DNA of 39,838 bases from Candidatus Nitrosopumilus sp. (lineage in GTDB: Archaea > Thermoproteota > Nitrososphaeria > Nitrososphaerales > Nitrosopumilaceae), in the NCBI GenBank assembly GCA_028279625.1, contig JANQNM010000029.1:1-39838 (forward strand). The letters are read 5' to 3'. Positions 1 to 39,838 of the stretch are shown here, one piece after another. The notes under the pieces are model-generated. The model saw nothing but the letters and a program-made list of their open reading frames with translations, was not told the origin of the DNA and searched no databases. Each line of letters begins with the position of its first letter. Within the stretch, counting starts at the first letter, position 1. Both the position numbers and the translations under genes were made by a program.

Positions 1-566
1 GCTGACATTTCATCTTTTTCGAATACATGAATCACTTCATCTAATGCACCTTGATACTCAGGGTTGACATTTTGTGGTTCAGCTGTCAAGTGAATTGACT
101 CAATTGCTTCTTCAACATTCAATGTTCCTCTGTCATAGAGTCTTAGTTTTTCACCAACACCATCAATGATATCGTTAGATATTCTAGCAGATGTATATTG
201 TTGATAAGTTTCCTTAATGCCTTTTAGTGCGTCTTCAGCTGACATCTTATCCAATTCGAATTTGTGGATAAAGACATCTAGTTTTGCTGGGAATTCTTTA
301 TCTGCATTATGAGCTGAAACATAAACTTGTTTTGTTTCAACTACTGGACCGCTAGATACTGATGGTCTAAACATTGATACCCATTCAGCTTCGTATGCTG
401 CTTTTCCGCCAGGATATTCAGAACATAGCGACAATCCACAGATTTCAGTAGTTGAAGAACCTGTGTTTTTTGCTTTCAATGCATCTGCATTTGGAAGAAA
501 ACCAGTTCCTGCAACACCAACAACCATGATTGCTGCCATGAAAATTACTAGGCTAGTCTTTGTCAT
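1..566 (-). CDS. Secreted protein of unknown function, 3' end cut by window edge
   Basis: An open frame starts at ATG 566 and runs off the left edge without a stop, giving about 188 visible residues. The N-terminus has a short basic start (MTKTS), a hydrophobic stretch (about residues 5-23) and a small-residue region ending near NADA, so I read it as a signal peptide and an extracytoplasmic protein. The mature part has a Cys pair (CGLSLC), then mixed charged, probably helical sequence. A segment around residues 114-150 and a later one look like weakly repeated helices. I do not recognise a family. A TATA-like box lies 28 bases upstream of the ATG, consistent with a leaderless or very short-leader transcript. 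Function is unknown; export is inferred from the N-terminus only. Confidence 0.8.
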   Translation of the reverse strand, partial: MTKTSLVIFMAAIMVVGVAGTGFLPNADALKAKNTGSSTTEICGLSLCSEYPGGKAAYEAEWVSMFRPSVSSGPVVETKQVYVSAHNADKEFPAKLDVFIHKFELDKMSAEDALKGIKETYQQYTSARISNDIIDGVGEKLRLYDRGTLNVEEAIESIHLTAEPQNVNPEYQGALDEVIHVFEKDEMS

Positions 567-587
567 TGCAAATTTGCTTTGAGTTTT

Positions 588-599
588 TCATTTAAAGGA
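588..599 (-). promoter_or_regulatory. Putative TATA box of the truncated secreted-protein gene
   Basis: On the minus strand the sequence reads CTTTAAATGA, with the TTTAAA core at 591-596, about 28 bases before the ATG at 566. The spacing fits an archaeal TATA box. It is assigned by position and composition only. Confidence 0.4.
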
Positions 600-700
600 T
601 AGGTACATTCTTCGAAATTATTCCAAATCTATAGAATGAGAATAACTAATGATGTTATGAAAGTTTTATAAAATATTTCGTAAAAACCTGTCTCAAAATT

Positions 701-865
701 TTATTTTAATTTTGATTTACGTTTTGATCTTAATGCAGTACCACAACAAGGACATTTGGAATCAGATGTAAAAAGATACACATCACATGACGTGCATCGC
801 TTCACCCCTGCGTGATATCTTTTCTTGTCTGAACGATATCTTTCACAAATCCCTCGACATCCCAT
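701..865 (-). CDS. 54-aa zinc-binding mini-protein (CPCCG family)
   Basis: A short frame from ATG 865 to TAA 701 encodes 54 residues with six cysteines: CxxxC at the N-terminus, CTSC in the middle, and CPCCG followed by ALRSK near the basic C-terminus. It aligns along its length with the 68-aa protein at 7478-7684 (shared pattern CxxxCxxY, RYxxGxKRCxxC, CPCCGxxLR). That shared pattern is the main evidence that both are real genes. The spacing suggests one or two zinc sites and the basic tail suggests nucleic-acid or ribosome contact, but this is inference. It is below normal gene-calling length and may be missed by automatic annotation. Confidence 0.65.
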   Translation of the reverse strand: MGCRGICERYRSDKKRYHAGVKRCTSCDVYLFTSDSKCPCCGTALRSKRKSKLK

Positions 866-966
866 AGAATGTGTAAATTAATTGAAATCATGCTATAATC
901 ATATTCTATATTACAAAATCATAGAATCAGGATTACTGTCATTAATCTCTATTTTTTGATATTAGT

Positions 967-1266
967 ATGGCTTTAGATGCTAAATTCCGAAAATTGATTG
1001 AAGTCGAACTAGAAAAAACATTAAACAAGATTCCTTTTGAAAAAAATTCAAACATTTCATCTATATGGAATTGTAATAGTGAAAGTGATTTTTTGTATGG
1101 TTGGCATATGGCTAAAGTAGAAGATTTTTGTATAAATCAGTTTTTTTTAAAATTTCATAAAAATCCAACTATAGAAGATAAGAGAGAAATTCAAGGAATT
1201 TTGTTTCTTCATGGAAAAGATTACCTTGATAAATTACAAGGACAACAATTAACATCTCATTTTTAA
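967..1266 (+). CDS. Hypothetical protein, 99 aa
   Basis: A 99-residue frame with an ATG start. The protein is soluble in appearance, with mixed charge and aromatic clusters (WNCNS, LYGWHMAKVEDF). There is no signal peptide, membrane segment or metal motif. A helical N-terminal part (FRKLIEVELEKTLNKI) precedes a central DFLYGWHMAKVEDFCINQFF block that looks like a helix-rich fold. I do not recognise the family. It is probably monocistronic, since its neighbours lie on the other strand. Length, start codon and amino-acid composition make it a plausible gene. Confidence 0.6.
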   Translation: MALDAKFRKLIEVELEKTLNKIPFEKNSNISSIWNCNSESDFLYGWHMAKVEDFCINQFFLKFHKNPTIEDKREIQGILFLHGKDYLDKLQGQQLTSHF

Positions 1267-1426
1267 TGAAAATGGGTTTGTGTTTCTGTTATTTTCTTAC
1301 AACATTTGTAAATTGTAGAGATTGCTAGTTTACATACATCACATTTTGTGTTTTCTTCTATTAACAACCGCAAAATTTACACAATTTATTTTCATTTTAA
1401 CTCAAAAAATAAGAAACCCCTTTCAG

Positions 1427-1726
1427 TTATTTTGCTAAAACTGAAAGGATTGGCATTGCATCCCATTGATATAGGTAATAACTCAAAACACCAGAACAGA
1501 TGTTCTCATATTTTTTGAAAAATTCTTTTGCTTCTTGCTCTGTTGCCTCAAATACTGCCATTGATGATGCATGATTATCAAATGAACCAGACCACATGAT
1601 TCTTCCTTGAGATTGCCATTCATCTACAAGTGCAGAAACTTGTGGGGCAATTCTTTCTAGATCCTGCGGGTTGGTATCTTTTGAAATGTTACTTACAAGC
1701 ACCCAAGGTCTTTTTTCGTCACTCAT
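1427..1726 (-). CDS. YciI-like (YCII-related) protein
   Basis: The encoded 99-aa protein (MSDEKRPWVLVSN...) looks like a dimeric alpha+beta barrel protein of the YciI/DGPF group. It has a beta-strand start (PWVLVSNI), a helix with QVSALVDEWQSQGRI, the typical WSGSF strand turn, a second strand (SSMAVFEATEQEAKEFF) and a C-terminal YLYQWDAMPIL strand. Family members are small, and the catalytic role is generally unclear. An in-frame ATG exists nine bases upstream (1735). I prefer 1726 because a TATA-like ATTTAATAAA (about 1748-1757, minus strand) lies 26 bases before it, which fits a leaderless start. Fold assignment is moderately sure; substrate is unknown. Confidence 0.7.
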   Translation of the reverse strand: MSDEKRPWVLVSNISKDTNPQDLERIAPQVSALVDEWQSQGRIMWSGSFDNHASSMAVFEATEQEAKEFFKKYENICSGVLSYYLYQWDAMPILSVLAK

Positions 1727-2036
1727 AAATCTCATGACTGATTTTTTTTATTAAATCTGCTGAAGAGTATTTGTTCTTGTTTTATTGTTCTAAAATATGA
1801 AAATAAAATATCAAAATGGAATCTTCTTCATTTTTAATAATTTGATTTAGTAACTTTCATTGATCTTGAAATTTGTGTCTGACATTCCTTTACAAGCCAC
1901 ACAAGATCAATCATTGGAAAAATTGATCATTACATTAGCCCTGACTTGAGTCTATGGATGTATTTCTATTGGCATATCGTCCACGATTAATTTTCCAATG
2001 ATTTTCTTTTTTTTGAAAATTGTGGAGTTTAAAATA
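1727..2036. other. Non-coding stretch of about 310 bases
   Basis: This AT-rich gap separates the YciI-like gene from the CdvB gene end. It holds the likely promoter of the YciI-like gene at about 1748-1757. On both strands the only open frames are shorter than about 25 codons and have no metal or membrane motif. The right part contains a T-rich run just downstream of the CdvB stop that could serve as its transcription end. I see no tRNA-like fold or clear repeat. Confidence 0.5.
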
Positions 2037-2687
2037 CTAAATGAAGATGTCTGTTTTCTTCTCAATGATTTGTTGTTTGAGAGAATCAGGAACATCTGGG
2101 ATTGATGCTTTTGTTTGACCTGCAATGACTCCTTGTGCTTCTTCTAGTATTGCCAATGTGTCTGCATTGGTTTCAGCACCTACATTCATGCTGTCTCCAA
2201 GCTCCATTGAAGAGCCAGACATTACATCACCTAGTATGGATGACAAATCTTGCATCGATGCATTTGCCTCAGGCATTATTCCATTAAGTGATGGTGCTAA
2301 TCCTTTGATGATTGACATACATGGACTAAGTGTTACTACTACATCTCCGAGTTCTGAGACTGTATCTAATCTAAGTTTAATTTGTTCCATGGAAAGTTTT
2401 GCTCCACTAACCATGTTTTTCATCTTTCTAACTTGTGCTAATTCCCCTGCATATGCCTGAGCGTAACCATTTTTGTTATTTCTCTGAGCATTTACTATCT
2501 TTTCAAAAATTGTGTCATGTTTTTTCTGTAATTTTTCATTAATTCCTTCTAATTTTGAAATCTGAAATTGTAATTTTTTCTGTGCAAAATCAATCTTGTT
2601 TTTTAGAGGTTCATCTGGCTTTACTTTGCCCATTACTTTTTGAGAAATACTTTCTCCGCCTGTTTTGCTCCAAGAGTTGCTGATCAT
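2037..2687 (-). CDS. cdvB: CdvB-like ESCRT-III (Snf7 domain) protein
   Basis: This 216-aa protein has the layout of archaeal ESCRT-III/CdvB proteins. A basic helical N-terminal half (about residues 25-110, with LKNKIDFAQKKLQFQISKLE and EKLQKKHDTIFEKIVNAQ) forms the Snf7 hairpin. A more acidic helical C-terminal half follows (LSSILGDVMSGSSM and TLAILEEAQ). A Pro-containing IPDVPDSLKQQ motif near residue 198 resembles the MIM2 segment that binds the CdvC/Vps4 MIT domain. In Thaumarchaeota CdvB paralogues act in cytokinesis. No CdvA or CdvC gene is in the window, as is usual because the genes are dispersed. A GAGG Shine-Dalgarno-like motif lies nine bases before ATG 2687, supporting this start. 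Several CdvB paralogues exist per genome, so which one this is cannot be told here. Confidence 0.85.
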   Translation of the reverse strand: MISNSWSKTGGESISQKVMGKVKPDEPLKNKIDFAQKKLQFQISKLEGINEKLQKKHDTIFEKIVNAQRNNKNGYAQAYAGELAQVRKMKNMVSGAKLSMEQIKLRLDTVSELGDVVVTLSPCMSIIKGLAPSLNGIMPEANASMQDLSSILGDVMSGSSMELGDSMNVGAETNADTLAILEEAQGVIAGQTKASIPDVPDSLKQQIIEKKTDIFI

Positions 2688-2780
2688 GCCTTAATTCCTC
2701 ATTCTGCCTCGTTTTTTTTGTTTTAAACGAATTTGTCCCTCTAGCTAGTGTAACTGGAGTGACAACAAAGTATGGTTACA

Positions 2781-3887
2781 CTATCCGAAGGTAAATGTGA
2801 ATATTTGAAAGCCTTGACCATCAACCTTGATTTCCAAAATATGAGATGCACTATCATCACTAGAGATAATATTGTAAAGCCCTGGTTCTGAAACATTTAG
2901 TGTATTGTCTTGTGCAATATCAGAACCTGCATATTTTTGTCCCAATGGTTCTCCATCAAGAAGAATCTCTAATTGAGCATTATTCTCTGTTACAATGTTT
3001 ACCTCCTTTGCATTATAGAGTAACTTGATAGAACCTGTTTTGGAAACTAATTCCATGCTATCTTGATTATTTTTCCAATCTCCAACTGGATAGAAATTAT
3101 GAAGTGTAATCTTTTCTGGTTCAGAATAACTTACAATTTTTCCTGGTTGAAATCCTTCTTGGCTTCCCAATTGATTTCTGTTTTGTGCAAACTTATACCC
3201 AAAGTATGATTCTGGCGTTCTAAACATAGAATGTTCAAACTCATCAATATCTACAAGTGTTTCAGCTGAAACTGGTTGAATTCCCAATGATGTTGCTCTT
3301 TCTTGTAGTAGTTGCTGAATTATTTTTTCAGTTTCTTGATAGGCCCCTTCTCCAATGTGATCATATCTGATGTATCCTTCATGGTCTGCAATGTATTTTC
3401 TTGGCCAGTATCTATTTTCAAAGGCTTTCCATGTTTCCATTTCATTGTCCATGACAACAGGATAATTGATTCCGTGTTTGTCAATTGCCATTTGAACATT
3501 GTCTGGATTTTTTTCAAATTCAAATTCTGGTGAATGTACACCAACAATTAACAAACCTTGATCTGCATATTTGTCATCCCATGCTGTAATGTAGGGTAAT
3601 GTCCTAATGCAATTGATGCAGCTATATGTCCAAATATCATACAAGACAACTTTACCATCAATTTCTTGTGTTATCTCTTCAGGTGTTGTGTTAAGATAGT
3701 GAGCAATACCTACAATATCAGGTGCCGTTTTGAATCCAGATTTGTCGATTCTAGTCATGGATTCTCCTTCTATAGGCACATTTGCGGTGTTAACTTGATC
3801 AAATGATGAGAAAACCATACTTAGAACTCCTACACCAATGACAATCACTACGCCAAAAATTATTGCTGTCTTTATTTCTGATTTCAT
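2781..3887 (-). CDS. Membrane-anchored thioredoxin-like protein (DipZ C-terminal type)
   Basis: This 368-aa protein has one N-terminal membrane segment (about residues 8-27), a thioredoxin-like domain (about 60-200) and a beta-rich C-terminal domain (about 235-368). The redox motif is CINC (Cys90, Cys93) in the WTYSCINCIRTLPYI context typical of DipZ-like and alkyl-peroxidase-like thioredoxin domains. The C-terminal part (ITLHNFYPVGDW, ILLDGEPLGQKYAGSD) resembles the carbohydrate-binding-like end domain of DipZ. It most likely faces outside the cell and receives electrons from CcdA, encoded four bases upstream on the same strand. The pair looks like a DipZ protein split into two genes. The physiological substrate (cytochrome c haem ligation, copper-protein maturation or disulfide isomerisation) cannot be read from sequence. 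Confidence 0.85.
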   Translation of the reverse strand: MKSEIKTAIIFGVVIVIGVGVLSMVFSSFDQVNTANVPIEGESMTRIDKSGFKTAPDIVGIAHYLNTTPEEITQEIDGKVVLYDIWTYSCINCIRTLPYITAWDDKYADQGLLIVGVHSPEFEFEKNPDNVQMAIDKHGINYPVVMDNEMETWKAFENRYWPRKYIADHEGYIRYDHIGEGAYQETEKIIQQLLQERATSLGIQPVSAETLVDIDEFEHSMFRTPESYFGYKFAQNRNQLGSQEGFQPGKIVSYSEPEKITLHNFYPVGDWKNNQDSMELVSKTGSIKLLYNAKEVNIVTENNAQLEILLDGEPLGQKYAGSDIAQDNTLNVSEPGLYNIISSDDSASHILEIKVDGQGFQIFTFTFG

Positions 3888-3891
3888 TTAT

Positions 3892-4626
3892 TCACCCTAA
3901 AAGTAATAGTTCATTGAGAAGTGGAAAATTTGCAATATATGCTAATTGATTTGTGAAAACTAGAATTCCTAAAATTATAATAAATCCCCCTAAGATAAAA
4001 TTGTAATATTTCAAATGTTTACTCATCGAACGAATAATTTTGTTTGCTCTTGAATAAAACACTCCTATCAAAATAAATGGAATTCCTAATCCTAATGAAT
4101 AAACTAAAAGTAGATTAAATGCTACTGATGGTGTTGTAGCTGCTAATGTGAGAATTGCTCCAAGTACTGGTCCAACACATGGTGTCCAACCTGCAGCAAA
4201 TGCTAATCCAAAAACAAATGACATTGGATAGCTAGCTTTAGATCTTTTTGGAAAGAATTTTTTTTCCATGTTTAATTTATTTATTTTTGTAGATAGTAAC
4301 AAAAATACCCCAAATCCAATAATGATTATTCCTCCAATTTGGTAAAAACCTTCAATGATTTGACTTGGTGATGTTGACAGTACACTATTGATGATAACTC
4401 CTAATGTTGAGAACACAACAGAAAATCCTAAAACAAAAAATACTGAATTTAGAATAATGTTTGTTCTGTTAATTGAAATTGTTTTGGAACCTTTTGCCTG
4501 ATTTAGTTCTGATAATGTAGCTCCTGAAATATATGCTAAGAATGCTGGAATCATTGGTAAAATACATGGCGCAACAAATGATCCTAGTCCTGCTAGTGCA
4601 GCTACAGCCAAAGTTATCTCTGCCAT
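3892..4626 (-). CDS. ccdA: CcdA/DsbD-type transmembrane thiol-electron carrier
   Basis: A 244-aa polytopic membrane protein with about six hydrophobic helices. It carries the two conserved cysteine sites of the CcdA/DsbD family: APCILP near residue 21 in the first helix and GWTPCVGPVLGA near residue 150 in the fourth. CcdA moves reducing equivalents from cytoplasmic thioredoxin across the membrane to an outside thioredoxin-like partner. That partner is almost certainly the downstream gene at 2781-3887, which starts after a gap of only four bases, so the two form an operon. Length is usual for a free-standing CcdA. The ATG at 4626 gives the complete first helix. Confidence 0.9.
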   Translation of the reverse strand: MAEITLAVAALAGLGSFVAPCILPMIPAFLAYISGATLSELNQAKGSKTISINRTNIILNSVFFVLGFSVVFSTLGVIINSVLSTSPSQIIEGFYQIGGIIIIGFGVFLLLSTKINKLNMEKKFFPKRSKASYPMSFVFGLAFAAGWTPCVGPVLGAILTLAATTPSVAFNLLLVYSLGLGIPFILIGVFYSRANKIIRSMSKHLKYYNFILGGFIIILGILVFTNQLAYIANFPLLNELLLLG

Positions 4627-4719
4627 ATATCAAAAGTGCAATTTTTCCTTTAAAGCATTATTCCAGATTTACTCCAAAACATACAATCCGTTTTTATCTA
4701 GGATGTGAGTAACTTCTGT

Positions 4720-4824
4720 ATGAACAAGCGTTTCATCATAGTTGGTGTGGCCTTAGGCATAATTATCACGATTGCAGTAATCATAGGTTCTCCTGCATTG
4801 GGTGGCTTTGATGCTATGCGTTAA
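4720..4824 (+). CDS. 34-aa single-span membrane micropeptide
   Basis: A short frame from ATG 4720 to TAA 4824 encodes a basic N-terminus (MNKR), about 20 hydrophobic residues (FIIVGVALGIIITIAVIIG) and a short polar tail (SPALGGFDAMR). It fits exactly between ccdA and bioF: its stop codon abuts the last base of the convergent bioF gene. The composition is that of a real transmembrane helix with inside-positive charge. Function is unknown; small subunits of respiratory complexes look like this, but nothing here links it to one. Coding status is plausible but unproven. Confidence 0.45.
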   Translation: MNKRFIIVGVALGIIITIAVIIGSPALGGFDAMR

Positions 4825-5955
4825 TTAGAAGAATTTTTGGTAGGCTTTCTCAACTATTTGAAGGGATTCCTGTATTTCTGTGTTTGATAGCCAAGCAGTG
4901 ACTGATACCCGTAGTCTTGCTTTGTTTTTTGGAACAGTTGGATATCTTATTGGTTGAGCAAAAATGCCATTTTTGAATAAAAATTCGCCTAAATTCATAG
5001 CATCTTTTTCTTTTCCAATGATGATTGGTATGATTTGAGAATCTGATCTTATCTCAAATCCTATCTCTTTGAGTCCTTTTGTTAATTGATTGGTGTTTTT
5101 GAGAAGTTTTTTTCTTTGTTTTTCACGATTTGTATCAAATCGTTTTAGAGAATATTCAACTAAAAATGATGGAAGAGCTGATGTGTAGATAAATGATTTT
5201 GATTTGTTGATGCACAAATCTATCACGTTGTTTTTTGATGCTACATATCCTCCAAATGATCCTAGGCCTTTACTCAAACTACTGATATACAAATCAATTT
5301 TTTTTGCAACTCTAAAATGATCAGGTGTTCCTTTTCCATCTCTTCCAAAAACAAAATCTCCATGTGCGTCATCTACAATAGTTATTGCATTTTTCTTTTC
5401 GGCAATTTCTGTAATTTCTTTTAATGGTGAAAAATCCCCATCCATACTAAATACCCCTTCCGTAATTATGAATTTGTTTTTTGCTTTTTGTTTTAGTTTG
5501 TTTTTCAAATCTTCTGTATCGTTATGTTTGTAGATGGAGACTTTAGCATCAGATAGTTTACAGGACTCTATAATGCTTGCATGGTTTAATTGATCACTTA
5601 GAATCAAATCTCCTTTTTTTGCAATAGCAGAGATTGCTCCAAGATTTGCCATGTATCCTGTAGGATAAACCAAACTACTCTGTTGTGATTTGTGTTTAGC
5701 AAGAGATTCTTCTAATTTTTTGTAACTTTGATCATTTCCTGAAACTAGTCTTGAACTTGATTGGAGTTGTTTGATTTGTAATCTTGTTGTAGGGATTCCC
5801 AAATAATCATTTGAGCACAAATTTAGTAGTTTTTTACCATTTATTGTAATGTGGGAGCCTTGTGATTTGCCGTAACGCAATTTTCTATACAGTTCGTTTT
5901 GCTTGATCTTTTTTAGTTCTGAATCGATAAAATCTAGTTTATGCTTTGAGTTCAA
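4825..5955 (-). CDS. bioF: 8-amino-7-oxononanoate synthase (biotin biosynthesis)
   Basis: The 376-aa protein is a fold-type I PLP enzyme of the alpha-oxoamine synthase family, which joins pimeloyl thioester and L-alanine to give KAPA. Visible family marks are NLCSNDYLGI near the N-terminus, the SDQLNHASII segment, the PLP Asp/His in TIVDDAHGDFVFGRDGKGT, and the Schiff-base lysine in YISSLSKGLGSFGGY. Length fits BioF. The first codon is TTG at 5955; no ATG lies nearby upstream. bioA and bioD in this window also appear to use TTG. It stands apart from the other bio genes, separated from bioB by about 2.9 kb. Upstream lies one of the dispersed stem-loop elements (6017-6056). 2-Amino-3-ketobutyrate ligase is the closest alternative, but the bio-gene context favours BioF. 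Confidence 0.85.
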   Translation of the reverse strand: MNSKHKLDFIDSELKKIKQNELYRKLRYGKSQGSHITINGKKLLNLCSNDYLGIPTTRLQIKQLQSSSRLVSGNDQSYKKLEESLAKHKSQQSSLVYPTGYMANLGAISAIAKKGDLILSDQLNHASIIESCKLSDAKVSIYKHNDTEDLKNKLKQKAKNKFIITEGVFSMDGDFSPLKEITEIAEKKNAITIVDDAHGDFVFGRDGKGTPDHFRVAKKIDLYISSLSKGLGSFGGYVASKNNVIDLCINKSKSFIYTSALPSFLVEYSLKRFDTNREKQRKKLLKNTNQLTKGLKEIGFEIRSDSQIIPIIIGKEKDAMNLGEFLFKNGIFAQPIRYPTVPKNKARLRVSVTAWLSNTEIQESLQIVEKAYQKFF

Positions 5956-6016
5956 CTATTGTTTATTGAAATTAGGCATGCGTAAAATCGTTTCTTAAAA
6001 TGTTGATTCTTCAGAT

Positions 6017-6056
6017 CTGGTTTGCACGCCAATATCCGTTTACCGAGTATTGGCTT
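6017..6056. repeat. Dispersed stem-loop element, copy 1
   Basis: The arms GCCAATA (6028-6034) and TATTGGC (6048-6054) can pair around a 13-base loop. It is preceded by CTGGTTTGCACGCCAA, which recurs exactly at 22474-22489; GTTTACCGAGTATTGGC also recurs exactly in that copy. It lies 45 bases beyond the stop of the CbiX-like gene and about 60 bases upstream of bioF. Two more divergent copies are at 8590 and 32211. Its role is unknown; an RNA element, protein-binding site or small dispersed repeat are all possible. Confidence 0.6.
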
Positions 6057-6100
6057 ATTCAAAAGATAGTTTTGAAAAATAAAAAGAAAAAAGAGGAAAA

Positions 6101-7303
6101 TTACTCACAAGAGTAATCTCTATCCCAATATGGAGTAACTGCAGACTCGGTTGGTTTGTCCTTTTTGATGAATTTGACAGTCTCTTTTACAGTTTGTTCT
6201 GCCCAAGCAACCATTTCATCTTCTCCAACTTCATCAGTTCCTGGAGTTACAAGATAGTCTATTCCTTCAGCATCCAACATATCAGTCACCAAATCAATAC
6301 CCATTTGGCTTCCTGTTGCATGTACAAGTACAACACGGTCTACATCTCCAGATAGCATTGATTCAATTTCATCTAATCCGTCAGAAAGAGCACCAGGATA
6401 CAAATGATCCCAATCTTCTCTAACAACTAAATCCATAGAACCTGCAAATCCTAATTCATTTTCAACATGAGAAGCTGCACATGATAGTTCTTCTTCTTGA
6501 GAATCGTTGTGACCTTCATTTCTTGCACCATGACCTACAAGGATAACAACCTCATCCTCAGGAGAAACAGTTACAGCTTCTGCTTGTTTGACAAATATGT
6601 CTCTGAGTATTGGATGGTCTGGTCTTGCAGGTTCTGCAAAGATGATTTTTGAATCACTGAAGGTTTCAGCTCGAACATGAATGTGACCCATGTACCAACA
6701 TACATCACCATATGCATCCAACATAGAGTCAATATCAACATGCATGTGCTCAAACATTGTTGTGAGCATTCCACCTGGCCAAGGAGTTGCCATGATAGCT
6801 TCAGTAACAATAGCAGGTTGCATATTCATAGGTGGTCCAAAGCTTGATGGCCATGGTGGACATGTATATCCATCAACGCCACCAAAATAACCACGAGTCA
6901 AATCATGAATTACTGTAGAGTCTGGTCCAAACATATCAGTGTACAAAAAGATGGAATAGTCTTTATCACTCTTGTCTAGACTCATCAATCCATTGTTCCA
7001 CCAATAAGGCATGTGTGTGATTTTCTCACCTGTAATCTTCATTTTTTGTTCCAAATGATTTTCTATTGCAGTAATCCTGTCATTTGCGCCCATGTGAGCC
7101 AAAGGATTAGTTGGAATACCATGAGTATACACTAACACACCCGTGTTCTTTTTGATTCGTTTGTCTTTACCGTACTTTTTCTTGTCGTCTCTGTCATCGT
7201 CATCATCATCTTTATCTGCAAATGCAACTGTCCCAATTGAAACTGAACCAACTAGAACTGCAGCTATTGCTAAAAATGATAACCAATGTATCGTTTTAGT
7301 CAT
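6101..7303 (-). CDS. Secreted CbiX/SirB-like chelatase-fold protein
   Basis: With the start at ATG 7303 the protein has about 400 residues. It has an N-terminal signal peptide (TKTIHWLSFLAIAAVLVGSVSIGTVAFA), then a run of aspartates and lysines, then two domains. Each domain opens with a strand and a His motif: LVYTHGIP in the first, and VVILVGHGARNEGHN in the second, which is very like the N-terminus of CbiX/SirB class II chelatases. Late in the second domain, VVLVHATGSQMGID and YLVTPGTDEVG repeat the strand-turn style of that fold. Cytoplasmic members insert cobalt, nickel or iron into sirohydrochlorin. Export makes that role doubtful, and metal binding outside the cell is the more cautious guess. 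An ATG at 7330 also exists, but a TATA-like CTTTTAAT lies about 30 bases before 7303 and would overlap the longer frame. Confidence 0.65.
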   Translation of the reverse strand: MTKTIHWLSFLAIAAVLVGSVSIGTVAFADKDDDDDDRDDKKKYGKDKRIKKNTGVLVYTHGIPTNPLAHMGANDRITAIENHLEQKMKITGEKITHMPYWWNNGLMSLDKSDKDYSIFLYTDMFGPDSTVIHDLTRGYFGGVDGYTCPPWPSSFGPPMNMQPAIVTEAIMATPWPGGMLTTMFEHMHVDIDSMLDAYGDVCWYMGHIHVRAETFSDSKIIFAEPARPDHPILRDIFVKQAEAVTVSPEDEVVILVGHGARNEGHNDSQEEELSCAASHVENELGFAGSMDLVVREDWDHLYPGALSDGLDEIESMLSGDVDRVVLVHATGSQMGIDLVTDMLDAEGIDYLVTPGTDEVGEDEMVAWAEQTVKETVKFIKKDKPTESAVTPYWDRDYSCE

Positions 7304-7428
7304 TAGGATAAAGCAGACTGGTACAAACATTAAAAGCTAAATTTGATTTTCTTTTTTTATTTCGAATCAGTATTCTAGAAAACTATTTTGTAATTTTATT
7401 CTAAATAATTGAATCACAAGATTAAAAA

Positions 7429-7453
7429 TTTGATATTGTATTACAATATCAAA
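7429..7453. promoter_or_regulatory. 25-base perfect palindrome
   Basis: TTTGATATTGTA and TACAATATCAAA form perfect 12-base arms around one central T. The site lies 24 bases beyond the stop of the zinc mini-protein gene (7478) and about 130 bases upstream of the CbiX-like start. It could be an operator for a dimeric regulator or a hairpin at the transcript end. There is no adjacent T-run strong enough to decide. Confidence 0.5.
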
Positions 7454-7477
7454 CAACAATAATATCTCTAAAAAAAT

Positions 7478-7684
7478 TTAGTATCTCTTTTTTTCAGACA
7501 ATCTTGCCTTCCATTGTCTATTTCTAGGAGTAGATCTTAGTCGACATCCACAACATGGACAAAAAAATCCCTCCCATTGAATGAATACTTCACATATTTG
7601 ACATCTTTTTTGTCCTGAACCATATCTGCTTTTTCCTATTGGTCTTGAAGCTTTGTATTGCATACAAAGATCTTTACACGACAC
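7478..7684 (-). CDS. 68-aa zinc-binding mini-protein (CPCCG family)
   Basis: This small basic protein begins MSCKDLC, has a central KRCQIC pair and a second CPCCGCRLR knuckle, and ends in a strongly basic tail (PRNRQWKARLSEKKRY). It is a clear relative of the 54-aa protein at 701-865: both keep CxxxC, then RYxxGxKRCxxC, about 11 residues, and CPCCGxxLR. Two independent members in one window support the reality of both. The cysteine spacing should hold zinc as a treble-clef or ribbon-like fold. The function is unknown; DNA, RNA or ribosome contact would fit the charge. It is on the strand opposite to ferritin, with about 160 bases between the two start codons. Confidence 0.7.
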   Translation of the reverse strand: MSCKDLCMQYKASRPIGKSRYGSGQKRCQICEVFIQWEGFFCPCCGCRLRSTPRNRQWKARLSEKKRY

Positions 7685-7703
7685 GAAAGAATTCTTCTAG
7701 AGG

Positions 7704-7800
7704 TTTGTTATTAAACAAATCAACAAAACTAGATTTTGTTTTTAATTCATAATACAACAAAAAAGAATCATCACATTATTTCATTTTGTTCTAACAAAAT
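7704..7800. promoter_or_regulatory. Cluster of three TTTGTT/AACAAA dyads before ferritin
   Basis: Three inverted repeats made from the same half-site lie between the divergent zinc mini-protein and ferritin genes. They are TTTGTT-ATTA-AACAAA (7704-7719), AACAAAA-CTAGA-TTTTGTT (7722-7740) and ATTTTGTT-CT-AACAAAAT (7783-7800). The last is an almost uninterrupted 18-base palindrome, 46 bases before the ferritin ATG. Repeated dyads in front of an iron-storage gene suggest operators for a dimeric metal-dependent regulator, but AT-rich sequence can produce such patterns by chance. Confidence 0.4.
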
Positions 7801-7846
7801 AGAATTTATGATTCACTTAAAACTACAACAAAAAATCATGTAAGAT

Positions 7847-8347
7847 ATGAAGATCTCAGAAAATGTACTTCAATTATTAAATGAGCAAATTGCAATAGAA
7901 GCCAATGCCTCAAGTTACTATCTTTCAGTTGCATCTTGGTGTAAGGTCAACGGATATGATGGAGCTGCATGCTTTTTTCGCGCCCATTCAGCTGAAGAAA
8001 GAGATCATATGTTGAAGATAATTCAATATCTTAATGAATTAAGGATACATGCAACTATTCCTCAAATTGAACAACCTCCTCAAGAGATGGAATCTCTAGA
8101 ACAGGCTTTCAAAACAGCCTTACAGAATGAACAAAACGTAACCAAGTCAATTGATAAAATTATCAATGCAGCTCAAGAAGAAAACGATCACAGAACAGAT
8201 ACTTTTCTAGAATGGTTTGTAAATGAACAAATTGAGGAAGAAGACCTGTTTGAAACAGTCTTGCAAAAGTTTGATGTTATAGGAAGAGACAAACTTGCGC
8301 TTCACGAAATTGACAAAATACTAGACAAACTAAAGACTACAACCTGA
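7847..8347 (+). CDS. ftn: Ferritin (FtnA-type iron storage protein)
   Basis: The 166-aa protein is a non-haem ferritin: four long helices and a short fifth. It takes up ferrous iron, oxidises it at a di-iron ferroxidase centre and stores it in a 24-subunit shell. The expected ligands are visible: Glu18 (EQIAIEANASSYYL), Glu51 and His54 (SAEERDH), Glu95 (NEQNV) and Glu127-Gln128 with Glu130 (FVNEQIEEED). Length matches bacterial-type FtnA. There is no haem-binding Met pattern that would point to bacterioferritin. Several short dyads upstream (7704-7800) may mediate iron-responsive control. It appears to be a single-gene unit. Confidence 0.92.
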   Translation: MKISENVLQLLNEQIAIEANASSYYLSVASWCKVNGYDGAACFFRAHSAEERDHMLKIIQYLNELRIHATIPQIEQPPQEMESLEQAFKTALQNEQNVTKSIDKIINAAQEENDHRTDTFLEWFVNEQIEEEDLFETVLQKFDVIGRDKLALHEIDKILDKLKTTT

Positions 8348-8371
8348 TGAAAATATTCAGTGTTGATTGGC

Positions 8372-8473
8372 TTATTTGTTATGGCATTTAGGACATGGAA
8401 GGTCGCTTAGTACATATGCGGCATAAACATGACCACATTTTTTGCATAGATGGATACAGGAACTAATCCTCAT
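8372..8473 (-). CDS. 33-aa zinc-ribbon mini-protein
   Basis: From ATG 8473 to TAA 8372 a 33-residue frame reads MRISSCIHLCKKCGHVYAAYVLSDLPCPKCHNK. It contains CKKCGH and CPKC, 17 residues apart, the spacing of a rubredoxin-like zinc ribbon, with almost nothing else. An additional Cys lies near the N-terminus. Such minimal zinc-ribbon proteins are frequent in this archaeal group. It converges with ferritin, 24 bases beyond the ferritin stop. Function is unknown. Confidence 0.55.
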   Translation of the reverse strand: MRISSCIHLCKKCGHVYAAYVLSDLPCPKCHNK

Positions 8474-8810
8474 CAAGTATTTAATTTTGAATTTTTGTAA
8501 TAAATACAACTTCTATTTTATTCTCATGTTTTAGAGTCTTAGATCAACTGCAATTGAAATCAGAAAAACTGAATCTTTTTGAACAAATCTTGGCTCACAG
8601 ACCAATAGCCGTTTTGCAAGTATTGGTTTTGGATCTATAGAGATTTGAACCCTTTTTGGATTAAAATGAGATTAAAAATAATTTGTGATATATCTAAAGG
8701 TAATTACAAAATCTGAAATCGTACAGTTTTCTAGTGATTTCGCACAAGAAAAACACCTATTTTTCAAATGAAATTGTGGCATACAGGCACGCAAAAATCA
8801 CTTTACAATG
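8474..8810. other. Non-coding stretch of about 337 bases
   Basis: The gap between the zinc-ribbon mini-gene and the end of bioB holds a dispersed stem-loop element at 8590-8630 and no open frame I can support. A sequence at about 8640-8655 reads like a tRNA T-loop on the minus strand, but no acceptor, D-arm or anticodon arm fits around it. Confidence 0.5.
8590..8630. repeat. Dispersed stem-loop element, copy 2
   Basis: The arms ACCAATA (8601-8607) and TATTGGT (8621-8627) enclose a 13-base loop with CCGTTTT, the same loop length as copy 1. It starts TTGGCTCACAGACCAA, repeated exactly at 32211-32226. Relative to copies 1 and 3 the outer stem pair is A-T instead of G-C, so pairing is kept although bases differ. 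Confidence 0.55.
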
Positions 8811-9788
8811 TTATGCTTTGAAGCCAATTTTTTCTATCATTTCTTTGTCTTTTTTGGCCTCATTTCCGCCTAGTGTGAGGTATCCTGCAGTAATAATTCC
8901 ATTAGCCCCACTCTGGAGTAGTTCTTCACCTGCATCATCTAAGATATTTTCTCTTCCGCCTGATATCTTGATGACTGATTCTGGCAATAGGAACCTGATA
9001 ACTGAAAAAATTCTTACAATCTCTGAATTTGGAAGTTCTGTTTGTAGTTCTAGCGGAGTACCTGGAATTGGAACTAGAATGTTTATTGTTACTTCTTCAG
9101 GGAATAATCTTGCCAACTCTAATGATAATTCTAGTCTTTGAGATCTTGTCTCACCTAATCCGATAATTCCGCCAGTGCACAATTCTAATCCTGCATCTCT
9201 TGCAATTCCTAATGTCTTTAGTCTGTCTTCATATGTATGAGTAGTACAAATTTCAGAAAACTTTGATTTTGCAGTTTCTAAATTATGATTGTATCTTTTT
9301 ACTTTGAGTTCTTTTAGTTTTCTTGCTTGTTCTGGTGTAAGAAAACCTAAACTACATTCTACACTGATTCCAACTTTGTTATTAATTTCAGTTATTATCT
9401 TGCAAACTTTTTCAAAATCTTTTGGTGATGGTTCTCTCCATGCAGCAACAAGACAATAAGACTCTGCACCTTCTTCTTTTGCTTTTGTTGCTTTTTCTAC
9501 AACTTCTTCAGGACTTGGTAATTGATATGTATCAATTCCTGTATCAAAGAATGCAGATTGTCCACAAAATGTACAATCTTCACTACATGCATTTTTCTTT
9601 ATGTTGTTTAATTGCTCGACATCAACTTTTTCACCATTAAAATCTCTAGTAATTTCATTAGCAGCTATTGCCAAATCTTTTAGATTCTCCTCAGGAGTAT
9701 TGAATAGTTTTTCAGCATCCTCAGTTGAAATTCCAATTCCTGAAAATACCTTTTCTTGACATTCTTTGATAAATTCCAGAGAACTCAT
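8811..9788 (-). CDS. bioB: Biotin synthase (radical SAM)
   Basis: The 325-aa protein is a radical-SAM enzyme that inserts sulfur into dethiobiotin to make biotin. The [4Fe-4S] cluster motif is C-x3-C-x2-C at Cys68, Cys72 and Cys75 (NACSEDCTFCGQSA). Further BioB marks are YCLVAAWREP, the ECSLG segment with a conserved Cys, YNHNLETA, and TGGIIGLGET. Length is normal. The ATG at 9788 is supported by a TATA-like GTTATAAAT centred about 26 bases upstream, so the transcript is probably leaderless. A BirA-type operator (9831-9859) lies directly upstream of that box, which indicates biotin-dependent control. bioA ends 73 bases upstream on the same strand. Confidence 0.95.
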   Translation of the reverse strand: MSSLEFIKECQEKVFSGIGISTEDAEKLFNTPEENLKDLAIAANEITRDFNGEKVDVEQLNNIKKNACSEDCTFCGQSAFFDTGIDTYQLPSPEEVVEKATKAKEEGAESYCLVAAWREPSPKDFEKVCKIITEINNKVGISVECSLGFLTPEQARKLKELKVKRYNHNLETAKSKFSEICTTHTYEDRLKTLGIARDAGLELCTGGIIGLGETRSQRLELSLELARLFPEEVTINILVPIPGTPLELQTELPNSEIVRIFSVIRFLLPESVIKISGGRENILDDAGEELLQSGANGIITAGYLTLGGNEAKKDKEMIEKIGFKA

Positions 9789-9804
9789 ACTGTTTTATCA
9801 AATA

Positions 9805-9829
9805 TTTCCATTTATAACAATAATGGAAA
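9805..9829. promoter_or_regulatory. bioB TATA box enclosed in an 8-base-arm dyad
   Basis: TTTCCATT (9805-9812) and AATGGAAA (9822-9829) are perfect inverted arms around nine bases. On the minus strand the centre contains GTTATAAAT (about 9810-9818), the probable bioB TATA box, 26 bases before the bioB ATG. A protein on this dyad would cover the TATA box. Whether it is a real operator or a chance palindrome cannot be decided from one sequence. Confidence 0.5.
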
Positions 9830-9830
9830 G

Positions 9831-9859
9831 GTTAACCTCCCATAAGGTAGGGGGTTAAC
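9831..9859. promoter_or_regulatory. BirA-type biotin operator upstream of bioB
   Basis: GTTAACC (9831-9837), exactly 15 intervening bases and GGTTAAC (9853-9859) match the known BirA binding signal, GTTAACC-N15-GGTTAAC. The site lies between the bioA stop (9862) and the bioB TATA box. The match of half-sites and spacing in the one place expected for biotin control is strong evidence for a biotin protein ligase with a DNA-binding domain elsewhere in the genome. Confidence 0.8.
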
Positions 9860-9861
9860 AG

Positions 9862-11220
9862 TCAGACTACTTGTGGTTTTGCAGCCTTGATTGTCTTTAT
9901 GGTCCTGTTTAGGAGTAATTCTAACTCTTTTTCAGATATTGCCAAGGGTGGTACGAGCATGACTATGTTCCCTAGTGTGCGTAAATAGATTCCTTGTTTT
10001 CTGCCCTCCTCGAAGAATATCTTGTTGATTGATTTTTTAGGATGAATTGGTGTCTTTTTGTCCTTATCTGTGACTAGTTCTATTCCCATAAGCATTCCTT
10101 TGTGTCTGATATCTCCGACGATATCGATTTCAGAGATTTCATCATAGAATTTCTCAAAAACTTTTGATGTTCTTTGGATTTTTTTGATGAGATGATTTTT
10201 TTGATACATTTTGAGATTTTGATCTGCAACTGCTGCTGCCAATGTATTTCCAGTATATGTGTGTCCGTGAAACAGGTGCTTCCAATCATTAAACTCTCCT
10301 AAAAATGAATCATAGATTTTTTTACTAGACAGAGTTGCAGCCATTGTTAGGTATCCTCCAGTCAACATCTTTCCATATGCAACAATATCTGGAATACTTT
10401 TCTGTTCTTCGTATTGCAACATGGAGCCTAATCTTCCAAATCCTGTTGCAATCTCATCTAAGACAAATAACACATCATATTTTTTGCATAGTTGGCTAAT
10501 CTTTTTTTGAAACCCTTTAGGATAAATGATTACTCCGCCTGCAACTTGCGCTCCACTTTCCATAATGAATGCAGCAATGTTGTTATTTTTTGATAATTTC
10601 TTTTCAATTTTCTCTAAACAATAATTTTGATAATCTGAAAATGAAAATCCTTTTGGAGTTCTGTATTTGTTTGGAACTGGAAATTGTAATGTGGTGAATA
10701 ATTGTTTTTTGAATTTTCCAAAAAATTCTGGAACATAACCTACTGACATTGCACCAAATGTATCTCCATGATATCCATTTTCAACTGTTGCAATCTTTGT
10801 CTTCTTTTTCTCTCCTATGTTTTTCCAATATTGCAATGCCATTTTGATTGCAATCTCCATAGCTGATGACCCATTATCTGAATAAAATGCTCGATGCATT
10901 CCAGGAGAAATTCTCACCAAGTTTTTTGCTAGGCTCTCTGCAGGCTCATTTGTCAGATTAAACATTGAGGAGTGTTGCAGTTTTTTGCTTTGATTTGAAA
11001 TTGTTCTAACTAATTCAGGATTAGAGTGCCCCCAAACATTGCACCACATTGATGCTACTGCATCTATCATCTTCTTTCCTTTAGAATCAGTCAGATAGAC
11101 TCCTTTGGCACTTTTTATCTTCCCAAATTCATCCCATTCTTTCATCTGAGTGTTAGGATGCCATACAAAACTGGAATTTTTCAAGGCAGTATCTGTAATC
11201 TTGATGTTCTTAATAATCAA
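9862..11220 (-). CDS. bioA: Adenosylmethionine-8-amino-7-oxononanoate aminotransferase
   Basis: The 452-aa protein is a class III PLP aminotransferase that converts KAPA to DAPA using SAM as amino donor. Diagnostic features are FVWHPNTQM at the N-terminus, the MWCNVWGHSNPEL segment, YSDNGSSAMEIAIKMA, the DEIATGFGRLGSM motif carrying the cofactor Asp, the PLP lysine in VAYGKMLTGG, and HGHTYTGN. WHP-x-TQM is characteristic of BioA as opposed to other class III enzymes. The start is TTG at 11220; no nearby ATG fits. The start codon faces divergent bioD, about 39 bases away. Downstream, bioB follows after a 73-base gap containing the BirA-type site, so bioB probably has its own regulated promoter. 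Confidence 0.93.
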   Translation of the reverse strand: MIIKNIKITDTALKNSSFVWHPNTQMKEWDEFGKIKSAKGVYLTDSKGKKMIDAVASMWCNVWGHSNPELVRTISNQSKKLQHSSMFNLTNEPAESLAKNLVRISPGMHRAFYSDNGSSAMEIAIKMALQYWKNIGEKKKTKIATVENGYHGDTFGAMSVGYVPEFFGKFKKQLFTTLQFPVPNKYRTPKGFSFSDYQNYCLEKIEKKLSKNNNIAAFIMESGAQVAGGVIIYPKGFQKKISQLCKKYDVLFVLDEIATGFGRLGSMLQYEEQKSIPDIVAYGKMLTGGYLTMAATLSSKKIYDSFLGEFNDWKHLFHGHTYTGNTLAAAVADQNLKMYQKNHLIKKIQRTSKVFEKFYDEISEIDIVGDIRHKGMLMGIELVTDKDKKTPIHPKKSINKIFFEEGRKQGIYLRTLGNIVMLVPPLAISEKELELLLNRTIKTIKAAKPQVV

Positions 11221-11259
11221 ACGATAAGATTAATCAGTCATCTATTCAGACGTCTCTTG

Positions 11260-11946
11260 TTGAAGTCACTTTTTGTTACAGGAACTGATACGGATGTTGG
11301 AAAAACCTACATCACAGCAGGGTTGGCTGTAACCTTACGAAAAATAGGTATTGATCTTGGTATCATGAAGCCTTTTGCTGCAGGAACTGCACAGAAAAAA
11401 GGCTACAAATCAGAAGACGTTGAGATTCTATCTAATGCTGCTCAAGTAAATGATCCTGAAGATTTGGTAAATCCTCAATTCTTTCCTATCCCTGCATCTC
11501 CATATACTGCATGGAAAAATCTGAAAACAAAACCAAAGATTAACCCTGTAATATCTGGTTTTAAAAAATTATCAAAACTTCATGAGATGTTATTAGTTGA
11601 AGGAATGGGTGGAATAATGACTCCTATTCTCAAAGACTATTTTGTAACTGATTTGATTAAAGAGATGAAGATTCCTGCAATTATTGTAACGCGAGCTAAA
11701 ATTGGAACTGTAAATCATACTGTTATGACTGTAAAGATGTGTGAAAAATACAAAATTCCAATCAAAGGAATAATAATTAACAATTTTGATTCAGATGGAT
11801 ACAAAACAAAAGAACTTACTCGTGATTTGAAGAACTTAACAAATGTTCCAATTTTAGGCTCAATTCCTTTTATTGAAGACATGAGTGATTCAGCTATGTA
11901 CAAAATTTTCAAGAAAAATCTCAACATAAAATTAATTTTAAAGTGA
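11260..11946 (+). CDS. bioD: Dethiobiotin synthetase
   Basis: BioD closes the ureido ring of DAPA with CO2 and ATP to form dethiobiotin. The protein begins KSLFVTGTDTDVGKTYITAG, the typical BioD P-loop (GTDTDVGKT), followed by IMKPFAAG (substrate lysine), LVEGMGGIMTPI and the Asn/Asp nucleotide segment IIINNFD. I place the start at TTG 11260 (228 aa), with TTG 11257 as an alternative. The open frame extends upstream to an ATG at 11158, but those 34 residues would overlap bioA and precede the conserved first beta strand with unrelated sequence. The symporter gene starts four bases after the stop, so the two are co-transcribed. Confidence 0.9.
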   Translation: MKSLFVTGTDTDVGKTYITAGLAVTLRKIGIDLGIMKPFAAGTAQKKGYKSEDVEILSNAAQVNDPEDLVNPQFFPIPASPYTAWKNLKTKPKINPVISGFKKLSKLHEMLLVEGMGGIMTPILKDYFVTDLIKEMKIPAIIVTRAKIGTVNHTVMTVKMCEKYKIPIKGIIINNFDSDGYKTKELTRDLKNLTNVPILGSIPFIEDMSDSAMYKIFKKNLNIKLILK

Positions 11947-11950
11947 TAGT

Positions 11951-13228
11951 ATGTCTGCCAAAAGTTACATTTTCAAACATTTGTGGCTCCAAGTTATAAT
12001 TTCATTAATTATTGGATTGGGTGTTGGATTAATCTTTGGAGACGAGGTGGGTATTGGCTTAGATGATGATACTCTTGATAAAATGTCAACGTATCTGAAA
12101 ATTCCTGCTAACATATTCTTGAGTGTGATTTTGATGATTATAGTTCCATTAATTTTTGCATCAATTGTAGTTGCTATTACCAATTTGGGTGGAAAAGAAA
12201 AACTCAAAACTTTGGGATTGGGTATTGGTGTCTATTTTGTAATTACCACAACTATTTCAATTCTAATTGCAATTACTCTTGCTTCAATTATTGCTCCTGG
12301 AAGTATTTTGGATCTTACCGCACTTCAAAAAACACATGACCTATCTGAAGCTGATTTGCAAGTTACAGAAGGATTCTCATTAGATGATATTCCTGGTGCT
12401 GTCTCAAACATTATTCCAAGAAATCCGATTCTTTCTTATCTTGAAGGACAAATGTTTAGCATTTTGATAATGGCAGTAATTGTTGGTCTGTCAATGGCGG
12501 CTCTTCCAAGAGATTCAGTAAAGTCATTACTTGATTTGCTAGAATCTATTCAAAAAATCACGTTATACATTCTACTAATGGCTATGAAGATTGTACCGTT
12601 TGCAGTTTTCGGTCTGATTGTAGGTATGGTTGCAAAAGTCGGAGTAGAAACGATGGCAGGACTTGGAGTATACATGGTAACCGTAGTCCTAGGACTAGGA
12701 GCCATGTTGCTGGTATATGCAATGATCATAAAACTTGTAGCTAAACGACCCATTTCATCTACATTTTCAAAATTCCGCAATCCGCAAACATTGGCTTTCT
12801 CAACGGCAAGTTCAATGGCAACAATGCCTATGACCTTAAAGACTGCTGAAGAAGATCTCAAGCTAGATACCCGTGTTTCAAAATTTGTAATTCCTCTTGG
12901 CACAACTGTGAATATGGATGGTACTGCTCTGTATCAGGTAATAGCTGTATTTTTCTTGGCACAACTTTTTGCAATTGAGTTGAGTATGCTCTCTATACTT
13001 GTGATTATTGTTACTTCTCTTTTAGCTTCAATTGGAACTCCTGCTGTACCAGGAGCTGGAACGATTGTTTTATCAACAATACTGATTACTGTTGGAATTC
13101 CTCCTGTTGGAATCTTATTGTTACTTTCTGTAGATAGAATCTTGGATATGATTAGAACTATGGTTAATGTAACAGGTGATCTTACAGCTAGTTGTGCATT
13201 TGATCAAATTACGCGTGATAAGAGCTAA
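11951..13228 (+). CDS. Dicarboxylate/glutamate:cation symporter (DAACS family)
   Basis: The 425-aa membrane protein belongs to the GltP/DctA family. It shows about eight hydrophobic helices, the serine-rich hairpin with STASSMATMP, the signature PLGTTVNMDGTALY in helix 7, and the second hairpin TSLLASIGTPAVPGAGTI. The helix 8 substrate-binding residues lie in DRILDMIRTMVNVTGDL. The Arg of DMIRTMVNVTGD is in the position that favours acidic amino acids or C4 dicarboxylates in this family. It starts four bases after bioD, so the operon links transport of an acidic carboxylate with biotin synthesis. Import of pimelate or another precursor is an attractive but unproven guess. It overlaps the next convergent gene by four bases. 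Confidence 0.88.
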   Translation: MSAKSYIFKHLWLQVIISLIIGLGVGLIFGDEVGIGLDDDTLDKMSTYLKIPANIFLSVILMIIVPLIFASIVVAITNLGGKEKLKTLGLGIGVYFVITTTISILIAITLASIIAPGSILDLTALQKTHDLSEADLQVTEGFSLDDIPGAVSNIIPRNPILSYLEGQMFSILIMAVIVGLSMAALPRDSVKSLLDLLESIQKITLYILLMAMKIVPFAVFGLIVGMVAKVGVETMAGLGVYMVTVVLGLGAMLLVYAMIIKLVAKRPISSTFSKFRNPQTLAFSTASSMATMPMTLKTAEEDLKLDTRVSKFVIPLGTTVNMDGTALYQVIAVFFLAQLFAIELSMLSILVIIVTSLLASIGTPAVPGAGTIVLSTILITVGIPPVGILLLLSVDRILDMIRTMVNVTGDLTASCAFDQITRDKS

Positions 13229-13773
13229 GTTCGTAAAATTTTGAATTTGTTGGTACCTCCAACATTGCTAAACTGAGCAATATCGAAGATTATTTTGGAA
13301 AATGTATTGTTCTCTTTAGATAATACATAGGATTTCTTTTCAGTCTGGATATTTTCAGATAAGACAACCCAAATGTTCTCTGATACTGATTGTATTTTTT
13401 CTAATTGAGATAGTTTTTCTTCAATAATTTGAGTATCTGATGATTTTGGAATGCAAATCAATAGGGTCTTTTTTTGATCAATTTCTAGTGTTTTTGTGTC
13501 TGGAACTATAATGTCTAATTCTATTCCTTGATACTCTACCTTTCTTTGGCTTGTAATGAGTGCATTTGTTAGCAAATAATGCAAAATTCCAGTAGCTAAA
13601 ACACCAACAACTTCGTCTTTTTCTCCCATTGAAAGAATTTTATCATAACAGTTCTCAATTAACTCTTCAATTACTTTATCAAACTTTTTTTCAGAAATTA
13701 ATTGTGGGATTGTTTGTGAACTTTTGATATAATCAAATAGAAAATCCTTTACTGGATTTGACTCTTCTTCCAT
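13225..13773 (-). CDS. Hypothetical protein coupled to HMG-CoA synthase
   Basis: The 182-aa protein is soluble, acidic at the N-terminus (MEEESNPVKDF) and helical in its first half. In its second half it has beta strands reminiscent of a nuclease or Rossmann-like core (YQGIELDIIVPDTKTLEIDQKKTLLICIPKS, then NIWVVLSEN). The ELDIIVPD...TLLICIP spacing resembles the D and E-x-K region of PD-(D/E)xK folds, but the E-x-K is not clear, so I do not assign it. It starts in a TAATG overlap with the HMG-CoA synthase stop, so translation is coupled. That context suggests conservation with the mevalonate gene but does not reveal a function. Confidence 0.65.
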   Translation of the reverse strand: MEEESNPVKDFLFDYIKSSQTIPQLISEKKFDKVIEELIENCYDKILSMGEKDEVVGVLATGILHYLLTNALITSQRKVEYQGIELDIIVPDTKTLEIDQKKTLLICIPKSSDTQIIEEKLSQLEKIQSVSENIWVVLSENIQTEKKSYVLSKENNTFSKIIFDIAQFSNVGGTNKFKILRT

Positions 13774-15167
13774 TATTCATTAAAGATGTAACGTCTTTCT
13801 CCTCTGGATTCTGTTTCAGTTTTTACATCAACTAAAACAAATTCTTTCTTTGCCTCAATCATGGATTGGCTAGGTAACAGTTTGTTTTCGTGTAGTTGTT
13901 CGTATTCATTCCATGTGAGTTTTCTTCTCTCACCAATCTCTGCTTCTAAATTCATGTTCTTTACAATCTCTTCGAACTCTGGTTGAATGACACCGCTAAA
14001 GACCATTGCACTACTTCCACTACCATAGGAACCAAATCCTACACGTTTGCCTTCCAAGTTAATTCCTTTTTGATATTCAAATTCTAAACTACTTCTAAAG
14101 CCCAAGTAAAGTGATGCAGTATACAAGTTGCCAATCATACTTGATGCAATCAAAGAACTTGAAAGTTTTGATTCGTAAACTTCCTGATATTCTGGTGTTT
14201 GTGTGAATAGTTTTGTAAATTCATGGTCTTTTGCCATAAACTCTTCATCACCTAGAACTGATTCAATTGTTCCTCTAGGATCTTTAGGAATTGGTTCTGG
14301 AACTCCAATTTCTTGTAATATGTTCTTCCATCTAGGAAGCTGACGCCATTCGTGTCTGACCAAATAAGCCAGGGCTTTCTTTCCCATGTTGCTGTATGGT
14401 AAGTGCATGTTGATGTAATCCATGTGGTCTAAGATTGTCTCTCCAGGTTCTATCTTGATTAGTCCAGTTGAGATTACTTTTTTCTTGTATGCTTCAAGTG
14501 CTTTTCTTACTTGAATCATGTAGAGTAAATTAGAATACTGACCATGTACAATTGGGGTTTCTTTTCCAAATGGTCTGTAGAAATCATATTCGTCTTTGAT
14601 TGATGTTGATGTCACTTTAGGATCAAATGCCAATAATCGTGGTTTATCATTTAGAAGCATTACAACTGCTCCTGCTCCTTGGGTCATCTCACCACTAGAA
14701 CCCATATCGTATTTTGCAATATCAGATACTACAACAAGGGCAGCTTTTCCTTCAGCTTCATCTGCTCTAATCCAATTTGTATTATCATAAAGGGCATAAG
14801 AGCCACTGACACATGCAAATTTTGTCTCAACACCTCCACAGTGTTCAAATGCTCCTTGTCCATAGACTTGTTCAAGCATTCCAATGACATAGGAGTTCAT
14901 TGCTTTTGATTCGTCAAATGATGATTCAGTTGAAACGTATAATCTTCCAATATCTTCAGGTGATAGTTTGTTTTTTTGCATAATGTTCAAACATGCATTT
15001 GCTGCAAGACATGCTGGGTCTTGATTGGCATCAACTATTGCCATTTGAGATACACCAAGACCTTTTTGTAATTTTACTGGGTCTAATCCTCTAGCTGCGG
15101 CAAAATCAGATGCATCTAGATATAATCTTGGAATGTAAATCGATATGTCGTCTATTCCAGCTGCCAT
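13773..15167 (-). CDS. mvaS: Hydroxymethylglutaryl-CoA synthase
   Basis: The 464-aa thiolase-fold enzyme condenses acetyl-CoA and acetoacetyl-CoA to HMG-CoA, the entry to the mevalonate route for archaeal isoprenoid lipids. The N-terminal SIYIPRLYLDASDFAAARGLDP is typical. The catalytic Glu81 lies in YVSTESSFDESK, the nucleophilic Cys119 in KFACVSGSYAL, and a His in the later MHLPYSNMGKKALAYL region, where HxPYxxMG is a family mark. The length is that of the eukaryote-like long form rather than the about 350-aa archaeal form. A GGGAGG Shine-Dalgarno motif nine bases before ATG 15167 supports the start. The downstream unknown gene overlaps by one base. Confidence 0.92.
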   Translation of the reverse strand: MAAGIDDISIYIPRLYLDASDFAAARGLDPVKLQKGLGVSQMAIVDANQDPACLAANACLNIMQKNKLSPEDIGRLYVSTESSFDESKAMNSYVIGMLEQVYGQGAFEHCGGVETKFACVSGSYALYDNTNWIRADEAEGKAALVVVSDIAKYDMGSSGEMTQGAGAVVMLLNDKPRLLAFDPKVTSTSIKDEYDFYRPFGKETPIVHGQYSNLLYMIQVRKALEAYKKKVISTGLIKIEPGETILDHMDYINMHLPYSNMGKKALAYLVRHEWRQLPRWKNILQEIGVPEPIPKDPRGTIESVLGDEEFMAKDHEFTKLFTQTPEYQEVYESKLSSSLIASSMIGNLYTASLYLGFRSSLEFEYQKGINLEGKRVGFGSYGSGSSAMVFSGVIQPEFEEIVKNMNLEAEIGERRKLTWNEYEQLHENKLLPSQSMIEAKKEFVLVDVKTETESRGERRYIFNE

Positions 15168-15279
15168 AAGCTGCCTCCCGGTAATTCACTAATAAGGTTA
15201 TTGTGTAAATTCTAACTAACTAGGAAGGGAATTTTTCCAATTTTCATGTTCAAAAATCGCAAATTGATCGCTAATTTTT

Positions 15280-15984
15280 CTATTTTTCTAATTCAGAATC
15301 AAAAATTATTACAAATGACTCGTATGGCTTTGCTCCAAAAACTGATGTGACTTTGCCATCAGGCCCAATCACAAAAAATGCAGGAGTTCCTGTTAGTTCA
15401 AGAGATCTTGCATCCTCGTTGCTTGCCAGAATTTTTTGAGAATGATTTCCATTTGTCATGCATTCAGACCACTGATCAATGTCTAGTCCAATTTCTTGAG
15501 CAAATCTCAGAAGATTCTCAGATGATGCCCATCCATTATTTTCTCCAGTCCAGTTTGTATACAAAATATCATGATATTCCCAAAACATTCCTTGATCATC
15601 AGCACAATGTGCTCCATGAGATGCATTTACTGAATCAGGTCCAATGATATTGTAATCTTTGAAGATCATCTTGACTTTTCCAGTTTCAACATAGTTCTTC
15701 AAAATATTATCTTCAGTAGTATGGAAAAATACATTACAAAAATGACATTGATAATCACCAAATTCAACTAATGTTATTGGAGCATTAGGATCCCCTAGGA
15801 CTGGTGAGCCATTATCTACAAATGTCTCTATTGTAACTTTTGGAGGACCAGCTTGCTGAATTGTTGGAGTAGGTTCTAACACTAATTCGGGTTCATTTGA
15901 AATTCCTTGAAATCCAAAAAACACTATAATGATTACTACTGCTGAAATCCCTGCACCAATTGCAATTGAAGGACCATGAATCAA
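15280..15984 (-). CDS. Membrane-anchored DsbA-like thiol-disulfide oxidoreductase
   Basis: The 234-aa protein has an N-terminal hydrophobic anchor (about residues 6-26), a Pro-rich linker and a DsbA/Thioredoxin_4 domain. The domain has VEFGDYQCHFCNVF (redox CHFC at Cys80 and Cys83), the helical insertion with AHCADDQGMFWEYHDILY, and the cis-proline loop TGTPAFFV near residue 195. Such proteins introduce or reshuffle disulfides outside the cytoplasmic membrane, and archaea of this group carry several. The start codon is TTG at 15984; a hydrophobic helix directly after it supports the call. The gene follows the secreted protein at 16023 by 38 bases on the same strand. It may work with the CcdA/thioredoxin pair at 2.8-4.6 kb, though that is inference. 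Confidence 0.88.
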   Translation of the reverse strand: MIHGPSIAIGAGISAVVIIIVFFGFQGISNEPELVLEPTPTIQQAGPPKVTIETFVDNGSPVLGDPNAPITLVEFGDYQCHFCNVFFHTTEDNILKNYVETGKVKMIFKDYNIIGPDSVNASHGAHCADDQGMFWEYHDILYTNWTGENNGWASSENLLRFAQEIGLDIDQWSECMTNGNHSQKILASNEDARSLELTGTPAFFVIGPDGKVTSVFGAKPYESFVIIFDSELEK

Positions 15985-16022
15985 TATTGTTCAGATATTT
16001 TTTCTACATTTAGTGTTTTGCA

Positions 16023-16739
16023 CTATGGAGATGATTTTCCATCAGGAGGTGCTCCTAGACTAAATATCTGTAAAATTTTAGAACCTTGTGAATCATCATC
16101 TTCAGCATTTATAGTAACTGTAAAAGTTTCTCTTGATCTTTCAGGAATATAAAATTCTGTTTGAAAAAATCCCTTTTCATTTGTTGTTCCGTTATCTGAA
16201 AACACTTGTTGATTTTCTTGATCAGTAATAATTACTTCTATGTTGACATTTGGAGCAAATCCTTGATTTAGATAATAATCATTTAGTTTGTTTTGAGTTT
16301 TATCATATATTTTCAGATCAATCTGAGCAAATTTCTTTTCATAAACTCTTTGAGAGTATTGAACTAAAATTGAAATGTCTTCATTTTTTTCACTAACCAT
16401 TTCAGATTTCTCAGATGCTTTTCTGTCAAAATCTAAATCAACAAAATTTCCACCAATAAAGATCATTCCTCTAGTTACAACCTCTTCTTCAACTACTTTA
16501 GAATAGGTCAAATATGGAAATCCTTCAATAGTTTGTCCTGAAACACGTACAATATCTCCATAGAAAAATTCCCTTATAGTGATATCATTACTAATATGAA
16601 ACTGATTCTCAGAAGTAAAGAGATTCCCTGTTTGCAGAAAATCTATTTCATTGAGAGGGTCTATTTGTGCAAAAACTAATTCTGTTGAAAATAGTCCAAT
16701 TATGAAAAAAGACACTGTCAAAAGTAGATAAAAATTCAT
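16023..16739 (-). CDS. Secreted protein with C-terminal Ig-like domain, unknown role
   Basis: The 238-aa product has a clear signal peptide (FYLLLTVSFFIIGLFSTELVFA, cleavage probably before QIDPL). A beta-rich mature region includes a possible OB-like strand set (FFYGDIVRVSGQTIEGFPYLTYSKV). The C-terminal domain from about residue 160 (VNIEVIITDQENQQVFSDNGTTNEKGFFQTEFYIPE) reads like the macroglobulin MG2 or carboxypeptidase-regulatory Ig-like fold found in surface proteins. I do not recognise a specific family. It is divergent from the response-regulator gene, with only 72 bases between starts, and lies upstream of the DsbA-like gene on the same strand. Confidence 0.7.
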   Translation of the reverse strand: MNFYLLLTVSFFIIGLFSTELVFAQIDPLNEIDFLQTGNLFTSENQFHISNDITIREFFYGDIVRVSGQTIEGFPYLTYSKVVEEEVVTRGMIFIGGNFVDLDFDRKASEKSEMVSEKNEDISILVQYSQRVYEKKFAQIDLKIYDKTQNKLNDYYLNQGFAPNVNIEVIITDQENQQVFSDNGTTNEKGFFQTEFYIPERSRETFTVTINAEDDDSQGSKILQIFSLGAPPDGKSSP

Positions 16740-16811
16740 TGTTTGTGGTCAAAATTAGCAGTCTTTATTTTATAAACAATTTTTATCATAGGTTAGAGGG
16801 GAAGAACAACA

Positions 16812-17768
16812 ATGAGCACAAAAGAGGATGTATTGATTGTAGAGGACAGTCCTGCTATTGGAATGCTTCTCAAAAGTTATCTGGAAAAGTTAGATTATAC
16901 AAAAATTCATACCTGTGACACAGGTTCTGTAGCCATTAAAACATTCAATGATTTGGTGAGTGAAAACAAACAACCTATTGTTCTGCTAGATTATATGCTC
17001 CCAGATATGGATGCACGTTCTGTTTTGACACAAATGCTTGAGATTCAACCTAATGCCCGAGTTATTTTAGAAACAGCTACAGAAAAAGAAGATGAAGGCA
17101 TCAAAGAGTTGATTCGTTTAGGTGTTTATCAGTATCTTGAAAAACCTATTCGATTTGAAAAATTAAAAGAAACAATTGAAACAATAGAAAAAGAACAATC
17201 ATTCTTTGCAAAAGAATCCGAACAAGTAGAAATGCTAAAAGAAGCTGAACAACAAGCTGAAGAGAAACTTTTTGAACAAATTAATTTTATTTTAAAATCT
17301 GCAAATCAAATTACATTAAACAAAATAATTGGAATACTAGGGTTTTCTGATGATTCAATATCTGACTATCTTCAAAAATTGCAACAAGAAGGAAAAATAA
17401 TTGAGTTAGGTGAGAAAAAAGAATTAGCGTGCAATCAATGTGATTCAGTAAGAACCTCTCAGATTTTTTATTGTCCAAGTTGTAAAAGTACCAATTTTCG
17501 GTTAGGAAAATTAATTGAATGCTATGATTGTGGAAATATTTCTGAAGAAAGTACATATGAAAATGATGTATGTCCCAGTTGTAAAAAAGAAATTAAGGCA
17601 TTAGGTGTAGATTATAGAGTAATGCAAAATCATTACATTTGCAATGAATGCAAAGACTTCTTCCCGGAAATTTCTACTGAATACATGTGTTTAAAATGTG
17701 AACACAAATTCAAATTAGAAGATGCGCATTGGAGGTCTAGTGTTAATTATAAAGTCACTAATATGTGA
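16812..17768 (+). CDS. Response regulator with winged-helix linker and zinc-ribbon output
   Basis: The 318-aa protein starts with a CheY-like receiver (about residues 5-125): acidic pair Glu11-Asp12, phospho-acceptor Asp60 in VLLDYMLPD, Thr in ETATE and Lys in LEKPIRF. A helical linker rich in Glu and Gln (about 128-160) leads to a small winged-helix-like segment (ITLNKIIGILGFSDDSISDYLQKLQQEGKIIELG). Three paired-Cys zinc motifs follow: CNQC...CPSC, CYDC...CPSC and CNEC...CLKC. I infer a phosphorylation-controlled regulator whose zinc ribbons contact DNA, RNA or another protein. No histidine kinase is nearby. A purine-rich GAGGGG lies about 12 bases before the ATG. The 3' end overlaps the convergent deacetylase-like gene by 11 bases. 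Confidence 0.88.
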   Translation: MSTKEDVLIVEDSPAIGMLLKSYLEKLDYTKIHTCDTGSVAIKTFNDLVSENKQPIVLLDYMLPDMDARSVLTQMLEIQPNARVILETATEKEDEGIKELIRLGVYQYLEKPIRFEKLKETIETIEKEQSFFAKESEQVEMLKEAEQQAEEKLFEQINFILKSANQITLNKIIGILGFSDDSISDYLQKLQQEGKIIELGEKKELACNQCDSVRTSQIFYCPSCKSTNFRLGKLIECYDCGNISEESTYENDVCPSCKKEIKALGVDYRVMQNHYICNECKDFFPEISTEYMCLKCEHKFKLEDAHWRSSVNYKVTNM

Positions 17769-20457
17769 TAATTCCTTCTTTGACTAGAAATTCAATTCCT
17801 TGAACAAATGTTTCATCATCTATAGAGTCATCAGCCCACCATCCAGCGTTATTTTTTATCCATGAAGGAACATTTCTTTCAGTAGATGGGGTCTTAGATT
17901 CTTCAGACACTGTGATAATTCCTTCTTTGACTAGAAATTCAATTCCTTGAACAAATGTTTCATCATCTATAGAGCCATCAGCCCACCATCCAGCGTTATT
18001 TTTTATCCATGAAGGAACTTGCGGAACAAAATTGGAATTAATTTCTCCAATTGAAACAATTTTGATTTGTTTTTTCTTCAATTCTCCAATTAATCTCTTT
18101 AATTCATCTAATTGTTCTGAATTTACAGAATTTGTATAAGTTGAATTCTCAATAGTAGAAAATTCTTGTGCATGAATTGAAATTACTGCAAATCCAAAAT
18201 TATTGATACTTTGAATTGATTCATCCAGTGTTCTCTTGCTAGTTAGTCCTTCAAAGAGATTTGTTGATGCATCGTACTTCCCGGTTGCTGTTGTCTGTGG
18301 AAATCTATAGAATGTTTGATCTTTGAATTCAAATGGAGGTTCATCACCTGTATGAATACTTGCACTGATGTGTGTGATGTTGTTTTCTTCTAGTATCTCA
18401 AATGTGTCTGAATTAAAATTATTGTTAGGTGGAATTAGCACATTAGTTTTCACACCAATTACTGATTCAATTGTGTTAATCGATTCTTTAAGATCTAGAT
18501 TCTGTTGATTTTTATCATAATCTGTATAGGATGTTAACCCTGTTCCTTTAGTTGCAATTTCAAGAACTTGATCATTTTCTATATCTGCTTTCACAAACTC
18601 TGTGATTTTAGGGTCATTTCCAAAGGCATCTGCAATAATTCCTACTGTAAGTGGGATGCTATTGTCCACAAATGTCTTCATTACCTCAATTTGAACATCA
18701 TTTAACCAGTAATCCTGAATGTCATCAAATCTAAACGCGACACAATTACAAGTCTCAGCTTCAGATATCTCTTCAATATCGTTAATTGGTTCAGCGTCAG
18801 GTTCAATATCAGCCTCAACAAATGGGGTTATTTCAGATATTTTTACTAGTATGGAATCCAATTTCTTGACTTCCTCTAATAACAAACCTAATTCATCTAT
18901 GGTGCTTTGATTTGGAATATCGTACTCTCCTTGTTCATTTAGTGCAAATTCTTGAGGATGCATCATTATTATGACATACCCGTCTTGATTGATTCCTTCA
19001 ATGATCTTCTCTAATATCTCTTCTTTTTCAAGTAATTTCCATTCTGTATCATTGTTGATCAATTTTGCTGTTTCAGTAATTGCAGGAACAATGTAAAATG
19101 AATCTTCATCAATACTTGCAAAATTATTTTCATTAACATGTGAACTCAGATATGAAAAACCATTACTTTTTAGAATTTCAATGGTTTGTTGATCATACAA
19201 GTTTTGTGGGGGAATGAATGATGTAGGTGTTACATCAAAGACTTCAGAAATCTTTTGATTTGTTTCTAAAACATATTGATTTTGTTTTTCTGTACTCTGT
19301 TCTGTCAAAATATCATTATTCCAACTATGATTTGCAATTTCGATATTCCCACTTTGAATATTTTCTTCTAAAACAGATGTTATTCTCTTATCTTCTCCAA
19401 TCAAACTGCCAATTACTCCCACTGTTAGTGGAACATTTTTTTCTGCAAATAGATTAATTAATTCAACTTGTGTGTCTGCTAACCAATAATCTTGAACATC
19501 ATCTAATCTAAATGAAATACAATTACACGAATAAAATGGACTTTGTTGTTCTACTATAATTTCAGAATTTTTGAAAATATTGAATTTGTTTACTTCTCCT
19601 GTAATGTGAATTATAGTCTCAGGCCACAAATTGTCCTCTTTTTCAAAATTTGTAGCTATTTTTGCAACATATGTGCCTGATTTTAGGTTAGAAAATTGTG
19701 CATCTCCTCTAAAATTAACATCTTTTGAAATAATTTCTTCTCCTTGTAAATTAGTCAAAATCACTTCATATTCTCCATCATAAGAAGTAATTTTCTTTGA
19801 GCCTTGGAATAAATTAACTGAGAATAACTCTTCAACAATTTCAGGAATGTTTGTTACAATTTTTTGTTCATCTGAAATTCCTGGTTGAATTTTTATTGGA
19901 TGGAGTGATTTTAAAAATAAATCTTCCAAGTAAATATCTGCAATATAATAATCATCTTGATTAGTTGTTGATTGAATCCAATATCTTGTTGTTTGTCCTA
20001 CGTCATTTGTTTGTCCTCTTCTCTGTTCAGTATTGTCTGATGATTTTAGAATTACTGTTGCATCTTCAATTGGAGTTAGACCATCTTCGTAATACACTTC
20101 AAATAAAATTCCTCCAGCAAGTGGTATGTTGATGTCAATTTTTTCAGGATTGTTTTCTAGTTGAACATATCCTACATCTGCATAAACTCCATTTGCATAC
20201 ACTTCAATTTTATACCTGTGATTTTTTTCAACTGAAATAAAATCAGGGTTTGATGTCAATGTTTTTTCTAAAATTGGTTCTTTTTCAAAATCTTGGAAAA
20301 CTAATAACCTCATTCCATTGTAATCTACTCTGTCGCCATTCGTGTACTTTATCTCAACTTCGATTGTCTGTGAATCTTCAGCAAATACATCATTAATTGT
20401 AAAAATGGTTACAAAAAGAAAAATTGTCATGAGTGGAATACTTTTATTTATTTTCAT
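17758..20457 (-). CDS. Secreted protein with two polysaccharide-deacetylase folds and two WIKNNAGWW modules
   Basis: The 899-aa protein has a signal peptide (residues 1-26, ending VFA), Ig/CNA-B-like beta domains (about 30-300), two NodB-type deacetylase folds (about 310-560 and 570-800) and two C-terminal 35-residue modules (about 815-850 and 864-899). Both folds start with CNC followed by FRLDD or FRFDD and QDYWL, the counterpart of the metal-binding Asp pair. The first keeps EIANHSWNND, so the His of HSxxH is present but the second His is Asn. In the second fold the same place reads EIATKGTG with no His. At least the second fold is probably catalytically dead. It starts one base after the GT2 gene, so both form an operon. 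Role in trimming, binding or anchoring an exopolysaccharide is inferred. Confidence 0.85.
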   Translation of the reverse strand: MKINKSIPLMTIFLFVTIFTINDVFAEDSQTIEVEIKYTNGDRVDYNGMRLLVFQDFEKEPILEKTLTSNPDFISVEKNHRYKIEVYANGVYADVGYVQLENNPEKIDINIPLAGGILFEVYYEDGLTPIEDATVILKSSDNTEQRRGQTNDVGQTTRYWIQSTTNQDDYYIADIYLEDLFLKSLHPIKIQPGISDEQKIVTNIPEIVEELFSVNLFQGSKKITSYDGEYEVILTNLQGEEIISKDVNFRGDAQFSNLKSGTYVAKIATNFEKEDNLWPETIIHITGEVNKFNIFKNSEIIVEQQSPFYSCNCISFRLDDVQDYWLADTQVELINLFAEKNVPLTVGVIGSLIGEDKRITSVLEENIQSGNIEIANHSWNNDILTEQSTEKQNQYVLETNQKISEVFDVTPTSFIPPQNLYDQQTIEILKSNGFSYLSSHVNENNFASIDEDSFYIVPAITETAKLINNDTEWKLLEKEEILEKIIEGINQDGYVIIMMHPQEFALNEQGEYDIPNQSTIDELGLLLEEVKKLDSILVKISEITPFVEADIEPDAEPINDIEEISEAETCNCVAFRFDDIQDYWLNDVQIEVMKTFVDNSIPLTVGIIADAFGNDPKITEFVKADIENDQVLEIATKGTGLTSYTDYDKNQQNLDLKESINTIESVIGVKTNVLIPPNNNFNSDTFEILEENNITHISASIHTGDEPPFEFKDQTFYRFPQTTATGKYDASTNLFEGLTSKRTLDESIQSINNFGFAVISIHAQEFSTIENSTYTNSVNSEQLDELKRLIGELKKKQIKIVSIGEINSNFVPQVPSWIKNNAGWWADGSIDDETFVQGIEFLVKEGIITVSEESKTPSTERNVPSWIKNNAGWWADDSIDDETFVQGIEFLVKEGIITY
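17764..18018. repeat. Near-identical tandem duplication encoding the WIKNNAGWW module
   Basis: Two 108-base copies (17764-17871 and 17911-18018) are offset by 147 bases, a whole number of codons. They differ at one position by my reading, T at 17828 against C at 17975, which changes Asp to Gly. Each encodes VPSWIKNNAGWWAD, then SIDDETFVQGIEFLVKEGIIT. The near-identity at DNA level, including silent positions, indicates a recent duplication or gene conversion. Confidence 0.9.
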
Positions 20458-20458
20458 G

Positions 20459-22279
20459 CTATACTCCTATTCTTTTTGCACTTGTCCAAATAGCTTTCTT
20501 ATTACTTAATTGTTCAATCATTGCTTTAATCAATAATGCATCAATGAGTTGTTTGAATCCAAATACAAGGAAAATAGCATGCCACGCCAACTTTGGATCC
20601 TCCCCATCAATTCGAATTGCCAATAATGTCATCAAGTAATGCACTACTATGAAAATCCCTGTAATTTGTAAAACATACCATCCATCTCCCAGGGCAACTC
20701 CGACTATGGCATTAATTGCAGAAATAAAGCCAACAATTGGGGTTACAACCATGCCTAAGAATAGATAAGGCAATGACAATCTCTGCAAATATCCGAATCT
20801 AGGGTTTGTCAGTGCGTCTGAATGTCGTTTTAGAACCTGGATATTTCCTCTGTACCATCTTTTTCTTTGTGCGATAAAGTCTTTCAAAGTATTTGGAGCT
20901 TCAGTATATGCTGTAGCTTTTGAGCTTCCTTGAGTGATTAATCCTGCTTTTAGAAGTTTTATGGTTTGATCAAAGTCTTCAACAATAGTATCTTTGCCAT
21001 ATGCCCCTGCTTCTTTGAGAAATGATTTTTTGAATGCACCCAAAGCTCCAGGAACAATTGTAATTGATCCAAAAATATCAAATGCTCTTCTAACAATTTG
21101 AATTCCTGTGATGTATTCTAATGCTTGACATTTTGTAATCCAATTAACTTGATTTCTGACTTTGATGTTTCCAGCTACTGCTGCAACATGTTCATTAATC
21201 TCAAATCCTTTAACAATTTCTTTTAATGAATTTCTTCCAATGATTGTATCTGCATCAACAATTACTATCACATCTCCTTTTGCATATACTAAACCGTAGT
21301 TTAATGCTGTAGCTTTTCCTCCGTTTTCTTTATGCAAAACTTGTATTTTGTCTTTGTATTGCATAGCTATTGATAATGTATTATCTGTACTTCCATCATC
21401 AACAAAAATAATCTCTTTGTTTGGATATTTTGTTTCTAACAAACCTTCAATAGTATTTGAAATTACTTTTTCTTCATTATAAGCTGGTATGATTACTGAA
21501 ATTTTCGGATAAGTTTTTGCATCTTTTTGTATTTCTTCTCTGTATTTACTTACTACTGCCATAGGAACAAATAACATTGTTGACCAAAACGAAATTGTCA
21601 TTGCCCATAACAAAATTATCCTGACAGGTGATTCCAGCAATGTATATCCTTCATATGCAATTAGTCCTGCAATAACAAATGGTGATCCTAACAACATTAT
21701 CAAAAACATTGACGGTGCACGCATTCCTGGTTTGTTTCTAGAGTACAGTTTTCCTGTTGCTCCTACTAGGTGGTATATGGTAATCACGCCACCAATACCC
21801 ATTGCTATGGTACTAAGTGAGCCCAAAATGAAATAAACACTAGTTGCAAGAAAGACAACAATTGTAATTGTCAAGCCAATTTGCACAGCATCAGGCTTAA
21901 TTTTTACAGGTTCTTCTTTTTCAATAATCTCTGTAATTTTATTTTGAATTTTAGGTATGCAATTTTCACAATACCAGGAATTTTGGTATCTTAAAGATTT
22001 TTCATATAATTTTATCTCTCTATTGCAGGTAGGACATTTTACTAAATTTGGATTCAAAAATATTGATTTGTCTTTTTTAGGAATTTGTTTTGGAATTTCT
22101 GGTTCAACTATGATGTCTAGAAAATCCAAATTTAGGATTTTTGCAAGGTATTGTTTATCTGAATTTAGAATTTCTCTATTTTTTTGAATTCTTTTTAACA
22201 AATATTGATTTCTTCCCAAATCTCCCTTGGATTGCTCCATAGCATCTGCTAGTCTTTCAATAAGGGAATTCTTGTCCAA
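20459..22279 (-). CDS. Processive family 2 glycosyltransferase with N-terminal zinc ribbon
   Basis: The 606-aa membrane protein has a helical N-terminal region, a CPTC (82-85) and CENC (104-107) zinc ribbon, several transmembrane helices (about 130-250), a GT2 catalytic domain (about 260-490) and C-terminal membrane helices. Catalytic motifs of the processive chitin/hyaluronan/PNAG synthase type are present: IPAYNEE, FVDDGSTDNT, IVDADTI, the acceptor EDFDQT and the product-binding QRKRWYRG. It probably makes and exports a beta-linked polysaccharide from a UDP-sugar. The next gene, one base downstream, is a secreted deacetylase-fold protein, the same pairing as IcaA/IcaB or PgaC/PgaB. The start is TTG 22279; an ATG occurs at residue 14. 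A cytoplasmic zinc ribbon fused to such a synthase is unusual. Confidence 0.9.
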   Translation of the reverse strand: MDKNSLIERLADAMEQSKGDLGRNQYLLKRIQKNREILNSDKQYLAKILNLDFLDIIVEPEIPKQIPKKDKSIFLNPNLVKCPTCNREIKLYEKSLRYQNSWYCENCIPKIQNKITEIIEKEEPVKIKPDAVQIGLTITIVVFLATSVYFILGSLSTIAMGIGGVITIYHLVGATGKLYSRNKPGMRAPSMFLIMLLGSPFVIAGLIAYEGYTLLESPVRIILLWAMTISFWSTMLFVPMAVVSKYREEIQKDAKTYPKISVIIPAYNEEKVISNTIEGLLETKYPNKEIIFVDDGSTDNTLSIAMQYKDKIQVLHKENGGKATALNYGLVYAKGDVIVIVDADTIIGRNSLKEIVKGFEINEHVAAVAGNIKVRNQVNWITKCQALEYITGIQIVRRAFDIFGSITIVPGALGAFKKSFLKEAGAYGKDTIVEDFDQTIKLLKAGLITQGSSKATAYTEAPNTLKDFIAQRKRWYRGNIQVLKRHSDALTNPRFGYLQRLSLPYLFLGMVVTPIVGFISAINAIVGVALGDGWYVLQITGIFIVVHYLMTLLAIRIDGEDPKLAWHAIFLVFGFKQLIDALLIKAMIEQLSNKKAIWTSAKRIGV

Positions 22280-22308
22280 TTTTTGTTGATTTTGATCCCT
22301 TTTTTGTG

Positions 22309-22317
22309 ATTATATGT
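22309..22317 (-). promoter_or_regulatory. Putative TATA box for the glycosyltransferase-deacetylase operon
   Basis: On the minus strand the sequence reads CATATAATC, about 34 bases before the TTG at 22279. This would give a leader of roughly 8 bases. It is called from composition and spacing alone. Confidence 0.4.
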
Positions 22318-22473
22318 GAGTCCGTCATCAAAATTTTCCTTTCAGTCTATTTTTTTGAGCATTGAAATTTTGAACTAATCTAACTAAATGCCTAAAAACT
22401 CCGTTTATTGGATTTCAATAAAATGGCAAAAGCTCCATTTATTTTTCAATTCAAGATATGGTAACCTGCAAGG

Positions 22474-22511
22474 CTGGTTTGCACGCCAAATACTGTTTAC
22501 CGAGTATTGGC
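22474..22511. repeat. Dispersed stem-loop element, copy 3
   Basis: It opens with CTGGTTTGCACGCCAA and closes with GTTTACCGAGTATTGGC, both identical to copy 1. The arms GCCAA (22485-22489) and TTGGC (22507-22511) pair. After a single-base bulge at 22490, TAC (22491-22493) pairs with GTA (22504-22506). It lies 17 bases beyond the PHA synthase stop codon, in the gap before the glycosyltransferase operon. Confidence 0.6.
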
Positions 22512-22527
22512 CAAGTATGCTAAACGG

Positions 22528-23892
22528 TTATGCAGCAAGAGTGATTTTTTCTACAGATTTTTGAGTTATGTTTTCATTTTTTGATTTTTCATGTAACCAT
22601 TGGGCAATTTTGGGCCAAAGAGTTTTTTGAGCATGTGTGCTAATACATAACCCAACATGTCCGCCCTCATACACCATTGTTGTTTTTTCAATACCTGAGG
22701 TATACCTGTCTAATTCCAATGTGGAGGCTGGTGAAACAAGATCATCTTTTTTGGCAACAACTGTAAGAACAGGAAAATCTATTTCCTTCAAATCAATTTT
22801 TTTGTCTAAAACTATCATCTCATTTTTTATCAAAGAATTATTTTTGTATCCGTCATTGATTATCTTTCTAAAATATTCCCCAGGAATTGGAGGGGTATTG
22901 TGTAACCATTTTTCCATGGCAAAGAAATTTTCTAGAAATGGTTTATCGTTAATTCTTTCTAGCATCCTAAAATATTTGTCAAAATTTCTTGAAGGATTTC
23001 TCATAATGAACCCTATGTCTAGAAATAGTGGATTCAAATGTCCAAACTCATCAATCATTCTGTCTGCATCAATGTCTTTTGCCCAAAGAGCTAAATGACT
23101 AGAATCTTTTGAAAAGTCAATTGGCGTAGCTAGAACTGCTAAATTTTTTATTTTTTCTTTGAATAATGTAGAGTATATCAAAGAAAGAATTCCTCCCCAA
23201 CAATATCCAATCATAGAGATTTTCTTTGAGTTTGTTTTCTCCTTGATGGCTTCGATTGAATCATCCAAACATCTAATGTAGTCATCAACAGTCATTATGT
23301 CGTCATTCGTGCCTGAATATCCCCAATGAATGACAAATACATCGAATCCTTGAGACATTAGGTTTTGAACCACACTTTTTTCAGGCATTAAATCCATGAT
23401 GTTGAATCGATTGATTTGAGCATAAACCAGAATCACAGGAACAGCATTTGAATTCTCATTCAAATAATGAATTAGTTCAATTTTCTTCTTAGAGTAAATA
23501 ACTTCAGAAGGAGTAGAGTTGGGATCATTTTCAATTTCTTTTGCAGATGGGAATCCGAACACATGTTTTCTAATATCATACGTAAATTGATCTATTTCAT
23601 TAACAGGAATTCCAAATTTTCTACAACTTTTTCTAAAATCAATTAAAGAATCAACATAATTCGAAAGAATTGATGTGAATCTCTTGCTTTTCAATTCCTT
23701 CTCATACGTTCTATCAAGATTGTGTAGCCATGATTCATAAATTGATTTTGAATCTATAATGCCTCTTGTCTCTTTTACTGTTTTTTTAAAAGTATCAAGA
23801 TGGATGTGGTTATAGTCTGTAAACAATCTGAACATATTTGAGAACAATTTGCCATTATCAACAATCATGTCAAACATAACATTTCCATTCAT
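22528..23892 (-). CDS. phaC: Polyhydroxyalkanoate synthase, class III-like PhaC
   Basis: The 454-aa alpha/beta-hydrolase-fold enzyme polymerises 3-hydroxyacyl-CoA into storage polyester. The lipase-like box is GYCWGG near residue 230, with Cys in place of Ser, as in PHA synthases. The other catalytic residues fit KKDDLVSP (Asp, near 384) and GGHVGL (His, near 410). Other marks are PVILVYAQINRF, VFVIHWGYSG and PIPGEYFR. Class III PhaC is usually about 360 residues; here about 90 extra N-terminal residues of helical, charged sequence are present. No phaE or PHA precursor gene is adjacent, so the extension might partly replace PhaE, or phaE lies elsewhere. ATG 23892 is the first of two close in-frame ATGs. 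Confidence 0.9.
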   Translation of the reverse strand: MNGNVMFDMIVDNGKLFSNMFRLFTDYNHIHLDTFKKTVKETRGIIDSKSIYESWLHNLDRTYEKELKSKRFTSILSNYVDSLIDFRKSCRKFGIPVNEIDQFTYDIRKHVFGFPSAKEIENDPNSTPSEVIYSKKKIELIHYLNENSNAVPVILVYAQINRFNIMDLMPEKSVVQNLMSQGFDVFVIHWGYSGTNDDIMTVDDYIRCLDDSIEAIKEKTNSKKISMIGYCWGGILSLIYSTLFKEKIKNLAVLATPIDFSKDSSHLALWAKDIDADRMIDEFGHLNPLFLDIGFIMRNPSRNFDKYFRMLERINDKPFLENFFAMEKWLHNTPPIPGEYFRKIINDGYKNNSLIKNEMIVLDKKIDLKEIDFPVLTVVAKKDDLVSPASTLELDRYTSGIEKTTMVYEGGHVGLCISTHAQKTLWPKIAQWLHEKSKNENITQKSVEKITLAA

Positions 23893-24072
23893 GAAATAAT
23901 CAAGTCACGAACCTATAAACCAAAATTGCATATTGATTACATGGATTACTTTTGATTCCAAAAAACTATGAAAGAATTTCTGACATACAAAAGATCTATA
24001 GAGATTGTAATCCTAGTAAATATTTGAAAAACCATACTTTATCGTTAAACATCTGAGTAACTTCTTCATCAC

Positions 24073-24558
24073 ATGTCAGCTGTGCAATTAGTGGATTATC
24101 CATTATTGTCAATTAATGCAGGAATTATTGGTGCAATCTTTATTTTCTTTTCAATCGCTTCAATGGCATCTGATTTTTCAATTTTTAATTTTGACTCTAA
24201 TGGGTGCTCATATGGATTTTATCTAGAACCTACAGAATCTCAGATTGCCATAACTGTGGCCGTAGGTATAATCCTTGTGCCTTTTGCACTTTCTTCATTA
24301 ATGATTCTTCTTCGAAACGAGATTGCTAGTTTTGTCACCTCTGTTGGATTTGCTTTGATTATTGCATCAGCAATCATGATAATTGCATCTCTTTCATGTA
24401 GAATCCCCTACGAATTTTTGACCAACATAATGATCACGCCTGCAATTCTAGCAGTGGGAATCACAATCTTGCTTACATTCCTAAAAAAGTCCAATTTCAA
24501 ATTCTCAAAAAGGGACACAAACAAGAAAAAGAAAGATGGTTTTGCAATGACATCTTAA
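24073..24558 (+). CDS. Four-helix membrane protein of unknown function
   Basis: The 161-aa protein has four hydrophobic segments (roughly residues 12-32, 57-78, 84-107 and 115-136) and a basic cytoplasmic tail (KKSNFKFSKRDTNKKKKDG). A loop with one Cys (SNGCSYGFYLEP) lies between helices 1 and 2, and a second Cys sits after helix 3 (SLSCRIPYEF), so an outside disulfide between the two is possible. No transporter or enzyme signature is visible. It appears to be transcribed alone, convergent with the C2H2 mini-gene. Confidence 0.7.
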   Translation: MSAVQLVDYPLLSINAGIIGAIFIFFSIASMASDFSIFNFDSNGCSYGFYLEPTESQIAITVAVGIILVPFALSSLMILLRNEIASFVTSVGFALIIASAIMIIASLSCRIPYEFLTNIMITPAILAVGITILLTFLKKSNFKFSKRDTNKKKKDGFAMTS

Positions 24559-24566
24559 AATATTTT

Positions 24567-24695
24567 TTAAAACCGCTTTCTGCTTCCTTCTAATATTCCT
24601 GATTCCCCATGAATTCTATCAATGTGTTTTGACAAATCTTCTTTGTTGTCAAAAATAGATTCACAGTATGGACAGGTAGGCATTCTTTTTGACAT
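24567..24695 (-). CDS. 42-aa C2H2 zinc-finger mini-protein
   Basis: From ATG 24695 to TAA 24567 the frame encodes MSKRMPTCPYCESIFDNKED, then LSKHIDRIHG and a short basic tail. This is one complete C2H2 finger: CPYC, twelve residues including the usual Phe and Leu, then H-x4-H. A protein consisting of one classical finger plus a tail is a common kind of small gene in these archaea. It is a likely nucleic-acid or protein contact module with no known target. It is too short for many gene callers but is well supported by the motif. Confidence 0.75.
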   Translation of the reverse strand: MSKRMPTCPYCESIFDNKEDLSKHIDRIHGESGILEGSRKRF

Positions 24696-24971
24696 AGAAT
24701 TTGTTGGAAGAAAACAACTTTATTCATTGTCTATATCTTCTTGTTTTGCTATATAGGATATTGAAAATCCGTAATTTGAAAAAACTAAAATGAAAACTGT
24801 TAATTCATGATTCGTATTTTCTTAATTGATCTTTAGTTAGAGAGATTTTTTTAAAGAATAGTACAAAATTATGTGTCCACAATGTGCTATATAGATCACT
24901 AAAAAGATCATAGATAAGGCATAAAGAAAATTCTCCGAATTGTATCATATGAACAAAGGAAGTGAGGATTA

Positions 24972-25778
24972 TTGGCAATAGTTCTATCTGATGACCGTGT
25001 TTCCAAGCACGAATTCAAGCAGCCTGATAAAATCAAAGTTGATTCACTAGCCGTATCTTTTGGAGACAAAAACATTCTCTCTGATGTTTCTCTTAATTTT
25101 AAAGAAAACAAGGTAACTGCAATAATGGGTCCATCAGGATGTGGAAAGACAGTCTTACTTAGATCTCTAAACAGAATGCATGATTTGAACAATAGTTCAA
25201 AAATCTCAGGAAGTGTATTTTTAGATAGCACGAATTTGTATTCGGATTCATTTGATCAATATCTTCACCGACAAAAAATTGGAATGGTTTTCCAAAAGCC
25301 AAACCCATTCCCTACAATGTCAATATATGACAATGTTGTTGCAGGACTGAAATTAAATGGTCTTCGAGACAAAGATAGACTAGATACGATTGCTGAAAGA
25401 TCTCTTAAAATGGCATACTTGTGGGATGAAGTAAAAGACAGGCTACATGTTAATGCTTTGGAGTTGTCAGGAGGTCAACAACAACGACTTTGCATCGCAA
25501 GAGCACTTGCAGTCAAGCCTGAAGTGCTATTGATGGATGAGCCAACTTCCGCATTAGACCCTCTTTCAACAGTAATGATTGAAGATTCCATTAGAGAACT
25601 AAAAAAAGACATGACAGTAGTTATAGTCACACACAATTTAGAACAAGCAAAACGTGTATCAGATTATGTTGTGTTTATGTATCTTGGAAAAGTAGTCGAA
25701 CATGGAGAAATTAATCAAATGTTTAATCATCCAAAAAAGGAATTAACAAAAAAATACCTCTCAGGGGCTTTTAGTTAA
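24972..25778 (+). CDS. pstB: Phosphate ABC transporter ATP-binding protein (PstB-like)
   Basis: The 268-aa ABC ATPase matches PstB. It has a Walker A GPSGCGKT (residues 53-60) followed by LLRSLNRMHDL, the PstB-typical Q-loop region GMVFQKPNPFPTMSIYDNVVAG, signature LSGGQQQRLCIARALA, Walker B LLMDEPTSALDP and the switch His in VIVTHNLEQAKRVSDY. It would energise high-affinity phosphate uptake. No pstS, pstC or pstA gene is adjacent, so it stands alone here. The start codon is TTG 24972, preceded by a purine-rich AAGGAAGTGAGG that can pair with 16S rRNA. A 276-base gap upstream has no gene. The polyphosphate-linked operon begins about 1.7 kb downstream on the other strand. Confidence 0.9.
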   Translation: MAIVLSDDRVSKHEFKQPDKIKVDSLAVSFGDKNILSDVSLNFKENKVTAIMGPSGCGKTVLLRSLNRMHDLNNSSKISGSVFLDSTNLYSDSFDQYLHRQKIGMVFQKPNPFPTMSIYDNVVAGLKLNGLRDKDRLDTIAERSLKMAYLWDEVKDRLHVNALELSGGQQQRLCIARALAVKPEVLLMDEPTSALDPLSTVMIEDSIRELKKDMTVVIVTHNLEQAKRVSDYVVFMYLGKVVEHGEINQMFNHPKKELTKKYLSGAFS

Positions 25779-25805
25779 TATCTAAACTAAGATACTCCTT
25801 TAGTC

Positions 25806-26255
25806 TTAAATGGGCTCATCTTTTGAGATGTTTTTTGAAGTGTCTATTTGTTTTTCAATTTTTTCAAATCTTAATACTAGAAACACAGCAATTGCACTGA
25901 TTATGGCTATGTAATATTCTCCAATTCCTACAGAAAGACCAATTCCTGCAACAACCCACATTGTGGCTGCACTTGTGATGCCTTTTACATGTCCTTTGTG
26001 TGCAATAATACTACCTGCTCCCAAAAATCCAATTCCTGCAACAATTCCTGCAGCAATCCTGGATGGTTCTATGTCAAATGCTAAAGAAGAAGTTGCAAAA
26101 ATAGTTGCTCCCAAAGATACCAACATGTGAGTTCTTAATCCAGCTGGTCTATGTTTTAATTCTCTTTCAAATCCAATTAAAGCTCCCAGTCCAATTCCCA
26201 ACAATAAACGAAACAACATTTCAATATCAAAAGTCTGAAATCCTTCAAATGCCAC
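25806..26255 (-). CDS. MgtC/SapB-family membrane protein
   Basis: The 149-aa protein has four hydrophobic segments and the MgtC/SapB family signature: GIGLGALIGFERELKHRPAGLRTHMLVSLGA near the N-terminus, then GIVAGIGFLGAGSII and GHVKGITSAATMWVVAGIGLSVG. It is the short form, lacking the C-terminal cytosolic domain of MgtC. Family members are linked to magnesium limitation or phosphate and ATP homeostasis; the biochemical activity is not settled. The start is GTG 26255. It is convergent with pstB, ending 27 bases after that gene stops, and the neighbourhood is rich in phosphate-related genes. Confidence 0.88.
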   Translation of the reverse strand: MAFEGFQTFDIEMLFRLLLGIGLGALIGFERELKHRPAGLRTHMLVSLGATIFATSSLAFDIEPSRIAAGIVAGIGFLGAGSIIAHKGHVKGITSAATMWVVAGIGLSVGIGEYYIAIISAIAVFLVLRFEKIEKQIDTSKNISKDEPI

Positions 26256-26413
26256 ATACTAATATGACGTTTTTAATTAAATAAAACTCGGATAAATTTC
26301 AATTTTGAGAATTATAAAATACGAATTTTGTGTACAATTACATAAACAAAAAAATTCTATATAGAAAAATAATTCAAAAAAAAGTTTTTTAATTGTAAAA
26401 AAATATTTGAATT

Positions 26414-26755
26414 ATGTCATCAAATCAATTTGCAGAATTAGTAAATCAAGAAAAAGCAAAGATTAAAGCTGTTGAAGAAAAAATAAAGAATGCAAAAATT
26501 GAATTAAAAAAAGTAAAAGTAGAAGCAAAAAAGAAAATTAATGCAGCAAAAAGTGAAGAAAAGAAAAAACAAAAAGCCGCAAAAAAATTAGTAAAACTCC
26601 AGGCAAGGAAGAAAAAAATTGTGGCAAAGAGAAAACTAAAAGAATCAAAAAAACAACTCAAACAGACAAAAAAACAGGTAAAAGCAGAAGCAAAATCAAA
26701 AATTAGTGCTGCAAAGAAGATGCTAAAACAAGTAAAAAAAGAAACAAAATCCTGA
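26414..26755 (+). CDS. Lysine-rich coiled-coil protein, histone H1-like in composition
   Basis: The 113-aa protein is extremely basic: I count 40 lysines. Blocks of KK and KKK alternate with Ala, Glu, Val and Leu in a pattern fit for a long helix (for example EAKKKINAAKSEEKKKQKAAKKL). There is no hydrophobic core, Cys or membrane segment. It could coat DNA, RNA or polyphosphate. It ends one base before the CHAD gene of the polyphosphate-linked operon on the other strand. Lysine/alanine-rich H1-like proteins have been linked with polyphosphate granules in Pseudomonas, so an anionic-polymer partner is a reasonable guess. The low-complexity sequence itself gives no family assignment. Confidence 0.75.
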   Translation: MSSNQFAELVNQEKAKIKAVEEKIKNAKIELKKVKVEAKKKINAAKSEEKKKQKAAKKLVKLQARKKKIVAKRKLKESKKQLKQTKKQVKAEAKSKISAAKKMLKQVKKETKS

Positions 26756-26756
26756 C

Positions 26757-27521
26757 TTAGAGTGTAGCCGATAGAGAATCAGCCAATTTGTGATAAATTT
26801 CACTTCGTATTTTTTTCTCATTTGAAAGAATGGATGTCAACTCTGATTCTTTTTTTCCATATTTTTTCAAGAAATCAATAGTAATATCGCAGTCATGAAT
26901 GGAGCCAAGCAATTTTTGAAATGTTTTCATGTTGTCTATGACGTGTTGGTATTTTCCATCAGGATCAATTTCTAATATGTATCGTAGTTTTTTGGCAGTC
27001 TTTCTCATAGAATGCAACTCATCGATTTTAGATTCATCTGATATGACAACTGGAATGTAGTCATGAATTTTTGTGATTAGCGAAAAGATCTTTTTATCAT
27101 ATTTCTTGACTATTTTTTCATCATCTATCTTTTTTAAATTTGAAAATTCTAATTTGGATATTTTTTTTGCGTCTTTTAGTATTTTTTTGAGCTTTTTGTT
27201 CTTTTGATTGATGATATTTTTTATGATTTTAGAATCTTCTAACAATCCATTTTTTTGTAATTTTTTAATTATTACATCCATATCTCGAATTGAGCTATTT
27301 TTTTTAAACAGTAATTTGTACGAGGATACAAAACTGTCCATTTTTTTCCTCTTGCATGAATTTGGAAAAATAAAGTACATTGCCTCTAATCGCCGAATTG
27401 AAGTACGTAATTGATGGATTTGTTCTTCGCCTGGTTCTGCTAAAAAATCGTTTAACCTATTTTTTGACTGAATTTGTTTTTCGTGAAGAATACTTTGAAA
27501 AACATTACTTTCATCACTCAT
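26757..27521 (-). CDS. CHAD-domain protein (polyphosphate-binding family)
   Basis: The 254-aa protein is one CHAD domain: an all-helical bundle with conserved His and many Lys/Arg. The N-terminal repeat shows EEQIHQLRTSIRRLEAMYFIF and the central SIRDMDVIIKKL. The second half repeats the pattern with IDELHSMRKTAKKLRYILEI and LGSIHDCDITIDFL. The HxxR..RR and D-x-D positions are the family marks. CHAD domains bind inorganic polyphosphate through their basic face. The gene overlaps the stop of the upstream kinase-like gene by four bases (ATGA), so translation is coupled. It is the last gene of the sixA-ppx-kinase-kinase-CHAD operon. Confidence 0.88.
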   Translation of the reverse strand: MSDESNVFQSILHEKQIQSKNRLNDFLAEPGEEQIHQLRTSIRRLEAMYFIFPNSCKRKKMDSFVSSYKLLFKKNSSIRDMDVIIKKLQKNGLLEDSKIIKNIINQKNKKLKKILKDAKKISKLEFSNLKKIDDEKIVKKYDKKIFSLITKIHDYIPVVISDESKIDELHSMRKTAKKLRYILEIDPDGKYQHVIDNMKTFQKLLGSIHDCDITIDFLKKYGKKESELTSILSNEKKIRSEIYHKLADSLSATL

Positions 27522-28252
27522 GATACTTTTGAAAGATATTTGCTAATCTGCCTTTCTAGTCTTTTGTGAGTTTCTTCAACAGAGTAATTTCCATTTACCA
27601 GAGTGAGATCGTATTTCTTTTTTAGAACAACAAATTCCTTGGCAAGTTTTTGTTGGTAGGTGATAAAAGACTCAAACATATCGTCAGATATGCCTAAATC
27701 TGCACCTGATTCGTAATAATCAAGACTTTGTCTCTTTTCAAACACTCTGTGGACTAATTTGTATGGGTCTACATCTATGTAAAACGTCAAGTCTGGAACA
27801 AGTGCAAAACTAAACAAGTCACTAGACCACTTTCTTTTAATCCCTCTTACCGTGTTTCTAGCCATCAATGTGTAGATATAGCGGTCAGCAAGAACCACAT
27901 AACCTGCTTGAAGTGCAGGAATGATTTTTTGTTCTAACTGGTCTGCAAAATCAGCTGCATAAAATAAAGCAAGGGTTCTTTTTCCAAGTGAAACATTTCT
28001 TTTAGCTTCTAAAATTCCTTGACTGATAAGGTCAGAACGATTTAGACCAGTGTTCAATACTGCATAACCATCTGCTTCAAGCTTTGCAGTTAACATCTCG
28101 ATTTGAGTACTTCTTCCAGATGCATCTGGACCTTCAATAACAATTAGTCTTCCAGAAATTTCCAAGTCTTTAAGATAAGGTAATCCTCCAAACTTTTTTG
28201 TTCCATACCATTTTGGTTTTCTGTTCTTTATTCCTCGTATCAAGTCTGCCAT
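27518..28252 (-). CDS. Thymidylate-kinase-like P-loop protein with altered Walker A (paralogue 2)
   Basis: The 244-aa protein has the thymidylate-kinase fold: P-loop region LIVIEGPDASGRSTQ, an AADFADQLEQ helix, the DRY motif in VLADRYIYTLMARN, and LTFYIDVDP with a following lid-like basic segment. In the P-loop the invariant lysine is Arg (Arg47 in GPDASGRST). The upstream paralogue keeps lysine. An N-terminal extension of about 35 residues is present. I start at ATG 28252, which overlaps the upstream stop as TGATG; a TTG directly before it is possible. Arg for Lys usually cripples P-loop kinases, so this may be a regulatory or structural partner of paralogue 1. The operon context suggests polyphosphate-linked chemistry rather than dTMP phosphorylation. 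Confidence 0.8.
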   Translation of the reverse strand: MADLIRGIKNRKPKWYGTKKFGGLPYLKDLEISGRLIVIEGPDASGRSTQIEMLTAKLEADGYAVLNTGLNRSDLISQGILEAKRNVSLGKRTLALFYAADFADQLEQKIIPALQAGYVVLADRYIYTLMARNTVRGIKRKWSSDLFSFALVPDLTFYIDVDPYKLVHRVFEKRQSLDYYESGADLGISDDMFESFITYQQKLAKEFVVLKKKYDLTLVNGNYSVEETHKRLERQISKYLSKVS

Positions 28253-28959
28253 CAAGGCACCTCCATCACTGTTTTCTTTTTTAGTTTCTTTGGAAGGAGT
28301 TTTCTTACTCTTTCTCTCATCACTTTTTGTTGTTCTTGAATTTGTGCAGTGGCATCCATTACGTAGAAATCTTCACGTTTACTCATCTCTTCGTACTGAT
28401 CAACAATTTTACTTTGGAAAATTCTAAAACTATCGTAGATGTCTTTTGATAAATTCAAATCCATTCCAGCTTCATAGAATTTCAGTTTTGGTCTGCCAGA
28501 AAGAATTCGATCCATTGCAGTATCTAGAGGAACCCTAAAGTAGAATGCAATGTCGGGTTTTATTGCAAAATCATACACTTTTCTTACCCAGTTGGGGTTG
28601 CATCCTCTTGTAACGTCCCGGGCATATGCAGTGTAGATGTATCTGTCTGCTAAAACAAAATATCCTGCTCGTAATAATGGCAATATATTACGTTCAAATC
28701 GGTCTGCAAAGTCAGTTGCATGAAGTAAGCTAAAAGTTGTCGGAGTGAGGTTTTCTTTCTTTTTTCCTTTTGAGGTAATTGATTTTACCATATCCGATGA
28801 ATTCCATTCGGTTCTAAACACCTCAAATCCATTATATCGTAACCATTTTTCTAATAATCGTAGTTGGGTAGACTTTCCAGAGCCATCAACTCCTTCTACA
28901 ACTATAAGCTTTCCAGGAATACCATGATTTTTCAGAGTTTTTTTCGCAGATAATGACAA
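28252..28959 (-). CDS. Thymidylate-kinase-like P-loop kinase (paralogue 1)
   Basis: The 235-aa protein belongs to the thymidylate kinase superfamily. It has Walker A GVDGSGKST (residues 23-31, Lys29 present), then HATDFADRFERNILPLLRAG, the DRYIYTAYARD motif that corresponds to DRY in dTMP kinases, PDIAFYFRVPLDTAMDRIL (Walker B-like and lid), and a strongly basic C-terminus (RKLLPKKLKKKT). The base-specific pocket cannot be confirmed by eye. Canonical polyphosphate kinase 2 has the same overall fold class, though its PPK2 signature motifs are not seen. Start codon is TTG 28959. It lies 57 bases after ppx and overlaps paralogue 2 by one base. It could be ordinary dTMP kinase, but tandem duplication inside a polyphosphate operon is notable. 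Confidence 0.85.
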   Translation of the reverse strand: MSLSAKKTLKNHGIPGKLIVVEGVDGSGKSTQLRLLEKWLRYNGFEVFRTEWNSSDMVKSITSKGKKKENLTPTTFSLLHATDFADRFERNILPLLRAGYFVLADRYIYTAYARDVTRGCNPNWVRKVYDFAIKPDIAFYFRVPLDTAMDRILSGRPKLKFYEAGMDLNLSKDIYDSFRIFQSKIVDQYEEMSKREDFYVMDATAQIQEQQKVMRERVRKLLPKKLKKKTVMEVP

Positions 28960-28966
28960 CTATGAT

Positions 28967-29017
28967 TTTACGAATAGCGTAAACTATCTATAAATTTTCT
29001 ATATGTTTTACGAAAAC
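28967..29017 (-). promoter_or_regulatory. Possible internal promoter with flanking dyads before the kinase pair
   Basis: On the minus strand ATTTATAGATAG (28985-28996) could be a TATA box about 30 bases before TTG 28959. It is flanked by TTTACG-AATAG-CGTAAA (28967-28983) on the start-codon side and GTTTT-ACG-AAAAC (29005-29017) on the other. A TTTACG half-site recurs in both dyads. This arrangement would suit a repressor controlling kinase and CHAD expression separately from sixA-ppx. Confidence 0.4.
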
Positions 29018-30597
29018 TACATAATTCCAAGAGGTTTGAAATAGGGTTGTTCTGATGTTTCATAATACATCGTCAATTCGACCTTAATTCCAAGAATGTT
29101 TTCTAATTTTGTGCAAGCTTGTTTTAGCAAAACTTCTGGGAAATGATTTTTTGAGACACGTACTTCAAGATGTAATGAGTCTGGACTATTTGATTTGGGT
29201 TTTAGTAGAGTTCCTGTTTTGTGAAAAATATCACAAAGCGAAACTACAGTTGATATTTTTTTAATAGTTTTCTTGTCTGTTTGCTCTAAGATTTGCTCGA
29301 ACCGAGAAATCAATGATTCTGCTTTCTTTTTCTTTTTTGAATAAATTATTGATAATGCGACAATTAATTGCTCTCTATGAGATAGAATGCTATCATCATC
29401 AAGTATGGTGTACAAGACATTGTCTACATCCCTGAATGAGGAAAGAGTGTCGATTTTTGAAATGGATTGTGCCAATAACACTCGTTCATTGTCAGAAACT
29501 AGGTTCATTGAAAATAACAACCTGACTAAATCTTCAACATATTCAGATAGTACGTCAGGTTGGCAGGAAAGATGAATGAGTTCTTCTACATGAACTATGT
29601 CTATTTCATGTTTGGAAAATTCTTGAGGGTACTGTAATGATAACGATAGAGTTCCTTCTCTGAGGCCTTGAGCACTGACAACTAGAGAAGAGAAGCCAAG
29701 TTTTTTCATCAGTTCGGAAATAACAATTGAGCCTGCCTTGATAGTGTCAGATCTGCTACCGCCAATTGATTCGATTTTTGAAATTTTTTCAATATCTTGA
29801 TTCAATAATTCATTGGTGATGTTGTTTAGAGACTCTTCACTTAGAGGGTAATTATGTAATTTTTTGAGAGGATAGTTGATTTTTTCTTGATTGTATTTGG
29901 CTATTGCACGAAGAGTTCCTCCCACTCCAACCAAAACAACATCATCAGAATCAGAAATTCCTAAAGATTCTCTAGTAGGTAATTCATTTTGAACATATTC
30001 TTTGATTTCTGAAATTGTTTTTTCAGAAAATTCTGAATTTTTTGGAAATTTTTGTGTTAATCGCAAGGAGCCCAAAGGTAAAGAAATTACCTTTTGAATT
30101 TCAAAATTTTTTGAAGAGACTATCTCTAGACTTCCACCTCCAATATCAAAAAACACTGTAGATGGTAAATTCAATGAACGGATGGCTCCTGCATGTGAGT
30201 AAATGGCTTCTTCGTGTTCTGATAATATTTTGAAATTAAATCCTGTCTCTTTTCTGATTTGTTCTATGAAATTTATTTTATTCTTTGCATCTCTAACTGC
30301 ACTGGTAGCTACTGCAAGAACATAATCAATTTGTTCAAAGTCAATGATATTTCTAAATAATTTGAGAGAGTCAATGGTTTTTTCAATATGGCTTTGTTGA
30401 ATAACTCCGTCAACTAGACCTTCGGCAAGTTTGATGCGAACTGATTCTTGATGGTATGGCTTGTATGAGTTTTGAGAATCAACATTAAAGTTTACCATTT
30501 TCACTGAATTAGAACCTAGATCAATTACGGATGCTTTTCCAGTTCCATCTCTAGAATTTGGGAATTTTTTCAATCCATTGGTTTTCTTCAAGATCAT
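29017..30597 (-). CDS. ppx: Exopolyphosphatase / GppA-family phosphatase
   Basis: The 526-aa protein is of the ASKHA-fold Ppx/GppA family, which hydrolyses polyphosphate from its ends or pppGpp. Motifs in order are VIDLGSNSVKMV (phosphate 1), LAVATSAVRDAKN, ILSEHEEAIYSHAGA with the catalytic Glu, FFDIGGGSLEIV (phosphate 2), and VGVGGTLRAIAKY. The second half (from about residue 330) is helical, like the HD-related domain of GppA, but the HD signature is weak or lost. An N-terminal stretch of about 20 residues precedes the fold. It lies 32 bases after sixA on the same strand and 57 bases before the kinase pair. Exopolyphosphatase is favoured over GppA because of the CHAD neighbour and the archaeal background. 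Confidence 0.9.
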   Translation of the reverse strand: MILKKTNGLKKFPNSRDGTGKASVIDLGSNSVKMVNFNVDSQNSYKPYHQESVRIKLAEGLVDGVIQQSHIEKTIDSLKLFRNIIDFEQIDYVLAVATSAVRDAKNKINFIEQIRKETGFNFKILSEHEEAIYSHAGAIRSLNLPSTVFFDIGGGSLEIVSSKNFEIQKVISLPLGSLRLTQKFPKNSEFSEKTISEIKEYVQNELPTRESLGISDSDDVVLVGVGGTLRAIAKYNQEKINYPLKKLHNYPLSEESLNNITNELLNQDIEKISKIESIGGSRSDTIKAGSIVISELMKKLGFSSLVVSAQGLREGTLSLSLQYPQEFSKHEIDIVHVEELIHLSCQPDVLSEYVEDLVRLLFSMNLVSDNERVLLAQSISKIDTLSSFRDVDNVLYTILDDDSILSHREQLIVALSIIYSKKKKKAESLISRFEQILEQTDKKTIKKISTVVSLCDIFHKTGTLLKPKSNSPDSLHLEVRVSKNHFPEVLLKQACTKLENILGIKVELTMYYETSEQPYFKPLGIM

Positions 30598-30629
30598 AAA
30601 TTTATCCTCATTGAATTAAAAAAAATTAT

Positions 30630-31130
30630 CTATCTGCATAGTTTCTTAAGTTGTTTTGGAGTCATGATGCTTCTAAGAGATCCAGTGACCTTACCTTTTG
30701 TGATATTACACCTCACATGTGCAAGACCTCCTTTTTTTAAGGAAATGTCAACTGTAAAGTTATTTGATATAATTTTAGAAATCAGATCTGTCAGATGAGG
30801 CTCATGTCCTACTAACATGATAGATGAATCAGGTTTTAACGTAGTTAATCTTTTGATGGTTTTCTCTACATCAATTTCAGGTTTTAATTCATTCCAAATC
30901 TTGACGGGTTTTTTACTTTTAACATATTTGATGGCAATTTCTGCAGTTTGTTTTGCACGGATCAAAGGACTTGAGATTATATCATCTACATCAATTTCCA
31001 AATTTTTTATTGCTTTAGCAATACAATCTAGTTCCTTTTTGCCTACTTCTGTTAATTCTCTTTTGGCATCACTTGCAATGCTTTGTGTGTGCTCTTGTGC
31101 TTTTCCGTGTCGTAACAAGTACAATTCCAT
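30630..31130 (-). CDS. sixA: SixA-like phosphohistidine phosphatase
   Basis: The 166-aa histidine-phosphatase-fold protein has the RHG triad start LLRHGKAQ (Arg7, His8), the SSPLIRAKQTAEI segment (second Arg) and VGHEPHLTDL with the second catalytic His. It is short, without the insertions of phosphoglycerate mutase, and therefore SixA-like. In bacteria SixA removes phosphate from histidine of phosphotransfer proteins. In archaea SixA-like genes frequently stand beside CHAD and ppx, and the substrate is unknown. A TATA-like ATAAAATAAC centred 26 bases upstream of ATG 31130 suggests that this is the first gene of a leaderless polyphosphate-linked operon that continues with ppx, the two kinase-like genes and CHAD. 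Confidence 0.88.
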   Translation of the reverse strand: MELYLLRHGKAQEHTQSIASDAKRELTEVGKKELDCIAKAIKNLEIDVDDIISSPLIRAKQTAEIAIKYVKSKKPVKIWNELKPEIDVEKTIKRLTTLKPDSSIMLVGHEPHLTDLISKIISNNFTVDISLKKGGLAHVRCNITKGKVTGSLRSIMTPKQLKKLCR

Positions 31131-31150
31131 ACAGATACTTTGAGAGATTA

Positions 31151-31160
31151 GTTATTTTAT
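31151..31160 (-). promoter_or_regulatory. Putative TATA box of the sixA-ppx-kinase-CHAD operon
   Basis: On the minus strand ATAAAATAAC is centred about 26 bases before the sixA ATG (31130), giving a leaderless transcript. It separates the operon from the two mini-genes upstream. Confidence 0.45.
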
Positions 31161-31203
31161 TGATAAGATGTTATTTTGTGGAATCTATATAGAATTTTAC
31201 AGA

Positions 31204-31284
31204 TTATTGATTTTCTTGACCGTCTGATTTTTCTTTTTTACACCAACAATTTGGACTACAATGCATTTTTGAAATCTCAGACAT
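31204..31284 (-). CDS. 26-aa Cys/His-containing micropeptide
   Basis: From ATG 31284 to TAA 31204 the frame reads MSEISKMHCSPNCWCKKEK, then SDGQENQ. Three Cys and one His in HCSPNCWC form a compact possible metal-binding knot. Its start lies inside the end of the preceding 53-aa frame (eight-base overlap), which suggests coupled translation. It is very short, so coding status is uncertain, but the clustering of Cys and His is not what random AT-rich sequence usually gives. Confidence 0.35.
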   Translation of the reverse strand: MSEISKMHCSPNCWCKKEKSDGQENQ

Positions 31285-31438
31285 GGCATACTCCTTTGTT
31301 TTTCTCCCTATCATTGCAATTTTGATGAATAACCGTAGATGACTCTCTAACAATTTGTTTTAGTTCTGCTACCTCTGGTGACAATAAAATTTTTGAAAAT
31401 AAGGCATTGTTGTGCTCAAGGAAGGTTGTAGCAGTCAT
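31277..31438 (-). CDS. 53-aa hypothetical protein
   Basis: The frame from ATG 31438 to TGA 31277 encodes a soluble, mainly helical 53-residue protein (FLEHNNALFSKILLSPEVAELKQIVRESS) ending in a Cys-containing polar tail. A TATA-like TTTTATTC lies about 25 bases upstream, consistent with a leaderless mini-gene. It is followed by the overlapping 26-aa Cys-rich frame. I know no family. It sits between uspA and sixA on the same strand. Confidence 0.45.
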   Translation of the reverse strand: MTATTFLEHNNALFSKILLSPEVAELKQIVRESSTVIHQNCNDREKNKGVCHV

Positions 31439-31570
31439 ACTTCGAGTATCATAAAATAGAATAAAACAAAATCACATGGATTTTTTGTAACAAACAAAAA
31501 ATTTGTAATCTATATAGTGAATAAGTAAAAAAATAACTTCAATCATAAGAAAAGGGTTTTAAAATTAGTT

Positions 31571-32035
31571 TTAATGCGACACAAGAACAGGACACGGAGC
31601 ATTTTCTATAATAGCCCTACTAACACTACCAAGAATTTTGAGTTTTTTTATTCCTCCTAACCCTTGACTGCCTATAGATATAAGATCAATCTTACTATTT
31701 TTTGCAAATTTTAAGATCTCTTTTTTTGGTATTCCTACAATAACATATTGTGAAATTTTTACATCTTTTTTTCTAATGTCCATACAAATTCTTTCTAACA
31801 TCGTTTCTGTTTGATCAATAATTTTGAATGAATAATTTTCATTGCTACTCTTTGTTCCTCTCAAATATCCTGAATACAAGGAAGGATACTCTTTAAACAC
31901 GGATTCATTGACAATATTCAAGAGAAAAATTATAGAATTGAATCCTTTTGCAATCATAATAGCTTCATCTAATGCTTTTTTTGAATAAGTAGAACCATCA
32001 TAGGGTACTAAAATTCTCCTATATTTTGTAGCCAT
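31571..32035 (-). CDS. Universal stress protein, UspA family
   Basis: The 154-aa protein is a complete Usp domain. It begins RRILVPYDGSTYSKKALDEAI and ends with the ATP-binding signature GSQGLGGIKKLKILGSVSRAIIENAPCPVLV, which matches G-x2-G-x9-G-S/T. The strand VGIPKKEILKFAKNSKIDLISIGS precedes it. Usp proteins bind ATP or AMP and modulate stress responses; the partner is unknown. It appears to be monocistronic, with about 130 bases of non-coding sequence downstream. Length is typical. Confidence 0.92.
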   Translation of the reverse strand: MATKYRRILVPYDGSTYSKKALDEAIMIAKGFNSIIFLLNIVNESVFKEYPSLYSGYLRGTKSSNENYSFKIIDQTETMLERICMDIRKKDVKISQYVIVGIPKKEILKFAKNSKIDLISIGSQGLGGIKKLKILGSVSRAIIENAPCPVLVSH

Positions 32036-32085
32036 ATTTTTTTAAAAAAACTGAAAATTAAATTTCTGATCTATAGATCTTACCT

Positions 32086-32196
32086 ATGTCTACTGATTTT
32101 AATAAAAATCGTCACAACTTTGTAGAATTTTTACACAAAAAACATTTCATTGTATTAGTTATTGCCATAATTTATCTTGGAATTTCAATCTCATAA
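32086..32196 (+). CDS. 36-aa single-span membrane micropeptide
   Basis: The frame from ATG 32086 to TAA 32196 has a polar, His/Lys-rich N-terminal half (MSTDFNKNRHNFVEFLHKKH) followed by a hydrophobic helix (FIVLVIAIIYLGISIS) and stop. This is the layout of a small tail-anchored or respiratory-complex-type subunit. It is divergent from uspA, about 50 bases away. A dispersed stem-loop element starts 15 bases after its stop. Coding status is plausible but rests on composition only. Confidence 0.45.
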   Translation: MSTDFNKNRHNFVEFLHKKHFIVLVIAIIYLGISIS

Positions 32197-32210
32197 GAGA
32201 TTCTATGTTT

Positions 32211-32252
32211 TTGGCTCACAGACCAACATTCGTTTTTTGGGATTTGGTTTTG
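32211..32252. repeat. Dispersed stem-loop element, copy 4 (degenerate)
   Basis: It opens with TTGGCTCACAGACCAA, identical to copy 2. The arms are shortened to ACCAA (32222-32226) and TTGGT (32244-32248), with a 17-base loop containing CGTTTT. It lies in the leader-side gap of the GAPDH gene, about 75 bases before its ATG. Confidence 0.5.
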
Positions 32253-32294
32253 AATTGACCTCAAAAAATAAAAGGTGTTTTTCGCCTAGCCAAT

Positions 32295-32302
32295 CTAAAT
32301 AA
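32295..32302 (+). promoter_or_regulatory. Putative TATA box of the GAPDH gene
   Basis: CTAAATAA is centred about 26 bases before the ATG at 32325, the spacing of a leaderless archaeal promoter. Confidence 0.5.
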
Positions 32303-32324
32303 ATGGGTCAATCATAGTGGATTT

Positions 32325-33377
32325 ATGAAGAAGATCTTTGTCAACGGATATGGTTCTATTGGCAGCAGAATCACTTCATTTCTTAAAGATGATCCAGAAA
32401 TTCAAGTAATTGGAGTTGGAAAATATTCTCCTGATGAAAAAGTTGAGATAGCAAATTCAAGAGGTCTTGACGTTTATGTTCCAGAAAGAAAAATTAATGA
32501 TTTTTCTGATTATAAGATTGCAGGAAGTATAGAATCTGCACTTGATGATTGTGATCTTGTAATTGATTGTGCTCCTGGTGGTCACGGATTTAAGAATAAA
32601 AAAAATCTCTATGAACCAAAAAACATACCTGCAATTTATCAGGGAGGTGAATCTACCATGGGTTCTGAAGCAGTATCTGATTTATTATTCAATTCAAGAG
32701 CAAACTATGATCTTGCATTAGGAAAACAACATGTTATGCAAGGCAGCTGTAATGTGACGGGCATGGGTAGAATCTTGGAGCCATTAAAGGACAAATTTGG
32801 AGATAGACTAATCCGATTTGATGTGACCCTAGTACGAAGATGGGCAGATATTGAACAAACCGACAAAAAACTTTCCGATACAATTGAAATGACTGAAAAA
32901 CCTCATCATGGCGATGATGTTAAAACATATTTTGGAAAAGATGCTCCCTTGTTTGTCAGAGCAATCAAAGTTCCTACAAGACAAATGCACTTACACATTA
33001 TGGATATTCGATTCAAAGACACTGCCCCAAAACCTTCTGAAATACATGAAATTTTTACAGATGAATTTGGTGTTGCTACGTTATGGTCTGCAAAAGGTAC
33101 CAAAGATGTAAGAGATTATGCCCAAAACATGGGATTCAATTTTACTGATACCAATATGATTCACATTCATGCCAACATGACAACATCTATTGGAGATACT
33201 GTCCAAATGATGTATTCCGATGATCAAACCGGAATTGTCATACCTGAAAATCATATGCTTTTACAAGCAATGTTATTTGAAAAATCATATGCAGAATCGT
33301 TTGCTCATACAGAATCAATATTTCACATGAAAGAAAAGAAGCAAAAATTACAAGAACATTTTGCTAAAAAAGATTAA
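32325..33377 (+). CDS. gap: Type II (archaeal) glyceraldehyde-3-phosphate dehydrogenase
   Basis: The 350-aa protein is an archaeal-type GAPDH, which interconverts glyceraldehyde-3-phosphate and 1,3-bisphosphoglycerate, most likely for gluconeogenesis in an autotroph. The Rossmann start VNGYGSIGSRI is followed by LVIDCAPGGHGFKNKK. The catalytic Cys142 lies in MQGSCNVTGMGRIL, the counterpart of SCNTT in other members. Later HLHIMDIRF and MIHIHANMTTSIGDT carry the conserved His. Length fits the family. The start codon is supported by a TATA-like box 26 bases upstream. The 3' end overlaps the convergent CBS-domain gene by four bases. Confidence 0.92.
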   Translation: MKKIFVNGYGSIGSRITSFLKDDPEIQVIGVGKYSPDEKVEIANSRGLDVYVPERKINDFSDYKIAGSIESALDDCDLVIDCAPGGHGFKNKKNLYEPKNIPAIYQGGESTMGSEAVSDLLFNSRANYDLALGKQHVMQGSCNVTGMGRILEPLKDKFGDRLIRFDVTLVRRWADIEQTDKKLSDTIEMTEKPHHGDDVKTYFGKDAPLFVRAIKVPTRQMHLHIMDIRFKDTAPKPSEIHEIFTDEFGVATLWSAKGTKDVRDYAQNMGFNFTDTNMIHIHANMTTSIGDTVQMMYSDDQTGIVIPENHMLLQAMLFEKSYAESFAHTESIFHMKEKKQKLQEHFAKKD

Positions 33378-34627
33378 GTACGTATTCGTTCAATTCTGAT
33401 TTTTTTAGGAATATTTTTTGAAACTTTTTCTACAATTATTCTTAGATCCTCAACTTCGATTTTATCTCCTTCTTGAGGAATATCTTGAAGTCTTTCGTGA
33501 AGTAATCCATTTAGTGAGGCATAATCATCTCCTTCAGGAATTTTTGATTTGAAAAATTCGTTTACTGTGTCTATATCTATGTCGCCGTTTGTTACAATTG
33601 TATCTTGATCAATTTTTTCATATTCTGTAGGTCTAGTGAGGTCAGTTTCATCCTCAATTTCTCCTACAATCTCTTCAAGTAAATCTTCCAAAGTTACCAG
33701 ACCTTCAACACCCCCATGTTCATCTACAACAATTGCCATGTGTGTTTTTCTTCCTTTCATTTCTTTTAACAATGAACTTACCATTTTCTCTTGTGATGCA
33801 AACACTGGTTTTCTAGCTATTTGCTCTAAGGTTGTCATTTTGTTTTCTTTTTCAAGTTCTTTTAGAACGTCTCTTGCATGGATAAATCCTACAATATCAT
33901 CACCAGTATCTCCATAAATTGGAATTCTAGAATGTCCACTCTGGTTAATTTGTGGAAGAGCTTCAAAAAGCATCATTTTGGAATTTAATGTAAACATCTT
34001 TGTTCTAGGGGTCATGACAGAACGAATCACTGTGTCGTCAAATTTTAAAGCGCCATGAACTAATTCCATTTCTTCTTTCTCAATGGCTTTTTCTTCTAAG
34101 CCTTGATCAATAACTCCTTTGATTTCTTCTTCAGTAATCGGTGGAGGAGTATGACTGCTACCTGTCATTTTCACTACTCCTTTTGTAACTATTTCAAAGA
34201 ATTTTACAACTGGATAGAATACATAACTGAATCCTAGTAAAACTGGAGCAAATCTTAATGCAATTTTGGTTGAATTTGCATTACAGTATGTTTTTGGAGT
34301 AATTTCACCAAAAATTAGAATCAAAAAGGTCATCACACCTACTGCAATTCCTAATCCTTCATCTCCAAATAGTCGGATTGCAACACTAGTGGCTAGTGCA
34401 GATGCCCCTACATTTACAAGATTATTTCCAAGATTTACACTTGACATCATCCAACTAGGATTTGTCTTTAGTTTGTGTAGTGCCTTTGAGCCTTTTTTTC
34501 CTTCATTAAGTAATTGAACTACTTTGGATTTCCTTACTCCCACCAAGGCTACTTCTAATCCACTAAAAAATCCTGAGAGCCCAATTAAAACAGCTAGCGC
34601 TGTAATTTCAACCCATAAATCTACCAT
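33374..34627 (-). CDS. CNNM/CorC-type membrane protein with CBS pair
   Basis: The 417-aa protein combines a DUF21/CNNM transmembrane domain (about residues 1-175; hydrophobic helices with FFSGLEVALVGVRKSKV and FGEITPKTYCN), a CBS pair (about 190-320; VMTPRTKMFTLN, HSRIPIYGDTGDDIVGFIHARDVL, THMAIVVDEHGGVEGLVTLEDLLEEIVGEIEDE) and a C-terminal CorC_HlyC domain (about 335-415; VTNGDIDIDTVNEFF, DYASLNGLLHERL). Members are implicated in magnesium or cobalt transport or efflux, with CBS domains sensing adenine nucleotides. Old names such as hemolysin reflect a historical label only. A GGAGG motif about six bases before ATG 34627 supports the start. It lies 152 bases downstream of threonine synthase and may or may not be co-transcribed. 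Confidence 0.9.
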   Translation of the reverse strand: MVDLWVEITALAVLIGLSGFFSGLEVALVGVRKSKVVQLLNEGKKGSKALHKLKTNPSWMMSSVNLGNNLVNVGASALATSVAIRLFGDEGLGIAVGVMTFLILIFGEITPKTYCNANSTKIALRFAPVLLGFSYVFYPVVKFFEIVTKGVVKMTGSSHTPPPITEEEIKGVIDQGLEEKAIEKEEMELVHGALKFDDTVIRSVMTPRTKMFTLNSKMMLFEALPQINQSGHSRIPIYGDTGDDIVGFIHARDVLKELEKENKMTTLEQIARKPVFASQEKMVSSLLKEMKGRKTHMAIVVDEHGGVEGLVTLEDLLEEIVGEIEDETDLTRPTEYEKIDQDTIVTNGDIDIDTVNEFFKSKIPEGDDYASLNGLLHERLQDIPQEGDKIEVEDLRIIVEKVSKNIPKKIRIERIRT

Positions 34628-34779
34628 GATATCCTCCAGAAAATTTTAGAACAACTACATCGGTTATCCATTTAGTTTTTTAGCACCATCTCTTGGTTAT
34701 TCGTAATTTCACAAAACTTGGATTTAACTCTTAATATGTCAAAAACACTTCCTTGTTATTTTGAGGCTAAAAAATGAGG

Positions 34780-36117
34780 CTAATTTTTTGGAGGAATTGC
34801 AAATCTATTTTGTGGGTTTTGGTGATAATCCACTGGAAGCATGGCATCTTTTTGCCTACCAGTTAGTATTCCTACAACAACATCATCTTTTTTGATTATT
34901 CCTTCATTGATCAATTTTTTAATTCCTACAACGGATGCGCCTGAAGCCATTTCACAATCAAATCCATTTAGACCTACTACAGACATTCCGTCAAGCATTT
35001 CTGAATCTGAAACAGTTGTTGATACACCATTTGTAAATTCTAATGCTCTTAATGCTTTGAAAATATTTGCAGGTCTTCCAATTTGAATTGCAGTTGCTTT
35101 TGTTTTTGGACGAATTCCTTGATTGTCTAAATGATCATAATATCTTGTAATCAATTCAGCATTTGGTTTTCCTTTATTCCATCGTAATTCTTCACCTTCA
35201 AACTTTCCATTATACAAATCCGATAATGTACTAGCACCTTCTGAATTAATTACAGCAATTCTTGGAATTTTTTTAATCCATCCCCATTCGTACAATTCCA
35301 TCAAAGCTTTTCCACAACTTGATGTATTTCCTAAAGCTCCTCCCGGATAAACAATCCAATCCGGCACCTCCCATTCAAGATATTCTAATGCTCTGAAAGG
35401 AATTGTTTTTTGTCCTTCTATTCTAAATGGATTTACAGAGTTTACCGTGTAGCCATTGTGATTCTTCGCATCGTCTAATGATTGCTTTAAAGCATCATCA
35501 AAGTTTCCGTCTACTTCAACAATTTGTGCTCCAAATTGGTATGCTTGACTGAGTTTTCCAGGTGCAATTTGGCCAGCAGGGATATACACATCACAATTAA
35601 TTCCCTCATTTGCAGCAAACATACCTGCTGAAGCAGATGTATTTCCAGTTGATGCACAAACAATCTTTGTAGCTCCTACCATTTTTGCATGAGTTACAGC
35701 AGTTGTCATTCCATTATCTTTGAATGAACCACTTGGATTGTATCCTTCAGGTTGCAGCCATAAATTATCATTTGAAATTCCAATAAATTCTGCAGCCTTT
35801 GACATATGATATGGTTTTGATTGTCTTCCTTCTGCCCCATCAAGAGATACAAGGTACTTTGAACACTCTTCAAGATTTTCTGTATCAATCTGACAAAAAT
35901 TAAGTAACTCTCTAAATCTCCATACGCCACTTTCATTGAAAATACTTCCTTGCGGATTTCTTCTCTGAGAAAATACTTCTTTGAGTTTATCGGATGGTCT
36001 ATTTTTGTACTTTACATCTAACATGTGGCCTTTCTCAGATAGAACGTCTGTGTTTTCTATAGAGTACTCTAAATCAGAATCTGGAAAAATAGATTTGAGA
36101 TAAGCATCTCCCTGCAT
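34780..36117 (-). CDS. thrC: Threonine synthase
   Basis: The 445-aa fold-type II PLP enzyme converts O-phosphohomoserine to threonine. The PLP lysine is Lys133 in GYNPSGSFKDNGMTTA. The phosphate loop region reads CASTGNTSASAGMFAANEG, and VYPGGALGNTSSCGKALMEL follows. The C-terminal part has GFDCEMASGASVVGIKKL, as in threonine synthases, not serine dehydratase or cysteine synthase. The N-terminal region of about 100 residues includes the domain found in archaeal and plant-like forms. A TATA-like TTTAAATT about 28 bases before ATG 36117 indicates a leaderless transcript. No other threonine-pathway gene is adjacent. Confidence 0.93.
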   Translation of the reverse strand: MQGDAYLKSIFPDSDLEYSIENTDVLSEKGHMLDVKYKNRPSDKLKEVFSQRRNPQGSIFNESGVWRFRELLNFCQIDTENLEECSKYLVSLDGAEGRQSKPYHMSKAAEFIGISNDNLWLQPEGYNPSGSFKDNGMTTAVTHAKMVGATKIVCASTGNTSASAGMFAANEGINCDVYIPAGQIAPGKLSQAYQFGAQIVEVDGNFDDALKQSLDDAKNHNGYTVNSVNPFRIEGQKTIPFRALEYLEWEVPDWIVYPGGALGNTSSCGKALMELYEWGWIKKIPRIAVINSEGASTLSDLYNGKFEGEELRWNKGKPNAELITRYYDHLDNQGIRPKTKATAIQIGRPANIFKALRALEFTNGVSTTVSDSEMLDGMSVVGLNGFDCEMASGASVVGIKKLINEGIIKKDDVVVGILTGRQKDAMLPVDYHQNPQNRFAIPPKN

Positions 36118-36140
36118 TGAATTTACAAATTATTGGTGAT

Positions 36141-36148
36141 AATTTAAA
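36141..36148 (-). promoter_or_regulatory. Putative TATA box of thrC
   Basis: TTTAAATT on the minus strand is centred about 28 bases before the thrC ATG, consistent with leaderless transcription. Confidence 0.45.
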
Positions 36149-36221
36149 CCACATGCGAAAATTTCATTCATGTTAAGCTATTTTTCCTAAACTTTAGATT
36201 GGATGGTTCACAAAAAATATT

Positions 36222-36596
36222 GTGGTAACATACACAGAATATCTAAAAAATATCTTAAATCAGGTTCTTGATTCATATAATAATTTACAAGAGATTCAAG
36301 ATAAACCTGGAGATCTAGATAACATCAAGAAGGAGTTATTGAAAATTAACGGATTTCTAAAAGTTATTGTAAATAAAGTAAATGTTGAAAAGATCCCTCC
36401 ATCTGATTTCAAACCACTTAAATCTAAATTTCAACACTATCTGCAAAATTATTATTTCGAACAAGAAATTGAAACATTGGGCCCACTATATTCTACAGAT
36501 CCTCACAGAATAAAGAATATGAGACTAAAAATTTTAGAAGCACTTGAATCAAAAAGAATGATGGAAAGCACTAAGGAGATTATTGAAAAACTATGA
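36222..36596 (+). CDS. Hypothetical helical protein, 124 aa
   Basis: The protein is soluble and almost wholly helical, with heptad-like patterns (YLKNILNQVLDSYNNLQEIQ, IKKELLKINGFLKVIVNKV and a C-terminal LKILEALESKRMMESTKEIIEKL). There is no catalytic or metal motif. The start is GTG 36222; no in-frame ATG lies upstream near it. Its stop codon overlaps the ATG of the next mini-gene (ATGA), which implies coupled translation with a 32-aa Cys-rich peptide. Family unknown. Confidence 0.6.
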   Translation: MVTYTEYLKNILNQVLDSYNNLQEIQDKPGDLDNIKKELLKINGFLKVIVNKVNVEKIPPSDFKPLKSKFQHYLQNYYFEQEIETLGPLYSTDPHRIKNMRLKILEALESKRMMESTKEIIEKL

Positions 36597-36691
36597 CTGA
36601 AAAATGTATTCTATGTGGATGCAAAGATCATAAATTATTTGGATGCCATAACCATCTGGCAAAAAAATGCAGTTGTTTTAATGAGAAATAG
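36593..36691 (+). CDS. 32-aa Cys/His-rich mini-protein
   Basis: From ATG 36593 to TAG 36691 the frame reads MTEKCILCGCKDHKLFGCHN, then HLAKKCSCFNEK. It has six Cys and three His in 32 residues, arranged as CILCGC, GCHNH and CSC, so it almost certainly binds zinc or another metal if it is made. The ATGA overlap with the preceding gene strongly suggests that it is translated. No known family is recognised. Confidence 0.6.
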   Translation: MTEKCILCGCKDHKLFGCHNHLAKKCSCFNEK

Positions 36692-36884
36692 ATTAATCGA
36701 ATATTTGTTTAGGGCCTGAACTTATGTGGATAATCAAACGATATTTACATTCATTATCGATACATTCTCAAGAATAATGGTGTCCACAAATTCCACATTC
36801 GCCACCTCTCTTTATACTCTAAGTTATCATACATAGATTATGATGTACCTACATAATTTTTTATGAGTTTATGTGAAGATGGAC

Positions 36885-37202
36885 TTATTTTTTAGATTTT
36901 GATTTTTTAGCAGGTTTTCCTTTTTCTTCTAATTCTTTTTCAATCTCTTCTGCTTTATTCTCCACTGCTTTGATGATCTCTTGAATCAATCCATCAAGAT
37001 CACTGTCGTCTGCCTCAGGTTCAACTGTGCTTGCAATCTCGTTAATGGTATTTGATATTTCAGCACTTACATCTTCAAAACTTTCAGGATCTTCATATGC
37101 TGCATTATAGAGGTTTTTGAGGTTGTTAACATGTCCAATTACTTGTTCGGTTAGAACGATGCGATAATCTGTTCCATTAACTTCAATTTCTTTTGAACTC
37201 AT
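36885..37202 (-). CDS. Hypothetical acidic protein with basic tail, 105 aa
   Basis: The 105-residue protein starts with a small strand-like part (EIEVNGTDYRIVLTEQ). Helical and acidic sequence follows (DPESFEDVSAEISNTINEIASTVEPEADDSDLDGLIQEIIKAVENKAEEIEKELEEKG), and it ends with a lysine/serine tail (KPAKKSKSKK). The acidic helix with a basic tail suggests a protein- or nucleic-acid-associated role, but nothing specific. It is 72 bases downstream of the 251-aa acidic protein on the same strand and may be in one transcript with it. Confidence 0.6.
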   Translation of the reverse strand: MSSKEIEVNGTDYRIVLTEQVIGHVNNLKNLYNAAYEDPESFEDVSAEISNTINEIASTVEPEADDSDLDGLIQEIIKAVENKAEEIEKELEEKGKPAKKSKSKK

Positions 37203-37274
37203 ACTGGATTTTCATTTTCTTTTGTTTATAATGTTTTTCAGAGAAAATTTGCATCGATTATGTGCATTCAATTC

Positions 37275-38030
37275 TTAAAATACAATATAATCTAGTGCAG
37301 ATGCATCACTGATCAACCTAGTGTGTTTAGAACCCACTACATACCCATTCTTGATATCAGTAGCAGGAATCCATCTATTAGTTGACGTATAATGTCTTTT
37401 TTCTGCTAATTCTCTTTCTATAGCTTCTATGTCAAACTCTGCTTCTTCTACTTCTTGTGTAGATAGATGTTTTATTGTCACTAAAATTTTTGTAACTTTA
37501 ACTCTATCTCCAAATTTCCATTTTACAGGTGGAATTTCATCAGACACTTCTAATACCTTGATCTTCATTTGTTTATTTCCAAATGCATCATGACTAATCA
37601 GTGTCCTTTCGTCAGTAAATTCCTCAAAACTAATTCTTGAATTAACCTCTGCATCAGATACTGACTCTAATAATGCAGCTGAGTTTACTTCTGGCAAATC
37701 AATTTTTTTCTCATAAGATGTTTCTGTGATTATTTCAGGCACTTCTGGTTCTGGTGTTGGTTCTACAACTGTTTCAGACTGTTTTTCAATAGAAGGTTCA
37801 TTAGAATTAAGGTCTGACATTTTTTCTTCCAATCTTCTTATTTCCTCATCAGCCTCTTCTTTGGAAATTGATTCAGTGGAATCTTCAGATATCACGTTAA
37901 CTGAAATTTCCGCATCTGTTTGATTTTTAATTTCTTGAATTCTTTTGGATTCTTTTTCCCATAATACTTGGGCTTCTTCATCCTTTGTTAATTCCGATTT
38001 AATTTCTGGTTCTGTGGAGTCTTCTGACAA
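37275..38030 (-). CDS. Hypothetical protein with acidic disordered N-terminus, 251 aa
   Basis: The N-terminal 120 or so residues are rich in Glu, Ser, Thr and Pro (for example PTPEPEVPEIITETS) and are probably disordered. The C-terminal 130 residues look folded, with a beta-rich part (MKIKVLEVSDEIPPVKWKFGDRVKVTKILVTIKHLST) and an ending NRWIPATDIKNGYVVGSKHTRLISDASALDYIVF. The WKFGDRVKVTKI piece is SH3/KOW-like in feel but too short to assign. Start codon TTG 38030. It ends near the acidic 105-aa gene and begins 46 bases after the Hjc-like gene, so the three could form one transcript. Confidence 0.6.
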   Translation of the reverse strand: MSEDSTEPEIKSELTKDEEAQVLWEKESKRIQEIKNQTDAEISVNVISEDSTESISKEEADEEIRRLEEKMSDLNSNEPSIEKQSETVVEPTPEPEVPEIITETSYEKKIDLPEVNSAALLESVSDAEVNSRISFEEFTDERTLISHDAFGNKQMKIKVLEVSDEIPPVKWKFGDRVKVTKILVTIKHLSTQEVEEAEFDIEAIERELAEKRHYTSTNRWIPATDIKNGYVVGSKHTRLISDASALDYIVF

Positions 38031-38076
38031 TAATTTTGATTCTCATTTATCCTTAAAAAACGATTTGAAAAATTAA

Positions 38077-38649
38077 CTAAATTTTGGCACTATGGGGCTG
38101 TTTTGTTTTAAATGGCATTTTGCATTCTTTTAGATTCAATTCTTTTCTTTTACCATTGACTTTTGCAAAAAAATCCCCCTCATAACTGCAAACACAATCA
38201 GTAATTTCAATAGATTCATCCCAAATTTTGTAAAATTCTCGCAATTCCCTACTCTCGTATTTTCCTAAACCTATCCTCTTTTTTGAAAGGAATTTGAAAG
38301 CAAGTAAAACATTTCTTTTTTTGTAAATATCAAATGTTTTGATCCATTCCAAACATCTCTCAATTTGATCTGCAGGAACTGCAAGGGAAGTACTCGTGCC
38401 TGATTTTGCCTCAATAGTAAACAAAGAACTTTCATCAGTATTTACAGCCAAAACATCAGGTAATGCAATACTTGGGGAACCTAATCGAAACGCTTTCCAG
38501 TTTTCACAAGTATTGAATCGTTTTACGATAGTATCTTCCCATTGATACCCTCTTTGCCTACGGGTTTTTGCTGCCTTTTGATTATTCTTGTTGACTATTT
38601 TCCTTGTTTTTAATTTTGTAATGGCTAAAGTCTTACTTCTCAATACCAT
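38077..38649 (-). CDS. Hjc-like PD-(D/E)xK nuclease (archaeal Holliday-junction resolvase family)
   Basis: The 190-aa protein has the order of catalytic residues seen in archaeal Hjc and related nucleases: RGYQWEDTIVKRF (Glu38), then FRLGSPSIALPDVLAV (Asp65), then LFTIEAKSGTSTSLAVPADQIERC (Glu80-x-Lys82 and Gln95). A basic N-terminus (SKTLAITKLKTRKIVNKNNQKAAKTRRQR) precedes this, and about 60 extra C-terminal residues follow the usual core. Typical Hjc is about 130-145 residues, so this is a longer variant. It could resolve four-way junctions or act as a related repair nuclease. The ATG at 38649 is preceded by a TATA-like ACTATATG about 22-26 bases upstream. Confidence 0.75.
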   Translation of the reverse strand: MVLRSKTLAITKLKTRKIVNKNNQKAAKTRRQRGYQWEDTIVKRFNTCENWKAFRLGSPSIALPDVLAVNTDESSLFTIEAKSGTSTSLAVPADQIERCLEWIKTFDIYKKRNVLLAFKFLSKKRIGLGKYESRELREFYKIWDESIEITDCVCSYEGDFFAKVNGKRKELNLKECKMPFKTKQPHSAKI

Positions 38650-38793
38650 ATCTGAGTCTGTTTACATATAGTAAGGTGGGTAATTACATAATAACTCAAC
38701 AAAAAGTCATGATTTTGTCATTTTGTGAGGTTTCTAGTGTCTAGATGTTCTTATTCTATAGACTTAGAATGATGATTTAGAATGAAAATCTGA

Positions 38794-38801
38794 TTTAAAT
38801 A
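38794..38801 (+). promoter_or_regulatory. Putative TATA box of the PhnD-like gene
   Basis: TTTAAATA lies about 34 bases before the ATG at 38832, giving a leader of roughly 8-10 bases. There is no Shine-Dalgarno motif. Confidence 0.45.
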
Positions 38802-38831
38802 ATTTAGCTAGACCTAATTTTTTCAATAATC

Positions 38832-39838
38832 ATGAAACAAAAAACAACAATGGCAATCATTGGTGCAATTTTGGCTATTGGCATTGCATCAATGCCTTTG
38901 ACACAAACCGTTCATGCACAAAGTACTATTCCTGAATGGATTAAGAATAATGCTGGATGGTGGGCAGAAGGTGCCGTCGATGATTCCACATTTCTAAATG
39001 GAATTGAATTTTTAATAGAAAATGGAATCATTAATGTTTCATCTGATTCAAAATCTGTTGATGTTGACACACTAACAATAGGATTCATTCCAGTTGAAAA
39101 AGCTGATGAGTTAACTCCAAAAGCTCAAGCATTGGAGCAATTTCTAGAAAATGAGTTAGGTGTTGATATTGAAATAGTTGTTCCAACAAACTATGAGACT
39201 ATTATCGAAGGAATGAGATTTGGTCACATTGATGCTGCCTTTATGGATACTGGTCCAGCATGGATTACCCATGAAAGAACAGGTGCTGAAGCAGTTCTTG
39301 CAGAGCTTGTGAAAGGCAAAGTAAATTATCAAGCAACAGTTTGGACTCTAGCTGACAATGATTCTCTTCAATCCATTGAAGACACTGTTGGCAAAAAAGT
39401 AGCATTTACCAGCATTACTGGTTCTTCTGGTTTTGTAAGACCTATGGGAACTCTAGTAACTGATGGTCATGTTACCATAGAAGGAGACGACATTGTAGCT
39501 TTAGAATCTGCTTTAGCAAAAAACTTTGAGAGTTATACTTTTGCTGGAGGTTACAAAGCAGCATTGGAATTACTTCTTAATGAAAATGTAGATGTTGCAT
39601 TTGGTTCAGACATTGCCCCTGCAAAATACCTTGAATTAGAGGATCAAAAGAAATTGCGTCCAGTTACTACAATTGGACCTGTTCCATCCCATGTATTCAT
39701 GGTAAGTGCAGACATGTCTGAAGGAACAAAGAATGCTTTAGTTGATGCATTAATTCAGCTCAACTATGATGAGCATAATGCAATTCTAAAGGATTTGTAT
39801 GGTGCTGAAGCCTTAGTTCCAACAACAACTACAATGCA
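38832..39838 (+). CDS. PhnD-like phosphate/phosphonate-type binding protein with WIKNNAGWW module, 3' end cut
   Basis: The frame starts at ATG 38832 and is open to the window edge (about 335 residues). It begins with a signal peptide (MAIIGAILAIGIASMPLTQTVHA). One surface module follows (STIPEWIKNNAGWWAEG, then DDSTFLNGIEFLIENGIINV). The rest is a periplasmic-binding domain of the PhnD/phosphonate type: LTIGFIPVEKADELTPKAQALEQFL, FGHIDAAFMDTGPAW, a Ser/Thr ligand loop in FTSITGSSGFVRPMGTL, then FAGGYKAALELLLNENVDVAFGSD. Such proteins capture phosphonate, phosphite or phosphate for an ABC transporter, whose genes would lie beyond the edge. The extra N-terminal module probably tethers the protein to the cell surface, which is an inference from its recurrence in the secreted protein at 17758-20457. 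Confidence 0.85.
   Translation, partial: MKQKTTMAIIGAILAIGIASMPLTQTVHAQSTIPEWIKNNAGWWAEGAVDDSTFLNGIEFLIENGIINVSSDSKSVDVDTLTIGFIPVEKADELTPKAQALEQFLENELGVDIEIVVPTNYETIIEGMRFGHIDAAFMDTGPAWITHERTGAEAVLAELVKGKVNYQATVWTLADNDSLQSIEDTVGKKVAFTSITGSSGFVRPMGTLVTDGHVTIEGDDIVALESALAKNFESYTFAGGYKAALELLLNENVDVAFGSDIAPAKYLELEDQKKLRPVTTIGPVPSHVFMVSADMSEGTKNALVDALIQLNYDEHNAILKDLYGAEALVPTTTTM

Follow-up and report, generated by a model that had tools for sequence, protein, structure and literature searches.

The stretch of DNA analysed here (the window, 39,838 nucleotides from a Nitrosopumilus-type archaeon) raises the question of which protein, if any, reads a conspicuous palindrome in front of its bioB gene, and what that protein might control. 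Between the stop codon of bioA (9862) and the start codon of bioB (9788), both on the minus strand, the sequence at 9831-9859 reads GTTAACC-TCCCATAAGGTAGGG-GGTTAAC, two perfect seven-base half-sites around a 15-base spacer. The palindrome begins 2 bp past the bioA stop codon and lies 43-71 bp upstream of bioB, that is, in the promoter of a biotin-synthesis gene, and it holds the same place in relatives. It is the sole exact match in the window, and a relaxed scan of the window gave no other good match. The features are listed in Table 1.

Table 1. Biotin genes and candidate operator elements in the window
Feature	Position	Strand	Basis or remark
bioB, biotin synthase	8811..9788	-	Pfam Radical_SAM + BATS
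bioF, KAPA synthase	4825..5955	-	Aminotran_1_2; orthologues directly behind bioB in most relatives
bioA, DAPA aminotransferase; start uncertain, probably inside ORF	9862..11220	-	Aminotran_3, match from residue 34
bioD, dethiobiotin synthetase; divergent from bioA; start uncertain	11158..11946	+	AAA_26/CbiA
BirA-type operator GTTAACC-N15-GGTTAAC	9831..9859		Exact sequence; conserved in 91/131 family bioB upstream regions
Operator half-site, bioB side	9831..9837		Column information across relatives
Operator half-site, bioA side	9853..9859		Column information across relatives
Probable bioB TATA box TTATAAAT, 13 bp from operator	9810..9817	-	Sequence; 13-bp spacing again in 39 scored g1 loci

A first-pass annotation had compared the palindrome to the BirA signal and placed it just upstream of the probable bioB TATA box. 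Both statements hold: the inner seven bases (a GTWAACC core) and the 14/15 spacing match the published consensus, TTGTAAACC-[N14/15]-GGTTTACAA, which was found once or twice per genome in the delta-proteobacteria surveyed (PMC545781), and TTATAAAT lies 13 bp away. A half-site primer used for B. subtilis contains GGTTAACAATT (PMC4016012). The bacterial half-site has nine bases (TTGTAAACC/GGTTTACAA), and its outer TT/AA differs here and is unconserved in relatives. Since the seven-base core is present and published bacterial sites also vary (PMC545781), we read the difference as a variation of the motif in this lineage. Beside the operator, a further inverted repeat, TTCCATT-N9-AATGGAA (window 9806-9828), spans the bioB TATA box; its chance expectation in the window is 0.02, and only 6 of 80 named relatives have it.

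The same annotation had called for a genome-wide scan with the BirA pattern and for a check of conservation before bioB. The pattern GTWAACY-N14..16-RGTTWAC gave only two matches in the genome, one at bioB and one outside the window before rpl3, and the reversed control pattern gave one, so that a single genome match is in itself unremarkable. For the bioB operator chance is excluded by conservation: with at most one mismatch allowed and within 100 bp of the start, 91 of the family's 131 bioB upstream regions carry the site, compared with 1 of 2,620 shuffled regions. Scans with the spacer fixed at 15, whether exact or with one mismatch, missed most relatives, and patterns with spacers of 14-16 were used instead because many relatives use a spacer of 14. 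Within g1, 47 of 58 bioB regions carry the site, mostly 41-42 bp from the start codon, and 11 do not. Across relatives the half-site columns hold 1.77-1.98 bits compared with 0.31-0.61 bits for the spacer; the half-sites are kept and the spacers drift. The half-sites of g6 and g9 read GTAAACC/GGTTTAC, and two other families of the order (f2 and f3; G212 and G213) have GTAAACC-N14/15-GGTTTAC before bioB. Among the named GTDB loci, 59 of 80 have the site; most Nitrosarchaeum records and both Cenarchaeum records are without it, and in g14 (Nitrosarchaeum) it is missing from all 16 loci. Several other matches were set aside: two in family f8 (G216, G270) near tRNA genes rather than near bioB, a third in that family (G246) likewise not near bioB, and extra g6 matches (G064, G085) inside an unrelated open frame.

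The candidate regulator is encoded elsewhere in the genome (L001:1147-2157, minus strand). The whole genome encodes a single protein of the biotin/lipoate ligase family (336 aa), with an HTH_11 domain (residues 14-66, 48.1 bits, cut-off 25) followed by BPL_LplA_LipB and BPL_C. Its residues 15-331 align over the full length to S. aureus BirA (6apw, E 5.2e-37) and residues 14-330 to E. coli BirA (1bia). With an N-terminal winged helix, a ligase domain and a C-terminal domain, it belongs among the group II biotin protein ligases (BPLs). The prediction of a ligase with a DNA-binding domain is thus borne out, as the only BPL of the genome carries a BirA-type N-terminal HTH_11. The combination that the annotation had named as fatal to its proposal, a lone BirA without DNA-binding domain and an unconserved site, is not what was found, HTH_11 being present. 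In the recognition helix, the residue after Ser-Arg is Val, Ile or Thr where position 3 of the half-site is T (S. aureus BirA has Thr), and Ala in g6 and g9, where position 3 is A, as in E. coli BirA. In g17 and g22, which have one half-site of each kind, this residue is Val. The pattern is only suggestive of a helix residue that tracks half-site position 3, and one event may account for the archaeal change.

The presence of the site follows the presence of the DNA-binding domain. HTH_11 scored above the cut-off in 13 sampled ligases, and 12 of these 13 genomes have a bioB or rpl3 site; where the ligase HTH is deleted or too degenerate (nine genomes, from g5, g7, g11, g15 and G081 of g2), none has one. 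The association (Fisher p = 2e-5 by genome, 7e-4 by genus) counts Pfam-scored, related genomes and the ligase tree needs about three label changes, so the p values are only a guide. The split occurs even within g2: the site is present in G060, whose HTH scores as positive, and absent from G081, whose HTH is degenerate. The sole exception is G074 (g16), with an intact HTH and no site found; the 5' end of its rpl3 is missing from the assembly. Members of g15, Cenarchaeum-like sponge symbionts (L322-L324), have a biotin ligase without DNA-binding domain, and in the two g15 neighbourhoods read, bioA and bioD were not detected beside bioBF.

Which biotin genes would such an operator control? The first-pass annotation had found no BirA-type site at bioF or in the gap between bioA and bioD, and our search of the bioA-bioD gap and the bioF upstream region for weak BirA-like sites likewise gave none. 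Its suggestion that regulation may focus on the last step of the pathway needs amending, as bioB and bioF have a common operator in most relatives, where the two genes overlap or lie almost end to end. The operator therefore heads a bioB-bioF operon there, and it would control both the first (bioF) and the last (bioB) enzymes of the ring pathway. The two genes are 2.9 kb apart in the window. This gap (5956-8810) holds a ferritin-like gene (7847-8347, plus strand) and an ORF of 409 aa without Pfam match (6101-7330, minus strand); elsewhere in the window, 2037-2687 encodes a Snf7-domain (ESCRT-III/CdvB-like) protein, probably an archaeal cell-division or membrane-remodelling gene.

Other layouts occur in relatives. 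In g19 the operator stands between divergent bioBF and bioAD, which is the E. coli layout. G046 has one operator directly after bioA at a contig end (L236:5873-5901) and another before bioBF on a different contig (L237:2058-2086), as though operator and bioBF had been duplicated or relocated together. A g17 genome (L349) carries two near-identical BirA-type sites 287 bp apart upstream of bioB (G176:C84:4545-4572 and 4832-4859).

The only other match in the genome (G000:C70:4098-4125, spacer 14) lies 48 bp before the start of rpl3, the gene for ribosomal protein L3, which in the source genome is cut off by the contig end. The element was present in all 44 loci examined of g1, g4, g13, g14 and g18, always 47-50 bp before rpl3 and in register, with 1.90 bits in the half-sites compared with 0.74 bits in the spacer; in 20 loci of other genera it was absent at that position. 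A composite rpl3 pattern has exactly one match in 52 of the 58 genus genomes with a completeness of 90% or more, and its reversed control has no match in any of them. A probable TATA box lies 15 bp from the rpl3 site (the same scoring gave 13 at bioB). In the ligase tree the genera with the rpl3 site group together as one clade (support 84/97), which holds Nitrosopumilus and Nitrosarchaeum. In g14 (Nitrosarchaeum) the bioB site is gone, the rpl3 site is kept and the BirA recognition helix is unchanged; g13, like g14, combines an intact BirA helix and an rpl3 site with no bioB site.

One near-match before rpl3 in g17 (GTTATCC-N15-GGTTAAC at -18) overlaps the TATA box and is out of register with the -48 site. 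A GGTTAACGAC-like sequence occurs about 18 bp before rpl3 in g17 (L308, L312) and other basal genera, overlapping or adjoining the TATA box; the full rpl3 palindrome may have developed from such a sequence.

Judged from sequence evidence, the bioB site is very probably an operator of the bifunctional ligase/repressor BirA (a group II BPL). As a second operator of the same kind stands before rpl3 in one clade, the same protein probably also acts on the rpl3 operon, and the whole of this explanation, a BirA operator at bioB with probable action at rpl3, is the one in which we place high confidence. With plentiful biotin and scarce apo-carboxylase, BirA would become loaded with biotinyl-5'-AMP, dimerise and bind both halves of the palindrome. 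At 13 bp upstream of the TATA box, the bound protein would lie over the region recognised by TFB and switch off bioB (bioB-bioF in most relatives). Here we infer the ligand, the dimeric binding and the repression by analogy with bacterial BirA; the site, its conservation, the HTH-bearing BirA and the lack of a site in genomes whose ligase has lost the HTH are observed in the archaea.

One alternative is that a different DNA-binding protein, for example a regulator of ribosomal genes or growth, reads GTTAACC-N14/15-GGTTAAC at both bioB and rpl3, with BirA uninvolved. The two sites do have a common half-site, common spacing and a similar distance to the TATA box, and a ribosomal operon is no known BirA target in the literature searched. 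However, the published BirA signal has this half-site and this 14/15 spacing (PMC545781), no sites were found where the BPL has lost its HTH, and the basal genera and families f2 and f3 have, as far as examined, a site only before bioB, which makes the biotin role the older one. We consider a protein other than BirA very improbable. Even less credible is that the inverted repeat serves as an RNA hairpin or a bioA 3'-end element. This idea owes its appeal to the closeness of the repeat to the bioA stop codon in the window, but the repeat persists at loci without bioA directly upstream (G117, G005, and in G046 the copy next to bioBF) and at loci with a divergent bioA (g19), it also occurs before rpl3, and it is absent in g5 and g7 despite their bioA-bioB order; moreover, both half-sites remain GTTAACC, with no covariation. 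BirA might also bind and activate rather than repress. Archaeal activators often bind upstream of the TATA box, and the Nitrosopumilus operator lies upstream of the presumed BRE/TATA at constant spacing. Between lineages, however, the distance of the operator varies (about 2 bp separate it from the TATA box in g19, and in f2 and f3 it lies about 12 bp upstream of the start codon), and we therefore favour promoter occlusion; bacterial BirA, too, is a repressor, and activation seems improbable.

More weight belongs to the possibility that the bioB site is a BirA operator and an unrelated factor with a coincident half-site occupies the one at rpl3. The rpl3 spacers are always 14 bases and AT-rich, unlike those at bioB, and the rpl3 site is found in a single clade; since this clade contains no HTH-negative genome among those sampled, the co-loss test does not apply to it. 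Against this, it is unlikely that the same seven-base half-site, at the same 14-base spacing, would arise twice, and g13 and g14 keep the BirA helix and the rpl3 site without a bioB site. An unrelated factor at rpl3 is thus unlikely, though clearly the most serious of these alternatives. The identity of the motifs together with the Nitrosarchaeum and g13 pattern leads us to lean towards binding of the rpl3 site by BirA itself.

A more tentative extension, which we regard as possible but somewhat doubtful, is that the reach of BirA in Nitrosopumilus, Nitrosarchaeum and their close relatives extends beyond biotin synthesis to control of the rpl3 operon. Slower carboxylase synthesis would then let free holo-BirA rise and tie ribosome production to the biotin/carboxylase state; in Nitrosarchaeum the biotin target would have been lost and the ribosomal target would remain. 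If this is true, ribosome output would follow the biotin/carboxylase state in cells whose carbon fixation needs a biotin enzyme. The bioB locus offers a defined candidate biotin switch, protein and operator, for a group of organisms that is among the most abundant in the ocean. Little is understood of how Archaea control the transcription of ribosomal protein genes, and the rpl3 site, if real, would connect ribosome synthesis there with a vitamin/carboxylase sensor.

BirA operators in Archaea were reportedly already proposed by Rodionov, Mironov and Gelfand in 2002 (Genome Res 12:1507), at a time when, to our knowledge, no genomes of ammonia-oxidising archaea had been sequenced. We found no description of the bioB-bioF operator of this lineage or of the rpl3 site in the literature searched, which likewise yielded no ribosomal operon as a BirA target and no conserved rpl3 operator. 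The bioABD genes of N. gargensis (PMC6138646) are functional biotin genes in a thaumarchaeon, and the relevant passages of that paper contain no operator or BirA analysis for the archaeon. Like the bacterial BirA regulon (E. coli bioO; B. subtilis bioWAFDBI, yuiG and yhfU; delta-proteobacterial bioB/bioF), the archaeal system has the GTWAACC core, the 14/15 spacer, one or two sites per genome, bioB as a target and an HTH-bearing ligase encoded elsewhere. Unlike it, the archaeal sites stand at a TATA promoter and lack a conserved outer TT/AA, and the second site precedes a ribosomal protein gene, rpl3, and not one for biotin transport or synthesis. On this comparison the bioB operator would be a further member of the known BirA regulon, and the candidate rpl3 operator would be a new extension of it.
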